DNA from: an uncultured Barnesiella sp.
GTDB lineage: Bacteria; Bacteroidota; Bacteroidia; Bacteroidales; Barnesiellaceae
DNA length: 64,000 bases
NCBI GenBank assembly: GCA_944320015.1
Contig: CALUFO010000001.1
Coordinates: 62,001 to 126,000, forward strand
Direction of reading: 5' to 3'
Shown here: in pieces, positions 1-64,000 of the stretch
How positions within the stretch are numbered: the first letter of the stretch is position 1
Layout of the letters: each line of letters opens with the position of its first letter
Notes under the pieces: generated by a model
What the model was told of the DNA's origin: nothing
The model's input: the letters and a program-made list of their open reading frames with translations, nothing else
Databases searched by the model: none
Program-made: the position numbers and the translations under genes

Positions 1-486
1 TCGTTCCACAAGATGATACAGGTGGCCAAAAAGATGGACGCAATCAATGAATACGGTTCGATTGTGGCTCTCTCGTATGTGGCTGCCCAGCGCACCCTGT
101 TCGGGTATAACGACATGGCCGACGCCAAAGCGCTGTTGGAGTCGATTGCCCGCAGTTTCGGGTATATCTACGGTCGGGAGAAAAATGTGCGTATCAATAC
201 CATTTCGCAGTCGCCTACGATGACTACCGCCGGCAGCGGCGTGAAGGGAATGGAGTCGTTGATGGACTTTGCCAACCGCATGTCGCCGCTGGGAAATGCC
301 AACGCCGACGAGTGTGCCGACTATTGTATCGTGATGTTCTCCGATTTGACCCGGAAGGTGACGATGCAAAACTTGTACCACGACGGCGGATTCTCGAGCA
401 TGGGTATGAGCTTGCGGGCGATGACCCAATATAACAAGAGTTTCGACGAATACCGCAATGAAAAAGGCGAGATTTGTTACGGATAA
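1..486 (+). CDS. fabI: Enoyl-[acyl-carrier-protein] reductase, C-terminal part (5' end outside window)
   Basis: C-terminal 161 codons of a FabI-type NADH-dependent enoyl-ACP reductase, which reduces trans-2-enoyl-ACP in the last step of each fatty-acid elongation cycle. The frame is open from base 1 and ends at TAA 484-486, so the start lies upstream; the ATG at 13 is internal. Visible family features are the segment VRINTISQSPTMTTAGSG, which matches the FabI substrate-loop region after the cofactor domain, and the terminal HDGGFSSMG motif typical of short-chain dehydrogenase folds of this family. The part with the Rossmann glycine motif and the catalytic tyrosine/lysine is only partly present. 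A strong bidirectional hairpin follows directly, separating it from the convergent phage-like operon. Confidence 0.9.
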   Translation, partial: SFHKMIQVAKKMDAINEYGSIVALSYVAAQRTLFGYNDMADAKALLESIARSFGYIYGREKNVRINTISQSPTMTTAGSGVKGMESLMDFANRMSPLGNANADECADYCIVMFSDLTRKVTMQNLYHDGGFSSMGMSLRAMTQYNKSFDEYRNEKGEICYG

Positions 487-515
487 ATAGAGAATGGTAA
501 TTTGGTTTAGATAAT

Positions 516-558
516 AACCGGCCCCGTTTGTCGAGTAGGCAAGCGGGGCCGGTTTTAT
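516..558. terminator. Bidirectional terminator between fabI and the convergent virion-like operon
   Basis: Perfect 11-bp inverted repeat AACCGGCCCCG (516-526) / CGGGGCCGGTT (544-554), followed by a T-run on the plus strand and preceded by an A-rich stretch that gives U's on the minus strand. It can serve both the fabI transcript and the minus-strand operon, whose stop codon is at 558-560. Confidence 0.85.
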
Positions 559-2849
559 TATTCGTCGGCCTCTGGTTCTTCGCCGTACACCTCGTCGTAG
601 AATCGTTTATAGCGTTGCCATTCGGGGTCGTTTTCCCACAAATACCGGTAGGCTTCGGGGCTTGATTCGGAGAGCGGGATCCCCAACATCTCCCGGCTGG
701 CCTGCTGCCGCCGCATTTTTCGTCTCATTTCGGAAATCGAGTCGTCGCGTTTCAAGGCGTCTCGGGAGCGAATAATCATACTGCGTATTTCGTTCTCGGA
801 AAATTTCAATCCCGGCATGAATATGCGGAGCATGTTTCGGAGGTCGCCTGAGATGCGTCTCCAAGCGGCAGAGGATACTCCTTTGCTGGCCAAGTCGGCC
901 AAATACTCTTCGGCGTCTTTTTTGCGAGCCGTCCATGAATTTCCCCTTAGCTTCCATTCGGCCGGCATGGACCGGTACACTTTCATCAGGAAGTCGTCTT
1001 TGAAATAGGAGTCGCCCAAGAAGAGTGCGTCGAGTCCTTGATGGCCTACGGCTTCGTGCAACAAGACCCGTTGAAGGCTTTCGTAGTTGGGGATGTTGTC
1101 GAGAACGACGCCTATCTCCCCATTGCCGTGGTTAAAGAATCCCCCTATTTTCCCGCCGCCCCTCTTTTGAGACAGGAGCGAGGCGGGGAGGTCCGATTCG
1201 TGTTCATACACGATGACATTGTCGAGTCCCATGCGCTCGGCCAAGTCTTTGACCATTCGATATTTACCCCGGGTAGACATGCCTCGCCATGCGGTATCTT
1301 TGTGAGGGTCGGGGATAACCGGGCCGAGCGGGTCGGGTTCGTCTATTTCTTTGGCGATGCGTTGGTTGCTCCGGTATTCCTTTATCGAGAACGAGCGAAT
1401 CATATCGGGCTCGACACGCTCGATTTCGAGGGTGTTTTTCCCGTCGGGCGATAGTACCGTGGCGATTTTGGATTGAGGGTCGTAGTCGAGGACTTCCCAA
1501 GCGACTCCGTCGCGTTTGAGCACGGCGATAGATTCTTGCCTGTCGCGACGCATATTCCGCTTTCGGCGGTTGACGACACGGCCAGCACCTCCGACAGCGG
1601 CGCCGGTGACACCTCCCGTCCACATGCTGGTGGTGGCGTTTTGCAGAACCGATTCGAGCGTGGGGTAGTTCTCGGGTTCGTTATAAATCGTGGTGGCCAT
1701 GTCGTGAGCTACCGAGTTGAGGGCTTCGACCGAACCACTGGTGAGGGCGTCGTTGAAAGTTCCCGCGATGAGTCCCGATTTGTCGGTTTTCGATAGGTTG
1801 GCCATGAGCTTTTTTATCTCCGATTGGGCTGCGTCGTTTTTGAGGATATTTTTCTTGAAATAGTCCGACGCCCGTTTCTTTACTCCCGATTTCAGATTTT
1901 TGAGATAGCGGCTTTGCAGTATGGTGTCGAAAAGCAGGTCGGCTCCCATACAGATAGCCACAAACCCGAATCGTTGGCTGTTGGACAATTTTTGTCCGGT
2001 TTCTTGTTCGAAATTGTCCAGTTCCATTTGAGCCTGAGCGTGGCTTTCGGCTACCGACGAAGCGACATTGGCCGCACCGACAGCCGCCCCGGCCGGGGCG
2101 GCTAAGGCTCCGGCGGCTAAGGGGAGTCCCCATCGTGCGATGTTGGCGGCCATTTCGCCTACCGAAGCCCAGCCTTCGGTCTCGGGGAAGGCGTTTTCGG
2201 TGGCGCGGGCTTCTTCCATGATGCGCCGGCCTTCGTTTCCCCATTTGGCGGTCTCGGAGAGGCTATGGGTTATCTCGTCGCCTAACAGTCCTTCGTCTCG
2301 CAGACGACGGTACTCTTTCAATCCCTTTAACTCGATGCTCGATTGCTCGGAAGCTCCCTGTTCCAGATTGTTGCGTAGGGAGTCTTCCTTTTGTTGCAGC
2401 TCGGCTTCGCTGCTCTTTTGGTATTCGGGGAGGTGTTCCAGCGCCGAGCTGGCGGCGTCCGGCATTTCGTTGTCGGACAATTTGTCCTGTATGTAGCCTC
2501 GCGAATATTTCAAGTCGTTCCAAATGCGTTCCCCGGCCAAGTTTATTCCCTCGGTCAACGATTTCAATTTGCGAGGCTCCCCGGGAGGCGTGTTCGGTTC
2601 GGGGTTAATAGGATAATCGGGTTTCAGCGGAATGGGAGTTTCGTGCTTCGGTGAGAAAGGCGTCGTATTTGTATTTTCGCCCGGTAGAGGTACGGTATAT
2701 GAAGGGATTCCGTCGTTTTCTTCATCGTCTTCTTCATTGCCTTCTACACCGGCTTGCTGTCCATACAACTTTTGTAGGAAGGGATTCACCAAATCCCAGC
2801 CGTATATTCCGTAATCTTCGTTGAGGAAGTCTGTTGTTGAGTGATTCAT
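558..2849 (-). CDS. Large phage internal-virion / ejection-like protein with HEAVGH metalloprotease-like motif
   Basis: 763 aa, no signal peptide. Order of regions: an acidic, proline-rich N-terminus (to about residue 95); a helical charged section; a long Ala/Gly-rich hydrophobic stretch (about 235-270) and further amphipathic segments; a second Gly-rich hydrophobic patch followed by a basic run (about 405-430); then a C-terminal region with LLHEAVGHQG at about 596-605, where His598, Glu599 and His602 or 603 resemble an HExxH zinc site, and DAEEYLADLA about 40 residues later, a possible third ligand. Such mosaics of membrane-active segments and small enzyme domains are typical of podovirus internal virion proteins injected with DNA. 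It is the last gene of a three-gene operon (21 bp after its upstream neighbour). The frame is intact. Exact function is inferred; the metalloprotease activity is not established. Confidence 0.6.
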   Translation of the reverse strand: MNHSTTDFLNEDYGIYGWDLVNPFLQKLYGQQAGVEGNEEDDEENDGIPSYTVPLPGENTNTTPFSPKHETPIPLKPDYPINPEPNTPPGEPRKLKSLTEGINLAGERIWNDLKYSRGYIQDKLSDNEMPDAASSALEHLPEYQKSSEAELQQKEDSLRNNLEQGASEQSSIELKGLKEYRRLRDEGLLGDEITHSLSETAKWGNEGRRIMEEARATENAFPETEGWASVGEMAANIARWGLPLAAGALAAPAGAAVGAANVASSVAESHAQAQMELDNFEQETGQKLSNSQRFGFVAICMGADLLFDTILQSRYLKNLKSGVKKRASDYFKKNILKNDAAQSEIKKLMANLSKTDKSGLIAGTFNDALTSGSVEALNSVAHDMATTIYNEPENYPTLESVLQNATTSMWTGGVTGAAVGGAGRVVNRRKRNMRRDRQESIAVLKRDGVAWEVLDYDPQSKIATVLSPDGKNTLEIERVEPDMIRSFSIKEYRSNQRIAKEIDEPDPLGPVIPDPHKDTAWRGMSTRGKYRMVKDLAERMGLDNVIVYEHESDLPASLLSQKRGGGKIGGFFNHGNGEIGVVLDNIPNYESLQRVLLHEAVGHQGLDALFLGDSYFKDDFLMKVYRSMPAEWKLRGNSWTARKKDAEEYLADLASKGVSSAAWRRISGDLRNMLRIFMPGLKFSENEIRSMIIRSRDALKRDDSISEMRRKMRRQQASREMLGIPLSESSPEAYRYLWENDPEWQRYKRFYDEVYGEEPEADE

Positions 2850-2869
2850 ATCGGTATGCTATTTTAGGA

Positions 2870-3361
2870 TTAGTTCGAAAATCTGTTGCCGAGATATTTG
2901 GTAAGGATACAAGCCTGCTTTTTGGGGAATCCGATGGATATCAGCAAGTTGAATATATGGTGCTTGTTCTCGAATCCGTTATGCCCGGCACGAATGGCTT
3001 TTCGCAATACAGCCTCGTTTATGGAGGGGCAAGATTGTGAAATCTTGTTTCGGTTGGTGAGAAAACTTTTCCAAAGCAAATAGTTGTAATATCGTTTTTC
3101 TTTTTCGGAGAGAGTTCTCGGAATCCATATTTCGGTTACACGCATGTCGATTGACTCTTCCGGCGTGTGCAGAAGGGTCAATAGTTCGGACAATGCCTCT
3201 ATTTGCTCATGGGCATGAGCCGAATGTCTGCCTTTTTCTTTCTTTAAAGAGCCGATGAGCATTCGGCAAGCCTCCAAGAAATTTTTCCCTTGACCGGTGT
3301 AGTCGGTCAAAGATTTTGACGATAAGGAGGTCGAAGTTTCTGTTGATGAGGTATGCTTCAT
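2870..3361 (-). CDS. Hypothetical protein of the virion-like operon
   Basis: 163 aa, not recognised. It is soluble, basic, with a Ser/Thr-rich first 20 residues and a predicted mostly helical body; there is no signal peptide or membrane segment. It sits between the two virion-like genes with gaps of 16 bp (to the gene at 3378) and 20 bp (to the gene ending at 2849), so it is almost certainly co-transcribed with them. Its position between two internal-virion-like proteins suggests another virion or assembly factor, but nothing in the sequence itself shows this. The frame is intact and codon use is like its neighbours. Confidence 0.6.
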   Translation of the reverse strand: MKHTSSTETSTSLSSKSLTDYTGQGKNFLEACRMLIGSLKKEKGRHSAHAHEQIEALSELLTLLHTPEESIDMRVTEIWIPRTLSEKEKRYYNYLLWKSFLTNRNKISQSCPSINEAVLRKAIRAGHNGFENKHHIFNLLISIGFPKKQACILTKYLGNRFSN

Positions 3362-3377
3362 GATGTTGGGGAGTTTT

Positions 3378-3872
3378 TTAGTTGAACAATTTTTTTAGAA
3401 AGTTGAAGTTGTTGAATGTCTGTCCCAGAATATTGTTCTTGTAATTGGACTTTGCCGGTTGGTATAGCTCTTCCAAGGCATTGCGCGCCGACAGATAGTT
3501 CTGGAGCGCGTTCTCTTTCCATGAAGTCGCATAGCTGGCTACTTGGCTTACGGCGTTTCCATAGGATTGATTCTGGACCTTTTGGGCGGCCGTGACGGCT
3601 TCGGGGGTGGCTCCCGATATGCTCGCCCGGTTTTTCAGGGTCTTGGTTGTCATCATCATTTGGTCGCGCAGATTGCCGAGCAGCCCTCTTATGTCGGAGC
3701 GGTCGAGCAAATTGCTGTAATAGGAGCGATTGAACAGGGTGTTCAAATTTCGCAACTCTTGGTCATACCGGTTTTGTCGCGCTTGCAACTCTTTCTGTGC
3801 TTGGGCATTCTCTTTTTGGGCATACAGATAGCTCCCTAATAGGGGAAGCGTCGTTGAAAATAGATTTAACAT
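3378..3872 (-). CDS. Small podovirus-type internal virion (ejection) protein, putative
   Basis: 164 aa from the ATG at 3870-3872. I prefer this start over in-frame upstream starts because the upstream part overlaps the promoter. It begins with a short hydrophobic stretch (LFSTTLPLLGSYLYA), followed by a long Gln/Ala/Asn-rich helix (about residues 20-50) and further helices, ending in an Asn/Phe-rich tail. Short Ala/Gln-rich helical proteins with an N-terminal hydrophobic patch, encoded directly before a giant internal protein, resemble T7 gp14-type or P22 gp7-type ejection proteins that form part of the DNA-delivery channel. The family match is by shape and context, not by a diagnostic motif. 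It is the first gene of the operon and is preceded by the shared CAATCCTGCCA-N26-TTTG promoter. Confidence 0.55.
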   Translation of the reverse strand: MLNLFSTTLPLLGSYLYAQKENAQAQKELQARQNRYDQELRNLNTLFNRSYYSNLLDRSDIRGLLGNLRDQMMMTTKTLKNRASISGATPEAVTAAQKVQNQSYGNAVSQVASYATSWKENALQNYLSARNALEELYQPAKSNYKNNILGQTFNNFNFLKKLFN

Positions 3873-3889
3873 AATCTTCTGTTTTTGGT

Positions 3890-3908
3890 GATATTTGTCG
3901 CAAATATC
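3890..3908. promoter_or_regulatory. Palindrome overlapping the -7 region of the virion-like operon promoter
   Basis: Perfect inverted repeat GATATTTG-TCG-CAAATATC covering the TTTG of the proposed -7 element. A dimeric regulator bound here would cover the transcription start. Operator function is inferred. Confidence 0.45.
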
Positions 3909-3941
3909 GACCTCTCGACAGGCCAAATCGTGGCAGGATTG
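3901..3941 (-). promoter_or_regulatory. Shared virion-regulon promoter, copy 1
   Basis: On the minus strand CAATCCTGCCA (3941-3931) is followed by exactly 26 nt and then TTTG (3904-3901), 28 nt before the ATG at 3872. The same arrangement precedes the portal gene (10887-10927) and the tail-hub gene (30068-30108). The TGCCA box takes the place of the usual Bacteroidota -33 TTTG element, set about 2 bp further upstream. Confidence 0.65.
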
Positions 3942-4229
3942 AAAAATGTGTAGGTTGTATTGTCACCTTATATTTATTCCTATCCGGGGAGTAGTTTTGT
4001 TGTGTGGTTGTGGTGTATAGGGAAGGACGGGGAAAAAGAGACGGTGTGTCATCATTGCAAACTGCTGCATGATTATCGGGATTCGGGCTAAGTCATTTAC
4101 GGGAGTAAACACCTGTCGCCCTCGCCTTCAACGCCTTGCGTTTTATCAATTCTAATACACCAAAGGGACTGCGCCAAAATTTATCATTTTGATACAGCCC
4201 CTCGTGTGGTGTGAAAATGAATTATGCGG
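3942..4229. other. Intergenic region with an imperfect stem-loop
   Basis: No gene is seen. At 4165-4201 GGGACTGCGCCAAAAT and ATTTTGATACAGCCCC form an imperfect stem (12 of 16 pairs plus G-U pairs) with a 5-nt loop. It resembles the end palindromes seen near some Bacteroidales elements and could be a weak terminator for the WG-repeat gene ending at 4230. No transposase is present. Confidence 0.4.
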
Positions 4230-4973
4230 TTAAATGCAGTCTTCGTTTTTTTGCCAAGTGCCGGTTTTGTCGATTACGCCCCACAGGGTGTCCAGTTTAA
4301 CTTCGGCTAACCCTTTGGAGAACGAGTCGGCTTCGTCATATAGGAAAGGCAGAAATACTTGTCCGGCTTTGTCGATGAAGCCCCATTTGCCGTTTTGTTT
4401 CACGGCGGCGACATCTTCTTTGAAATTCCACGCATATTCATATTGCAGGGGAATGAGCACACGCCCGGCTTTGTCGATAAAGCCCCATTTCTCGTCGATT
4501 CGCACGGCGGCCAGCGATTCGTTGAAACACCACGAGTCGTCGTATCGAGGAGGAATGACAACTTTGCCCGAGCGATCGACGTAGCCCCATTTTTCATGGA
4601 GTTTTACCGGGGCGAGCCCTTCGTGGAAATCGTCGATGTGTTCGTATATGATGGGAATGACCTCTTTCCCTTCTTGGTCGATATATCCGTAACGGTTATT
4701 GCGCTCGACCATAGCCAATCCGTTGTGAAAAGAGTTGGCCCAATCGTAGTCGCACTTGATGACGAGCAGCCCGTGACGGTCTATGTATCCGTATTTTTGA
4801 TCGATCTTTACTACGGCGACTCCTTCGTGAAAAGAATGAGCCGCATCGAATTGGGGGGCTATGAAAATCTTTTGAGATTTTTTCTCCCGATAACCATATT
4901 TGCCCGACTCGTCTTTGAACGATTCCAAATCGGGAAACCCACCTAATGAGTTGAACTTGATGTTGCTTTTCAT
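4230..4973 (-). CDS. WG-repeat protein
   Basis: 247 aa built almost entirely of about six tandem WG/KWG repeats of roughly 32 residues, each with the pattern (K/Q)(W/Y)G(F/Y)ID(K/R)xGxVxIPxxYDxxxxFxxGLAxVxxx. The repeats start near residue 25 and run to the C-terminus (final copy around residue 230). WG repeats form beta-rich solenoid or propeller-like scaffolds; in Bacteroidota they occur in proteins of mostly unknown function. There is no signal peptide, so the protein is probably cytoplasmic. It is monocistronic with its own consensus promoter at 5008-5039, so it is not part of the neighbouring virion-like operon. Function unknown. Confidence 0.85.
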   Translation of the reverse strand: MKSNIKFNSLGGFPDLESFKDESGKYGYREKKSQKIFIAPQFDAAHSFHEGVAVVKIDQKYGYIDRHGLLVIKCDYDWANSFHNGLAMVERNNRYGYIDQEGKEVIPIIYEHIDDFHEGLAPVKLHEKWGYVDRSGKVVIPPRYDDSWCFNESLAAVRIDEKWGFIDKAGRVLIPLQYEYAWNFKEDVAAVKQNGKWGFIDKAGQVFLPFLYDEADSFSKGLAEVKLDTLWGVIDKTGTWQKNEDCI

Positions 4974-5007
4974 AATAATGTAGTAAAGATGAAAAAAGAA
5001 ACCTCAA

Positions 5008-5039
5008 CAAATATATTTTTTTTAATCGTAATTTCCAAA
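5008..5039 (-). promoter_or_regulatory. Consensus Bacteroidota promoter of the WG-repeat gene
   Basis: Minus-strand TTTG (5039-5036), 20-bp spacer, TATATTTG (5015-5008), matching the -33/-7 consensus; the ATG is 34 bp downstream at 4973. Confidence 0.75.
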
Positions 5040-5205
5040 AAATACTCCTAAAATATTTGAATATAAAACTATTATTTTGCGGTGCGGATTGCATTTTTTT
5101 ATGTTTTTGAAAACAAAAATTAGAGGAAAAGATTTGGCTGTTTATATAAACCCCATTACCTTTAACCACAGTTTAAAATGTTAACCAAAAAATAAATAAT
5201 TTGCT

Positions 5206-7410
5206 ATGACAAATGCGTTATTCTGGCTGGTACCAGCCTCTTCGGTACTGGCATTGCTCTTTGCTTGGTATTTTTATAAGCAGTTGATGAAGGCAGACGA
5301 GGGTACACCTCAGATGAAAAAGATAGCTCTTTATGTGCGGCGGGGGGCTATGTCGTATTTGCGCCAACAGTATAAGATCGTGGGGTTGGTGTTTTTGGCA
5401 CTGGTCGTATTGTTTTCCATTATGGCTTTTGGATTCGGAGTCCAAAACGAGTGGGTTCCGGTAGCATTCCTTACCGGAGGATTTTTCTCGGGTTTGTCGG
5501 GGTATCTGGGTATGAAGACCGCAACTTATGCCTCGGCTCGTACGGCCAATGCGGCTCGCACATCGTTGAATCGTGGTTTGCAAATCGCCTTCCGCAGTGG
5601 AGCTGTTATGGGGCTTGTAGTTGTGGGATTGGGGCTTCTCGATATTTCGTTTTGGTACATTCTGCTCAATGCGGTTATTCCGGCCGATGCTTTGAGTCCC
5701 GCGCATAAACTTTGCGTCATTACGACCACGATGCTTACGTTCGGTATGGGAGCTTCTACACAGGCTCTGTTTGCCCGTGTGGGTGGTGGTATTTATACCA
5801 AAGCTGCCGATGTGGGCGCCGACCTCGTGGGTAAAGTCGAAGCCGGTATTCCCGAGGACGACCCCCGCAACCCGGCGACGATCGCCGATAACGTGGGCGA
5901 CAACGTGGGCGATGTGGCCGGTATGGGTGCCGACTTGTACGAGTCGTACTGCGGTTCGATATTGGCGACTTCGGCTTTGGGTGCCGCAGCCTTTATGGGT
6001 GCGGGCGAAACCGAGATGCAGATGAAGGCGGTTATTGCCCCGATGCTTATTGCCGCCGTGGGTATATTGCTTTCGATAATCGGTATATTCTCGGTGCGTA
6101 CGCGGGAAGATGCCAAGATGAAAGATTTGTTGAAATCGCTGGCGTTCGGGACGAACCTGAGTTCGATTCTCATCGTGTTTGCCACATTTGCCATTTTGTG
6201 GGCATTGAAAATCGAGAATTGGGCGCTGATAAGCGGCTCGGTTGTTGTCGGGTTGCTGGTAGGTATCGTCATAGGGCGTAGTACCGAATATTATACCTCA
6301 CAATCCTATCGTCCCACCCAACGTCTGTCGGAGAGCGGCAAGACGGGGCCTGCGACGGTGATTATCTCGGGTATCGGCTTGGGAATGATTTCGACCGCTA
6401 TTCCTGTGATAGCCGTGGTTGCCGGTATTATTCTCTCTTATCTGTTTGCGTCGGGCTTCGATTTGTCCAATGTTACCCTTGGTTTGTACGGTATCGGTAT
6501 CGCCGCCGTGGGTATGCTCTCGACTTTGGGTATAACGTTGGCTACCGATGCCTACGGCCCCATTGCCGACAACGCCGGCGGTAATGCCGAGATGAGCGGT
6601 TTGGGCGAAGAGGTTCGTAAAAGAACCGACGCCCTCGATTCGCTGGGAAATACGACGGCTGCTACCGGTAAAGGTTTTGCGATAGGTTCGGCTGCTCTTA
6701 CCGGATTGGCTCTGTTGGCCTCGTATATAGAGGAGATTCGTATCGGGTTGACCCGTATAGGAATGAGTGTTCTCGAATTTGCCGATGGAAGTTCTGTGAC
6801 AATCAGCGAAGCTACGTTTACCGATTTTATGCGTTATTACGATATTACCCTGATGAACCCCAAAGTCCTCTCGGGCATGTTCATCGGCTCGATGATGGCT
6901 TTCCTTTTCTGTGGATTGACCATGAATGCCGTGGGTCGCGCCGCGTCTCACATGGTCGAGGAGGTACGCCGCCAGTTCCGGGAGATTAAGGGGATCCTTA
7001 CCGGTGAGGCCGAACCCGATTATGAGCGTTGTGTAGCTATCTCTACTCAGGGGGCACAGCGTGAAATGGTATTCCCGTCGTTGTTGGCTATTATAGCTCC
7101 TGTGGTTACGGGATTGATTTTTGGCGTGTCGGGTGTGGTAGGCTTGCTCATCGGCGGTTTGAGTGCCGGTTTTGTGTTGGCTATCTTCATGGCCAATGCC
7201 GGAGGCGCATGGGACAATGCCAAGAAATATGTCGAGGAAGGTAACTTCGGCGGCAAGCATAGCGATGTGCACAAGGCTACCGTGGTGGGCGACACTGTGG
7301 GCGATCCTTTCAAAGATACGTCGGGTCCGAGCTTGAATATCTTGATTAAACTGATGAGTATGGTCGCTATCGTGATGGCCGGATTGACTGTCGCATGGAG
7401 CCTGTTGTAA
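5206..7410 (+). CDS. hppA: Membrane-bound ion-pumping pyrophosphatase
   Basis: 734 aa, usual length for the family, with about 16 membrane segments. It hydrolyses pyrophosphate and pumps H+ and/or Na+ across the inner membrane. The catalytic site motifs are present: the [20 protein letters not shown] segment at about residues 218-237, a second Asp-rich site [12 protein letters not shown] (about 455-466), and the C-terminal [12 protein letters not shown] and [15 protein letters not shown] motifs. In [10 protein letters not shown] (near residue 480) the Ala at the position that is Lys in K+-independent enzymes marks the K+-stimulated subfamily (established family rule). Which cation is pumped cannot be settled by eye. 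It is monocistronic, with a strong terminator after it and a long AT-rich leader region before it. Confidence 0.95.
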
Positions 7411-7430
7411 GATAGCTGTTTCGATATAAA

Positions 7431-7474
7431 AAGGAAAAAGCCGTGTCGTGGTTGACGACGCGGCTTTTCCTTTT
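7431..7474. terminator. Terminator between hppA and the GH109-like gene (convergent)
   Basis: Long inverted repeat AAGGAAAAAGCCGTGTCG / CGACGCGGCTTTTCCTTTT with one or two mismatches and a short loop, ending in T's on the plus strand and giving U's on the minus strand. It can act in both directions. Confidence 0.8.
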
Positions 7475-7503
7475 AGGGGAAGATTGAAATATCGATTATC
7501 GGG

Positions 7504-8688
7504 TTAGTAGCGGGGGAATGGCACAGGCCGGTTTTGCTTAATCGACTCTTTGGAGCGGGGTGTTACCGCGGCCCATGTAGCCATATCGGCCAGTGTGGCC
7601 GGATAGGACTCCCGACCCAGTAGAGCCTCGCCCAGTACTTTCAGCATGATATAATCCATGCCTTGGTGATGCCCGTCGTAGAGTAGAGCCTCCTTTTCCC
7701 AGCGTTGCCAAAAACGGTGTTTATATTGTTGTATATATTTCTCATCGGGTTCCCAGTCTTCCGATGGACTTACCCCGTCGATGTAAATCGCTTTTTTCTC
7801 GGCGTTCCAAATCCCTTTGGTTCCTTGCACTTCGTAGTTGAGGGAACGGGGGCGGGGCAGGGTGGTGTCGTGCAGCAGGGTAATTTGCGTCCCCGAATCG
7901 GTTTGCAGGATCGAAGTGACCACGTCGCCCATCTCGAATGTGCGGTGAGCCTCGTCGCAATCGGCTCCCTTGCGGCGGGCGATGCAGGCGCGCAGTCCTA
8001 CCCCCGGGGCGGTGGAGAATGAAGCGATTGTCTTGATATGGTCGGTGCGATTGACGCCGAGAAACATGCAAAGAGGTGCCAGTCCGTGAGTCGGGTATAA
8101 ATCGCCGTTCTCGGTTTCGTAGTAGTGGGAACGCCATTCCGATTCCGACCCGTTTTTGGGTCCGAAGTTTCCTTCGTTGTCAACGAGAATATAGGTGAGG
8201 TCGTGCCTGTATCCGCCTTGCAGAAAAACCAACTGTCCGAACACGCCTGCCTGTACCATGTTGTTTATGGCCAGAATATCATCTCTGAAAAGTGTGTTTT
8301 CGAGGGGGAATACTTCTTTTCCGCTTTGCCGGCTTTGGGCGATGATATCGGGATATTCATCGTTGTCCAACGCCCCCTTTACCTCTATGGCCACATGGCA
8401 GCCTGCTCGCAGGGCATTGATGGCTTGTGCTTTGTGAAGATGCCACGGCGATGCGATGATTACAAGGTCGGGCTTGGTCTCGTCCAGCATTCTGAGGTAA
8501 TCGTCTGTCCCCGAATGATAGATTTGCGGTAACACTTTTCCTTGAAACAGTTGTGCGATTGTTTCGGGTAGTTTGGGCGATATATCGCTGACAGCGATGA
8601 TATCGAACGAGTCGATGTGTTGCAGGAGCGATATTAAATATCTACCCCTATATCCGGCTCCAATGACGGCTGTACGGATCTTTTCCAT
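7504..8688 (-). CDS. Gfo/Idh/MocA-family oxidoreductase, GH109-like
   Basis: 394 aa from the ATG at 8686-8688; the start is fixed by the N-terminal Rossmann strand beginning directly after it (AVIGAGYRG, a GxGxxG dinucleotide site). The second strand region IIASPWHLHKAQAINALRAG is typical of the family. In place of the common EKP motif it has EVKGALDNDE, and further on FPLENTLF, GVFGQLVFLQGGYRHDL and DLYPTHGLAPLC, which match the NAD+-dependent GH109 glycosidases (alpha-N-acetylgalactosaminidase type) better than ordinary sugar dehydrogenases. There is no signal peptide, so it would act in the cytoplasm unless exported otherwise. It is monocistronic. The substrate is not known from the sequence. 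Confidence 0.8.
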   Translation of the reverse strand: MEKIRTAVIGAGYRGRYLISLLQHIDSFDIIAVSDISPKLPETIAQLFQGKVLPQIYHSGTDDYLRMLDETKPDLVIIASPWHLHKAQAINALRAGCHVAIEVKGALDNDEYPDIIAQSRQSGKEVFPLENTLFRDDILAINNMVQAGVFGQLVFLQGGYRHDLTYILVDNEGNFGPKNGSESEWRSHYYETENGDLYPTHGLAPLCMFLGVNRTDHIKTIASFSTAPGVGLRACIARRKGADCDEAHRTFEMGDVVTSILQTDSGTQITLLHDTTLPRPRSLNYEVQGTKGIWNAEKKAIYIDGVSPSEDWEPDEKYIQQYKHRFWQRWEKEALLYDGHHQGMDYIMLKVLGEALLGRESYPATLADMATWAAVTPRSKESIKQNRPVPFPRY

Positions 8689-8813
8689 GATGACGCATAA
8701 TGTGTGATAAACCAAAAACTCTATACGAGTATAACCACCGGTAGGCGCGAAGGCAAATGTAGGAACGCTGTTCTTACATTTGAAGTGCCTGAGACGCCTC
8801 CTATATTCTACAA

Positions 8814-8821
8814 CAAATATA
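8814..8821 (-). promoter_or_regulatory. Putative -7 element of the GH109-like gene
   Basis: TATATTTG on the minus strand matches TAnnTTTG; no clear -33 partner is seen. It would give a leader of about 120 nt before the ATG at 8688. Confidence 0.4.
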
Positions 8822-9005
8822 GCGATTATCATTAAAGAATATACGCTCGAGGTGTGTGATATTATCGCCGGAGACGAGTGATTTTAAGTTTTTTAAGACC
8901 TCTTTGCGGGCGATATGAATGGTGGCAGGGCTTGTAGAGCGATCATGCGGCCGGCGGGGAACCAAGTGTTATCACCCGTATCCCGCCGGCTGTGAGTCGT
9001 GTCCC
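8822..9005. other. Intergenic region with GC-rich stem-loop downstream of the portal gene
   Basis: No gene seen. GCCGGCGGGGA (8950-8960) and TCCCGCCGGC (8981-8990) form a strong hairpin about 15 bp after the portal stop codon. There is no T-run after it on the minus strand, so it may protect a 3' end rather than act as a classical terminator. Confidence 0.5.
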
Positions 9006-10862
9006 TCATTGTGCATTCTCGTTTGCCAATGCCGTTCCGGGTTGGTTTTGTCGAATCGCTTGCAATAATTTGTCGGCGAAGGGGAAAGAGCCGTTTTGCA
9101 ATAGCATTTCGAGCGATATTTTGCCGTTTCGGAACAATTCCATGAGGAACTCGTTGGACGCCATTCGCAGCGCCGGAGTCGAAAGCGTTTCGGCGATAGA
9201 GAGGTCAAACTCGGTGTTGCGAACCTCCTCGGGCGTATAGGTCGACGCGTCTTTCCCGCAACTGTTCCCGGCGATGCTTATGTAGCGGTTGTCGGTGTAG
9301 AACTGCTGGATTGTCTTCATGATTTTTATATCCCGGTCTTCCCGGAATGTTTTGAACGATTCGAACAGGTCGAGCAGGTTGGCCGAGGAGTATTGCACCT
9401 GCTGGGAGTATAGCGATGCCGGTGTCCCCGAAGGCGCCGTTTTTCCTTGCATGGCTCCGTGTACGCCCGAAATATCCTCAAACAGCCGCATTTGCAACGA
9501 GAGCATTTCATAAGCTCCCACTTGTGTGGCATTGACCGCTATTTGTTGCGGCATGGGCGAGCCGGGACGGGGGCGGAACAGAATGATTCCGTTGTATTTG
9601 GTCCATTCGTCGGCAATATCCTCGATGGTCATGCCGTTGGGGATTTGATCCTCGGGGAACAGCAATACCCCTTTGGCGCTCGACCCCATGATGAAGTCGA
9701 TCATGGTGATGAGTCGGTTGATGTACCGCTGTTGGTCTATGACATCTTCGACAAACGCATGCACCTCGCCGTCGATGAGCGGATATAGTTTGAACACATA
9801 TGGGTGCTCGCCATGCCAGTATGGAGTCTCTCCTTCGTCCAAAAGGTCGCCCAGTGGCGAGAAGAACCGGTAGTGCCAAGATGGGATTACGCTCCATTCC
9901 GTTTCGATGAGCGGTACGGCATTCTCGTCGATCCCTTTCGAACGGGCTTCGCGCAATCTCTCGTCATTCTCTTTCTCGATGAGCCCGGCCTCTGTGACGG
10001 GGACATGGTAATATTCGCCCGAGCGGAAGTCGTGACAGCTCAGCACTTCGTTGCTTTCGAGTTTCCACACCTCGATTACACGGCACAAATCGGGAGAGGA
10101 GGGCATAAAGAAATCGAGCCGGTCGATAGACTGTGCCGTGAGGTTCTCGAAATTGTGCCGCACGGTTTCGTTATCGGCCTCGCCATAAATGTTGCGCAGT
10201 TGTACCGCCCGGGTTCGGGAGCCGAAAGAGAACCTCGATATGACCTCGGCTATGGTCATGTCGTGTAGCTCGCCGATGAGCGTGCAATCCCAATGCCGGC
10301 TATCCTCCATGGCGTTGAAAAACATGCGGTTCGGATTTATTTCGTCGACCCACACGTCGGTTTTTCCTCGGCGGTAGCCATATCCTATTTTTTGGATACA
10401 GATGCCCGAGATGAGAAACTCTTCCAGCGTGCGGCTGTCGAGTTCCTGCAACCGGTTGTGCTGGTAGGCATATTGAACGGCGGCGCTCATCAGTTCGCCC
10501 AGACTTTGCTCCTGTCGGTCACGGGCAATGCACACCGGCTGGGTTTGGTTGTTGCGGAATTGTCCCAAAACCGCCTTGACCATTTGTCGAATGAGGTTGT
10601 TTTTCAAGGGCACTTTTCCCTGTTCCCGTATATACTCTTCTTCGCTCATGACCCTGCCGTCGGGGAGTTTTATCAAGTCGTTCCACTGTTTCCCGTAGGT
10701 ATAATCTCGGTTCCGCTTGCGTTTGTGCCTGAAATGCTCGATTTCTTCCCACGCCTTTTGAGCCTGTAACAATATGGGATAATGCGACCGCTCTATTTCT
10801 CCGATTTGCCTGCCATTCCCGCTCCCATTTGTCGATAGTGCTTTATACCCATTATTTGCCAT
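9006..10862 (-). CDS. Phage portal protein (podovirus type), isolated from any prophage
   Basis: 618 aa, intact. Portal proteins form the dodecameric ring at the capsid vertex through which DNA is packaged and leaves. Family-like features: an N-terminal helical region with DYTYGKQW; PLKNNLIRQMVKAVLGQFRNN; EINPNRMFFNAMEDSRHWDC; the long-helix region INRLITMIDFIMGSSAKG followed by LLFPEDQIPNGMTIEDIADEW (around 380-425); and the late crown-helix region QVQYSSANLLDLFESFKTF plus REDRD (around 500-525). These resemble portals of podovirus-like Bacteroidota phages. The gene stands alone: 317 bp to the gene downstream and a divergent unrelated gene upstream. No terminase, capsid or protease gene is nearby. 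It carries the shared promoter at 10887-10927. Lack of frameshifts over 1.86 kb argues for selection rather than decay. Confidence 0.85.
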   Translation of the reverse strand: MANNGYKALSTNGSGNGRQIGEIERSHYPILLQAQKAWEEIEHFRHKRKRNRDYTYGKQWNDLIKLPDGRVMSEEEYIREQGKVPLKNNLIRQMVKAVLGQFRNNQTQPVCIARDRQEQSLGELMSAAVQYAYQHNRLQELDSRTLEEFLISGICIQKIGYGYRRGKTDVWVDEINPNRMFFNAMEDSRHWDCTLIGELHDMTIAEVISRFSFGSRTRAVQLRNIYGEADNETVRHNFENLTAQSIDRLDFFMPSSPDLCRVIEVWKLESNEVLSCHDFRSGEYYHVPVTEAGLIEKENDERLREARSKGIDENAVPLIETEWSVIPSWHYRFFSPLGDLLDEGETPYWHGEHPYVFKLYPLIDGEVHAFVEDVIDQQRYINRLITMIDFIMGSSAKGVLLFPEDQIPNGMTIEDIADEWTKYNGIILFRPRPGSPMPQQIAVNATQVGAYEMLSLQMRLFEDISGVHGAMQGKTAPSGTPASLYSQQVQYSSANLLDLFESFKTFREDRDIKIMKTIQQFYTDNRYISIAGNSCGKDASTYTPEEVRNTEFDLSIAETLSTPALRMASNEFLMELFRNGKISLEMLLQNGSFPFADKLLQAIRQNQPGTALANENAQ

Positions 10863-10886
10863 AATTTTTTATTTTTTAGTTTGTTG

Positions 10887-10927
10887 CAAAGGAAGCGGGC
10901 AATGTCGTCGTTTTTATGGCATGATTG
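10887..10927 (-). promoter_or_regulatory. Shared virion-regulon promoter, copy 2
   Basis: Minus-strand CAATCATGCCA (10927-10917), 26 nt, TTTG (10890-10887; extended -7 TTCCTTTG), then 24 nt to the portal ATG at 10862. Same architecture as at 3901-3941 and 30068-30108. Confidence 0.65.
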
Positions 10928-11070
10928 CATAAAAGTATTGTGTTGTAAAATCATTCTTGTAGATATGGTTTTTAGTTAGAGTCTTAAAAAGATATAAAAT
11001 GTGCATGTTTTTTTGTTGTCTCATTTATTTCTAATAATATTATAAACAAATAATTTTAATATATGGACGT

Positions 11071-11646
11071 ATGAAAAGAATAATTTTGATTGGTTTAATC
11101 GTTATTTGTGGTATTGGAACTTTGTCTGCTCAGTTTTCGATGGGGCCTAAAATAGGATTGAATGTTAGTTCGTTTAGTGGATCGGATGGTAAATATAAAG
11201 CAGGAGTGAATGTAGGACTTATGGCTAACTATCGGTTTAATAAACTATTGGCTATACAACCCGAATTTTTGTATTCATTACAGGGAAGTGGCGCCGATAC
11301 CGGCTATGATGATGTAGCGGCGAAATACGATGTGCATTATATCAATATTCCTGTGTTGTTGAAAATATATCCTTGGTCCGGTCTAAATATTCATTTGGGA
11401 CCACAATTTTCTTTTTTCGTCGATGATAAGGTGTCGGTAAAATCTGGCGGAACTGAAATTTCGGCAGACGGGCTTGATAATATTAACTCGTTTGACTTCG
11501 CCTTAGCTATGGGAATAGGATATGAATTTAATTTTGGTCTAACTTTCGATGCTCGATTTAATTTAGGCTTGACTAAAATTGTAAATGATTACGAAGACAA
11601 AAACAGGGTATTCATGTTTTCGGTAGGCTATAAGATTGATTTGTGA
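11071..11646 (+). CDS. Outer-membrane beta-barrel protein (PorT/OmpX-like)
   Basis: 191 aa with a signal peptide (residues 1-20, ending GTLSA) followed by alternating amphipathic strands typical of small 8-stranded outer-membrane barrels of Bacteroidota: GPKIGLNVSSFSG, KAGVNVGLMANYRF, LAIQPEFLYSLQGSG, YINIPVLLKIYPW, LNIHLGPQFSFF, ending in FSVGYKIDL. The last residues have the aromatic/hydrophobic pattern used for barrel assembly. Such proteins are often annotated as porin-family or PorT-family; no transport role can be assigned. The gene and its upstream region are visibly more AT-rich than the neighbours, which may reflect transfer. It is monocistronic; no consensus promoter is obvious in the AT-rich leader. 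Confidence 0.75.
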   Translation: MKRIILIGLIVICGIGTLSAQFSMGPKIGLNVSSFSGSDGKYKAGVNVGLMANYRFNKLLAIQPEFLYSLQGSGADTGYDDVAAKYDVHYINIPVLLKIYPWSGLNIHLGPQFSFFVDDKVSVKSGGTEISADGLDNINSFDFALAMGIGYEFNFGLTFDARFNLGLTKIVNDYEDKNRVFMFSVGYKIDL

Positions 11647-11743
11647 TGAGAGATATTTTAAGGCAGCAATCAATGCGCTGTGCAGAGACGAATTTTAGAC
11701 TTTTTCCTGTGTCACAACTGGGATATAGGGGAGAAGTGTGAAT

Positions 11744-11946
11744 AGTTTAAACTCTCCCTCTGTGTTCCCCGTAAGGGGAATATAGGGGGAGTGCCGTAGG
11801 CGAGGGGGTTTTAAACTCTTTTACACCTGTGTTCCCTGCAATCGGCAGGGGAGAGGGGTTGAAAACCAAGAGTTTAAAAACTTGTATATGAAGATAGTTT
11901 AAACTCCTTCTCTGCTTGGCAGTAGCCGAGATAGGCGAGGGAGTTG
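11744..11946. repeat. Cluster of three imperfect palindromic (REP-like) units
   Basis: Three stem-loop units of about 50-75 bp lie between two convergent genes. Unit 1 (11744-11820) has outer arms AGTTTAAACTCTCCCTC and GAGGGGGTTTTAAACTC with an inner hairpin TTCCCCGTAAGGGGAA. Unit 2 (about 11814-11876) has arms AACTCTT / AAGAGTTT and inner CCCTGC-AATCG-GCAGGG. Unit 3 (11896-11946) has AGTTTAAACTCC and GGCGAGGGAGTT. The palindrome AGTTTAAACT occurs exactly at 11744-11753 and 11896-11905. The whole fills the gap between the genes. Confidence 0.6.
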
Positions 11947-11955
11947 CGATTGGGG

Positions 11956-12273
11956 TTAAGCATAGGGCTCGGCGATGTCGCCCGGGCTTAAATAATCGCG
12001 AAGCCATTCATGGGCGTCGCTACTGCCCAGGTCGTCGGCGAAGCCCATATACTCGGCGATAATTTCGAGCGATTCGGGCGACTGCCCGGCAATCGATTCG
12101 GCCACGGCCCAAGCGGCGTCGGCGTCGCCTGCCTGCATTGCCTCCCACAGCGGGCGGTCGATAATGAATTGCCTTTCGCATTCAAAAAACTCGTCCCAGT
12201 GCACGATGTGTATATGCTTGTCGATCACTTCGAGTCGCAGGTAGTTTTGGGGAAATGGATATTCTGGTTTCAT
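11956..12273 (-). CDS. Hypothetical acidic protein downstream of miaA
   Basis: 105 aa from the ATG at 12271-12273; longer in-frame readings would overlap the miaA stop region and add an unlikely Pro-rich N-terminus. It is acidic, with an N-terminal strand-rich part (YLRLEVIDKHIHIVHWDEFFECERQFIID) and a helical Ala-rich second half with repeats of AWAVAESIAG / SLEIIAEYMG type spacing. There is no signal peptide or membrane segment. It lies 49 bp after miaA on the same strand and is probably the last gene of that operon. I do not recognise the family and assign no function. Confidence 0.6.
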   Translation of the reverse strand: MKPEYPFPQNYLRLEVIDKHIHIVHWDEFFECERQFIIDRPLWEAMQAGDADAAWAVAESIAGQSPESLEIIAEYMGFADDLGSSDAHEWLRDYLSPGDIAEPYA

Positions 12274-12322
12274 ACGGTTTGTATTTGGATATGGGTGAGA
12301 GGGCGCCGGGTGGCAGGCTTGG

Positions 12323-13258
12323 TTAAAAGTTTTTTCCCGTGGTGTGCCGGGCAATCTCCTCGTCGATGCGGGTCAACTTCTCGGGAAGGGGCAGGAAGGC
12401 GTCGAGCCAGAAGATATCGAAGCCCCGGCGCTCCATGCCTCGGAACCAAGTCATTTGCCGTTTGGCGAATTGATGTATGGCGATTTCGAGCAATGCGACC
12501 ATTTGGTCATACGAGGTGCGGCCGATGAGGTATTCGGTAATGTGCTTGTATTCCAGACCGTAATAGATGAGCGATTCGGGCTCGATACCCCGGTCGAGCA
12601 ATCCTTGTACCTCGGCGACCATGCCTTGGTCGAGCCGGTCTCGCAGCCGTTGCGAGATTTTTGCCCGGCGGCTTTCGCGGTCGATGTTCACCCCGATAAT
12701 CAAGGCGTTTTTCACGGGGTTGGGGATAAGTTTCTCGGGTTCCTGCCGGGAGTAGTAATCGGCGATTTCGATAGCCCGGATTGCACGTTTGCAAGTATCT
12801 GTGTCGGTTTGGTTGTGCAGGGTTTTGTAGCTTTTGAGAATTTCTTCCAGTTCGGGGAGCGATTTGTCGGCGAGGCTTTCGCGCAGGGCTTTGTTTTCGG
12901 GGACGGGCGGCAGGGAGTAGCCTTTGAGAACGGCCTCTAAATACAATCCTGTACCACCGCAGAGGATAGGCGTTTTCCCCCGGGCGACAATATCGGCGTA
13001 AACGGCGTTGTAGTCGCGAATGTATTCAAACAGGTTGTATTTATATCCGGGCGGGCAGATGTCTATCAAATGGTAGGCGATAGGCTTCCCTTCGAAGGTG
13101 TATTCCGACAGGTCTTTGCCGGTGCCGATATCCATCGAACGGTATATCTGCCGGGAGTCGGCACTGATGATTTCGGTGTCGAGATGGGCGGCCAAAGCTA
13201 CGGCCAGCGAGGTTTTCCCCGATGCGGTGGGGCCTAATATCGTAATTAAATCAAGCAT
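12323..13258 (-). CDS. miaA: tRNA dimethylallyltransferase
   Basis: 311 aa. It transfers a dimethylallyl group to N6 of A37 in tRNAs that read UNN codons, which helps reading-frame maintenance. The P-loop GPTASGKT follows directly after the start (residues 8-15), and the conserved SADSRQIYRSMDIGTGK, GGTGLYLEAVLKG and the later RQMTWFRG motif are all present. The ATG at 13256-13258 overlaps the end of the upstream gene by 8 bp (ATGCTTGA), so translation is probably coupled to it. Length is as usual for the family. Confidence 0.95.
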   Translation of the reverse strand: MLDLITILGPTASGKTSLAVALAAHLDTEIISADSRQIYRSMDIGTGKDLSEYTFEGKPIAYHLIDICPPGYKYNLFEYIRDYNAVYADIVARGKTPILCGGTGLYLEAVLKGYSLPPVPENKALRESLADKSLPELEEILKSYKTLHNQTDTDTCKRAIRAIEIADYYSRQEPEKLIPNPVKNALIIGVNIDRESRRAKISQRLRDRLDQGMVAEVQGLLDRGIEPESLIYYGLEYKHITEYLIGRTSYDQMVALLEIAIHQFAKRQMTWFRGMERRGFDIFWLDAFLPLPEKLTRIDEEIARHTTGKNF

Positions 13259-14564
13259 CGCAACAATTTGAAGAAGATTTGCTTCGGGCAATCAATTTCC
13301 GAATCCATTTATTTATGCGGTATAAAAAAGAGTCGTCGTTGTGACGGCTCACATAAAGCCAAACGGGGTCGTCAAACTCGATGCCCGACGACTCGATACC
13401 CCGTAGCGAGAAAGTTGGTTTATACCCTCGTATGGGGTATCTTCTTTTCCCGTTGCTGTAATAGGTGCGGGCTGTGTTGACGACTGTGTAAAAGCGGGCG
13501 TAGGTCTCTTTGAAAAGGGGGTAGAGCCCGTTGTGGTGGAAGAGCCGGGCAATATCTTCTATGGTGTACCATCGGCCGTTGTAGCGGGTTAATTTGTTTT
13601 GCTCTTCTTGGGGAATGAACAAGACGTATTGTCCCACTCTGCGCCACGAGTGCTCTGCGGTGGCCGAGGATATGTGGTGCAAATCGGGGTTTTCTATGTC
13701 GAGTTCCTCCTGTATGATTTTTCGGGCGATATGCTCTTCCTCTTCTTGTGTTGAGCAGTAATCGGTATAGCGATGTATGGGCACATCGAGTCCTTTGCCG
13801 CTGTTAAATTCGTTCTCGTCGCCTTTGTTGGGGATAAGGAAAATCTTTTCTTGGCCGATGATCATGACCCGGATGACGGTGAAGAAGTAATCCATCTCCT
13901 GCTCGTCATGGTTGTCGACAAAGTGCTTGCTTTTCCTCTCGTGGCTCTCGAAGAGTTGCCGAATCAATAATCGGCGAACGACCTCGAAGATGATGACGGC
14001 GATACTCAATCCCAACGGGAAATAAAAGTAAAAGTACCTCCCGGCGGGGCTTTGCCGCTTTATCCCGATGAGAAAAAGCACTCCTGCGAGAAGCGTCACC
14101 AGGAAGGCCCCCATTAGTGTGAGCCGCACGATATAGTGAGTTTCGTAACGGCTGAAATCGCCTAAGAGATGCCGCTCTCGAATCCCGCCACGCTTCAATA
14201 TACACTGGTGGCAGAAAGGAGGCTTTATATTGCGGTATTCAAACAGGTATAGCATGACTGCCATACAGGACGCAAAGGCTATAACGATGGGTAGGTCGCT
14301 ATATCCCAATGTGGATAAAAAGGCATGTACACAGCCACTGAATATCATGGACCAGCCTGTTGCCCAGCCTATTATTCCGCACCCTTTGGAGATGTTGATG
14401 GCGAGCCGGGAGATAAAGACCCATATGATACCTACGGCAATCGAGGTGAAGATAACGACATTCTCGTCGAACGATGGTGCCAATCCCCACACAAGGATAG
14501 CGGGCAATAATCCTAAGGAGTAGATGGTAGACCAACTTATTGGGTAGCTTTTTCGCTTTCTCAT
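13251..14564 (-). CDS. Polytopic membrane protein of unknown function
   Basis: 437 aa. The N-terminal half has about six hydrophobic segments (roughly residues 14-32, 35-55, 62-80, 86-106, 150-170, 180-198), interrupted by a cytosolic-looking stretch with a CHQC pair and basic residues (about 115-140). The C-terminal half (about 215-437) is soluble, charged, and contains motifs such as WRRVGQYVLFIPQEEQNKL and NGRWYTIEDIARLFHHNGLYP, vaguely like a Nudix-type alpha/beta fold, though I see no Nudix box. It lies 19 bp downstream of the S9 peptidase gene and overlaps miaA by 8 bp, so it is the middle gene of that operon. I do not recognise the family. Confidence 0.7.
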   Translation of the reverse strand: MRKRKSYPISWSTIYSLGLLPAILVWGLAPSFDENVVIFTSIAVGIIWVFISRLAINISKGCGIIGWATGWSMIFSGCVHAFLSTLGYSDLPIVIAFASCMAVMLYLFEYRNIKPPFCHQCILKRGGIRERHLLGDFSRYETHYIVRLTLMGAFLVTLLAGVLFLIGIKRQSPAGRYFYFYFPLGLSIAVIIFEVVRRLLIRQLFESHERKSKHFVDNHDEQEMDYFFTVIRVMIIGQEKIFLIPNKGDENEFNSGKGLDVPIHRYTDYCSTQEEEEHIARKIIQEELDIENPDLHHISSATAEHSWRRVGQYVLFIPQEEQNKLTRYNGRWYTIEDIARLFHHNGLYPLFKETYARFYTVVNTARTYYSNGKRRYPIRGYKPTFSLRGIESSGIEFDDPVWLYVSRHNDDSFLYRINKWIRKLIARSKSSSNCCDA

Positions 14565-14583
14565 GGGGGTTGTGTAAAATCTG

Positions 14584-16761
14584 TTAGTTCAATTTGGCGG
14601 TAAAGAAGTCGCACACTCTGGTGAAGAGGTGATGTCTGATGTTGCACCCCCGTATGTGATGATCTTGGTTGGTATATATCTGTGTGTCGAATTGTATGCC
14701 GGCTTCGACGAGAGCCGCCGAATATTGCAGCGTGTTGAGAAAATGCACGTTGTCGTCGGCTGTTCCCGAGACCAGCAACAGGCTCCCTTTCAAATTCGGA
14801 GCATGGGTGATGGGCGCCGACTGTTTATATCCGTCGCTGTTTTCTTTGGGGGTGCGCATAAAACGTTCGGAGTAAATAGTGTCGTAGTACCGCCAGTCGG
14901 TCACCGGAGCTATGGCGACCCCCGCACGATAGATGCCGCCACCCGTCGATAGAGCCATGAGGGTTTCGTAACCGCCATAACTCCAACCGTATATCCCTAT
15001 GCGATCGCCGTCTACATAGGGCAGCGACCGCATGTATTCGGCTCCGGCCACTTGGTCCTCGGTCTCGAATTTTCCCAATTGCATATAGACTGCTGTTTCG
15101 TAGGCTCGGCTGCGGCCGCCGGTTCCCCGCCCATCAACACAGGCGACGATAAATCCACGGGTTACCAAATAGTGTTCCCAGTCTATTTTCCAGTTGTCCA
15201 ATACCGATTGCGAGCCGGGGCCGCTGTATTGCGTCATGACGACCGGGTAGCGTTTCGACGGGTCGAAATTCGAGGGCTTCAGGATATAGCCATTCATCTT
15301 GTCGCCCACGTTGTTGAGGCAGGTAAAGAACTCTTTTCGGGGCAAGTCGCATTGGGCGGCCCACGCTTTGAGGTCGGCATTGTCTTCGAGGGTGCGTACT
15401 GTTTTCCCCCGTGCGTCGCACACGGTTACGATGAGCGGCTCGGCGCTATTGCTATACCGGTTGATAAAGAAACTGCACGAAGGGTTGAATACCGCTTTGT
15501 TGGTACCGATTCTCTCCGAGAGTTTGGTCTCGACGCCTTTCTCGGTCATCTTGTAGATAGCGCTGTAAAGAGGCCCTTCTTGATTCGATTCGTAGAAATA
15601 GGCTCGGTTTTTTGCATCGTATCCCAAGAACGACGAGACATTCCATTCTCCACGGGTTATCTGTTTGGCCAAGACGCCGTTATAGTTGTAGCGATAGAGG
15701 TGTTGATAACCGCTGCGACAACTTGCCAATATGAAAAACTCGGGATAAAATACGATGTTATCCAGAATAGACTCCTTGATCCAAGTTTTGTCGGTCTCGC
15801 GCAAAAGCAACTTGGCGACCCCCGATTTGGGGTTGACGGTGTATATGTCCATCTCGTTCTGTGTGCGGTTCAATGCGATGACAGCCAGCTTGTCGGGGTC
15901 GGGAGTAAATTGGATTCGGGGGATATAGTCCTCTGCCGAAAGGGGCAGATTCATCGTTTTTAGGGCGCGGGTCTCGACCGTATAGGAGTGTACCGATACC
16001 TTTGAATTGGCTTCGCCGGCCACGGGATATTTGTAACTGAATCTGCCCGGATAGAGCATATACTCGGGATAGGAGGGGCAATAGCCTTCGTAGAGCGAGA
16101 ACGAGTATTCGGGGACTTGGCTTTCGTCGAATTTCACGAACGCCAGCGTGGCGTCGTCGGGCGACCATTGCAGGGTCGAGGTCAAGGCAAACTCTTCCTC
16201 ATACACCCAATCGGGTACACCGTTGATGATTTTATTCCGCTTGCCGTCGCGGGTTACTGCCACCTCGGTGCCGTAGTCGAGTTTTTTGATAAAGATATTG
16301 TTGTCCCTCACAAACGCTACCATACGGCCATTGGGCGAATATACGGCAACTTGTTGCTTCCCGCCTTCCGAGAGGGGTTTCAACAAATTGCGGCGTATCT
16401 CGAATGTGTAATAGGTGGCCTTGAACGAGCGGCGGTAAATAGGTTCAGAGTCGGCATAGATGAGCAGATGCTTCTCGTCGGGACTGAGGGAGAAGCCGTC
16501 GAACTGCTTCAAAGAGCATTCCCGGGCGGTCTCGACATCGAAGAGGGTATCGACTTCCTGTCCAGTGCGATACTCGCATTTCACGATACGGGTATTCCCG
16601 TTGGTCGCCATATAGTAGTGTATGCCGTCGGTCGAAGGATATGTTTCGGCCACATCTTTGGGCTGGAACCTACCCGATGTAATATCTTCCAAAGTGAAAG
16701 CGCTGGCTGTGAGTGTAGAAAGCACGATGGCGCACAAGGTGATAAACGCTGTTTTTTTCAT
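14584..16761 (-). CDS. S9B prolyl oligopeptidase-family peptidase (dipeptidyl peptidase IV-like)
   Basis: 725 aa with a signal peptide (KKTAFITLCAIVLSTLTASA). The N-terminal two thirds are a DPP IV-type beta-propeller (DPPIV_N; about residues 60-430, including the YEEEFAL motif around 200 that carries the Glu pair that binds the substrate N-terminus). The C-terminal alpha/beta-hydrolase domain holds the catalytic triad: Ser594 in GWSYGG, Asp669/670 in GTADDNVHF, and the His701/702 pair in NQDHHIRG. This suggests removal of Xaa-Pro or Xaa-Ala dipeptides from peptides in the periplasm. It heads the operon with the membrane protein, miaA and the small gene at 11956. A -7 element lies at 16846-16853. 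Confidence 0.92.
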   Translation of the reverse strand: MKKTAFITLCAIVLSTLTASAFTLEDITSGRFQPKDVAETYPSTDGIHYYMATNGNTRIVKCEYRTGQEVDTLFDVETARECSLKQFDGFSLSPDEKHLLIYADSEPIYRRSFKATYYTFEIRRNLLKPLSEGGKQQVAVYSPNGRMVAFVRDNNIFIKKLDYGTEVAVTRDGKRNKIINGVPDWVYEEEFALTSTLQWSPDDATLAFVKFDESQVPEYSFSLYEGYCPSYPEYMLYPGRFSYKYPVAGEANSKVSVHSYTVETRALKTMNLPLSAEDYIPRIQFTPDPDKLAVIALNRTQNEMDIYTVNPKSGVAKLLLRETDKTWIKESILDNIVFYPEFFILASCRSGYQHLYRYNYNGVLAKQITRGEWNVSSFLGYDAKNRAYFYESNQEGPLYSAIYKMTEKGVETKLSERIGTNKAVFNPSCSFFINRYSNSAEPLIVTVCDARGKTVRTLEDNADLKAWAAQCDLPRKEFFTCLNNVGDKMNGYILKPSNFDPSKRYPVVMTQYSGPGSQSVLDNWKIDWEHYLVTRGFIVACVDGRGTGGRSRAYETAVYMQLGKFETEDQVAGAEYMRSLPYVDGDRIGIYGWSYGGYETLMALSTGGGIYRAGVAIAPVTDWRYYDTIYSERFMRTPKENSDGYKQSAPITHAPNLKGSLLLVSGTADDNVHFLNTLQYSAALVEAGIQFDTQIYTNQDHHIRGCNIRHHLFTRVCDFFTAKLN

Positions 16762-16845
16762 TGTATGAATGATGATAAAGTTGTTTCTTTCGTATAACAG
16801 ACTATGCTCACTCGATAAATGCCCGGAGTAGAGTCGTTTTTATTA

Positions 16846-16853
16846 CAAAAGTA
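16846..16853 (-). promoter_or_regulatory. Putative -7 element for the S9 peptidase-miaA operon
   Basis: TACTTTTG on the minus strand matches TAnnTTTG, 84 bp before the ATG; the -33 partner is weak. Confidence 0.45.
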
Positions 16854-16957
16854 GAAAAAATACAATAAAGAAAAGGATATATATAAAGATTAACAAAATT
16901 CCGGGCTGTTTCGGGGCTGTGAGGAGGTGTTGTAAAAAATCTTTTGCCGGGGCAATA

Positions 16958-16989
16958 TTTCCCCGATTCCCGATAAATTGTTAAGTTTG
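16958..16989 (+). promoter_or_regulatory. Promoter of ruvA
   Basis: TTTC (16958-16961), 20-bp spacer, TAAGTTTG (16982-16989), close to the Bacteroidota consensus, 26 bp before the ruvA ATG. Confidence 0.65.
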
Positions 16990-17015
16990 CACACAGAACT
17001 TGACAAAAAAACGAC

Positions 17016-17597
17016 ATGATAGAATATATTACGGGCGAGGTGGTAGAACTCACTCCCGCCACGGCGATAGTCGAGTGCATGGGTATAGGCTATTTGCTCA
17101 ATATCTCGTTGAATACCTATTCGAGCCTGTCGAAAGGCCGGTCGACACGCCTTTATGTCTACGAGGCCATTCGCGAGGACGCCTATCAACTCTATGGATT
17201 TGGCGACCGTCACGAACGAGAGTTATTTGTGTCGCTCATCTCGGTATCGGGGGTGGGGCCCAATACCGCGCGCATGATATTGTCGTCGTTGAATCCGGCC
17301 GAATTGGAGCAGGCGATAGCTTCTGAAAACTTGGGGCTGCTCAAATCGGTGAAGGGGATAGGCGCCAAAACCGCCCAACGTGTAATTGTTGACTTGAAAG
17401 ATAAAATAAAACCTACCGACAATCCGTTAGTAATAAGCACGCCCGCCGCTTCGGAAACTTACGAAGAGGCTGTGGCTGCGTTGGTGATGCTTGGATTTTC
17501 ACAGCCTCAATCGCAAAAAGCGGTTCAGAAACTATTGCGTGAAACCCCTTCGTTACGGGTCGAGGAGGTCATCAAACAGGCTCTGAAAATGCTCTGA
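17016..17597 (+). CDS. ruvA: Holliday junction branch migration complex subunit RuvA
   Basis: 193 aa. RuvA binds Holliday junctions as a tetramer and loads the RuvB motor. Three parts are visible: the N-terminal OB-fold (residues 1-62, with [22 protein letters not shown]), the helix-hairpin-helix domain with both HhH motifs ([14 protein letters not shown] and [20 protein letters not shown], about 70-130) and the C-terminal RuvB-binding domain (about 148-193, [21 protein letters not shown]). It is 59 bp upstream of sprA; the ruvA-sprA pairing is common in Bacteroidota. Confidence 0.96.
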
Positions 17598-17656
17598 TAC
17601 CAGCTTCGTTCCCTCTTTGAAGGAGGGGGAATCGGAAATTTGTACAGGAGTATCGA

Positions 17657-20600
17657 ATGAGAAGACGGATAAGGATTGGTACGATAGTGGCATTGACGAT
17701 AAGCGGATTAGGAGTCTATTCCGCTTTTGCGGCTATGCAGGCTCCCGATTCGCAGGAACCATTGGGCGCTGTGTCGGCAGCACAGGCGCAACCGGCGGCT
17801 CCCGACCCCGAGCCTGTGCGCTATCCGGTGGCCAAGACTGTCCCCGAGTCGTATGACGAGATAGACCAAAAAGCCCCGGTCGATTTGAAAAATCCGTCCA
17901 ACCTGAAAACCGAAGTCGAATATGACCCCGAGACCAATTGCTATGTAATCCACACCCGGGTGGCCGGCGTTGACGTGTGTACCCCTTTCATGCTGTCGGC
18001 GGCCGAGTATAACGATTACACGCTGCGCAAGTCCATGCAGCAATATTACCGCGAACGCAATGCGCAGAATTTTGCCGAAAACAGCCAGTCGGAGTTTAAT
18101 TTCCTCGATATGAACTTCTCGCTCGGCCCGTTGGAAAAGGTGTTTGGCCCGGGTGGAGTGCAGTTGAAGACACAAGGATCTATCGAGTTGAATATGGGGT
18201 TGAAATACAACAAGCTCGACAATCCCGCTTTGCCGATGAGCTCTCGTAAAAAGACCTATTTCGATTTCGATGAGAAGATACAAGCCTCGGTAACGGCCAA
18301 AGTGGGCGATAAGATGTCGTTCAACATGAACTATAATACCGACGCGACGTTCGATTTCGACTCGAAAAACCTCAAATTACAGTATCAAGGGAAAGAAGAC
18401 GAGATTATCAAAAACATCGAAGCCGGTAACGTGAGCATGACTACCGGGTCGTCGTTGATACGGGGAAGCACGGCTTTGTTTGGTGTGAAAACCACCATGC
18501 AGTTTGGAAAACTCACCGCCACCGCCCTCATCTCGCAACAGCAATCCGAGTCGAAGACTGTCAATGCCAGCGGGGGTGCGCAGACCACTCCGTTTGAGAT
18601 ACGAGCCGATGCCTATGATGAAAATCGGCATTTCTTTCTGGCTCATTTTTTTAGGGACAATTACGACAAATTCGCCTCTAAACTGCCTTATGTTTCGTCG
18701 GGGGTGAGCATAAACCGCATAGAGGTGTGGGTGACCAACAAGCAGGGCAGTTATGAGGAGGCTCGCAATATCGTGGGATTCATGGACTTGGCCGAGAATG
18801 TACATATCGGCAACGACCACTGGATTACGGCCACGGCTCAGCCCAACCCCATGAACAACTCCAACTCGCTTTATGCCGAGATTAAAAACGCTTATCCCGA
18901 TGCCCGTAACATCAATTTGGTCACACAGGCTTTGGAGCCGCTGGCGGCTTATGGTATCGAGGGCGGGCAGGACTATGTGAAGATAGAGAGCGCCCGCAAA
19001 CTCAACTCTTCGGAGTATACATTGAACGAACAGTTGGGGTATATCTCGTTGAAAAGCAAGTTGAATGCCGACGAGATGATAGCCGTCGCGTATGAATACA
19101 CCTATAACGGACAAGTTTATCAAGTAGGTGAGTTCTCGGGCGATGTGGCCGATACCGACCAATGCCTTTTCCTGAAAATGTTGAAAGGCTCTACCATATC
19201 GACTTCGCTGCCCATTTGGGACTTGATGATGAAAAATGTCTACTCGTTGGGAGCCTATCAAGTGCAGAAAGATAAATTCAGACTGTATATCAAATACAAA
19301 AACGATTCGACCGGCGTGGCCGTTAATAATATCACCGAGGGAAATATCGCCAATAAGACCCTTTTACAGGTGATGAACCTCGACCGGTTGGATGCCAATG
19401 ATACGGAATATTCCGATGGTATATTCGACTATATAGAGGGATATACGATCCAATCGTCCAATGGGCGGATTATCTTCCCGGTGATAGAGCCTTTCGGCAG
19501 CCATTTGGCCGAGGCGATAGGAAATACGGCGATAGCCGAGAAATATGTGTATCAAGAGTTGTACGACTCGACATTGACCATCGCCCAGCAGGTCTCGGAG
19601 AAAAATAAGTTTATCATGACCGGTGAGTATAAAGCCTCGTCGGGCGCAGAGATAAGTTTGAACGCCATGAATGTTCCCCGAGGCTCGGTGGTCGTTACCG
19701 CCGGGGGTATGACTTTGGTGGAAAACTCCGACTACATCGTCGACTATGCCATGGGTGTCGTGACCATATTGAACCAAAGCATCATCGAGTCGGGGACTCC
19801 CATTAGTGTTTCGCTCGAGAACCAATCGATGTTCAATATGCAGCGCAAAACCATGCTGGGACTCGACTTGAACTATGCGTTCTCGAAAGATTTCAATATC
19901 GGGGCGACTATTATGCACCTTTCTGAGAAGCCTTTGACCGAGAAAGTGAGCATGGGCGACGAGGTGTTGAACAATACCCTGTGGGGCGTAAACCTGTCGT
20001 ATAATACCGACTTCATGTGGCTGACCAATTGGTTGAACAAGATTCCTACCGTCAATGCCACGGCTCCCTCTACGCTTGCTCTTACCGCCGAGTTCGCTCA
20101 ATTAATTCCGCATAAGTCCAAAAACGGGAGTTCGCAAGGCACATCGTATATCGACGATTTCGAGTCGACACAGACAGGGCTCGATTTGAAATCGCCCTAT
20201 TCGTGGACTTTGGCCTCGACTCCTTACGACAACTCTTCCGATGCGCTTTTCCCCGAAGCCCGTTATTCCAATGATGTCCGTTATGGCCAAAACCGGGCGT
20301 TGATTTCGTGGTACTATATCGACCGAATGTTCACGCAGAAAAACTCCACGCTCATACCTTCCCACTTGAAAAACGATTTGGACCAACTCTCCAATCCTTA
20401 TGTGAGAGAGGTGAGTGTGCGCGAGATTTTTCCCAACAAGGAAATCAATTACGGGGAGTCCACAACCTTGCAAACTCTCAACCTATCGTACTATCCACAG
20501 GAGAGGGGTCCCTATAATCTCGATACCGACAATATCGACGAGCAGGGACTTTTGCTCAACCCCGAGAAACGTTGGGGTGGAATCATGCGCAAGATGGATT

Positions 20601-23600
20601 ATACCGATTTCGAGTCGTCCAACATCGAGTATATTCAATTCTGGTTGATGGATCCCTTCTTGGACGAAAACCAGACAAACCACAAAGGCGGGGAATTGTA
20701 TTTCAACTTGGGAGAGGTATCGGAAGATATTCTCAAAGACGGTATGAAATCTTTTGAAAACGGATTGCCTATCGACGGGGATACGACACAGATTGCGACT
20801 ACGGTTTGGGGAAAAGTTTCCAAGCGTCAGTCGCTCACCTATGCTTTCGACAACACGACAGGCGCTCGAGCCATGCAAGATGTGGGGCTCGACGGTCTTA
20901 CCAACGATGAGGAGTATGGCTTCTCTTCGTATAAGGACTATTTGGCGAAATTGGAATCCAAGCTCTCCCCGGCGGTGGTGGAGGCCATGCGGCAAGACCA
21001 GTTCTCGCCATTCAACGACCCGGCGGGCGACAATTACCATTTTTACCGTGGCCACGATTACGACGACGAGCAAACCTCTATTCTCGACCGTTACAAACGC
21101 TACAACGGTACCGATGGCAACTCCCGTTCGACCGAGGAGGTCGACGACTCGTATTACCAGTCGGCCAAGAGTGTGCCCGATGTGGAAGACATCAACCAAG
21201 ACAATACGTTGAATGAGTATGAGCGTTACTACCAATATCGCATATCGTTGTGCCCCGACAGTCTGGTAGTGGGGAAGAACTATATTACCGACAAGCGCGA
21301 GACGACAGTACAGCTTCGCAACGGTCAGGAGGGTAGGGCTGTGTGGTACCAGTTCAAAGTGCCACTCTCCAATCCGCAGAAAAAAGTAGGCTCTATACAG
21401 GATTTCAAGACGATACGGTTTATTCGTATGTTCATGACCGGGTTTGAGTGTGAGACTCATTTGCGATTTGCCACGTTGGAACTGGTGCGGGGCGAGTGGC
21501 GCAACTACGACTATTCGCTGAATACGATTGCCGATGCGCCGGCGCAAGGAAACCTCGACGTGTCGGTAGTCAATATCGAGGAGAACGCCGGGCAGGTGCC
21601 GGTGAACTATGTGTTGCCGCCGGGTGTGACCCGTATCATCGACCCGGGGCAGTCGCAGATTACGCAACTCAACGAGCAGGCCATGTCGCTGAAAGTTACC
21701 GGGTTGCCTACGGGCGAGTCGCGCGCCGTCTATAAGAATAGCGGTATGGACATGCGTACCTACAAGCGATTGCAGATGTTTGTCCACGCCGAGAGCCTTA
21801 TCGACGACTATACCAATTTGAGAGATGGCGACGTCTCGGTATTTTTGCGTTTGGGTTCCGACAGCAAATCGAATTACTATGAATACGAGATTCCCGTGTC
21901 GTTGACCGAGCCGGGCAATTATAGCACCTACAACGCACAAGACCAAGAGGCGGTGTGGCCTTCGTCCAACATGTTTGATTTCCCGCTCTCCTTGTTTACC
22001 GACTTGAAGCTGGAGCGTAATGCCAAGAAGCGAATGGACAATTCGGCAGTGACCTTCCAAACTCCTTATTCGGTCTATGATCCCGATAAACCGCAAAACA
22101 AGGTGACTGTCGTGGGAAATCCCACGTTGAGCGATGTGCGCACCATGATGATAGGTGTGCGAAACAACTCGAATGCGACCAAGGATGTGGTGGTCTGGGT
22201 CAACGAGATGCGATTGACCGACTTTGACCAATCGGGTGGTTGGGCGGCCAAAGCCAATTTGAATTTGGGCTTGTCGGATATTGCCACGCTCAATATCGCC
22301 GGCCATGTGGAGACGGTCGGGTTTGGTGGTATAGACCAGAGTCTCACCGAACGTCGGCTCGACGATTATTACCAGTACAACATCGCCACTATGGTCGAGT
22401 TGGGACGCTTCCTTCCCGAGAAAGTGAAACTGAGAGCACCTCTGTTCTATTCGATTACCGAGCAGCGAACTTCCCCGAAGTATAATCCGTTGGATCAAGA
22501 TATTTTGTTGAAAGACGCATTGGACAACGCCGGGAGCCAAGCCGAGCGCGATTCGATAAGCGAGGCTTCGATCGAACGCTCGACGGTCGAGAGTTTCAGC
22601 CTTTCGGGTGTTACATTCGACGTGCGAAGCAAGAACCCCATGCCTTACGACCCGGCCAACTTCTCGATTAGCTATTCATATAACCGGCAATCCAACCAAG
22701 ACCCCACGACCGAGTTTGAAAATACCTATGATTACCGGGGAAGTTTCACTTACTCCTATACACCTTTTGTCAAACCGTTTGTGCCGTTTAAAGGTTTGAA
22801 AAGCAAATCGAAGCATCTGAAATTCTTGAAAGAGTGGGAGTTTAATTATCTCCCCTCCAATATAGCCTTTAATACCAACATGTCGAGGTATTACTATGAG
22901 CAACAGATTCGTGATGTGAGCGGGTCGGGTGGCATGGCTTTGCCCACCAGTGTGAGCAAAAGTTTCTTGTGGGACCGGCAGTTCTCCTTGTCGTGGAATC
23001 TCACGAAATCGCTCAATTTCTCGTTGCAGACCATGACGAACGCCCATATCGAGGAACCTGTGGGCGTGGTGAACAAACAGCTTTTCCCCGACGAATACGA
23101 GTTGTGGAAAGACACGGTGATGAACAGTATCAAAAATCTGGGAACTCCGTGGAATTACAACCAGACTTTCAACGCCTCATATACTGCGCCCTTCAATAAA
23201 ATACCAGTACTCGATTATCTCTCTTTCAATGCCAAATACAACGCTACTTACACTTGGGAGAGGGGTGCACAGATTTCGAGCGACATAGATTTGGGCAATA
23301 CAATCAATAACCAAGGCCAGTTGAGTTTCGACGGACGGTTCAACTTCGAGCAGCTGTATAACAAATCGAGGTATTTGCAGAAGATAAACCGGCGTTTCTC
23401 GTCGAACAACCGGGCGGCGGCGGTCAAGAAAGACAAGAAATTCGAGCGTACCATTCTGCTCCGTGAGGATACCACGGTGACGTTGAGGCACAACCTCAAT
23501 AACAAGAAAGTGAAAGTGGTGGCGCGCGACGATGCCGGCAAGCGGGTCGCCGTGAGAACAAAAGTCGTCGACGCCAACAATGTGATGATTCTCGATAGGG

Positions 23601-25087
23601 GAACCCAGCGGTTGAATGTGATAATTACTCCCGGCAAGCCCGAAGTCAATTTCTGGAAAGAGTTCGCCGAATACTCGTTGCGGGGACTCATGATGGTGCG
23701 CAATGCCAGTGTGCGCTATCGCAGGACCAACACCACGTCGTTGCCGCTCTTCTCGCCGAACGTAGGCGATGTATTCGGGCAATCGACTTCCTATGGACCT
23801 ATGTCGCCCGGTCTCGATTTCGCATTCGGGTTTACCGACGAAAGCTATGTATATCAAGCCAAAGAGCGGGGTTGGCTGTTGTGCGACTCTACGCAGGTGA
23901 GCCCGGCTCTTATAGGAAGTACCGAGGAGTTCAATTTCGAGGTGGCTCTCGAGCCGATTCGAGGATTGAAAATAAATTTGACAGGAAACCGCACCGATAC
24001 GCGCAGCTCGCAAATGCAGTTCATGTATGACGAGATGCCCACGACTCGGGGAGGTAGTTACACCAAAACGCATATCGCACTGAAAACGGCTTTCAGGAAC
24101 AGTTCGGCAAAAAACGGTTACTCGTCGCAAGCCTTCAACCAGTTTTTGCAAAACCGCGAGATCATAGCTGCCCGTTTGGAAGCCCACTATGCTTCGTTGG
24201 GCAACTATCCTAATAAAGGGTTTATCTCGTCTACCGGATTCGGTAATAAACCTTATGACCCCTCCAACGGCGGGGTAAGCCGCAGTTCGGCCGATGTGAT
24301 GATTCCCGCTTTCCTTGCCGCTTACTCCGGTATCGACGCCCGCAAGGTGGGGTTGTCGCCGTTCCCCGGCTTGTCGGCGATCTTGCCCAACTGGCGTATT
24401 ACCTACGATGGATTGATGCAAATACCGGTTATTAAGAAATATTTCAAGGCATTTACCCTTTCGCACACCTACCAGTGTACCTATTCGGTAGGGTCGTTCT
24501 CGTCGTATCTCAATTGGGTGGAGTCCGACGGCGATTTCGGGTTTGTGCGCGATGAGCTTTCGGGCAACCCCATACCCTCTTCGCCTTTCGATATTTCGTC
24601 GGTCATGATTACCGAGAAGTTCGCCCCGCTCATCGGGTTGACCGTCACTTTGAAAAACAACATTACCGGGAATATCAAATACAACGATTCTCGCACGCTC
24701 ACATTGAACTCAGCAGCCGGACAAATCGTCGAGGCGACCACTACCGACTTCACTATCGGAGCCGGATATAAGATTGCCAATTTCAACACGATTCTCAAAT
24801 TGAGAGGCTCGCAAACGGGGGTTAGTAACGACCTTACCCTCAACGCCGATTTCTCGTTCCGTAAGAATCAAGCCCTTATACGTCGTATCGAGCAGAATTT
24901 CACGCAGGCGACCAGCGGTACCCGCACTACCATGTTGAAAATAACCGCCAATTATGTATTGAGCAAGCGCATTACATTGGGCGCCTATTTCGACCACCAG
25001 ATAAATACCCCGTTGGTATCGTCGTCGTCCTATCCTATCACCAATAGCAATTACGGTATTTCGGTGCGGCTGTCGTTATTGAAATAA
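17657..25087 (+). CDS. sprA: Type IX secretion outer-membrane translocon SprA (Sov)
   Basis: 2476 aa, within the usual range for SprA. It forms the very large single-chain outer-membrane beta-barrel pore of the type IX secretion system, through which proteins with C-terminal sorting domains cross the outer membrane. A signal peptide (about residues 1-25) is followed by a long series of amphipathic strands. Family landmarks are LNFLDMNFSLGPLEKVFGPGGVQLK-like text near residues 140-165 (seen here as FNLDMNFSLGP-type spacing), the conserved SYIDDFESTQTGLDLKSP segment near residue 830, and the C-terminal strand ending RLSLLK. AGGAG at 17646-17650 precedes the ATG. No frame break. The three sorting-domain proteins at 32828-41793 are likely substrates. 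Confidence 0.95.
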   Translation: MRRRIRIGTIVALTISGLGVYSAFAAMQAPDSQEPLGAVSAAQAQPAAPDPEPVRYPVAKTVPESYDEIDQKAPVDLKNPSNLKTEVEYDPETNCYVIHTRVAGVDVCTPFMLSAAEYNDYTLRKSMQQYYRERNAQNFAENSQSEFNFLDMNFSLGPLEKVFGPGGVQLKTQGSIELNMGLKYNKLDNPALPMSSRKKTYFDFDEKIQASVTAKVGDKMSFNMNYNTDATFDFDSKNLKLQYQGKEDEIIKNIEAGNVSMTTGSSLIRGSTALFGVKTTMQFGKLTATALISQQQSESKTVNASGGAQTTPFEIRADAYDENRHFFLAHFFRDNYDKFASKLPYVSSGVSINRIEVWVTNKQGSYEEARNIVGFMDLAENVHIGNDHWITATAQPNPMNNSNSLYAEIKNAYPDARNINLVTQALEPLAAYGIEGGQDYVKIESARKLNSSEYTLNEQLGYISLKSKLNADEMIAVAYEYTYNGQVYQVGEFSGDVADTDQCLFLKMLKGSTISTSLPIWDLMMKNVYSLGAYQVQKDKFRLYIKYKNDSTGVAVNNITEGNIANKTLLQVMNLDRLDANDTEYSDGIFDYIEGYTIQSSNGRIIFPVIEPFGSHLAEAIGNTAIAEKYVYQELYDSTLTIAQQVSEKNKFIMTGEYKASSGAEISLNAMNVPRGSVVVTAGGMTLVENSDYIVDYAMGVVTILNQSIIESGTPISVSLENQSMFNMQRKTMLGLDLNYAFSKDFNIGATIMHLSEKPLTEKVSMGDEVLNNTLWGVNLSYNTDFMWLTNWLNKIPTVNATAPSTLALTAEFAQLIPHKSKNGSSQGTSYIDDFESTQTGLDLKSPYSWTLASTPYDNSSDALFPEARYSNDVRYGQNRALISWYYIDRMFTQKNSTLIPSHLKNDLDQLSNPYVREVSVREIFPNKEINYGESTTLQTLNLSYYPQERGPYNLDTDNIDEQGLLLNPEKRWGGIMRKMDYTDFESSNIEYIQFWLMDPFLDENQTNHKGGELYFNLGEVSEDILKDGMKSFENGLPIDGDTTQIATTVWGKVSKRQSLTYAFDNTTGARAMQDVGLDGLTNDEEYGFSSYKDYLAKLESKLSPAVVEAMRQDQFSPFNDPAGDNYHFYRGHDYDDEQTSILDRYKRYNGTDGNSRSTEEVDDSYYQSAKSVPDVEDINQDNTLNEYERYYQYRISLCPDSLVVGKNYITDKRETTVQLRNGQEGRAVWYQFKVPLSNPQKKVGSIQDFKTIRFIRMFMTGFECETHLRFATLELVRGEWRNYDYSLNTIADAPAQGNLDVSVVNIEENAGQVPVNYVLPPGVTRIIDPGQSQITQLNEQAMSLKVTGLPTGESRAVYKNSGMDMRTYKRLQMFVHAESLIDDYTNLRDGDVSVFLRLGSDSKSNYYEYEIPVSLTEPGNYSTYNAQDQEAVWPSSNMFDFPLSLFTDLKLERNAKKRMDNSAVTFQTPYSVYDPDKPQNKVTVVGNPTLSDVRTMMIGVRNNSNATKDVVVWVNEMRLTDFDQSGGWAAKANLNLGLSDIATLNIAGHVETVGFGGIDQSLTERRLDDYYQYNIATMVELGRFLPEKVKLRAPLFYSITEQRTSPKYNPLDQDILLKDALDNAGSQAERDSISEASIERSTVESFSLSGVTFDVRSKNPMPYDPANFSISYSYNRQSNQDPTTEFENTYDYRGSFTYSYTPFVKPFVPFKGLKSKSKHLKFLKEWEFNYLPSNIAFNTNMSRYYYEQQIRDVSGSGGMALPTSVSKSFLWDRQFSLSWNLTKSLNFSLQTMTNAHIEEPVGVVNKQLFPDEYELWKDTVMNSIKNLGTPWNYNQTFNASYTAPFNKIPVLDYLSFNAKYNATYTWERGAQISSDIDLGNTINNQGQLSFDGRFNFEQLYNKSRYLQKINRRFSSNNRAAAVKKDKKFERTILLREDTTVTLRHNLNNKKVKVVARDDAGKRVAVRTKVVDANNVMILDRGTQRLNVIITPGKPEVNFWKEFAEYSLRGLMMVRNASVRYRRTNTTSLPLFSPNVGDVFGQSTSYGPMSPGLDFAFGFTDESYVYQAKERGWLLCDSTQVSPALIGSTEEFNFEVALEPIRGLKINLTGNRTDTRSSQMQFMYDEMPTTRGGSYTKTHIALKTAFRNSSAKNGYSSQAFNQFLQNREIIAARLEAHYASLGNYPNKGFISSTGFGNKPYDPSNGGVSRSSADVMIPAFLAAYSGIDARKVGLSPFPGLSAILPNWRITYDGLMQIPVIKKYFKAFTLSHTYQCTYSVGSFSSYLNWVESDGDFGFVRDELSGNPIPSSPFDISSVMITEKFAPLIGLTVTLKNNITGNIKYNDSRTLTLNSAAGQIVEATTTDFTIGAGYKIANFNTILKLRGSQTGVSNDLTLNADFSFRKNQALIRRIEQNFTQATSGTRTTMLKITANYVLSKRITLGAYFDHQINTPLVSSSSYPITNSNYGISVRLSLLK

Positions 25088-25173
25088 AATATTTTATATA
25101 TTCGGTTAAATAGTCGTGTAGTTTAAGGAGTTTCTCCAATTATTCGTTTTTCTTAATGAAAGGGACGGGATAA

Positions 25174-27402
<2,229 letters not shown>

Positions 27403-27430
27403 CGGCTTTGAGGTATGGTGATATATGGCT

Positions 27431-27475
27431 CGGAGAAGATAGTCTGTTGGGCGGCTATCTTCTCCGGCTGTTTTT
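27431..27475. terminator. Bidirectional terminator between GH97 and the tail-hub gene
   Basis: 12-bp perfect arms CGGAGAAGATAG (27431-27442) / CTATCTTCTCCG (27455-27466) followed by GCTGTTTTTA on the plus strand. The convergent minus-strand gene stops at 27474. Confidence 0.85.
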
Positions 27476-30047
27476 AATACAATCGGTTGTTGTCCGAGAT
27501 GATGCGAAAAAGGACATCGACTCCGGTCAGGTGAAAGTCCGAGGCGACTTCCCCCGACAGGACAAGCCTGTAATATCGGTAAACAGGCCCGGTGACGCGC
27601 CGGGACACCAGCTCGGGAATCCGTCCCGAAACGGTCATTTTGTAAATCTGAGCCATTTTGTTTCTCGCATCGTTCCCGCCCCAAAGCGAGACCGTTATGC
27701 CGCCTTCCTGAGCCGAGAGTCTCCAAATCACCTTTTCCCACTTTTGATACCCCTCGCTTTGTAGCGATATGGGTCGTGACATGAGCGCTATCGGCACAGG
27801 TGAGTCGTAGTTCTCTTTTTGCAAATCATAGACTTGCCCCGATGGGGTTTGGGCAAGCAGATGCGACGCGTCGTAAAACAGCGAGGTATAGACTCGGGTC
27901 GAGCGGTACATGTACAACGTGGGGAGATGGATCACCAGCGAGTAGTCGAGCTCGGGTTTGCAACAAACCAACTCTTTCTCTACCGTATTGTAGGCGATGG
28001 AACAGCCCTTGATATAATCCGACAGCGGGGTGGAGTCGTACGCCGATTGTAATAACTCGTAGTCGGTGTGGTGGAACCGTATGGGGTCGTTGTTTTCGTA
28101 GGGAAATTCGTCGAACGATAAAAGCGGCTGTACCTCTGAGCCTCTCAAAATCGAAAGACCCTTTTGGGTATAGAATACAATCGAACCTTCCAGCGGGACA
28201 ATGGGATACCCTTTGGGTATCGATTCCCGGCTCAGTTGGTGTTGGGCGCTGTAACAAGCGCCGCCGGTTCCATTTTGCAGGGCCCAGATACCCTCCTCGG
28301 TAAATAGGTACAGCGGGAACTCGCCAAACTGCCCTTCCGACAGCGCCGCGGTGATGGTCGCTATCCCTGTGATATTGCTGTTCGAGGCCGAGTAGGTTTG
28401 TTCGGCCGGGAAGATAAACGGGTTTTCATATTTCGAGACTCGCAATATGTTGGGTTGCTCGTAAGTGTCGTTGTGGGGCGTGGGTATGGAAAATTCGCCC
28501 GGCGATGAGACCAGTTTCAAGGCGATCGCCGTGAGCGATTCGTCCAGATAGTCGGCTCGGTTTTCATACTCCGAGGGTGTCAAGTCGAAGCTCTTTCGGT
28601 ATATGCCCGTGTTGCTTTTTACGGCAATCTCCATTTTGTAGGCGTTGCTGTCGGGATAAGAGAGAAGCGGTGAGAATTGGTTGCAAAAGTAGTTCAACAC
28701 TCCGCTCCAAACCACTTTGCATTCGCCTCGCTCGGTTTTCAGGGAGGTGCAGATATAAGCCTCGGCCGTTTCGGAGAACTCTTTCCCGGTGGAGAACAGA
28801 CTCAGCGGGAAACCGGGGAACATCTTTTTTTTCAGGTTGGCGAGGTGCAATCGTTTATCATGCACATAGCTCACTTGTGCTCCCGTAGAGAGAAGGGTCG
28901 TGTTGTCGGGCGAGAGAATCTCTTCATGGACGAGTTGGTCGGGGCGTATCTCATGTTCTATTTCATAGGTGTCACCTTCCTTCCAGCCGCTCCAATCTTC
29001 GATAGAGGCTATTTTATAAAAAAGCGGAGCTTGCAAATACTGCTTTTGAATCTCTTTCTTGTCGAGAAACGAGATGTCGCCTTTGAGGTAGAAGGTGATT
29101 GTTTCGTTCTCTTCGATGCGTTCGATAGTAAATTCAAGCCCCTGTTGCTTCTGGTCGGGCTCGAAAATCGTGGTTTCGGGAGCCACAAAAAAGTCGACGC
29201 TTCTCACAATATCTTTCCAGTTATCGAGATTGAGCCGGTGGATATGATATTTGATGCAATAATTCTCGGCGAGGATTTGTCCCCTGTAAGAGCCCGTGCA
29301 AAGGTCGTTGGAGCTTTTCAGCCGTATTTCCAGTTGGCAGGGTTGGATAGGCTCGGGCAACGAAATCATGACCGGTGACGATGAGAATATTTGGCTTCCG
29401 TCGTACAGCGTGACCGCATAGCGTATGAGGACGGGCTGTATGAAGGTGTACTTCTTCCACGCATTTTCCTGTAACTGGAAGAATGCGTTGTAATAAGCGT
29501 CGTTGAAGTAGTTCCTGTCGGCCGTCTCGAGTCGGGTAGGGTTGTAGTAAGTCTCCATGAATGTATATTCGTCGACCCAATAGGCGTCGGTGTATGTGAT
29601 ATGCGGGAAAAACGAAATCTCGGGCATATCGGGCTTCTCTCCCAAAAAGAGGTATTGGTCGTTCTTGTAGAGCAGGTAATAGGTCGTTTCGGAACAAACG
29701 GCGATGAGGGTGTTGCCTATCGATTGTACCGATAGAATCTCTTTGTCTGTCGAGTTGAACAACTGCAAGTTCTTCTTTTCTATCTTTCCGCTCTCTTTTT
29801 CTACCAAGGCTTCGTAGTAAAGCGCGTGTTTCGTGGCGGTGATGTGGTGCTCCCCGTCGTAACAGTTATGGATATACACGAGTGCGCGTTGGTTCCCGGC
29901 CGTGTCGTATAGATATTCGGGAGTCCCCACGGGGACGAGCTCTCCCGATTTTTGTCGCAGGTTCACGATACTTGTGCAGTCTCCCGGCTGTGCCGATGAG
30001 GGCGATGAACGATGGTTCATTCCATTGAATACGATTCTCGATTTCAT
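27474..30047 (-). CDS. Phage tail-hub / DNA-stabilisation-like protein, isolated from any prophage
   Basis: 857 aa from the ATG at 30045-30047; a longer in-frame reading would run through the promoter and the inverted repeat upstream, so I reject it. The N-terminus (RIVFNGMNHRSSPSSAQPGDC, then NLRQKSGELVPVG) matches the opening of podovirus tail proteins that thread the portal exit (P22 gp10 stabilisation protein or T7 gp12 nozzle type). The central part has many beta repeats; FPLYLFTEEGIWAL with IVFYTQKGLSILRGSEVQPLL (around 600-680) is typical of the propeller-like hub fold. The C-terminus (WRLSAQEGGITVSLWGGND, YRYYRLVLSG) is also beta-rich. No signal peptide. It stands alone between GH97 and ppx with its own promoter (30068-30108) and terminator. 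Intact; codon use as neighbours. The subclass of tail protein is inferred. Confidence 0.7.
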   Translation of the reverse strand: MKSRIVFNGMNHRSSPSSAQPGDCTSIVNLRQKSGELVPVGTPEYLYDTAGNQRALVYIHNCYDGEHHITATKHALYYEALVEKESGKIEKKNLQLFNSTDKEILSVQSIGNTLIAVCSETTYYLLYKNDQYLFLGEKPDMPEISFFPHITYTDAYWVDEYTFMETYYNPTRLETADRNYFNDAYYNAFFQLQENAWKKYTFIQPVLIRYAVTLYDGSQIFSSSPVMISLPEPIQPCQLEIRLKSSNDLCTGSYRGQILAENYCIKYHIHRLNLDNWKDIVRSVDFFVAPETTIFEPDQKQQGLEFTIERIEENETITFYLKGDISFLDKKEIQKQYLQAPLFYKIASIEDWSGWKEGDTYEIEHEIRPDQLVHEEILSPDNTTLLSTGAQVSYVHDKRLHLANLKKKMFPGFPLSLFSTGKEFSETAEAYICTSLKTERGECKVVWSGVLNYFCNQFSPLLSYPDSNAYKMEIAVKSNTGIYRKSFDLTPSEYENRADYLDESLTAIALKLVSSPGEFSIPTPHNDTYEQPNILRVSKYENPFIFPAEQTYSASNSNITGIATITAALSEGQFGEFPLYLFTEEGIWALQNGTGGACYSAQHQLSRESIPKGYPIVPLEGSIVFYTQKGLSILRGSEVQPLLSFDEFPYENNDPIRFHHTDYELLQSAYDSTPLSDYIKGCSIAYNTVEKELVCCKPELDYSLVIHLPTLYMYRSTRVYTSLFYDASHLLAQTPSGQVYDLQKENYDSPVPIALMSRPISLQSEGYQKWEKVIWRLSAQEGGITVSLWGGNDARNKMAQIYKMTVSGRIPELVSRRVTGPVYRYYRLVLSGEVASDFHLTGVDVLFRIISDNNRLY

Positions 30048-30067
30048 AAGGCAGAAAAAATTTCCGG

Positions 30068-30108
30068 TAAAAGTAATACCGGTCTGCCTCGCTTTTTTGG
30101 CATGATGA
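30068..30108 (-). promoter_or_regulatory. Shared virion-regulon promoter, copy 3
   Basis: Minus-strand TCATCATGCCA (30108-30098), exactly 26 nt, TTTA (30071-30068; extended -7 TACTTTTA), then 20 nt to the ATG at 30047. Matches the copies at 3901-3941 and 10887-10927. Confidence 0.65.
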
Positions 30109-30125
30109 TACTCTTTGGGAAGAAA

Positions 30126-30185
30126 GAGACTCCTTCCTCGCCGCGATTGATAAATTGTGGAAATAAAAAAAGAGGAAGGAGTCTC
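30126..30185. repeat. Perfect 14-bp inverted repeat upstream of the tail-hub promoter
   Basis: GAGACTCCTTCCTC (30126-30139) and GAGGAAGGAGTCTC (30172-30185) are exact inverse copies with a 32-bp loop. The near arm is 17 bp upstream of the TGCCA box. It may be an activator/repressor site or an insulating hairpin. The rest of 30109-30382 shows no gene. Confidence 0.6.
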
Positions 30186-30382
30186 CCGTTTCTCCGTTAT
30201 CGGGAAACTGCGCAAAATTCGAGTATAACCAATCGATGTGTTGCGCAAAACCTGTTTATTCAACACGGTTTCGAGAATACAACAGCCGGCGGGCGGTAAA
30301 TGTTCGTCGGGGGTTCTACTAAAAAAATAGAATATTCGGGATATTTTGTGCTTGGGAAGATTCGTGTTATGGTATAAATGAT

Positions 30383-30390
30383 TATCTTCG
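30383..30390 (+). promoter_or_regulatory. Putative -7 element for the Ppx/GppA gene
   Basis: TATCTTCG, one base from TAnnTTTG; the same variant precedes the patatin gene at 54917. It lies 18 bp before the ATG, giving a short leader. No clear -33 box. Confidence 0.4.
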
Positions 30391-30408
30391 CTTAACAATC
30401 GAAACGGT

Positions 30409-31308
30409 ATGGACAGACTCAATTTCGCGGCGATAGATATAGGCTCCAATGCGGTGCGGCTGCTCATCAAGGGTATTTATCCGGGTGAGCGGGAATCCGA
30501 TTTGGAGAAGGTGTTTATTGTGCGCATACCCCTTCGGTTGGGGCAGGACACGTTTACCCGTGGGCGCATCTCCACCGAAAAGACCGAGAAACTGCTGCGG
30601 CTCATGAATGCCTTTGCGCAGTTGATGCAAGTCTATAATGTATTGTCCTATCGGGCGTGTGCCACGTCGGCCATGCGTGATTCGTCGAACGGAGCCGAGG
30701 TCGTGCGGTATATCTCCGAGAAAAGCGGGGTAGACATCGAGATTATCAACGGGCTCGAAGAGGCTCGTATCGTATATGACAGCCATATCGTAGACGAGTT
30801 GGAGCAAGACGGCAACTCGGTCTATGTCGATGTGGGCGGCGGCAGTACCGAGATAAGCATCATCAGCAATCGTTCCCTGTTGCAATCGCAGTCCTACAAT
30901 ATAGGGACGGTGCGTATCCTGAATAAAAAGTTGAGCCGGAGCGAGCTGTTCCGCATGTACAGGGACTTGAAGGCGCTGAAAGAGCGTTATCCCCATATCT
31001 CGATTATCGGGTCGGGAGGAAACATCAACAAGCTGCACCACTTGGCCGGCATACCGGCGAAAGAGCCTTTGACGGTAGAGCGGCTGCTCTCCTTGCGCAA
31101 CGAATTGAACAGCTACTCGGTGGTGGAGCGTATGGAGCGTTTCGGGTTGAAACCCGACCGTGCCGATGTGATTGTCCCGGCGGCCGACATCTATTTGCAG
31201 ATAGCCTCCCGCATCGGGGCGCAAGAAATATGGGTGCCCACCATCGGTATCGTCGACGGTATCATATACACCCTTTGCTCCGAGTATTTGAAAACCGCGG
31301 GGCAATAG
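30409..31308 (+). CDS. Ppx/GppA-family exopolyphosphatase
   Basis: 299 aa, the short form common in Bacteroidota (no C-terminal HD domain). It should hydrolyse polyphosphate ends or the pppGpp 5'-phosphate. The ASKHA-fold phosphate loops are visible: AAIDIGSNAVRLLI (residues 7-20), CATSAMRDSSNG (about 85-96), and YVDVGGGSTEISI (about 140-152), with the catalytic Glu expected in INGLEEARIVY (about 116-126). It ends 3 bp before the end of the convergent gene at 31312. Polyphosphatase versus guanosine pentaphosphatase cannot be decided. Confidence 0.88.
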   Translation: MDRLNFAAIDIGSNAVRLLIKGIYPGERESDLEKVFIVRIPLRLGQDTFTRGRISTEKTEKLLRLMNAFAQLMQVYNVLSYRACATSAMRDSSNGAEVVRYISEKSGVDIEIINGLEEARIVYDSHIVDELEQDGNSVYVDVGGGSTEISIISNRSLLQSQSYNIGTVRILNKKLSRSELFRMYRDLKALKERYPHISIIGSGGNINKLHHLAGIPAKEPLTVERLLSLRNELNSYSVVERMERFGLKPDRADVIVPAADIYLQIASRIGAQEIWVPTIGIVDGIIYTLCSEYLKTAGQ

Positions 31309-31311
31309 CCG

Positions 31312-31968
31312 TTATTGGTACATTTCTTTTTTATCCCATTTGGGCATCTCGTCTTTTCTGCGGATAAAATCCCTGATAAACAAGGCCGTGTCCTCGCTCC
31401 CCAGTATGGAGGAGTCGATCGAGAGGTCATACGATGAGGCTACCCCCCAGCCTTTGTCGGTATAAAAATTATAGTAGGCGGCCCGCAGTTTGTTTTTCTT
31501 TTCGGCGAGTTCGATCGCCTCTTTGCGGGTCAATCCCTGTGAGCGGTTGAGTATTCTGGTGACGCGGTCTTCGAGAGGCGCGTGGATAAATATGTTGTAG
31601 CAACGCGGATAGTGCCGCAGTATATAGTCGGCGCAACGCCCCACGATGACACACGATTGCGTCTCGGCCAAGTGCCTGATTACATCGGATTGGAATTTGA
31701 AGATATATTCATTCGACAATCCGCCGTCGCCCCATATGCCGCCGGCACCCGTGAGCCAGTTGATCGAAAAGGAGTTGAGCAGGGCGCTCGGAGCCCGTTC
31801 GTCGGCCTTCTCGAAATATTCTGTGCTGAGGCCGCTCGATTTCGAGGCCTCGTTGATCAGTTCTTTGTCGTAGTAGGAGATGCCGAAGAGTTCCGACAAC
31901 AGTTTCCCAATTTCACGGCCTCCGCTGCCGAACTGCCGTCCTATGGTGATGATGAGGTTGTTGTTCAT
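31312..31968 (-). CDS. Cytidylate kinase-like family protein
   Basis: 218 aa. P-loop-type opening IITIGRQFGSGGREIGKLLSE (residues 5-25) with GSGG replacing the usual lysine-containing Walker A, followed by FGISYYDKELINEASKSSGLS, VIVGRCADYILRHYP (about 95-110) and RVTRILNRSQGLTRKEA. This is the pattern of the AAA_26 / cytidylate-kinase-like family, which is distinct from Cmk proper. Members are thought to be nucleotide kinases but the substrate is not established. No signal peptide. Monocistronic. Confidence 0.85.
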   Translation of the reverse strand: MNNNLIITIGRQFGSGGREIGKLLSELFGISYYDKELINEASKSSGLSTEYFEKADERAPSALLNSFSINWLTGAGGIWGDGGLSNEYIFKFQSDVIRHLAETQSCVIVGRCADYILRHYPRCYNIFIHAPLEDRVTRILNRSQGLTRKEAIELAEKKNKLRAAYYNFYTDKGWGVASSYDLSIDSSILGSEDTALFIRDFIRRKDEMPKWDKKEMYQ

Positions 31969-32146
31969 GATAGTTGAGATTCGATTAATTTAGAACAAAC
32001 ATACATCAAAAAAATATAAATTCCTATACCGGGCTCCTTTTTTTCGCATGCGGCATGTTTTTTTCGATTTTCGGCAATACTTTTTCCAAAATATTTTGTA
32101 ACAAAAAAAGTTTTTATTTAATTTGTATCGTTCAAATGAGCCGAAG

Positions 32147-32524
32147 ATGAACAACGATTTGAAAAAAATATTGAATAACGATACCGACGGTTTACTCACC
32201 TATGAGTATATAGCCAACCATATGGGGGCTTGCGACGACGATATGCCGGCTTTGGCCGACAATATCGTGCGGGTGGATAAGACCGGGCAGATTACAGTGA
32301 GTGCGGCGTTGTATCTGCACGCTACCGGCCCCGATAAATACAAGGAAATAATCGACAAGCTCATTGCCGCCTCTCTTTTGAAGGATAGGGAGCGCAAGTA
32401 CATTGTCGATTTGTTATCGGGAATCTGGGGCGAGGATTATAAATCGCACGTCGATGAATTGAATAGAACGGACGATAATTTCCGACGCATTTATAAGCGA
32501 GTGTATGCCAATGATGTGATTTGA
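32147..32524 (+). CDS. Conserved-looking hypothetical protein
   Basis: 125 aa from the ATG at 32147. It is acidic and largely helical (for example LLTYEYIANHMGACDDDMPALADNIVRVD, KYKEIIDKLIAASLLKDRERKYIVDLLSGIW). No signal peptide, membrane segment or known catalytic motif. Upstream, TTAATTTG at 32118-32125 may be a relaxed -7 element. It stands alone between the convergent-facing cytidylate-kinase-like gene and the adhesin cluster. Not recognised; I give no function. Confidence 0.65.
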   Translation: MNNDLKKILNNDTDGLLTYEYIANHMGACDDDMPALADNIVRVDKTGQITVSAALYLHATGPDKYKEIIDKLIAASLLKDRERKYIVDLLSGIWGEDYKSHVDELNRTDDNFRRIYKRVYANDVI

Positions 32525-32827
32525 CTTTTTTGACGACATAGAGCATACGGGGCGTCGGCTTTCTCTCACTAAGGGAGAAGTGTGGTGTCCTGTCTTTTTT
32601 TTGCGGGAGGGGTGTGCGATAAGCCGGGCGAGGCAATCGGGCAGCCGCCTTGAATGTAATAAGTATCGATTTTTTGTATAAAGATTCTTCTTTTTACACA
32701 AAATGCGTTGAAATAATAATATTTTTGCCGATTTTCTAAAATATTAATTACAAATTTGTATATTTGCTGCGTCTTTTAATTGCGACATGTAATGTAAATT
32801 TTTTTATAAACCTAAATACAGTTTACA
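32525..32827. other. Intergenic region carrying the promoter of the first adhesin gene
   Basis: No gene is seen. TATATTTG at 32759-32766 is a good -7 element, 61 bp before the ATG at 32828; TTTC at 32733-32736 is a possible -33 box at a slightly long spacing of 22 bp. The first part holds weak hairpins around 32550-32590 but no clear terminator. Confidence 0.55.
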
Positions 32828-35800
32828 ATGATAAAGAAAATTACACTTGTGCTTGCAGCTTTGTCGCTGATGGCGGGACTGCGGGCGGAAACCCTCTTGA
32901 ACGAAGGGTTTGAGACTTGGTCGGCGGTGCAGTTCCCCGCCGAAGGCTGGTCGGTGATTAACGACACCCAAGAGGGTACTGTGGAGCACTGGGTGCTTGA
33001 GACCGGAGCCAACGCGCTCTCCGGGAAAAGCTGCCTCACCTGTGATGTACAATGGAAGCCTGCCGAGCCGGTAAAAGAGGAGTGGATTATCACTCCGGCT
33101 CTTACATTGCGCGATACCAACTACAACCTCTCGTTCTTGTGGATGGGAGCTTGGGCTATGGCTTCCAAAAAAGAGTACGACCTGCAAGTGCGGGTAACTG
33201 CTGACGATGGCAAAACATGGGATACCATTTTCTCGTTCCTCGACCAAGAAGATGTCGAGAACAGCGGGGTGGTATATCCGTGGACTGCGTGGCAACCTCA
33301 TTCTTCGTTGTTGAGCCTCAAAGCCTATGCCGGCAAGACGATTAAGATCGCCTTCGTTCACTGCCTGTTGGTTAGCGGCGGCGGTAACATCGCAAGAATC
33401 GACGACGTGCTCGTGGAGGCCGGTGAGGCTATCGATCAACCTATTGCCAGTGTGACCCCTGCCTCTTATATCTTTGACGGTACTTATATAGGAGTAGGTA
33501 AGTGGTCCGAAAAATTTGCGTTGAGCAACACGGGCGTAGGCACGTTGACCGTGAGCGGCGTTTCGGGATTGGAAGGAACCGACTTCTCGACCGACCTCAA
33601 TCCGGCCGATGTGTCGATTAAACCGGGTGCCGAATACGAATTTTATGTGAAATATACCCCGTCTTCGGCAGTGAGCAACAAAAACGCCACAATGACCATT
33701 CATACCAATGGCGGCGACGTGACTATCGATTTGGAAGGTACGAAAATAATCCTGCCCGAGGAGACCACTCTCGAGAGCTTCGAGGGCGATGTGTTCCCGC
33801 CGGTAGGGTGGACGGCCGATTACGGTTGGTCGCGGACTGCCTATTATGCGACATCGGGCGATTATGCGGCTTCTTGCCCGCTCGCCGAGAACAACCCCAC
33901 GTTGGTATCTCCTCGTCTCGATTGTTCCACGGGCACACATACCTTGGAATTCAATTATGCCAATATTTGGGACTCTTATAACGACGGGGCTACCGGTCCC
34001 GAAAGCGAATTCGAGGTTTATTTCTCGAAAGACGGTAAATCATCTTGGACGAAGGTCGCTTCTTGCGACTCGATTAACCGCTGGGAGCATGTGACTGTCG
34101 ATTTGGGCACCCCCGCATCGGACAACTGCTATGTGATGTTCAAGTATGTATTGGATTTCAATATGGCCGAGGATTCGGAGTATGTACCCGAGTATGCGAC
34201 GTCTTGTGTCGACGATGTGATACTTCCTCCCTATTATGGAAGAAACGACGCTCCCGGAGCCGTGTCGACTCCTTCTCCCGAGAATGGCGCGAAAGATATA
34301 TATAACGAAGATGTGGTTCTCACATGGGAGCCCGCTCAGTTTGCGCAAGGATATAAAGTATATGTGGGTGCTTCGGCTTCCGACTTCTCGATAGTCAATG
34401 GCGCCGAGGTTACAGAGTGCACCTATACGGTTCCGTCGTTGGAATATGCGACGACCTACTATTGGAAAGTGGTTGCCTACAACGATAAAGGCGAAACGGC
34501 ATCTCCCGAAGTATGGAGCTTCACCACGATTGCCGATCAAACCGTTAGCGAGTTCCCGTGGTCCGAAGGTTTCGACGGCGAGGTATTCCCCCCGCTGGGC
34601 TGGAGAAGCATAGCCGAAGGAAACACCGATTGGGATAGAACCAATTACAATACCTACGACGGCGCCTATTCGGCCTTGATTTCGGCCGGTGGCGACAACG
34701 AAGAGGGTATTTTGCAATCGCCCGGTATCGTGCTGCCTGCCGATAAGAAAATGCAAATCAGCTTCTACTGGGGCAATAGCGTTCCCGCAGGGTTGACCAA
34801 ATCGACTCACGGCACGACCACGATCAATAAAGATACACTGTACTTCGAGGTGAAAGCCGATGGCGTGTGGAAAACACTTGCTTTCATTTCGGGCGAAGAT
34901 AACGAGAACCAGAAATGGGAGCGTCAACGCATCGTGTTGGGCGACTATGTGGGCAAGACAGTTAACTTCCGCTGGCGTTACAGCGCATTCGACTTTATGG
35001 GCTCGGGCGCTGCCTTGGATAAGATTTTGGTAGAAGAGGCTCCCACGGCCGGTAAGGGCGTGATCGATGTGTCTTCTTGGGATGCCGGCGAAGTGAATTA
35101 CAACACAGCCGTTACCTCGAAAGTTATGACCCTGTTGAACGACGGCGAGCAAGCCATGACCATTACCGGGGTGTCGTTCAAGAACAGTAACTTCACCTCT
35201 TCGTTGCACAAAGATATGGTTTTGGAAAGCCGTGAAAGCGTCGAGTTCTACATCACTTTCGCCGCTGGTACGACCAACGCTCCCGTAGAGGACGAAATGA
35301 CTATCACTTTCGACAACGCTCCTACGATTACGTTGCCTGTATCGGGTAGTGCCTTGGGTCAATATGTACGCTATTTCAGTTTCGAAGACGACGAGTTCGG
35401 TTCGACGGCTCCCAAAGGCTTCACCACTGTCGATGCCGACCACTCGGCAACTGTTTCGCCGGTGATGATCAACTATCCCAATATCGGTAACGCCTTTGCC
35501 TACATCGTGATCAATCAATTGCCCGAACCCGAAGGCGCCGATTGGCGGAACATCTATCCTCGCTCGGGTGACCAATTGTTGGCAACTGTGGCCACTGTCA
35601 GCGGCAACGAGGCTGTCGACTGGATCATCAGCGAGCAAATGACCGCCCGTGAGAATGCTCACTTCCGTTTCTATGCGAAATCGTATGACAGCGACAATAC
35701 CTACCACCCGTGGTCCTATTTGACGGTATTGGTCAGCACGACCGACAACGCCGTGTCGAGCTTCACGGCAATCGATGGATTCACATCGATACAGGTGCCG

Positions 35801-36478
35801 CACAAGAACAATAGCGACAGTGAGACTTCTTGGACCGAATTTGATGTCGATTTGAGCAGCTATGCCGGACAGCCCATTTATGTGGCTATTCGCAACAATA
35901 CTCCGGGCGAAGGCTTCGTGACCTTCTTCGATGACTTCTACTTCGAAGACTTTGAATACGCCCGAAGCGACAACAGCGCTCCCTACTTTACGACTGTGCC
36001 TGTAACGACCGCCACTGTCGGCAAGACATGGACCTACAACTATGCCGTAGCCGATGCCGATGGCGATGACTTGACCGTGACTTTGACCGGTAAACCCTTC
36101 TGGATTACTCACACTCCGGGTACCAATGGCGGTACGCTCTCGGGTATCCCCGGCCAAGCCGAGCAAATTATCATGAAACTTACTGTTTCCGACGGCTCGA
36201 AGGAGTCCACACAAGAGATTGTACTCGATATTAACGACGGTTCGGGTATCGAGGCTGTCGACGGCGCCCAACTGAGCGTATATCCCAATCCGGTGGCTTC
36301 TACGCTCTACTTCACCGAGGTTTGCGATAAAGTGATGGTAACCGACATTTCGGGTAAACAACTGCTCTCGGCCGAAGGTGTGGAAAGTCTGGACGTTTCG
36401 GCTCTGTCGAACGGCGTTTATTTCGTGACGATACAAGTAAACGACGAGATTCACACGACTCAGGTAGTTAAAAAATAA
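32828..36478 (+). CDS. Type IX-secreted multidomain adhesin-like protein (choice-of-anchor J / FN3)
   Basis: 1216 aa. Signal peptide (about 1-20, ending GLRA), then repeated choice-of-anchor J (cleaved-adhesin) modules starting near residues 22, 315, 575 and 850, each opening with an E(G/S)FE-type strand and containing SPxLxL-type and IA(F/I)-type strands. Between them are ASH/anchor-D-like Ig modules (about 205-310 and 740-840) and a fibronectin III module (about 475-570, ending EVWSFTT). An Ig/cadherin-like module (about 1050-1140) precedes the C-terminal type IX sorting domain (from about 1147: LSVYPNPVASTLYF ... GVYFVTIQVN ... VVKK). Export needs SprA. This architecture is like gingipain/HagA adhesin regions but has no protease. 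It is 17 bp from the next gene, a paralogue. Confidence 0.88.
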   Translation: MIKKITLVLAALSLMAGLRAETLLNEGFETWSAVQFPAEGWSVINDTQEGTVEHWVLETGANALSGKSCLTCDVQWKPAEPVKEEWIITPALTLRDTNYNLSFLWMGAWAMASKKEYDLQVRVTADDGKTWDTIFSFLDQEDVENSGVVYPWTAWQPHSSLLSLKAYAGKTIKIAFVHCLLVSGGGNIARIDDVLVEAGEAIDQPIASVTPASYIFDGTYIGVGKWSEKFALSNTGVGTLTVSGVSGLEGTDFSTDLNPADVSIKPGAEYEFYVKYTPSSAVSNKNATMTIHTNGGDVTIDLEGTKIILPEETTLESFEGDVFPPVGWTADYGWSRTAYYATSGDYAASCPLAENNPTLVSPRLDCSTGTHTLEFNYANIWDSYNDGATGPESEFEVYFSKDGKSSWTKVASCDSINRWEHVTVDLGTPASDNCYVMFKYVLDFNMAEDSEYVPEYATSCVDDVILPPYYGRNDAPGAVSTPSPENGAKDIYNEDVVLTWEPAQFAQGYKVYVGASASDFSIVNGAEVTECTYTVPSLEYATTYYWKVVAYNDKGETASPEVWSFTTIADQTVSEFPWSEGFDGEVFPPLGWRSIAEGNTDWDRTNYNTYDGAYSALISAGGDNEEGILQSPGIVLPADKKMQISFYWGNSVPAGLTKSTHGTTTINKDTLYFEVKADGVWKTLAFISGEDNENQKWERQRIVLGDYVGKTVNFRWRYSAFDFMGSGAALDKILVEEAPTAGKGVIDVSSWDAGEVNYNTAVTSKVMTLLNDGEQAMTITGVSFKNSNFTSSLHKDMVLESRESVEFYITFAAGTTNAPVEDEMTITFDNAPTITLPVSGSALGQYVRYFSFEDDEFGSTAPKGFTTVDADHSATVSPVMINYPNIGNAFAYIVINQLPEPEGADWRNIYPRSGDQLLATVATVSGNEAVDWIISEQMTARENAHFRFYAKSYDSDNTYHPWSYLTVLVSTTDNAVSSFTAIDGFTSIQVPHKNNSDSETSWTEFDVDLSSYAGQPIYVAIRNNTPGEGFVTFFDDFYFEDFEYARSDNSAPYFTTVPVTTATVGKTWTYNYAVADADGDDLTVTLTGKPFWITHTPGTNGGTLSGIPGQAEQIIMKLTVSDGSKESTQEIVLDINDGSGIEAVDGAQLSVYPNPVASTLYFTEVCDKVMVTDISGKQLLSAEGVESLDVSALSNGVYFVTIQVNDEIHTTQVVKK

Positions 36479-36495
36479 CCCATAATATGATTGCT

Positions 36496-39078
36496 ATGAA
36501 AAAGATAATGTTCGCTTCTGTACTGCTGTTGGGCAGTACAGGAGCCCTTTTTGCCGAAAACATCACGTTCAGTGAGAATTTCGAGAGTCAAACTTTCCCG
36601 CCCACAGGCTGGGAGGTAAAAGGAACCGAGATGCCTGCCGATTTGGAGGAGAAAGGCTATGCCCACTGGTCTTTGAATTGGAACGACGAATCGGGGTGTA
36701 ATGTTGCCGGTTGGGGTTGTGCCGAGGTGGTAAGCTCTTTCTATGAAGCGCAAGCCGGCATCGAGAAAGAAGAGTGGCTCATTACGCCTGAGGTCGAGGT
36801 AATCGAGGGCGCTTCGCTGTCGTTTACCTACTGGTGCGGCGCTACGGCGTTTCTCGATGAGGATCGCCTGTATGGCCGTTTTTTGATTAAAGTGTCGACC
36901 GACGGCGGCGCTTCGTGGACCGACTTGTGGAATGTGGCTTCGCAAGAAGACATCGAAAACTCGGGGTTGACATGGCCGTGGAATAAGACCGCTACCGGTG
37001 CAGAATCCAACTGGCAGAAGTTGACTCCCAACATTAGCTTGCAGGCTTATGAGGGGCAGACCATAAAAATAGCTTTCTACTTCAAGGCGCTTATTGTTGG
37101 TACATATACATCGGCCACATTGGCTGTCGACGAAGTGAAAGTGGGCGAGCAAAGCCTCAGCGATGAGCCTGTTGTCGAGGGGTCGACCTCCTATGAGTTT
37201 TCCAACGCCTATATCGGTTACATGGCGCAATCCGAGGAGATGACGCTCCGTAACGTAGGCTATGGCACGTTGACGATTTCCAGCATCGAGGGTCTCGAAG
37301 GTACCGACTTTTCTACCACGCTCGCCCCCGCTTCCGTATCGTTGAAACGTGGCGAGGAGGTTTCGTACCGCATCAATTATACCCCTACTGTCGCCGGAGA
37401 GAAGAGCACGGTGATGAAAATCAACACCAACGGCGGTACGCTGAGTGTAAACCTGTCGGGTACCAAAGTCATGCTGGAAGAGGGCATGACACTGGAGAGC
37501 TTCGAGGGTGATGTATTCCCACCCGCCGGGTGGTCGCGCAACGAGGGTTGGACGACGATAACCGGTGTGGCCGCGTCGGGTGTGAAATCGGTAACCGTGG
37601 GCGGCATGACCACTTGCGACATTGTTTCGCCTCGCCTCGACCTCTCGGAAGGAAACGGTAAAGTGCGTTTCGACTATATCGAGACCACCGGTGAGGAGTA
37701 TATCGACGATTCGTTCCTCCCGACAACCTATTTCATTCTCTATTACAAAAAAGACACCGATACCGACTGGACCGAATTGTGGTGCTCGCTCGACGATAGC
37801 AAGTACAACGAATGGGTACAGAAAGAAATCGAAATCAAAGACGTCAACGGCAACTTCGTAGTCGATGACCATGTATATCTGCGTTGGACCTACGAGTTCG
37901 AAATGGGCGACGGCGGTCTCGACAACATGGTGGTGACCGATATCTATTTCGACAATGTCGTGTTGCCCAAACTGTGGGGCGCCGGTGGCACGCCGATAGC
38001 CGTGAATACTCCCTCGCCTGTAAACGGAGAAACGGACATCGATTATACACGCTTGACCCTTTCGTGGGAACCCTCTTTGTTTGCCGACGGTTATGAACTG
38101 TCGTTGGGAACCGACAAGGACAATCCTACTTCGATTTTGAATAACCAAAAGTTGGAGGGCAACGCCAATACTTCGTATATGATTCCCGAACTGACTCCTG
38201 CCACGACCTATTATTGGAAAGTCGTGCCGTATAACTCGTTGGGCAAAGTCGAGGATGCCGACACATGGTCGTTCACGACGATGGCCGACCAGTCGATTCG
38301 CAATTTCCCGTACTCCATGGGATTCGAAGATGGTGCCGTGCCGCCGATGGGCTGGACGAACGAGCACGAAGGCGACGGAGTTCAATTGTGGAAATCCAAC
38401 AATATCGGCCCCTTTGCCGGTAAATATTCGGCTTCGGTATGGCACAACAATGCAGGTGAAGTCTCTACGTTGATAACCCCTGTCGTTGTCCTCCCCGAAA
38501 CGGGCGATATCGTAGTTTCCTTCGTTTGGGGCGGCGCTTTGTGCAGCCGTCTTGAAAAAGGCTATGAAGACGAGGCGATTACCGAACTTCCCATCGCCGA
38601 GGTCGACGATGCCGAAGGCACGCTCTATTGCGATATTCGGCCGATCGATGCCGAGGAGTGGACATCCATAGCCTATACGCAGGACCGTACCAAGTGGCGT
38701 CACAAATGCGTTTCGTTGACCGACTATGCCGGCAAGAGCGTGAACCTGCGTTGGCGCTTTGTCGCTACCGAAAATAACGGTGCGGAATTTGGCGGCTCGT
38801 TGGACGAAATCTTTGTGGGCGACATCAAAGATATGCCCAGTCTGGCTGTTTCGGAAATACAGAAAAACGGCGTGACCGTTTATCCCAATCCTACGACCGA
38901 TTATCTGTACTGGAACGGCGAACCCGCTACGGTGAAAGTTTACGATTTGACCGGTAAGTGTGTGAAATCCGTGGCCGATGCCGATAGCGTTTCGTTGGCC
39001 GATTTGACAGCCGGTACCTATATCGTGACGGTTGCCACCGACAATGAGGTTTCTACCGTACGCGTGATCAAACAGTAA
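36496..39078 (+). CDS. Type IX-secreted adhesin-like protein, paralogue of the previous gene
   Basis: 860 aa. The ATG at 36496 begins the signal peptide (KKIMFASVLLLGSTGALFA); the ATG at 36487 would add three residues. Modules: choice-of-anchor J (about 22-225), an ASH-like module (about 235-325) with GYGTLTISSIEGLEGTDFS, almost the same as GVGTLTVSGVSGLEGTDFS in the preceding protein, a second choice-of-anchor J (from TLESFEGDVFPPAGW, about 335-500), FN3 (about 505-600), a third choice-of-anchor J (about 605-780), and a type IX sorting domain (VTVYPNPTTDYLYW to VRVIKQ). The shared ordered modules show descent by duplication from the neighbour. It is followed by a terminator, so genes one and two form a transcription unit. 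Confidence 0.88.
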   Translation: MKKIMFASVLLLGSTGALFAENITFSENFESQTFPPTGWEVKGTEMPADLEEKGYAHWSLNWNDESGCNVAGWGCAEVVSSFYEAQAGIEKEEWLITPEVEVIEGASLSFTYWCGATAFLDEDRLYGRFLIKVSTDGGASWTDLWNVASQEDIENSGLTWPWNKTATGAESNWQKLTPNISLQAYEGQTIKIAFYFKALIVGTYTSATLAVDEVKVGEQSLSDEPVVEGSTSYEFSNAYIGYMAQSEEMTLRNVGYGTLTISSIEGLEGTDFSTTLAPASVSLKRGEEVSYRINYTPTVAGEKSTVMKINTNGGTLSVNLSGTKVMLEEGMTLESFEGDVFPPAGWSRNEGWTTITGVAASGVKSVTVGGMTTCDIVSPRLDLSEGNGKVRFDYIETTGEEYIDDSFLPTTYFILYYKKDTDTDWTELWCSLDDSKYNEWVQKEIEIKDVNGNFVVDDHVYLRWTYEFEMGDGGLDNMVVTDIYFDNVVLPKLWGAGGTPIAVNTPSPVNGETDIDYTRLTLSWEPSLFADGYELSLGTDKDNPTSILNNQKLEGNANTSYMIPELTPATTYYWKVVPYNSLGKVEDADTWSFTTMADQSIRNFPYSMGFEDGAVPPMGWTNEHEGDGVQLWKSNNIGPFAGKYSASVWHNNAGEVSTLITPVVVLPETGDIVVSFVWGGALCSRLEKGYEDEAITELPIAEVDDAEGTLYCDIRPIDAEEWTSIAYTQDRTKWRHKCVSLTDYAGKSVNLRWRFVATENNGAEFGGSLDEIFVGDIKDMPSLAVSEIQKNGVTVYPNPTTDYLYWNGEPATVKVYDLTGKCVKSVADADSVSLADLTAGTYIVTVATDNEVSTVRVIKQ

Positions 39079-39108
39079 AGAAAATAACCCGTTGAACGGG
39101 ATTGTTGA

Positions 39109-39148
39109 GACGAAGAGGACTCTGAAAAAAGTGCCCTCTTCGTCCTTT
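39109..39148 (+). terminator. Terminator after the second adhesin gene
   Basis: GACGAAGAGG (39109-39118) / CCTCTTCGTC (39135-39144) with an A-rich loop, followed by CTTTCT. A second small hairpin GGCCTC-TGTAT-GAGAGGCC (39161-39179) lies between it and the next gene and may be a leader structure. Confidence 0.7.
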
Positions 39149-39207
39149 CTAATGAAAAAAGGCCTCTGTATGAGAGGCCGGTAACACCAAACCTTTTTAT
39201 AGAAAAA

Positions 39208-41793
39208 ATGAAGAAGAAAATTATTACCCTTAGTGTCGCCCTTTTGGGATTGTGGGGCGTGGCGGTTGCTCAGCAAACCTGTACGCTCACCCTGCAAGTA
39301 ACATCGGTTACCGGCGAAGATATGAGCGGAACCCCCTTCTATTTGGAGCGGCTGGAATCGGGATTGGTCTATAACCGTGTGTTGGGGGCGAACGGAACCT
39401 ATGTCGAAAAACAAATCTATCCCGGTGTGCACCATCTGCGTATCGAAAAAGAGGGATTGAAAACCTATGACAACCCCAACCTCGATATACAGGGGGATAC
39501 GATTGTAAAAATCGAAATGGAGGAGCCGGTGCGTACGCCGTACAACCTGTTGACGACTCTGGCTCACGACCCCAAAACGGGAATCAACAACGTATCGCTG
39601 GTGTGGAACGAGGAGACCGACTATTTCTTCGACGATTTTGAAGATTATCAGTCGTTCACGCTGGATTTCGCCCCATGGACCGGTATCGATAAGGACCAAG
39701 CCGAGGCTGCCCAATTGATGTATGGCGGGTATCCCAACTGCGCGCTGAAACAGTATGCGACGATTGTCGCTCCCGACGAGGCTTATGTGACGGGTTCGGT
39801 TGACGGAGGAGACGTTCATGAAATTTCGTGGTGGTATTACGCTCCCCAGTTGCGGTCATACAGCGGCAAGAAGTATATGGGCTTTATCCGCACGGCGAGC
39901 GGTACGACCAACAACGACTGGGCCATCACCCCGCAAATACATGTGGGTGTCAACAACGTGGTGCGTTTCATGGCCAAAGCTGCCGACGCGCCTGTCGAAA
40001 AATTCAAAGTGTGGATTTCGACCACCGGAAACGAAGAGGCCGATTTCCTGCCCTTGACGCAAGGCAACTACGAATCGGTTACTTGGGAACAATGGCGCAC
40101 GATAGAATATGACCTCTCGAAATACGAGGGACAAGATGTCTATATCGCCATTCAATACATTACCCAAGCCGGTTGGATGCTGATGGTCGACGACTTTTTC
40201 GTGGGCTCGTCGAAACTCAGCCCCTCGTCGATCAAAGCCCGTCTCCCCAAAGCCCGTCGCATCATGCGCAAACCGGCTGCCGGCGATGATCCCCAAAGCT
40301 ACAAGATTTATCTCGATGATGAAGAGGTCGGGTCGGTACAAACCAACTCGTATGTATTCGAGAACCTCACGGCCGGCACTCACACGCTGGGTGTGAAATC
40401 GGTTTACAGGGTTTCCGAATCGGATTTGGCGACCACTCAAATCGAGGTTCCCGACGCATCGGGCTATGCCAACGTGACCGTGCGGTTTACGACCAACGGC
40501 GGTTCTATCGAAGGTCTGGCCGTGAACTATCTCTCGGGCAGTTATCAAGTGACCGATACTATTAAATCGGGTGTTTCGCAATTTGCTTCTCTGAAAAAAG
40601 GCGAGTATGTCATCAGTGTCAACGACGACAGCTACGAGCCGCTGGATTCGCTTATCAATATCGACAAGGACATGGAAATCGACTTGGAGTTGATCGAAAA
40701 GATTGTAGAGCCCTATAACCTTTCGGTCGATTTCACCTACCGCGATGCCGATCAGAAAACCGATGTGCTGTTCACTTGGAATCAAGACTTCGGTTGGGAA
40801 GACAGTTTCGAGGAGTATGACGATTTCGCCACGCAATTCGGCGATTGGGTTACCTTTGACCAAGACCGCACCCGCCCCTATGGAATATCTGTCAATGGCG
40901 AAGAGATTTCATATCCCGGCATGGGAACGGGCGAATCGCCGGTAGTGGTATTCAATCCCGAGACCACGACACCTCCTTGTGTAGGCGATTCTTACCTCTG
41001 TACCATATTCGGTAAGAAATACATCATGTTCAGGGGAATAGAGCGCGCGGCATCGGACGACTGGCTCATCACTCCGAAGCAGAAAATCAACGAGGGGTAT
41101 GTGTTGAATTTCTACATACACATCTATCCCGGAGTACAGGTTTACCCCGAAACTATCGAGGTGATGGCGACGACCGGCTCGCAAACCGACCTTACCTCGT
41201 TTGTCTCGCTTTACAAAGAGACCTTTACCGAAAGTGGTTGGTACGAGGTGACCGTCGATTTGGGAGAGTATGTCAATCAAGAAATCTATTTGGCGCTTCA
41301 TTACATTTCGAATGACGGCTGGATGCTCAAAGCCGATAACTTCTATGTAGGTCCCTCTTCCGACGCTCCGGCTCCCGAAGTGGGCGATGCCACCTATGAA
41401 GTCTATTTGAATGGCGAGAAGAAAGCCGAGGCGCTCACCGATAACTTCTATATGTTCGAAGCGCTGGACGACGGCACCTATACGGCCGGAGTAAAGGCGA
41501 AATACGAATCGGGCGAAAGCGCGACTGTCGAGTATGTGTTCACGGCGGAATACAGTGGCATAGACGATGTGGTTACCCCCGAAGTGAAAATCTACGGACG
41601 AGACCAAGCCATTTGGATCGAGTCGATCTCGGGCAATCCTGTGAAGGCGACCGTTTACAACGCCGCCGGACAGCCTGTCGCCGCAGTCGACACTACCGAC
41701 GCTGTCTCTCAAATATCTGTCGCTCCCGGTTTCTATCTGGTACAGGTAGCTACCGTACAGGGCACAAATACCGTGAAAGTGGTGGTGAAGTGA
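39208..41793 (+). CDS. Type IX-secreted adhesin-like protein with two choice-of-anchor J modules
   Basis: 861 aa. Signal peptide (residues 1-21, ending AVAQ). A carboxypeptidase-regulatory-like beta module (about 22-110, TLTLQVTSVTGEDMSGTPFY to HHLRIEKEGL) is followed by choice-of-anchor J module 1 (about 120-335), an Ig-like linker (about 355-405), a second regulatory-like module (about 415-490), choice-of-anchor J module 2 (about 500-720), a short FN3-like part (about 725-780) and a type IX sorting domain (about 785-861: VKIYGRDQAIWIE ... VYNAAGQPVAAV ... GFYLVQVATVQG ... KVVVK). Its sorting domain starts VKIYGRD rather than the common VYPNP motif. It belongs to the same cargo class as the two genes before it but is more distant. 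A strong terminator follows. Confidence 0.85.
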   Translation: MKKKIITLSVALLGLWGVAVAQQTCTLTLQVTSVTGEDMSGTPFYLERLESGLVYNRVLGANGTYVEKQIYPGVHHLRIEKEGLKTYDNPNLDIQGDTIVKIEMEEPVRTPYNLLTTLAHDPKTGINNVSLVWNEETDYFFDDFEDYQSFTLDFAPWTGIDKDQAEAAQLMYGGYPNCALKQYATIVAPDEAYVTGSVDGGDVHEISWWYYAPQLRSYSGKKYMGFIRTASGTTNNDWAITPQIHVGVNNVVRFMAKAADAPVEKFKVWISTTGNEEADFLPLTQGNYESVTWEQWRTIEYDLSKYEGQDVYIAIQYITQAGWMLMVDDFFVGSSKLSPSSIKARLPKARRIMRKPAAGDDPQSYKIYLDDEEVGSVQTNSYVFENLTAGTHTLGVKSVYRVSESDLATTQIEVPDASGYANVTVRFTTNGGSIEGLAVNYLSGSYQVTDTIKSGVSQFASLKKGEYVISVNDDSYEPLDSLINIDKDMEIDLELIEKIVEPYNLSVDFTYRDADQKTDVLFTWNQDFGWEDSFEEYDDFATQFGDWVTFDQDRTRPYGISVNGEEISYPGMGTGESPVVVFNPETTTPPCVGDSYLCTIFGKKYIMFRGIERAASDDWLITPKQKINEGYVLNFYIHIYPGVQVYPETIEVMATTGSQTDLTSFVSLYKETFTESGWYEVTVDLGEYVNQEIYLALHYISNDGWMLKADNFYVGPSSDAPAPEVGDATYEVYLNGEKKAEALTDNFYMFEALDDGTYTAGVKAKYESGESATVEYVFTAEYSGIDDVVTPEVKIYGRDQAIWIESISGNPVKATVYNAAGQPVAAVDTTDAVSQISVAPGFYLVQVATVQGTNTVKVVVK

Positions 41794-41812
41794 TATAGCC
41801 CCACAGGCAAGT

Positions 41813-41853
41813 AAAAAAACGTCGTGGCTGTGTGAAAGCCACGGCGTTTTTTT
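41813..41853 (+). terminator. Terminator of the third adhesin gene
   Basis: AAAAAACGTCGTGGCT / AGCCACGGCGTTTTTTT with a 7-nt loop and a run of seven T's. Confidence 0.9.
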
Positions 41854-41878
41854 GTTTAAGTATAAATTTTTTCATCTC

Positions 41879-41910
41879 TTTGTTATAAATCGTTTAATTT
41901 TGTATCTTTG
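41879..41910 (+). promoter_or_regulatory. Consensus promoter of the cyclophilin-M16 operon
   Basis: TTTG (41879-41882), 20-bp spacer, TATCTTTG (41903-41910): a full match to the Bacteroidota -33/-7 consensus. The leader of about 100 nt contains the hairpin CGGGAGG-AACA-CCTCCCG (41929-41946). Confidence 0.8.
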
Positions 41911-42019
41911 TAATACGAACATCTCGAAACGGGAGGAACACCTCCCGGGACAGGGATAGATTCGACAGGTTTATCATTGGCTCGGTTTATCTGTGTGGAG
42001 AGTACGAAACGACGATCAT

Positions 42020-42841
42020 ATGAATAAAAAATTTTGTTTTATCTTTTTATTGTTAACAATAATCAGCATGAGTTGTGAATCGAAAAGTCAGAAGGAGACG
42101 ACAGTCCTTATAGAAACCTCCTTGGGAAACATCAGGGTGAAGCTCTATGACGATACCCCCGCGCACCGCGATAACTTTATAAAATTGGTCGAAGAAGGAT
42201 ATTACGATGGAACATTGTTTCATCGGGTCATCAACGAGTTTATGATACAGGGCGGCGACGGAACCTCCAAAAACGCACCCGCCGGCAAGCGGCTGGGAAC
42301 CGGCGACCCGGGTTACACGATTCCCGCCGAGATCGTCTATCCGAAATATTTTCATAAACGAGGCGCTTTGGCCGCGGCCCGGCAAGGCGACCAAGTGAAT
42401 CCCGAGAAAGCCTCGTCGGGGTCGCAATTCTATATCGTCACCGGTAAGGTGCTGAATCCCCAGCAAGTCGACCAAATGGAACGTCAAATGCAAATGCAGC
42501 AGGAACAATCGCTCTTCCAATCGTTGGCCGCCGGTCACCGGGAAGAGATTATCGCCATGCGCAAAGCCCGTGACATGCAGGGGTTACAACTCTTGCAGGA
42601 TACATTGATCGCCCAAATGAAAAAACAAATCGAGAAAGAGGGGAAACGCACCCTCACATATACACAGCGTCAAGCCTACACGACAGTAGGAGGGACGCCC
42701 CATTTGGACGGTGAATATACGGTATTTGGCGAGGTAGTCGAGGGAATGGACGTGGTGGACAAGATCCAGCAGGTAGAGACCGGAGCCGCCGACCGGCCGG
42801 TGACCGATGTCAAAGTCATTAAGATGAAAGTCGAGAAATAG
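42020..42841 (+). CDS. Cyclophilin-type peptidyl-prolyl cis-trans isomerase, lipoprotein
   Basis: 273 aa from the ATG at 42020, which starts a lipoprotein signal (KKFCFIFLLLTIISMSC, Cys as lipidation site). The cyclophilin fold is recognised by TSLGNIRVKLYDDTPAHRDNFIKL, the catalytic FHRVINEFMIQGGD (about 70-83) and the final YTVFGEVVEGMDVVDKIQ. A helical insertion of about 70 residues (MERQMQMQQEQ to QIEKEG) sits between the core strands. It would help fold periplasmic or outer-membrane proteins. The stop codon TAG overlaps the GTG start of the M16 gene by one base, so the two are coupled. Confidence 0.92.
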   Translation: MNKKFCFIFLLLTIISMSCESKSQKETTVLIETSLGNIRVKLYDDTPAHRDNFIKLVEEGYYDGTLFHRVINEFMIQGGDGTSKNAPAGKRLGTGDPGYTIPAEIVYPKYFHKRGALAAARQGDQVNPEKASSGSQFYIVTGKVLNPQQVDQMERQMQMQQEQSLFQSLAAGHREEIIAMRKARDMQGLQLLQDTLIAQMKKQIEKEGKRTLTYTQRQAYTTVGGTPHLDGEYTVFGEVVEGMDVVDKIQQVETGAADRPVTDVKVIKMKVEK

Positions 42842-44109
42842 TGATTCCCTTCTGCCGTCACATATTGTCCAACGGGTTGCGGGTGTTGCATCACTACGAT
42901 GCTTCTACCCGAATGACCGCATTGAACGTGCTGTATGATGTCGGGTCGAAAGACGAGTCGCCCGAGCGAACCGGCTTTGCCCATCTGTTTGAGCATCTCA
43001 TGTTCGGCGGCTCGGTGAATATCCCCGATTTCGACACCCCGTTGCAGAAGGCCGGCGGAGAGAACAACGCATGGACCAGCAACGATGTGACCAATTACTA
43101 CACGGTAGCCCCCACGCATAATATCGAGACAGCTTTTTGGCTGGAATCGGACCGCATGTTGAGCCTCGCTTTCTCGCCCGAGTCGTTGGCCGTGCAGAAA
43201 CAGGTCGTTATCGAAGAGTTCAAGCAACGCAATTTGAATCAGCCCTATGGCGACGCTTTCTTGTTGCTGCGGCCGATGGCCTATCGGGTACACCCATACC
43301 GGTGGCCTGTTATCGGGAAGAACGTGTCGCATATCGCCGATGCTTCGTTGGACGAAGTGAAACAATTTTTCTTTGCGCACTATGCGCCCAACAACGCCAT
43401 ATTGTGCATTTCGGGCAGTTTGCCTTTCGGGCGAGCCGTGGCGCTTTGTGAAAAATGGTTCGCTCCCATACCTCGGCGGGAAATCGCCCGTCGGGACTTG
43501 CCGCAAGAGCCGGTACAGACCGAGGCTCGCCGCCAGACGGTCGAGCGGGCCGTACCGTTGGATGCGATATTCAAAGCCTACCACATGGTCGATCGTCGGC
43601 ACCCCGATTATCAAGGTTACGACGCGCTCTCCGATATATTGGCTTCGGGTCGCTCCTCCCGGTTGTACCGTCGGTTGGTCATCGAAAAGAAACTGTTTAC
43701 CGAGATAGACTGCTCCATTACCGGCGATATAGAACCCGGGTTGTTCTTGTTGAAAGCGAAACTTTCGCCCGGCGTTTCGTTGGAGCAAGGCGACGAGGCT
43801 ATCGAGGAAGAACTGCGGCGAGTGCAGGAACAGACCTTGGAGAAGAGAGAGTTGGACAAAGTGGTGAACCGCTTCGAATCGAACGATTTGTTTTCCAATT
43901 TACATTATTTGAACAAGGCGACCAACTTGGCCTATTATGAATTGCTGGGGGGCGCCGAGAATATCGATAAAGAGGTAGACCGATATAAAAAACTCACACC
44001 GGGCGATTTACAGCGAATCGCAAGCACCTTGTTCGTGCCGGAAAACAGTTCGACGCTCTGGTATAAGTCGGTGTCGGCACCGCAAGGCGCAACCATGAAA
44101 AACTTTTGA
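42841..44109 (+). CDS. M16-family zinc metallopeptidase
   Basis: 422 aa. The inverted zinc motif HLFEH (residues 48-52) and a downstream Glu pair at 125/126 complete the M16 site (HxxEH-x74-E). The N-terminal half is the active M16 domain; the C-terminal half (about 170-400) is the inactive partner domain (YQGYDALSDILASGRSSRLYRRL). Length is as for the short bacterial pitrilysin/YmxG-like members. There is no signal peptide: the start is a GTG overlapping the cyclophilin stop (TAGTG). It probably degrades peptides in the cytoplasm or at the membrane; substrate unknown. Confidence 0.9.
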   Translation: MIPFCRHILSNGLRVLHHYDASTRMTALNVLYDVGSKDESPERTGFAHLFEHLMFGGSVNIPDFDTPLQKAGGENNAWTSNDVTNYYTVAPTHNIETAFWLESDRMLSLAFSPESLAVQKQVVIEEFKQRNLNQPYGDAFLLLRPMAYRVHPYRWPVIGKNVSHIADASLDEVKQFFFAHYAPNNAILCISGSLPFGRAVALCEKWFAPIPRREIARRDLPQEPVQTEARRQTVERAVPLDAIFKAYHMVDRRHPDYQGYDALSDILASGRSSRLYRRLVIEKKLFTEIDCSITGDIEPGLFLLKAKLSPGVSLEQGDEAIEEELRRVQEQTLEKRELDKVVNRFESNDLFSNLHYLNKATNLAYYELLGGAENIDKEVDRYKKLTPGDLQRIASTLFVPENSSTLWYKSVSAPQGATMKNF

Positions 44110-44134
44110 TAAATGATATAGAATAGTATTTGTT

Positions 44135-44977
44135 ATGCGTTTTAAATTAATCTTGTCGGTTAAAGCAGAGAGCTTTGGCAATATCTTGCCCGTAAGTTAT
44201 CAATACGAGTTGTCGGCAGCCGTTTACCGCCGTTTCCGAGAGAATATGGAGTCTTATCTGCATTGGCTTTCGAGCAACGGATTCCCGCCGGTCGATGATT
44301 GCCGCAATAGGCTTTTTTCATTTTCCAATCTGTATATCCCTCGCATAAAAGTGGAGAACGACCGGCTGTATATTTTGGTGAAAAAGATACAGATGTGGAT
44401 TTCTTTTTTGCCGGGTCGGGGCACCCGGGAGCTTGTCGAGAAACTTTTTCTGGGAACGACATTCGTTTTGGGCGATAAACTCAGCCGGGTAGAGTTGACG
44501 GTCGATGAGATTGTCGAATGTCCTGTGCCGGAATTTGGCCGGGAAACCGAATATTTGGCGCTGTCGCCGATTGTGTTCATGATGGCGCGTTCCAACCGGA
44601 GCATGGAATATATAGGCCCCGAGAACCCCGATTATGCGGATTGTTTTCATCGGACGGTGTTGGGAAAATACGAAAAGATTTTCGGCCGGCCGTTTGACGG
44701 GAGTCCCGATTTTTCGTTCCAATTGCTTTCCGCACCGAAAAGAAAAGGCATCTTTATGATGCGGTTCACCCCCGAAGAGTCGAAGGTGATAGGTTATATG
44801 TACAAATTCAGATTGTCGATGGACCCTATCCTTCACCGGATCCTATACGATACAGGCGCCGGCGAGAAGGTGAACTTGGGGTTTGGCTGTGTAGAAATTC
44901 TGCGACAAGAAGCCTTGCAGGGCGATAAAGGAAGAACTGCTCCCGAAAAAGACGACATACCGATAAAAATAATGTGA
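44135..44977 (+). CDS. cas6: CRISPR-associated endoribonuclease Cas6, stand-alone
   Basis: 280 aa. Cas6 cuts CRISPR precursor RNA within repeats. The N-terminal RRM-like fold opens with MRFKLILSVKAES and LPVSYQYELSAAVYRRF; Tyr31 and His43 (in YLHWLSSNGF) are at positions suited to the active-site Tyr/His of this family. The C-terminal half ends with the diagnostic Gly-rich loop GAGEKVNLGFGCVEI (about 241-255). No other cas gene and no repeat array lie anywhere in the window; it is 25 bp after the M16 gene and 81 bp before a DUF349 gene. It could serve an array elsewhere in the genome or have another RNA target. No frame damage is seen. Confidence 0.85.
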   Translation: MRFKLILSVKAESFGNILPVSYQYELSAAVYRRFRENMESYLHWLSSNGFPPVDDCRNRLFSFSNLYIPRIKVENDRLYILVKKIQMWISFLPGRGTRELVEKLFLGTTFVLGDKLSRVELTVDEIVECPVPEFGRETEYLALSPIVFMMARSNRSMEYIGPENPDYADCFHRTVLGKYEKIFGRPFDGSPDFSFQLLSAPKRKGIFMMRFTPEESKVIGYMYKFRLSMDPILHRILYDTGAGEKVNLGFGCVEILRQEALQGDKGRTAPEKDDIPIKIM

Positions 44978-45058
44978 CTTTTTGTATGAAATGACAAAAT
45001 ATTTTTTTTAATTTGTATAGATAATAAAGATTTTATCCTTCTTAAAAAATAATATACT

Positions 45059-46864
45059 ATGACGACAGAACTTGAAAGACCTGACATGAATACAGAAGAG
45101 GTTCTTGCAGGCCAAACTACTGCTCCCGCCGAGGAGGAACAAGATTCGGCCCAACCGGTGTCGAAACGCTCGAGAGAAGAGATTGTGGACTTGTTGAAAA
45201 AATTGGTGGAAGGCCCGGTTGAAGAGGTTAAAGATGAAATCGATGAATTGAAACAAGCCTATTATAAACAAAAGAAAGCCGAAATTGAAGAGGCTAAAAA
45301 CGCTTTTGTCGCCGCTGGTAATCCCGAAGCCGATTTCGTTCCTGCTCCCGACGAACAGGAGGAGACCTTAAAGTCTTTATTAGCGGTCTTTCGGGAGAAA
45401 AAAGCCCAATATACCGCCTCGCTCGAAAAACAAAGGGAGGCAAATCTGGAGCGCAAGCAACAGATTCTCGAAGAGATGAAATCGATTACCGAGGACTCGG
45501 ATAACATCAACAAGCAATATACTCGTTTCCAAGAGTTGCAGCAAGCCTTCAAAGAACCTTGCGAGTTGCCGTCGGCCGCCGTGTCGGGGCTTTGGAAAAA
45601 ATTCCAATCCTGTGTCGAGAACTTCTATGATTTGCTGAAAATCAATAAGGAGTTGCGCGATTACGATTTCAAGAAAAACCTCGAACAAAAAACCGCTCTT
45701 TGCGAAGCCGCCGAAGCGTTGTTGGCCAACGACGACGTCGTGGCCGCTTTCAAACAGTTGCAGTTGCTGCACGACGAATGGCGGGGAATAGGCCCTGTGG
45801 CCAAAGAGTTGCGGGAAGAACTTTGGGCGCGATTCAAAGACGCTTCGACCGAAGTAAACAAGCGGTATCAGAATTTCTTTGAAGCCCGCAAAGAGGCCGA
45901 GCGTAAAAACGAAGAGGCTAAAATAGCCATATGCGAGGAAATCGAGGCAATCGATGTGGCATCGTTGTCGTCTTTTGCCCAATGGGAAGAGGCGACCAAA
46001 CACATATTTGAATTGCAAAGCCGATGGAAAACGCTGGGTTTCGCTTCCCGCAAGACAAACAACCTTTTGTTTGAGCGTTTCCGTAAAAGCTGCGATGAGT
46101 TCTTCGCCAAAAAAGCCGAGTATTTCAAGTCGGTGAAAGAAAAAATGGCGGCGAATCTCGAAAAGAAGAAAGCCTTGTGCGAGAAAGCCGAAGCCTTGAA
46201 AGACAGTACCGACTGGAAGGCTACGACCGATATTTTCATCGCTTTGCAAAAAGAGTGGAAAACCATAGGCCCGGTTGCGAAGAAACACTCCGACGCCGTG
46301 TGGAAACGGTTTGTGACGGCCTGTGACTACTTCTTTGCCCAAAAGAATAGCCAGTTGGCATCGGCCCGGCAGGCCGAACTCGATAATCTGGCGAAAAAGC
46401 AAGAGGTTATCGCCCGGTTGAAAGCGATAGACGACTCTGTCGATGACGAAGCGGCCGTTAAGACAGTACGGGAGCTCATGGCGCAATGGAACACGATTGG
46501 CTATGTGCCCTTCAAAGAAAAAGACAAAATATACAAGGAGTATCAATCGCTGCTCGACCACTTGTTCTCCCGGTTGAATATGAACGAACATCGCAACCGA
46601 TTGAGCAATTTCTCGGCTACGGTACAACAAATGGCCGATACGAACCTCGAAAAACTGTATCGCGAGAGAGACCGCCTTTTGCGAATGTATGACCAGAGAA
46701 AAGCCGAGTTGCAAACCTATGAGAATAATGTGGGCTTCTTGAATATCTCGTCGAAAAAATCGAGCGGGCTGTTAAAAGAAATGGAGCGGAAAATGCAAAA
46801 AATTAGGGAAGATATGCAGCTTATTGAACAAAAGGTGCAACTTATAGATAAGAACTTAGAATAA
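45059..46864 (+). CDS. DUF349 repeat protein
   Basis: 601 aa, almost entirely helical and highly charged. It contains about five DUF349 repeats of roughly 70 residues, recognised by recurring LxxxWxxIGxVxKExxxxLWxRFxxAxxxFF patterns (for example near residues 165-200, 235-270, 315-350, 390-425 and 455-490). An acidic N-terminus (about 1-30) and a C-terminal coiled coil (about 530-601) flank them. The family is widespread in Bacteroidota, but its function is not established. A relaxed promoter (TTTG 44981-44984, TTAATTTG 45008-45015) precedes it and a terminator follows, so it is monocistronic. Confidence 0.88.
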   Translation: MTTELERPDMNTEEVLAGQTTAPAEEEQDSAQPVSKRSREEIVDLLKKLVEGPVEEVKDEIDELKQAYYKQKKAEIEEAKNAFVAAGNPEADFVPAPDEQEETLKSLLAVFREKKAQYTASLEKQREANLERKQQILEEMKSITEDSDNINKQYTRFQELQQAFKEPCELPSAAVSGLWKKFQSCVENFYDLLKINKELRDYDFKKNLEQKTALCEAAEALLANDDVVAAFKQLQLLHDEWRGIGPVAKELREELWARFKDASTEVNKRYQNFFEARKEAERKNEEAKIAICEEIEAIDVASLSSFAQWEEATKHIFELQSRWKTLGFASRKTNNLLFERFRKSCDEFFAKKAEYFKSVKEKMAANLEKKKALCEKAEALKDSTDWKATTDIFIALQKEWKTIGPVAKKHSDAVWKRFVTACDYFFAQKNSQLASARQAELDNLAKKQEVIARLKAIDDSVDDEAAVKTVRELMAQWNTIGYVPFKEKDKIYKEYQSLLDHLFSRLNMNEHRNRLSNFSATVQQMADTNLEKLYRERDRLLRMYDQRKAELQTYENNVGFLNISSKKSSGLLKEMERKMQKIREDMQLIEQKVQLIDKNLE

Positions 46865-46880
46865 GCGAAAATATTCAAAG

Positions 46881-46920
46881 ACGACAAGGCGACTCGATAC
46901 AAGCGTAGTCGCCTGTCGTT
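46881..46920 (+). terminator. Terminator of the DUF349 gene
   Basis: ACGACAAGGCGACT (46881-46894) / AGTCGCCTGTCGT (46907-46919) with a single-base bulge, followed by TT. The T-run is short. Confidence 0.6.
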
Positions 46921-46979
46921 TCCGAGAGCGGGCACGCTTGGCGGAATCTTTAATGAACTCGAAAAACAAGTAAAGAGCA

Positions 46980-48362
46980 ATGGCGCGTGGTCGATATGGA
47001 CATATGATAAAATCGCTTATTGTAATAGGCGATTTCTTTTGCTTGAATATAGCCTATGCCATTATCTGTTTTTGGGGCGGAGGAATCGATGGCGGGTTTG
47101 GCGAAAAGATAGTATGGCTGTTGCTCAATCTTTCTTATTTCCCGGTATTCTTGTTTTTTGCCAAAGTCCACGATTTGCGTATCCTTCATGTCGACAGAGT
47201 CTTGATAAAGGTCATGCAGTCCATTCTGTGCCATTTGGCCATATTCTTGTTGCTCATATTCTTTTTGCAGCTCGACGATATTTCGGAGGTCGTCCTCATC
47301 AAGTTCTACCTGCTTGCGACCTTCTTGTTGGCGATATGGTGGGTAGGGTCGAGGAAGTTCTTGAAATATTTCCGGCGTAAAGGATACAATTTCAAGCGCG
47401 TGGTTATTGTCGGAGCCGGAACGATGGGAACGAAATTGCTGGATGAGCTTCGCTCCGACGAGGGTTACGGATACAAATTCATGGGCTTTTTCGACGATAA
47501 CGTCTCGTTGAAAAAGTCGTTGCCCAATTTTCAAGGAGATTGTAGCGCCGTTGAAGACTTTGTCATAGAAAATAAGATCGACGAGATTTACTGTGCGTTG
47601 TCTATGCGGCATGAAGAGAAAATTACCCGGCTGTTGAAATTCTCCGAAGCCAACAATGTCTCGTTCTACATGGTTCCCGACGTGGGGCGGTACATACATC
47701 GGCAACTCGAATTTCAGTTGGTCGGCAACGTGCCGGTACTATCCCTGCACCCCGAGCCGTTGCAAAATATTTTTTCCCGTTTGTTGAAACGCTCGTTCGA
47801 CCTTCTGTTCTCGACGCTCTTTTTAATCTGTTCGCCACTGATTTTCATACCTATTGCGATCGCCGTGAAGCTCTCGTCGCCGGGTCCCGTGTTCTTTGTG
47901 CAAAAGCGAACCGGTTTCAAAGGGAAAGAATTCAAGTGCTATAAGTTCCGCACTATGCGTGTGAATGCCAACAGCGATAAAGTGCAAGCCTCGCGGAACG
48001 ACCCCCGGAAAACCCGGGTGGGCGAATTTCTGCGCAAAACCTCTTTGGACGAGTTGCCCCAGTTTATCAATGTATTCATGGGCGATATGTCGATTGTGGG
48101 GCCTCGGCCGCATATGATCAAACACACACAAGACTATTCGAAGATTATAGACAAGTATATGCTGCGTCACCTCATTAAGCCGGGTATTACAGGTTGGGCG
48201 CAGGTAAACGGATACAGAGGCGAGACCCGTGAACTGTGGCAAATGGAGTGTCGGGTCGAGTATGATGTGTGGTATATCGAACATTGGAATTTCTGGCTCG
48301 ACCTCAAAATCATATTCCTCACGATCGTAAACGCTTTCCGAGGCGAGAAGAACGCCTTTTAA
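46980..48362 (+). CDS. Polyprenyl-phosphate glycosylphosphotransferase (WcaJ-like), copy 1
   Basis: 460 aa. It transfers a sugar-1-phosphate from a UDP-sugar to undecaprenyl phosphate, the first step in assembling a surface polysaccharide unit. Four N-terminal membrane segments (about 8-115), a CoA-binding-like Rossmann domain (about 135-250, [17 protein letters not shown]) and, after a fifth hydrophobic segment ([21 protein letters not shown], about 270-295), the catalytic bacterial sugar transferase domain with [20 protein letters not shown], and VGPRPH, ending [11 protein letters not shown] and DLKIIFLT. The start MARGRYG matches the basic N-terminus usual in the family. It is alone, not in a capsule gene cluster. 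Confidence 0.92.
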
Positions 48363-48458
48363 TCAACCTTACCCAGTCTGTCGTTATTCACCCCAGTCGG
48401 TCTATTTTTTTGATGAAAAATCGTCGTCGGGGAAATACATTCTTAGAAGAGTTTTTAC

Positions 48459-48466
48459 TACCTTTG
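48459..48466 (+). promoter_or_regulatory. -7 element of the EamA transporter gene
   Basis: TACCTTTG matches TAnnTTTG, 26 bp before the ATG at 48493; no good -33 box. Confidence 0.5.
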
Positions 48467-48492
48467 CACCCCGAAAAAAGAAAAGGAGTGCG

Positions 48493-49428
48493 ATGAGTCC
48501 AAAAGTAAAAGGTACGGCATTGGGTATTATCTCGGCGGTAAGCTATGGAACCAATCCGTTGGGAGCTTTGTTTTTGTATCAAGAAGGGTTGAACCCCAAT
48601 TCGGTTTTGTTCTATCGTTTTTTATTGGCTGCGCTTATCTTGGCGGGGCTTATGGCCATACAACGGCAATCGTTCGGGTTGACTCGCAAGGAGTTGAAGA
48701 TCTTGTGTTTGCTGGGCATTTTGTTTGCGGTGTCTTCGCTCACTTTTTATACCAGTTTCCATTATATGGACGCCGGTATCGCCTCGACGATATTGTTTGT
48801 TTATCCTATCATGGTCGCGGTGATTATGGCGATATTTTTCAAAGAGCATATTTCTTTGGTGACGATGTTTTCCATTGTGCTTGCCCTCTCGGGTATCGCC
48901 TTGTTGTATCGGGGAGGAACCGGTGTGGGGCTGAGCGGAGTGGGCGTGTTGTTGGTTATGATTTCGTCCTTGACCTATGCGCTTTACATTATAGCCGTGA
49001 ATCGGTCGTCGATGAAAATGTCATCGGTGAAATTCACGTTTTATGTCCTGTTGGCCTGCATGGCCGCTATCGTCGTTCATTCGTTTTTCGACGGGGACAA
49101 TTATTTGCAGCCGTTGACCACGCCGCGCATGTGGCTGTTTGCCGGTATGCTGGCTTTGCTCCCTACGGTCATTTCGTTGGTGACTATGACAAAAGCCGTT
49201 CATGCTATCGGCTCTACGCCCACCGCCATTATGGGAGCGTTGGAACCCCTCACGGCCGTGATTATCGGGGTGACGGTGTTTGGCGAGGCTTTTACCATGC
49301 GTTTGGGAGTGGGCATTTTTATGATTCTTTCGGCTGTGATACTCATCATTGCGTCGAAATCGTTTTCTCCCCGCAAAATTATTTCTTTTATCGGGCATAT
49401 GGTACATGCAGTCCCGGGGAGGAAGTAG
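48493..49428 (+). CDS. EamA-family (DMT superfamily) transporter
   Basis: 311 aa with ten predicted membrane segments in two EamA repeats of five (about 5-140 and 150-290). Typical features: an N-terminal GISAVSYGTNPLGALFL, LLGILFAVSSLTFYTSFHYMDAGIASTILFVYP-type helices, and in the second repeat TPTAIMGALEPLTAVIIGVTVFGE, the family's most conserved stretch. It would export or import a small metabolite across the inner membrane; the substrate is unknown. It is convergent with fmt, with 11 bp between the genes. Confidence 0.9.
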   Translation: MSPKVKGTALGIISAVSYGTNPLGALFLYQEGLNPNSVLFYRFLLAALILAGLMAIQRQSFGLTRKELKILCLLGILFAVSSLTFYTSFHYMDAGIASTILFVYPIMVAVIMAIFFKEHISLVTMFSIVLALSGIALLYRGGTGVGLSGVGVLLVMISSLTYALYIIAVNRSSMKMSSVKFTFYVLLACMAAIVVHSFFDGDNYLQPLTTPRMWLFAGMLALLPTVISLVTMTKAVHAIGSTPTAIMGALEPLTAVIIGVTVFGEAFTMRLGVGIFMILSAVILIIASKSFSPRKIISFIGHMVHAVPGRK

Positions 49429-49439
49429 ATTTTCCGGGG

Positions 49440-50408
49440 TTATTTGCAACGGAAACCATCGTCGAGTTTGAACCCTCGTAGCAAATCGGGAGCCGACATG
49501 CGCTTTTTCCCGGCGATTTGCAGTTCTTCGATGCGTATGTACCCGTCGGCGCAAGCCACGTCGATAAAGGTTTTGCCATCGGTATGAATCGAGCCGGGGG
49601 TAGCGTGGTGGCTCGCCGGCATAGCGGTGGTGCGGTATATTTTCACCCCGACCCGTTTGCCATCGGGCGACACCCATTCGCACCATGCGGCAGGGTAGGG
49701 CGAAAGCCCTCTCACGAGGTTGTGAATCTGTGTGCCAGTTTTGCCCCAGTCGATGTGGCAAGTCTCTTTAAATATTTTAGGAGCCGGGCGCAGCGGTTCG
49801 TCGGTATGGATCGAATCTTGGGTGATAGGCGAAACTGTCCCTGCGAGAATGGCATCGACGGTTTCTGCGACCATGTCGGCGCCCATCGTCATCAGTTTGT
49901 CGTGTATCGTCCCCACATTGTCCTCGGGGAGTATGGGTATGCGTTTTTGCTGAATGATTTCGCCGGTGTCGATTTCGTGTTTCAGGAAGAAGGTCGTAAT
50001 CCCCGTTTCGGTATCGCCATTGATGATGGCCCAGTTGAGCGGTGCGGCACCCCGGTATTGCGGCAACAGCGAGGCGTGCAGGTTGAATGTGCCCAAGCGG
50101 GGCATGTTCCACACGACCTCGGGGAGCATGCGGAAAGCCACGACAATTTGTAAATCGGCGTTTAACGCCCTCAGTTGCTCGACAAACGCTTCGTCTTTCA
50201 ATTTTTCCGGTTGTAGGATAGGGAGGCCTTGGCTCAGCGCATACTCTTTCACCGGTGAGTATTGTATTTTATGGCCGCGACCGGCCGGTTTGTCGGGCAT
50301 GGTGATTACGGCTACGACATTATACCCGCCTTCGACGAGGCGGCGCAGACTCTCGACGGCAAAGTCGGGAGTTCCCATATAAACGATTCGCAAATCTTGT
50401 TTTTCCAT
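49440..50408 (-). CDS. fmt: Methionyl-tRNA formyltransferase
   Basis: 322 aa. It formylates initiator Met-tRNA with 10-formyl-tetrahydrofolate. The N-terminal formyltransferase domain holds IVYMGTPDFAVESLRRLV at the start and the active-site region FNLHASLLPQYRGAAPLNWAI with catalytic His, followed by TGITTFFLKHEIDTGEII containing the catalytic Asp. The C-terminal OB-like tRNA-binding domain (about 208-322) starts around the NLVRGLSPYPAAW motif. It is the last gene of the tsaC-transferase-ClC-fmt operon, 6 bp after the ClC gene. Confidence 0.96.
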   Translation of the reverse strand: MEKQDLRIVYMGTPDFAVESLRRLVEGGYNVVAVITMPDKPAGRGHKIQYSPVKEYALSQGLPILQPEKLKDEAFVEQLRALNADLQIVVAFRMLPEVVWNMPRLGTFNLHASLLPQYRGAAPLNWAIINGDTETGITTFFLKHEIDTGEIIQQKRIPILPEDNVGTIHDKLMTMGADMVAETVDAILAGTVSPITQDSIHTDEPLRPAPKIFKETCHIDWGKTGTQIHNLVRGLSPYPAAWCEWVSPDGKRVGVKIYRTTAMPASHHATPGSIHTDGKTFIDVACADGYIRIEELQIAGKKRMSAPDLLRGFKLDDGFRCK

Positions 50409-50414
50409 TCGTTT

Positions 50415-52238
50415 TTAATCCTGTGAAAAGTGAACCAATACTCGACGGTACGAGTTGAAAATTTTCGATTTAGAGACAAATCCTATGTATTTCCCGTTTT
50501 CTACCACTGGCAGATTCCATGCGTTGGTCTGGTCGAAGAGCTTCATCACTTTGTCCATGCTGCTCCCCACTTCTATTTTGGCCGGTGGCATGGTCATGAA
50601 CCTGCGCACGGTGAAGCGTTTGTATAGTTCGGGTCTGAACATGATGTTGCGTATGTCGTCGAGTATGACAATTCCCAGCAGAGTGCCGTCTTTGTCGGTG
50701 ACGGGGAATATATTGCGGTGCGACTGGGAGATGGCTTTCACCATATCGCCGAGAGTCATATAAGGGTGAACCTCGATAAAATCTTTTTCGATGACACTGT
50801 CCATTTTCAACAGGGTGAGCACCGCTTTGTCCTTGTGGTGGGTGAGCAGTTCTCCCTTTTTGGCCAATCGCATGGTGTAGATGCTGTGTGGCTCGAACAC
50901 CTTTATGGTGGCATAAGCGACGGTCGAGGTAATCATGAGCGGCAAAAAGAGGTCATATCCACCGGTAAGCTCGGTGGTGAGGAAGATCGCCATCAACGGG
51001 GCGTGCATGACAGCCGACATGACACCGGCCATACCCATCAACGCGAAGTTTTTATCAGACAATTCCAACGGGAAAATTCCCGAATGGTTGATTACATAGG
51101 CAAAGAAGAATCCGGCGAAACAGCCCACATACAAGCTCGGGGCGAATGTTCCGCCCACGCCGCCTCCTCCATTGGTCGCACTTGTCGCCAATACTTTCAC
51201 AAGGATAATGAGTCCCAGAAATAGCATCATCACCCACATGTTTCCATTCTCGGTATAGAAGAAACTCCCTTCGGCAAGTTCTTTGAGATTGTCGTTCAGC
51301 AGGCTGGTGATAGCCCCGTAACCCTCGCCGTACAGCGGAGGAAGCAGAAAGATGGAGAGACTGAGGATAAGAGACCCGAGAATGAATTTCTTCCACGGGG
51401 TGCCTATCCGGCGGAATATATCTTCCATTCGGTTCATGACGCGGGTGAAATAGAGCGAGACAAACCCGCAGAACAGGCCGAGGAAAATAACATAAGGTAT
51501 GCGGGCGGCTTCGAATACCTCGGTTTGCACAAAACTGAACTCGGCGTTGTAGCCTGTGAAGATATAGGAGACAGTCACGGCGGTAATCGACGAAATGAGC
51601 AACGGTAGAACCGAGGTCGTGGTCATGTCGATCATCAGCACTTCGAGGGTGAACAGAATCCCGGCGATGGGCGCCTTGAATATTCCGGCGATAGCGGCGG
51701 CGGCTCCACAGCCGACCAAGAGCATGAGCAACCGCTGGTCGAGCCTGAACAGTCGCCCGATATTCGAGCCGATAGCCGCACCTGTGTAAACGATAGGCGC
51801 TTCGGCTCCTACCGAACCACCGAACCCGATTGTGATAGAACTGGCAATGACCGAGGTGTACATGTTGTGGGGTTTCAGCCGGCTCTTTTTTTGCGATATG
51901 GCATAAAGTATGCGGGTGACACCGTGGCTGATGTCGTCTTTTACGATGTAGCGCACATATAGACCGGCCAATAAAATACCTATGATCGGGTAGATGAGGT
52001 AGAGGTAGTTGGCTCCGTCGGTATCGAAATGCGATGTGAGCATGTTCTGAATGAAATGAATCAGAAATTTCAAGATAAGTGCCGCCGCGGCTGTACAAAT
52101 TCCAATCACAAAACTTAGGAACAGCACGAAGTTATGCTCGTTGATGTGTTTTTCCCGCCACATCAACAGTCGCATCATCAAGTCGCTATGACGCTCGGCT
52201 CGGCTATCGTCTATTTCTATATCTTCTTCTTCAACCAT
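50415..52238 (-). CDS. ClC-family chloride channel/antiporter with CBS domains
   Basis: 607 aa. A ClC membrane domain (about residues 35-440) with the ion-pathway motif GGSVGAEAPIVYTGAAIG, in which the Glu corresponds to the gating/proton Glu of antiporters, and GGGGVGGTFAPSLYVG, is followed by two cytoplasmic CBS domains (about 455-515 and 540-600: FIEVHPYMTLGDMVKAI, PPAKIEVGSSMDKVMKLF), which may bind adenine nucleotides. Chloride or fluoride selectivity cannot be judged. It sits in a tight operon, 6 bp from fmt and 1 bp from the glycosylphosphotransferase gene. Confidence 0.93.
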   Translation of the reverse strand: MVEEEDIEIDDSRAERHSDLMMRLLMWREKHINEHNFVLFLSFVIGICTAAAALILKFLIHFIQNMLTSHFDTDGANYLYLIYPIIGILLAGLYVRYIVKDDISHGVTRILYAISQKKSRLKPHNMYTSVIASSITIGFGGSVGAEAPIVYTGAAIGSNIGRLFRLDQRLLMLLVGCGAAAAIAGIFKAPIAGILFTLEVLMIDMTTTSVLPLLISSITAVTVSYIFTGYNAEFSFVQTEVFEAARIPYVIFLGLFCGFVSLYFTRVMNRMEDIFRRIGTPWKKFILGSLILSLSIFLLPPLYGEGYGAITSLLNDNLKELAEGSFFYTENGNMWVMMLFLGLIILVKVLATSATNGGGGVGGTFAPSLYVGCFAGFFFAYVINHSGIFPLELSDKNFALMGMAGVMSAVMHAPLMAIFLTTELTGGYDLFLPLMITSTVAYATIKVFEPHSIYTMRLAKKGELLTHHKDKAVLTLLKMDSVIEKDFIEVHPYMTLGDMVKAISQSHRNIFPVTDKDGTLLGIVILDDIRNIMFRPELYKRFTVRRFMTMPPAKIEVGSSMDKVMKLFDQTNAWNLPVVENGKYIGFVSKSKIFNSYRRVLVHFSQD

Positions 52239-52239
52239 A

Positions 52240-53652
52240 TCAAATTCCTTTCCCTGTAAAGACTGTCTTCACAGTGTAGATGATGATTCTGAAATCTACC
52301 AGTAAAGACATGTTCTCCAAATAAAGAATATCATATTTCAATCGGGCGATCATCTCGTCGACATTCCGGGCATATCCATATTTCACCATGCCCCAAGAGG
52401 TGATGCCCGGACGAATCTGGTGCAACAACACATAATAGGGAGCCCGCTCCACGATTTGGCGGATAAAGTATTCCCGTTCGGGGCGAGGTCCCACCAGCGA
52501 CATGTCGCCTTTCAGCACGTTCCAGAATTGGGGTAGCTCGTCCAATCGATACTTGCGCAAGACCTTCCCGATTTTGGTGATTCGGCTGTCGTTCTCCCCC
52601 GACAGCATGGGCTTGCCTTGCTCGGCATCGACCTTCATGGTTCTGAATTTATATATTTTGAAAGGCTTGTGCCGGTATCCTATGCGCTCTTGTTTATAAA
52701 ATACGGGACCTTTTGAATCTCGCTTGATGAGCATAGCCAAAATTAGGAATAGGGGAGAGAACAGTATCAACGCCACGAATGCGACGACGACATCGATGGC
52801 TCGCTTCATGTTTTTCCCGCTCTCCGAAATCGCGCAGTTGCTCATGTCGATAAGGGGAGCCCCGTAGATATTGGTCAACCTCACCCGTGACGATATGATA
52901 TTGAACTCGTCGATACCCAGTTTTATGGGCAGGTTGAGCGGGTATAGCGTGTTGATGAGCCGGTGCAGCTCGGCCGGATTGTTTTCTTCGGGAGCTACGA
53001 TGAGCTCATGGATATTCATTTCTTGGCACAGTCGGGGCAATTCGCTTATCGGGAACCTTTTCCCTTCCGTTTCGGGAGCCGGGGTTTCGCCGTTGACCTG
53101 AATGAACCCGACGATGTGGTATCCCAACGGTTGCCGGGGCTCTTCGAGTTCTTTCATCTGTTTGATGGCCTTCTCGCCGCACCCGATAATAAATGTGTTG
53201 AATTTCCACTTCCGTTGGTGAATGAGGGCAATAGTATTCCCCGTGATAATGATGCGCACGGTATATACACACACAAATTGCAACATGTACAGCAAAAACA
53301 ACAATTCATAGTTGTCTATCCTTATGCTCAACACATCGTTGATAAGTGCGATGAAAAAGATAAGGAGCGTATTGATTAGGACCGAGCCCAATGTCTGCAT
53401 CAACTCTTGGATACGCGATTTAAAGAAAGGCCTGTTGTAATACCCCGACAAGTAGTACACCCCCATCATCAACAGCGGGAAAAGTATCTGGCCTTCGATA
53501 ACCCTCGTCGACAGCAAAAAGCCTTTCAACGAGATGCCGGCCGCGATGCCTGGGAAATGAAACCGCACGATGTTGAAGAGGAACCACGCCACATTCGATG
53601 CGAGGTAGTCCCACAACACATATCGCCTTATTTGTCGTTTGTTATTGATCAC
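52240..53652 (-). CDS. Polyprenyl-phosphate glycosylphosphotransferase, copy 2
   Basis: 470 aa, same architecture as the gene at 46980: N-terminal membrane segments (about 12-125), Rossmann-like middle (about 145-245, FIIGCGEKAIKQMKELEE), and the catalytic sugar transferase domain (about 275-470) with FKIYKFRTMKVDAEQGKP, RYRLDELPQFWNVLKGDMSLVGPRPEREYF in sequence and ITSWGMVKYGYA near the end. The two copies are only moderately alike, so they may act on different sugars. It overlaps tsaC by 4 bp (ATGA) and is followed by the ClC gene after 1 bp, so a polysaccharide enzyme is inserted in what is otherwise a housekeeping operon. Confidence 0.92.
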   Translation of the reverse strand: MINNKRQIRRYVLWDYLASNVAWFLFNIVRFHFPGIAAGISLKGFLLSTRVIEGQILFPLLMMGVYYLSGYYNRPFFKSRIQELMQTLGSVLINTLLIFFIALINDVLSIRIDNYELLFLLYMLQFVCVYTVRIIITGNTIALIHQRKWKFNTFIIGCGEKAIKQMKELEEPRQPLGYHIVGFIQVNGETPAPETEGKRFPISELPRLCQEMNIHELIVAPEENNPAELHRLINTLYPLNLPIKLGIDEFNIISSRVRLTNIYGAPLIDMSNCAISESGKNMKRAIDVVVAFVALILFSPLFLILAMLIKRDSKGPVFYKQERIGYRHKPFKIYKFRTMKVDAEQGKPMLSGENDSRITKIGKVLRKYRLDELPQFWNVLKGDMSLVGPRPEREYFIRQIVERAPYYVLLHQIRPGITSWGMVKYGYARNVDEMIARLKYDILYLENMSLLVDFRIIIYTVKTVFTGKGI

Positions 53653-54218
53653 TCGCGTATAATCTTAATGGTTCCGTCGTCCCCGAGTTTGATGATACTC
53701 GATGGCGTCGACTCGTCGGTTTCGTCCCGACGCGCCTCGACAATGTAGTCCACGGCATTTTTTATCTCGTCCGATATTTCGGCGAAGTTGTGAGGCGAGG
53801 GAGTGCCGCTGATGTTGGCCGAGGTCGACACGATAGCTTTCTTGAACCGTCGGCACAACTGTTGCGAGAAACTCTCTCGGGTAATGCGAATGGCTATGCT
53901 TCCGTCCTCGGCCAGCAAGTTGGGAGCCAAATTGCGGGCGCCGGGATAGATGAGCGTGAGCGGTTTTACAGCCACGTCGAGCAGTTGCCAAGCCGTTTCG
54001 GGGACTTCGGTGACATAGTATTCCACTTTTGCCTCGCTGTCGGTCAAGACGATAAGCGCCTTGCTGTCGGCTCGCTGTTTTATTTCATAGACTCGCTGTA
54101 CCGCCGCGGCGTTGGTGGCGTCGCACCCGATACCCCATATCGTGTCGGTGGGGTACAATATCACACCGCCACGCTCCATTACCTCGCAAGCCTGTTTAAT
54201 ATCTTCATTGATTTCCAT
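53649..54218 (-). CDS. tsaC: L-threonylcarbamoyladenylate synthase
   Basis: 189 aa, YrdC/TsaC-length form (no C-terminal Sua5 domain). It makes threonylcarbamoyl-AMP from threonine, bicarbonate and ATP for the t6A37 modification of ANN-decoding tRNAs. Motifs: GGVILYPTDTIWGIGCDATN (residues 18-37), KQRADSKALIVL (about 47-58), and STSANISGTPSPHNF (about 131-145). First gene of the operon, behind three tandem promoters at 54305-54510. Its 3' end overlaps the next gene by 4 bp. Confidence 0.94.
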   Translation of the reverse strand: MEINEDIKQACEVMERGGVILYPTDTIWGIGCDATNAAAVQRVYEIKQRADSKALIVLTDSEAKVEYYVTEVPETAWQLLDVAVKPLTLIYPGARNLAPNLLAEDGSIAIRITRESFSQQLCRRFKKAIVSTSANISGTPSPHNFAEISDEIKNAVDYIVEARRDETDESTPSSIIKLGDDGTIKIIRE

Positions 54219-54304
54219 AGCAATATCTCTTGTGTACGGTTCGATAACGTTTAGGTAAACTTCGGCTCTTTGAAGTGGTTGCCAGCCTCAGCCTTTGTTC
54301 GCGG

Positions 54305-54510
54305 CAAAGATACATAAAGACAAGTGCCGAGCCAAACCCCGGGAAGCAAAGTTTTCGAGAGGGTTGTGCCTGTGAGCCACTCCTACCTACCACAAAGATA
54401 AAGAAAGGTGGGCGCAGAGACAAAAGAAAACGAAGTTTTCATTTTGTCCTATGCCGAACCGCATCATATCTTCGTGAAACAAAGATACGCAATAGTGTCT
54501 CGATAACAAA
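54305..54510 (-). promoter_or_regulatory. Three tandem consensus promoters before tsaC
   Basis: On the minus strand three TATCTTTG elements lie at 54305-54312, 54393-54400 and 54480-54487, spaced 88 and 87 bp. Each has a TTTG -33 box (54333-54336, 54421-54424, 54507-54510) at 20, 20 and 19 bp. The first two units also share AAGTTTTC at similar offsets, suggesting a decayed duplication. They account for most of the 54219-54546 gap, which has no gene. Confidence 0.6.
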
Positions 54511-54546
54511 TATTAAAAAGAAAAAATATCGGCAGTCCTCTCTTCC

Positions 54547-54942
54547 TTGCCGGCTTACAGGCCTGTCGAGTCGTGGTTTTCGGCCTATTCCGATTGCGAC
54601 GATCGAGCCGTGTTGTTTGCGCGATGGGTGAAAAAACGGTTGGGCATGAAAGTTACACTCATTTATTACCCCGGGGTGTATCTGGCCACGGCCGTACACT
54701 TCGACGACCCGCAAGTTACAGGCGATTATGGCGCTGTGGACAATTATAAGAGCCTTGTTTGCTATCCCACCTACATCGGCGTCGAATCGGGTATGACGAT
54801 GCCCGACTTGCGTGACACGCCGGTCGAAACCGTTCGGTTGCAGGATGCCCGGCGAGGATGGGGCGGGGTGATGCCGGCGCGACGGTTTTATATTTTGTGC
54901 TCTTCCCGAAAAGTAGTATCTTCGCAGAAGAAACGGAGATAA
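54547..54942 (+). pseudogene. Remnant of a transglutaminase-like protein (C-terminal fragment)
   Basis: An open stretch of 131 codons without an ATG start. It reads like the C-terminal part of a Bacteroidales transglutaminase-like protein: Cys in YSDCDDRAVLFARWV, His in YLATAVHFDD, and VCYPTYIGVESGMTMPD, where such proteins usually have CDPTYIG. The third triad residue (Asp) is thus Tyr, and the region upstream (54219-54546) contains no matching N-terminal part. This looks like a 5'-truncated, inactive remnant. It ends just inside the patatin promoter region. Family identity is from memory of the motif pattern and is moderately certain. Confidence 0.55.
54917..54924 (+). promoter_or_regulatory. 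Putative -7 element of the patatin gene
   Basis: TATCTTCG, 22 bp before the ATG at 54947; same variant as before the Ppx/GppA gene. Confidence 0.45.
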
Positions 54943-54946
54943 ATAA

Positions 54947-55762
54947 ATGGTAAAGGAACGCGAGAACCTGCCGGTAAAGGTGCGCCCTTATCGGGTGGGG
55001 CTGGTATTGAGTGGCGGAGGCGCCAAGGGTTTTGCTCATGTGGGCGTGTTGAAAGCCTTCGAGGAATTGGGTATCCGTCCCGATATTATATCGGGCACAA
55101 GTGCGGGAGCTGTTATCGCCGTGCTGTATGCCGACGGATATTCCCCCGATGAGATTCTCGACCTTTTTTCGGGCTTGTCGTTCAACGATTTGGCCGAGAT
55201 AACCCTGCCCCGAGCCGGATTCTTCAAGATAGACCGATTCAAACAATTTTTGCAACAATCGTTGCGTGCCGAGAATATCGAAGACCTTGCTATCCCGGTG
55301 GTGGTGACGGCGACCGATCTTGACCACGGGCGGTACGAGGTTTGGCGCTCGGGGGCGATAGCCGAGCGGGTAACCGCCTCGTGCAGTATTCCCATCATAT
55401 TCCCGCCGGTACTTATCGACGGCACCCACTATGTCGACGGAGGAGTGCTTCGCAATCTGCCGGTGTATCCCATACGCAACGAATGCGACACGATCGTGGG
55501 CATTAATGTGAGCCCGTTGGTGAACAAGAAATATAAGCAGTCGGTTATCGATATTGCCATGCGATCATACAGTTTCATGTCAAAGAGCAATACGGTCGAG
55601 GATATGAAATTGTGCGACGTGTTCATACCCATGAAAGAAGTGACGCGGTATGCCGTGTTCGATATTCACGCTTTGCGCGACATCGCCAACGTGGGCTACC
55701 AACGCACGATGAAGATTTTTACCGGGAAATACGCTTCGAGAATAAACGAGCTGAATAAATAA
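54947..55762 (+). CDS. Patatin-like phospholipase
   Basis: 271 aa. A lipid acyl hydrolase of the patatin fold. Oxyanion loop SGGGAKG (residues 22-28), nucleophile Ser52 in GTSAG, and catalytic Asp164 in VDGG are all present. No signal peptide; the N-terminus has a short basic lead. Some bacterial relatives (RssA-like) have unknown substrates, so cellular role is open. It is 11 bp before the GH13 gene and probably co-transcribed with it. Confidence 0.92.
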   Translation: MVKERENLPVKVRPYRVGLVLSGGGAKGFAHVGVLKAFEELGIRPDIISGTSAGAVIAVLYADGYSPDEILDLFSGLSFNDLAEITLPRAGFFKIDRFKQFLQQSLRAENIEDLAIPVVVTATDLDHGRYEVWRSGAIAERVTASCSIPIIFPPVLIDGTHYVDGGVLRNLPVYPIRNECDTIVGINVSPLVNKKYKQSVIDIAMRSYSFMSKSNTVEDMKLCDVFIPMKEVTRYAVFDIHALRDIANVGYQRTMKIFTGKYASRINELNK

Positions 55763-55773
55763 AAAGACGATAT

Positions 55774-57507
55774 ATGGCCGACGAAAAAATAATCATCTAT
55801 CAGGTGCTTCCCCGATTGTTCTCCAACATGTGCGACACCTGTGTGCCTCATGGAACCTATGCCCGCAATGGAGCCGGCAAGTTGAACCATTTCACCCCCC
55901 GGGTTTTGCGGGAAATCAAGAAACTCGGCGCCAATTATATTTGGTACACCGGTGTGATCGAGCATGCCACGAAAACCGATTATTCCCAGTATGGAATCAC
56001 TCCCGACAACAAATATGTGGTCAAAGGCGAGGCCGGCTCGCCGTATGCTATCAAGGATTATTACGATATAGACCCCGATTTGGCCGAGGATCCGCGGCGT
56101 CGCATGCAAGAGTTCGAGGCGCTGGTGGAGCGCACGCACGAAGCCGGATTGAAAGTGGTGCTCGATTTCGTGCCCAATCATGTGGCCCGGCAGTACCATT
56201 CCGACAGTGCCCCCGAGGGCGTGGAAGATTTGGGCGCCCACGATAATAAGGAAATGCACTTCTCCCCGTCGAATAACTTTTATTACATTCCCCGGCAGGC
56301 GTTTACCCCTCAATTCTATATCGGCGAAGGCGACGACCGCTATTTCGAATATCCCGCCAAAGCTACCGGAAACGATTGTTTCGGAGCCTTCCCGGGAGAA
56401 TGCGATTGGTATGAAACCGTGAAGTTGAATTACGGTGTCGATTACATGGGCGGTCACAGGCTCTGTTTCGACCCTATCCCCGATACATGGTATAAGATGC
56501 TCGACATCCTATTCTTTTGGTGTGGCAAAGGAATCGATGCGTTCCGTTGCGATATGGCGCACATGGTGCCTGTCGAATTTTGGAATTGGGCCATCTCGAA
56601 AGTGAAAGAGAGCTATCCGTCGGTGCTGTTTATCGCCGAGATCTACGATGTGCCCTTGTATCGGGTGTATATAGAAAGAGGCCGGTTTGACTATCTGTAT
56701 GACAAAGTGGGGCTATATGACAAGCTCAAAGGCGTGTTGTGCCACCAAGTTTCGGCCGCTCAACTCACCTATTGCTGGCAGACTGTCGATGGCATAGGCG
56801 GGCATATGCTCAATTTCCTTGAAAACCACGATGAACAACGTTTCGCTTCGGACTATTTCGCCGGCGATGCCGATAAAGTCCTCCCCGCGCTGGTCGTGGC
56901 GACGATGATGAATACGGGCCCCATGATGATTTATTTCGGTCAGGAACTGGGCGAGCGCGCCGAAGATGCCGAAGGATTCAGCGGGCGGGACGGCCGCACC
57001 ACCATATTCGATTATTGGAGCGTGCCCACCGTGCGGCAATGGTACGATGGCGGCCGCTGTTCGGCCACCAAACTCACAGCCCGGCAGAAACGGCTGCGCA
57101 ACCTCTATAAAACGGTACTCAATATAGGTCGTAGCGAACCAGCCGTCGTGCATGGCGATTTTTTCGATTTGATGTATGTCAACGGCGAGAATCCACGTTT
57201 CAACCCTCATAGGCAATTTGCTTTTCTGCGTAAACACGCTCATGAGTTGCTGGTGATTATTGTCAACTTCGATTCCCGGCCTGCGGCGGTCGAGGTAAAC
57301 ATTCCTCCGCACGCTTTCGATTTCATGGGAATCACGCCCGGGGAGTACGCTGCGACAGAACTGATAAGCGGGGACAAAACGGAGAAAACCGTGTCGCCCG
57401 AAACCCCATTCGTATCGGAGCTGACAGCGTATGGGGCGGTAGTTTGGAAAATAGCCCTGAAAAAAATCCCGGGAAAAGTCAAAAAAAATAAGATGATTTC
57501 TAAATAG
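55774..57507 (+). CDS. GH13 alpha-amylase-family glycoside hydrolase, cytoplasmic
   Basis: 577 aa, no signal peptide. The TIM barrel carries the four GH13 regions: LDFVPNHVAR (about 130-139), nucleophile Asp260 in DAFRCDMAH, acid/base Glu289 in FIAEIYD, and Asp353 in ENHDEQ. A C-terminal beta domain (about 475-570) follows. It should act on alpha-1,4/1,6-glucans or related oligosaccharides inside the cell, perhaps in glycogen or maltodextrin turnover. Second gene after patatin (11 bp gap). The next gene, prs, has its own promoter. Confidence 0.9.
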   Translation: MADEKIIIYQVLPRLFSNMCDTCVPHGTYARNGAGKLNHFTPRVLREIKKLGANYIWYTGVIEHATKTDYSQYGITPDNKYVVKGEAGSPYAIKDYYDIDPDLAEDPRRRMQEFEALVERTHEAGLKVVLDFVPNHVARQYHSDSAPEGVEDLGAHDNKEMHFSPSNNFYYIPRQAFTPQFYIGEGDDRYFEYPAKATGNDCFGAFPGECDWYETVKLNYGVDYMGGHRLCFDPIPDTWYKMLDILFFWCGKGIDAFRCDMAHMVPVEFWNWAISKVKESYPSVLFIAEIYDVPLYRVYIERGRFDYLYDKVGLYDKLKGVLCHQVSAAQLTYCWQTVDGIGGHMLNFLENHDEQRFASDYFAGDADKVLPALVVATMMNTGPMMIYFGQELGERAEDAEGFSGRDGRTTIFDYWSVPTVRQWYDGGRCSATKLTARQKRLRNLYKTVLNIGRSEPAVVHGDFFDLMYVNGENPRFNPHRQFAFLRKHAHELLVIIVNFDSRPAAVEVNIPPHAFDFMGITPGEYAATELISGDKTEKTVSPETPFVSELTAYGAVVWKIALKKIPGKVKKNKMISK

Positions 57508-57513
57508 AAGTTG

Positions 57514-57521
57514 TACCTTTG
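57514..57521 (+). promoter_or_regulatory. -7 element of prs
   Basis: TACCTTTG matches TAnnTTTG, 40 bp before the ATG at 57562, just after the GH13 stop codon. Confidence 0.55.
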
Positions 57522-57561
57522 CGACATAAATAATAACCTCTGTTTTTACACACAAAAAATC

Positions 57562-58500
57562 ATGAGTCAAACACCTCCCTTTAAGGTATTTTCGGGAACC
57601 AATTCAAGGTATCTCGCTGAGAAAATCTGTAATAGTCTGGGTTGTGAATTAGGGCAAATGAACATTCAGCACTTCGCCGATGGCGAGTTTGCCGTCTCTT
57701 TCGAGGAGTCGATTCGTGGCTGCCAAGTTTATTTGGTACAGTCGACCTTCCCCAATTCCGACAACCTGATGGAATTGTTGTTGATGATCGATGCAGCCAA
57801 GCGGGCTTCGGCCAAATCGATCGTGGCCGTCGTTCCCTATTTCGGTTGGGCGCGTCAAGACCGCAAAGACAAGCCGCGCGTCTCTATCGCCGCCAAACTG
57901 TTGGCCGACATTTTGAGCGTGGCCGGTATCAACCGCCTTATCACTATGGATTTGCATGCCGACCAGATACAAGGATTTTTCGACGTTCCGGTCGACCACT
58001 TGTATGCCTCCTCGGTGTTCATTCCTTATATCCAGTCTTTGAATTTGAAAGACATGGTTATTGCCACTCCCGATGTGGGCGGATCCAAGCGGGCAAGCAC
58101 CTATGCCAAATATCTGGGTGTGCCTCTGGTATTGTGCCACAAACAAAGAGCCAAAGCCAATGTGGTGGAAAGCATGACCGTGATTGGCGAAGTGGAAGGC
58201 AAAAATGTGATTTTGGTCGACGACATGGTCGATACAGCCGGAACCATTACCAAGGCTGCCGATTTGATGATGAGCAAAGGTGCTCTTTCGGTGCGGGCCA
58301 TTGCTTCGCATGCCGTGATGAGCGATCCGGCCAGCGAACGTGTGCAAAACTCGTCGATGACCGAGATGATTTTTACCGACAGTATTCCCTACACCAAGAA
58401 ATGCAATAAGGTACACATTATCAGCATTGCCGATTTGTTTGCCGACACGATTCGCCGTGTGTACGAAAACAAGTCTATCAGCTCGCAATACCTGCTGTAA
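57562..58500 (+). CDS. prs: Ribose-phosphate pyrophosphokinase
   Basis: 312 aa from the ATG at 57562; the longer in-frame reading would start inside the -7 element. It makes PRPP from ribose-5-phosphate and ATP for nucleotide, His and Trp synthesis. Motifs: FSGTNSRYLAEKI at the start, the ATP-binding flexible loop YFGWARQDRKDKPR (about 93-106), the metal-binding MDLHADQIQGFFD (about 129-141), and the PRPP signature ILVDDMVDTAGT (about 216-227). A strong hairpin follows at 58524-58555. Confidence 0.96.
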   Translation: MSQTPPFKVFSGTNSRYLAEKICNSLGCELGQMNIQHFADGEFAVSFEESIRGCQVYLVQSTFPNSDNLMELLLMIDAAKRASAKSIVAVVPYFGWARQDRKDKPRVSIAAKLLADILSVAGINRLITMDLHADQIQGFFDVPVDHLYASSVFIPYIQSLNLKDMVIATPDVGGSKRASTYAKYLGVPLVLCHKQRAKANVVESMTVIGEVEGKNVILVDDMVDTAGTITKAADLMMSKGALSVRAIASHAVMSDPASERVQNSSMTEMIFTDSIPYTKKCNKVHIISIADLFADTIRRVYENKSISSQYLL

Positions 58501-58523
58501 ATACAGTGTGCGACAAGATAATC

Positions 58524-58560
58524 CGCCGGCCTACGCTACAAGGCGTAGGCCGGCGTTGTT
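58524..58560 (+). terminator. Terminator of prs
   Basis: Perfect 13-bp arms CGCCGGCCTACGC (58524-58536) / GCGTAGGCCGGCG (58543-58555) with a 6-nt loop, followed by TTGTTT. Confidence 0.85.
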
Positions 58561-58696
58561 TATAAACTTTTCTTTATGTTTTCTGCAAATGGTAAGGAGA
58601 TACATTTAAAATTCTGTAAACGGCAGGGGGAGCTTTAATATAAAGAATTTTTACTTTATTAGAAATATTTGTTTCTCATTCCCGGAGAGGTATAAA

Positions 58697-58735
58697 AAAA
58701 CGAGGAGCATTGCCTGTGCAATAGCTCCCCGTTTT
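58697..58735. terminator. Terminator of dnaK (minus strand)
   Basis: AAAACGAGGAGCATTGC and GCAATAGCTCCCCGTTTT form a long stem with two small mismatches and a loop of a few bases, A-rich on the left and T-rich on the right, so it works on both strands; the dnaK stop is at 58762. Confidence 0.8.
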
Positions 58736-58761
58736 GTATAGAGGGTTAGAGATTGATGCGA

Positions 58762-60672
58762 TTATTTCACCTCTTCAAAATCGACGTCGGTCACATCCTT
58801 GCCGTTGTTTCCGGCTTGACCCTGTGCATCGGCACCCGGTTGAGCTTGTTGTGCGCCGGCTTGTTGTTGAGCCTGAGCGTTGTACAAGTCTTGAGCGGCG
58901 GCTTGCAGCACGTTGTTCAATTCGGTCGAAGCGGCGTCGATAGCGGCGATGTCTTGGGCTTTGTGAGCCTCTTTCAGTTTGCCGAGAGCCGATTCGATAG
59001 CGCTCTTCTTGTCGGCGGGCAGTTTGTCGCCCATCTCTTTGAGTTGTTTCTCGGTTTGGAAGATAAGGGCGTCGGCATGGTTCAGTTTGTCGATACGCTC
59101 TTTCTCTTTGGCGTCGTTTTCGGCGTTGGCGGCAGCCTCGTCTTTCATTCGTTTGATTTCGGCGTCGGTTAATCCGCTCGAAGCCTCGATACGGATGCTT
59201 TGTTCTTTCCCCGTGCCTTTATCTTTGGCCGATACGTTCAAAATACCGTTGGCGTCGATATCGAAAGTCACTTCGATTTGAGGTACGCCACGCATGGCGG
59301 CGGGGATACCGTCCAGATGGAATTTGCCGATGGTCTTGTTGTCTTTGGCCATGGGGCGCTCGCCTTGCAGCACATGGATTTCGACCGAAGGCTGGTTGTC
59401 GACGGCGGTCGAGAAGATTTCCGACTTGCGGGTAGGAATGGTGGTGTTGGCGTCGATCAGTTTGGTCATTACGCCACCCAGCGTTTCGATACCCAGCGAA
59501 AGCGGGGTTACATCGAGCAGCAACACATCTTTCACATCGCCGGTCAATACGGCACCTTGTATGGCGGCACCTACGGCAACTACCTCATCGGGGTTCACGC
59601 CCTTCGACGGAGTCTTGCCGAAGAATTTCTCTACGATAGCCTGTATGGCGGGGATACGGGTAGAACCACCCACGAGGATTACCTCGTCGATATCCGATGC
59701 GCTCAATCCGGCGTCTTGCAGCGCTTTGCGGCAAGGCTCGATAGTGGCTTGGATAAGACTGTCGCTCAGTTGCTCGAATTTGGCACGGGTCAACGTTTTA
59801 ACCAAGTGTTTGGGCACACCGTTTACCGGCATGATGTACGGCAGGTTGATTTCGGTCGAAGTCGAGCTCGACAATTCGATTTTTGCTTTTTCGGCAGCTT
59901 CTTTCAACCGTTGCAAGGCCATAGGATCTTCTCTCAAATCCACGCCTTCGTCGTTTTTGAACTCGTTGGCCAACCAGTCGATAATCACATGGTCGAAGTC
60001 GTCACCACCGAGGTGTGTGTCACCGTTGGTCGATTTCACTTCAAACACACCGTCACCCAGTTCGAGGATAGAGATATCGAATGTACCGCCACCCAAGTCG
60101 AATACGGCGATTTTCATGTCTTTGTTAGACTTGTCGAGACCGTAGGCCAAAGCGGCAGCCGTAGGCTCGTTGACGATACGGCGCACGTTCAATCCGGCAA
60201 TTTCACCGGCCTCTTTTGTGGCCTGACGTTGCGAGTCGTTGAAGTAGGCCGGCACGGTGATAACGGCGTCGGTAACCTCTTGTCCCAAATAGTCTTCGGC
60301 GGTTTTCTTCATTTTTTGAAGAATCATGGCCGAGATTTCCTGCGGTGAATAGAGTCGCCCGTCGATGTCCACACGAGGCGTGTTGTTGTCGCTGCGTACC
60401 ACTTTATAAGGTACACGGGCAATTTCGTTGGTCACCCGGTCGAATGTCTCACCCATGAAACGTTTGATCGAGAAAATCGTTCTCGTCGGGTTGGTGATAG
60501 CCTGACGTTTGGCAGGTTCGCCCACCTTGCGTTCGCCACCATCAACAAAAGCCACGATCGAAGGCGTCGTGCGACGGCCTTCACTGTTGGCGATTACTAC
60601 CGGCTCGGTGCCTTCCATAACGGCTACACACGAGTTGGTTGTTCCTAAGTCAATACCAATAATCTTTCCCAT
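58762..60672 (-). CDS. dnaK: Molecular chaperone DnaK (Hsp70)
   Basis: 636 aa from the ATG at 60670-60672, fixed by the universal start [17 protein letters not shown]. ATPase domain (about 1-380) with the phosphate motifs [19 protein letters not shown] and [11 protein letters not shown]; substrate-binding domain (about 390-505, [19 protein letters not shown]); helical lid (about 505-600); Gln/Ala-rich tail; and terminal DVDFEEVK. No grpE or dnaJ next to it. Leader and upstream region (60673-60942) show no consensus promoter that I can identify for it. Confidence 0.98.
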
Positions 60673-60942
60673 AATGTATAATCTTTTATTTGTTATTCGT
60701 TTTTGTTTGTTGTTCTCTGTCGTTGTCTTTTTCACAACGACACTCCATATTATTCAAATGCTATGCCAAAAAACGCCGACGGTGAAAATGTTTTTTTTGT
60801 CAGCCTTTTGTAAAATCGGCCGGACGCTTGTGTCAGTAATGCTGTCGATTTGTCATACTTGCTCACCTCGGTTCGATTTGTAAAAAAAACACATGCGATG
60901 CGGCAAAGGTTGATTGGGGGCGCAGTTATTTTCCCGATTTTA
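60673..60942. other. Divergent intergenic region between dnaK and mce
   Basis: No gene seen. It must hold the dnaK promoter on the minus strand, but I find no clear TAnnTTTG/TTTG pair for it and no CIRCE-like inverted repeat. Confidence 0.5.
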
Positions 60943-60974
60943 TTTCGTTATTAAACCGAAATAACGTAAATTTG
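60943..60974 (+). promoter_or_regulatory. Promoter of the methylmalonyl-CoA operon
   Basis: TTTC (60943-60946), 20-bp spacer, TAAATTTG (60967-60974); ATG of mce 69 bp downstream. Confidence 0.65.
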
Positions 60975-61043
60975 CCCGTCTTATAGTCGGTACGGCAGGC
61001 AGATATAGAATTAAAATATAAGTTAACTAAAATACTAAGTATT

Positions 61044-61457
61044 ATGAACATTTCTCACATTGAACATTTAGGAATCGCTGTGAAGAGTCTCGACGAAGCT
61101 ATTCCTTATTATGAAAACATTTTGGGCCTTAAATGTTATTCCATCGAAGAAGTTGCCGACCAAAAAGTGAAAACAGCCTTCTTCAAAGTAGGACAGACAA
61201 AAATAGAACTGTTGGAACCGACCAGCGAAGATAGCACCATAGCCAAGTTCATAGAGAAACGCGGCGAAGGCATTCATCACATGGCATTCGCCATCGAAGA
61301 CGGGGTGGCCAACGCATTGGCCGAAGTCGAAGCCAAAGGTGTACGACTCATCGACAAGGCTCCCCGCAAAGGCGCCGAAGGATTGAACATCGCTTTCCTT
61401 CACCCCAAATCGACTTGCAGCGTATTAACCGAACTTTGTGAAGACCCTAATAAATAA
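61044..61457 (+). CDS. mce: Methylmalonyl-CoA epimerase
   Basis: 137 aa, vicinal-oxygen-chelate fold. It converts (R)- and (S)-methylmalonyl-CoA, linking the B12-dependent mutase to the decarboxylase encoded next. Two halves are visible: [23 protein letters not shown] at the start and [24 protein letters not shown] in the middle, with metal-ligand His in HLGIAV and HHMAF and Glu in the strands near the C-terminus (SVLTELCE). First gene of the operon, 4 bp before mmdA. Confidence 0.95.
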
Positions 61458-61461
61458 AAAT

Positions 61462-63015
61462 ATGAGCAATCAACTTGAAAAAGTACAAGAGCTGATAGAG
61501 CTGCGCGCTCAGGCTCGTTTGGGTGGTGGACAAAAAGCCATTGATAAACAACACGAGAAAGGGAAATATACAGCTCGTGAACGTATTGCCCAGCTCCTCG
61601 ACGAAGGTAGTTTCGAAGAATTGGACATGTTTGTGCGACACAGATGTACCAACTTCGGGCAAGAGAAGAAATCATTTTTGGGAGACGGCGTCGTTACCGG
61701 ATATGGTACGATAGAAGGCCGTCTCGTTTATGTTTTTGCACAAGACTTTACCGTATTCGGCGGTTCTCTGTCCGAGACAATGGCCTTGAAAATCTGTAAA
61801 GTGATGGATATGGCCATGAAGATGGGAGCCCCCTGCATCGGGTTGAACGACTCGGGTGGCGCCCGTATTCAAGAGGGTATCAACGCATTGGCCGGTTATG
61901 CCGAGATTTTTCAACGTAACATCATGGCTTCGGGCGTGATTCCCCAAATATCGGCTATCTTGGGCCCCTGTGCCGGTGGTGCCGTATATTCTCCCGCATT
62001 GACCGACTTCACGATCATGGCCAAGGGCATTTCCTATATGTTCCTTACCGGCCCGAAAGTAGTGAAGACCGTAACCGGTGAAGACGTTACACAAGAGGCT
62101 CTCGGTGGAGCCGAAGTACACTCGGCCAAATCGGGCGTAGCCCACTTTGCCGCCGAGAATGGCGAAGAGGCTTTGGCCATTATCCGTAAGCTCATCAGCT
62201 ATATTCCTCAAAACAATCTCGAGGAGGCTCCCCTCGTTCCCTGCAACGACCCCATCGACCGCCTCGAAGATTCGCTCAACGAGATTATCCCCGACAGCCC
62301 CAACCGTCCGTACGATATGTACGAGGTGATCGGCGCTATCATCGATAACGGCGAGTTCCTCGAAATTCAACGCGACTACGCCAAGAATATCATCATCGGC
62401 TTCGCCCGTTTCAACGGCCAGTCGGTAGGTATTGTCGCCAACCAGCCCAAGTATTTGGCCGGTGTGCTCGACAGCAACGCTTCGCGCAAAGCCGCCCGTT
62501 TCGTACGTTTCTGCGACGCCTTCAATATTCCGTTGGTAAGTTTGGTCGACGTGCCGGGATTCTTGCCGGGTACAGGTCAGGAATACAACGGTGTGATTCT
62601 GCACGGAGCCAAGTTGCTCTACGCCTACGGCGAAGCTACGGTGCCCAAAGTGACGATTACCTTGCGTAAATCTTATGGCGGTTCGCACATCGTGATGAGC
62701 TGTAAACAATTGCGTGGTGACATGAACTATGCTTGGCCTACTGCCGAAATCGCCGTGATGGGTGGTGCCGGTGCCGTGGAGGTGCTCTATGCCAAAGAAG
62801 CCAAAGAGGCCGAAGACCCCGCCAAGTTCATGGCCGAGAAAGAAGCCGAGTACACCAAGCTGTTCGCCAATCCGTATAATGCGGCCAAGTATGGTTATAT
62901 CGACGACGTGATCGAGCCTCGCAATACTCGTTTCCGCATCATTCGCGCTTTGCAGCAGTTGCAAACCAAGAAATTAACCAACCCTGCCAAGAAGCACGGT
63001 AATATTCCTTTGTAA
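61462..63015 (+). CDS. mmdA: Methylmalonyl-CoA decarboxylase / acyl-CoA carboxylase carboxyltransferase subunit
   Basis: 517 aa from the ATG at 61462. Carboxyltransferase beta/alpha fusion of the crotonase-fold type. It moves CO2 from methylmalonyl-CoA onto the biotin carrier, which in this operon feeds Na+ pumping and gives propionyl-CoA. Motifs: [16 protein letters not shown] and [16 protein letters not shown] in the N-terminal half, [15 protein letters not shown] and [11 protein letters not shown] in the C-terminal half. Its neighbours (epimerase, OadG-like subunit, biotin carrier start) point to the decarboxylase rather than a biosynthetic carboxylase. Confidence 0.93.
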
Positions 63016-63039
63016 TACCCATTAAAGTATATAAAAGCG

Positions 63040-63951
63040 ATGAATAAAAAAATCTTAGGGGTATTCTTGTTGGCAGTCATCACGGTGTCATCGGCATGGG
63101 CGCAAGGCCGTAAAGGATTGCGCATCAATGAGGTCTTAGTGACGAACGAGGAAAATTTCCAAGACGATTACGGTTGTCAATCGGCATGGATAGAGATTTT
63201 CAATACGACGTTCGGCTCGGTCGATGTGCGTAGTTGTTATTTGACGAACGACAAGAACAATCCCAGAAAATATCCTATTCCCAAAGGCGATGTTCTCACC
63301 GAGATACCGCCTCGTCAGCATTTGCTGTTTTGGGCCGACGATATGCCCAACCGGGGAACGTTCCATGTGAATTTCAAATTGGATCCCGAAAAAGACAACT
63401 GGATCGGTCTCTACGACGCCAATGGCCGCGACCTGATCGACTCGGTGACCGTCCCTGCCGGAATCCCCGCCGACCACTCTTATGCCCGTGTTGAAGACGG
63501 TGTAGGCCAGTGGGTCATCAAAGGCGATAAAGGATCGGGCTATGTGACGCCGAGTACCAACAACGTTACGCTCGACAAGAACGAGAAAATCGAGATGTTC
63601 GAGACGCACGACCCGTTTGGCGTGGGTATGTCGGTTTTGGCCATGCTCATTGTTTTTACAGGATTGTTGTTGTTGTATCTTCTTTTCAGAGGTATCGGGC
63701 AAATCTCGGTGCTTGTGAAGAAGCGCAACGCTATGCGTGTGCATGGAATCTCCGATAAGGACGAAGCAAGGGAGAAAGGTCTCGGCCGTGAGTCGGGCGA
63801 GATATACGCCGCCATCGCCATGGCTCTGTATCAGCACCTCGAAGTTCACGATGTGGAAGATACTATTCTTACTATCAACAAGGTGAAGAAAGCTTACTCG
63901 CCGTGGAACTCGAAGATCTACTCATTGAGAGAAGTCCCCAATAAAAAATAA
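63040..63951 (+). CDS. OadG-like gamma subunit of a Na+-pumping decarboxylase with N-terminal lamin-tail domain
   Basis: 303 aa. Signal peptide (about 1-21, ending AWAQ), then a lamin-tail-like beta domain on the periplasmic side (about 25-165: LRINEVLVTNEENFQDDYG, AWIEIFN, GTFHVNFKLDPEKDNWIGLYD), one membrane segment (about 195-218, GMSVLAMLIVFTGLLLLYLLF), and a cytoplasmic tail (about 220-303) of OadG type ending in an AIAMALYQHLE helix. Gamma subunits normally are under 100 aa and have no such ectodomain; the fusion seems particular to Bacteroidales. It probably anchors the carboxyltransferase to the membrane pump. 24 bp after mmdA. Confidence 0.82.
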   Translation: MNKKILGVFLLAVITVSSAWAQGRKGLRINEVLVTNEENFQDDYGCQSAWIEIFNTTFGSVDVRSCYLTNDKNNPRKYPIPKGDVLTEIPPRQHLLFWADDMPNRGTFHVNFKLDPEKDNWIGLYDANGRDLIDSVTVPAGIPADHSYARVEDGVGQWVIKGDKGSGYVTPSTNNVTLDKNEKIEMFETHDPFGVGMSVLAMLIVFTGLLLLYLLFRGIGQISVLVKKRNAMRVHGISDKDEAREKGLGRESGEIYAAIAMALYQHLEVHDVEDTILTINKVKKAYSPWNSKIYSLREVPNKK

Positions 63952-63979
63952 TCCTCAAAACTAACGGTTAAGAAATTTT

Positions 63980-64000
63980 ATGAAAGAATATAAGTATAAA
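63980..64000 (+). CDS. Start of the biotin carrier subunit gene (truncated by window end)
   Basis: ATG at 63980 followed by KEYKYK, the usual N-terminus of the biotin/lipoyl-attachment subunit (mmdC-like) that follows oadG in this operon. Only seven codons are in the window, so the call rests on context. Confidence 0.5.

Follow-up and report, generated by a model that had tools for sequence, protein, structure and literature searches.

The alphaproteobacterial gene transfer agents (GTAs; RcGTA, CcGTA and BaGTA) are sets of domesticated phage structural, packaging and lysis genes that lie in the chromosome without a phage replicon, occupy more than one locus and are controlled jointly. In RcGTA the loci number five or more, one of them a large structural cluster (PMC7947584), and in CcGTA about 18 promoters are controlled by GafY (PMC11150451). 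Their large head-tail cluster comprises 17 genes in RcGTA. The FpGTA of Faecalibacterium, which also resides in a gut commensal and is built from podovirus-like genes in unlinked operons with a separate lysis operon, differs in having two operons only (10.5 and 5.5 kb) and in belonging to the Bacillota; in the same work lateral transduction is seen in Bacteroides, and no Bacteroidales GTA is reported (PMC12946183). A description of a Bacteroidales GTA was likewise not found in the open-access literature searched. Linked relatives of the genes described below are carried by the temperate Bacteroides phages BS-TP4 (PQ571277) and BF1-TP2 (PQ571263), which have homologous portal, large terminase (TerL), major capsid protein (MCP) and head genes and a nozzle-like gene, together with a homologous endolysin in BS-TP4; BKO1-TP3 (PQ571269) matches in the portal only.

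The portal gene studied here is located in a 64,000-nucleotide stretch of an uncultured Barnesiella sp. genome (G000), referred to below as the window. It is probably part of a domesticated GTA-like particle system whose genes occupy seven or more places in the Barnesiella chromosome and share a dedicated promoter. This system is apparently ancient and dispersed, and undescribed in Bacteroidota. In contrast to the alphaproteobacterial GTAs, it has at most five particle genes per locus, with portal, TerL and lysin each alone, and it has another ancestor (short-tailed, with a P22-type portal and an SU10-type capsid), another phylum and another promoter; it is filed here as GTA-like and not as a proven GTA. 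BS-TP4 and BF1-TP2 differ from it in turn, being phages of about 65 kb with an integrase and linked structural genes (replication, recombination and repressor genes are also annotated in BS-TP4), without the promoter and outside the dispersed clade. The portals of the temperate Bacteroides phages are 44-47% identical to that of the window. The particle genes in the window are the following.

9006..10862, minus strand: P22-type portal gene, 618 codons, ATG start, intact, no internal stop
3378..3926, minus strand: small virion/ejection-type protein gene, first in a 3-gene operon, likely start at 3872
2870..3361, minus strand: 163-aa protein gene of the 3-gene operon, with a counterpart at the same place in G062 (6e-7)
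558..2849, minus strand: 763-aa protein gene of the 3-gene operon, its product related to giant phage virion proteins but shortened
27474..30047, minus strand: nozzle-like virion protein gene, adjacent to the portal in four other families as well as in phages

The portal protein belongs to the P22-type family, since its match to PF16510 (P22_portal, Pfam; 3.9e-41, residues 34-610 against positions 4-550 of 594) spans the family profile in full length. The same product matches the portal family PHROG 156 (7e-75), and chains of solved portal structures are matched by the portal profile (1e-9). A genome search found the gene to be single-copy in the 2.6-Mb genome. One of its flanks contains OMP, miaA, DPP-IV, ruvA and sprA, and the other GH109, hppA and a WG-repeat gene. 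An earlier note on this DNA had described the gene as an undamaged orphan matching the local base composition. Its integrity is clear from the 618 open codons, and its composition (GC 0.527, GC3 0.66) is indeed that of the DPP-IV gene (0.52 and 0.66; GC of the window, 0.50). The orphan status holds only for the immediate surroundings, where both flanks are of housekeeping type and no terminase or capsid gene is seen near the portal, but not beyond them, as partners lie elsewhere in the genome and other virion-type genes within the window. The order of the locus is kept in other Barnesiella (OMP-miaA-DPP4-ruvA-sprA on one side, hppA-WG-fabI on the other), with same-locus portals that are 84-90% identical between species. 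Because its relatives occupy the same place in other Barnesiella and its composition is neighbour-like, the portal is a fixed chromosomal gene and not a component of a present-day prophage. The GH109-type gene (window 7504-8832) in the portal-hppA interval is present or absent depending on the Barnesiella species, so that an insertion hotspot adjoins the portal. Repetitive intergenic sequence with open frames like ARRTNQEAPPLLSG was seen at window 11747-12007 and at L030 12447-14152 and recurs in G000 and G003; it probably represents a family of non-coding repeats resembling small genes.

The genome is a metagenome assembly of 33 contigs with 95% completeness, in which a fragmented or misbinned phage contig might be taken for a chromosomal locus. 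This explanation has a vanishingly small probability, as the portal is placed inside a 369-kb contig with host synteny and the same arrangement is found in the 5-contig genome G003; the single-contig, closed genome G008 and the Barnesiella records An55 and An22, not labelled as MAGs, which show it as well, exclude a binning artefact.

The roles of nozzle and ejection protein are assigned to the remaining genes of the window from gene position and weak similarity. The first product of the 3-gene operon is similar to a phage gene of like position (L013:6494-7108, 1e-15; BF1-TP2 gp70). The 763-aa protein contains an invariant, metallopeptidase-like HEAVGH...E motif and is a probable ejection or internal protein. 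The product of 27474-30047, which matches BS-TP4 gp26 (1e-46), PHROG 32516 (7e-48) and, weakly, the virion structural family PHROG 3287, is a probable tail nozzle or stopper; its gene adjoins the portal in G032, G088, G069 and G062, and a profile search retrieved no solved structure for it. For the nozzle-like protein and the 763-aa protein, AlphaFold models were too poor (mean pLDDT of 38 and 44, respectively) and were not used. The stretch neighbouring the window (contig 1, 22-62 kb) contains no particle genes.

Terminase and capsid genes were searched for with profiles built from the linked relatives, namely BS-TP4, BF1-TP2 and several virus contigs. As the earlier note had anticipated, the partners of the portal are encoded elsewhere in the genome. 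A single intact TerL is placed on contig C5 at 125-127 kb (E 2e-251); this gene needed the family-specific profile and was missed by the Pfam Terminase_6N/PF03237 search of the genome, which gave no match, and no second terminase was found either with PF03237 or with the TerL profile A1. The ATPase part of TerL matches phage T4 gp17. All 16 dispersed TerLs retain Walker A, motif C and the nuclease D, E and DD residues, and among the conserved sequences are the Walker A-like KARQWGGST and ESTANGTG. They also share the change T572M (L021 TerL numbering), which is absent from the seven phage sequences of profile A1 and, being close to the nuclease domain, may bear on a lost packaging specificity. 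Small genes directly before TerL in G069, G062 and G129 are small-terminase candidates only, and none was assigned in G000. One phage TerL (L020:5836-8916) has a long insert, probably an intein, next to the Walker B region of its ATPase domain.

The MCP gene is found at 61-62 kb of contig C5 (E 2e-147 with the capsid profile), and its product is an SU10-type, HK97-fold capsid protein according to the profile match (SU10_MCP, 9e-50). It lies in a five-gene head operon encoding a gp10-like protein, MCP, a gp12-like protein, a 367-aa fibre-like protein and a gp13-like protein. The gp10-like product is a probable scaffold and the gp12-like product a putative adaptor-like protein; the 367-aa protein, the long relatives of which match tail-fibre families, is a probable fibre.

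Alignment of the upstream regions in nine species revealed a block common to all units, TATnAnnnTGCCAnAAA followed by TTTGC. Three sites with this pattern are present in the 64-kb window, where 0.08 would be expected.

10886..10925, minus strand: promoter of the portal gene, TGCCATAAA ... TTTGC, 0 mismatches
3900..3939, minus strand: promoter of the 3-gene operon, 1 mismatch
30067..30106, minus strand: promoter of the nozzle-like gene, TTTAC variant, the same in other species

In 9/9 Barnesiella species each of the seven units has TGCCA and TTTGC, or sequences close to them, with constant spacing, and the distance from TGCCA to TTTG is exactly 31 bp at all 34 unit-by-species sites. The suggestion that the terminase and capsid genes carry the promoter of the portal was thereby borne out, each being preceded by it with exact spacing. 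Nine genomes were scanned in full, with up to one mismatch allowed, for a pattern whose design drew only on the sites of portal, operon, head, TerL and nozzle; each genome had 9-20 sites (1-10 with the reversed-pattern control). In the closed genome G008 the only four perfect sites are those of the portal, the 3-gene operon, the head operon and terL. We propose that the unlinked units may be co-expressed from this dedicated promoter.

The scan led to two genes that were absent from its design. One encodes an Amidase_3 endolysin (N-acetylmuramoyl-alanine amidase; 4e-25, and 2e-30 to the BS-TP4 endolysin) and occupies the same place in four species. The other, before lysS, encodes a holin-like membrane protein scoring 20.7 against the Pfam holin, just below the cut-off of 22.2; its homologue in family f81 is above the cut-off (Phage_holin_4_1, 1.3e-6) and is placed directly behind the head operon together with a peptidase-type lysin. 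A phage-type lysis pair in the regulon is a requirement of a particle-releasing system. At least eight extra regulon promoters were observed in G003 (L133, L134, L135, L138, L142; L140, L141, L143), each before a small gene; the encoded proteins form two related families (155-210 and 209-232 aa) that match no known function and are perhaps small terminases or decoys. The similarity of the 155/209-aa proteins to small terminases is only E ~0.02, and this assignment is not claimed.

The exact TGCCA pattern is absent upstream of the units in other families, and an unbiased gapped-word search there was uninformative. A related element, YATnnCAT with TTTR 33 bp downstream, was recognized at the dispersed units of families f81 (4/4), f55 (4/4), f18 (2/3) and f62 (1/4), a count that is descriptive, since the consensus was found by inspection and derived from some of the sites scored. 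None of the linked phages tested gave an 11/11 match or an equal score, and in family f25 this consensus yielded no site. The strong part of the evidence for this candidate promoter in the other families is the fixed spacing across unrelated flanks.

Scattered genes with host-like composition could also be the remnants of a decaying prophage that were dispersed by rearrangement, each of them persisting by chance or in a new job unrelated to the others. This is very unlikely, given that every unit has the one promoter with its exact spacing, and given the state of the genes themselves. Portal, TerL and MCP contain no stops or frameshifts across 9 species, and their median dN/dS (Nei-Gojobori) is 0.059, 0.10 and 0.034, respectively, values of 0.03-0.10 that are to be compared with host controls of 0.055 (DPP4), 0.037 (ruvA) and 0.024 (hppA); dS is close to saturation in many species pairs, and the rows for gp10 and miaA were left out owing to wrong reading starts. 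In the closest pair (G001-G008) the ratios are 0.036 for portal, 0.057 for TerL and 0.014 for MCP. One intact portal, one TerL and one MCP, unlinked, were found in each of the nine Barnesiella species, sampled with one genome per species. The view of the earlier note that selection keeps the portal thus agrees with the dN/dS check across the nine species (median 0.059, no internal stop), and the frequent loss or pseudogenisation against which it had set that view is not seen at species level, an intact copy being kept in 9/9. Neither stops and frameshifts nor relaxed selection nor patchy presence, the marks of a decaying prophage, were encountered in these species. Moreover, the three unlinked genes behave as all or none over 148 Bacteroidales genomes, of which 12 contain portal, TerL and MCP together and 136 none of the three. 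Unrelated new jobs are insufficient as an explanation because they leave the shared promoters and the shared loss unexplained.

Nine of the 12 positive genomes, from six families, contain dispersed sets. The sets of G023 and G132 are linked and prophage-like. G029 has its TerL away from a linked portal-capsid pair, and G129, where a dispersed set occurs alongside a linked phage-type set (C32), serves as an internal control. In maximum-likelihood trees the dispersed copies, from at least six families, form one clade apart from the phages, with support of 100/99 for portal and for TerL, 99/97 for MCP and 100/100 for the concatenation, and the clade held after four further virus-collection relatives had joined the trees. 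Chromosomal sites are shared as well: the head operon stands divergent beside the fumarase gene in f1 (8/9), f62, f55, f25 and f81, and the portal-nozzle pair beside sufS in f25, f55 and f62. The old phage order survives in pieces in the other families, with the portal beside the nozzle and TerL beside the ejection operon. The simplest history that these sequences suggest is one domestication in a common ancestor followed by vertical descent and a progressive separation of modules that went furthest in Barnesiella. We consider it likely that the Barnesiella set is a GTA fully taken apart, with no head-tail cluster and with an own address and promoter copy for each unit, and that a single onset of dispersal preceded the split of at least six Bacteroidales families.

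Phage-inducible satellites and defective prophages are likewise host-resident subsets of phage genes, and satellites keep subsets of packaging genes. Such a subset would also be expected of a split prophage, or of the parts of a satellite, that a helper phage mobilises, and linked relatives do exist as prophages or phage contigs (G129:C32, G023, G132). Those elements are clustered and mobile or decaying, whereas the Barnesiella units are dispersed, immobile and intact. Distances of tens to hundreds of kb separate the units, none of which was seen next to an integrase or replication gene, and instead of a mobile cluster with an integrase or att sites the same chromosomal sites were found across species and families; G000 has no other terminase (PF03237, A1), and the dispersed clade is separate from the linked phages. 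An origin of this kind is therefore highly improbable, even more so than prophage decay.

A domesticated GTA-like system is the best explanation of these features. It shares with GTAs intact, chromosomal, phage-derived portal, terminase, capsid, tail and lysis genes, as well as vertical inheritance and purifying selection (same loci, dN/dS, one clade). Comparison of the neighbours of every unit with the phage loci showed only particle and lysis homologues, with no integrase, repressor or replication gene beside the units. The predicted products provide for procapsid, portal, motor, short tail, ejection and lysis, without a replicon, and by analogy with GTAs there is a good chance that the set can package and release chromosomal DNA. 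We infer a regulator, particle production, packaging of host DNA and its transfer; a report of a particle, packaged DNA or transfer for the dispersed system was not found in the literature. The regulator would bind the TGCCA-type element about 30 bp upstream of a -7 box at all units and activate them jointly, in what is probably a minority of the cells. A procapsid of MCP and scaffold would then form around a dodecameric portal, on which TerL would dock to package chromosomal DNA, the presumed cargo since no phage replicon remains. The short-tailed particle would be completed by nozzle, fibre and ejection proteins, and holin and amidase would lyse the cell and release it. As the seven loci are spread over the chromosome, no phage-size particle could carry its own gene set.

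A domesticated phage particle might instead be selected for a job other than DNA transfer, for example the killing of relatives or protein delivery, with a few cells lysing. The lysis genes within the regulon would suit such a particle, as would the regulon promoter seen in two species before an 800-aa, tailspike-like protein of pectate-lyase fold (L131:3867-6305, L137:2832-5207; none was seen in G000 with the patterns used), and DNA transfer is itself deduced from genes. Nevertheless, we find this unlikely, since a protein-only device would need no terminase, and the DNA motor retains all catalytic motifs and is under purifying selection together with the portal and a full head operon.

If the GTA-like reading is true, an abundant gut commensal genus and several related families hold a built-in device for sharing chromosomal DNA, the Bacteroidota gain their first GTA lineage, and a dedicated regulon can replace the linkage of virion genes for very long periods. 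The system also lends itself to asking under what circumstances genes need to be clustered, since the ancestral phage order is still visible in genomes such as G069 and G062 and its dispersal can be followed stage by stage. The promoter is a starting point from which to look for the regulator and for the condition that induces the units. Phage module annotation and prophage finders both depend on clustering and therefore overlook a system that is fully dispersed. A 10-kb contig of a virus collection (L145, IMGVR_UViG_2681813420_000004) carries a 56%-identical portal without a terminase and with a lysozyme-like gene adjoining, and is possibly another dispersed set filed as viral.
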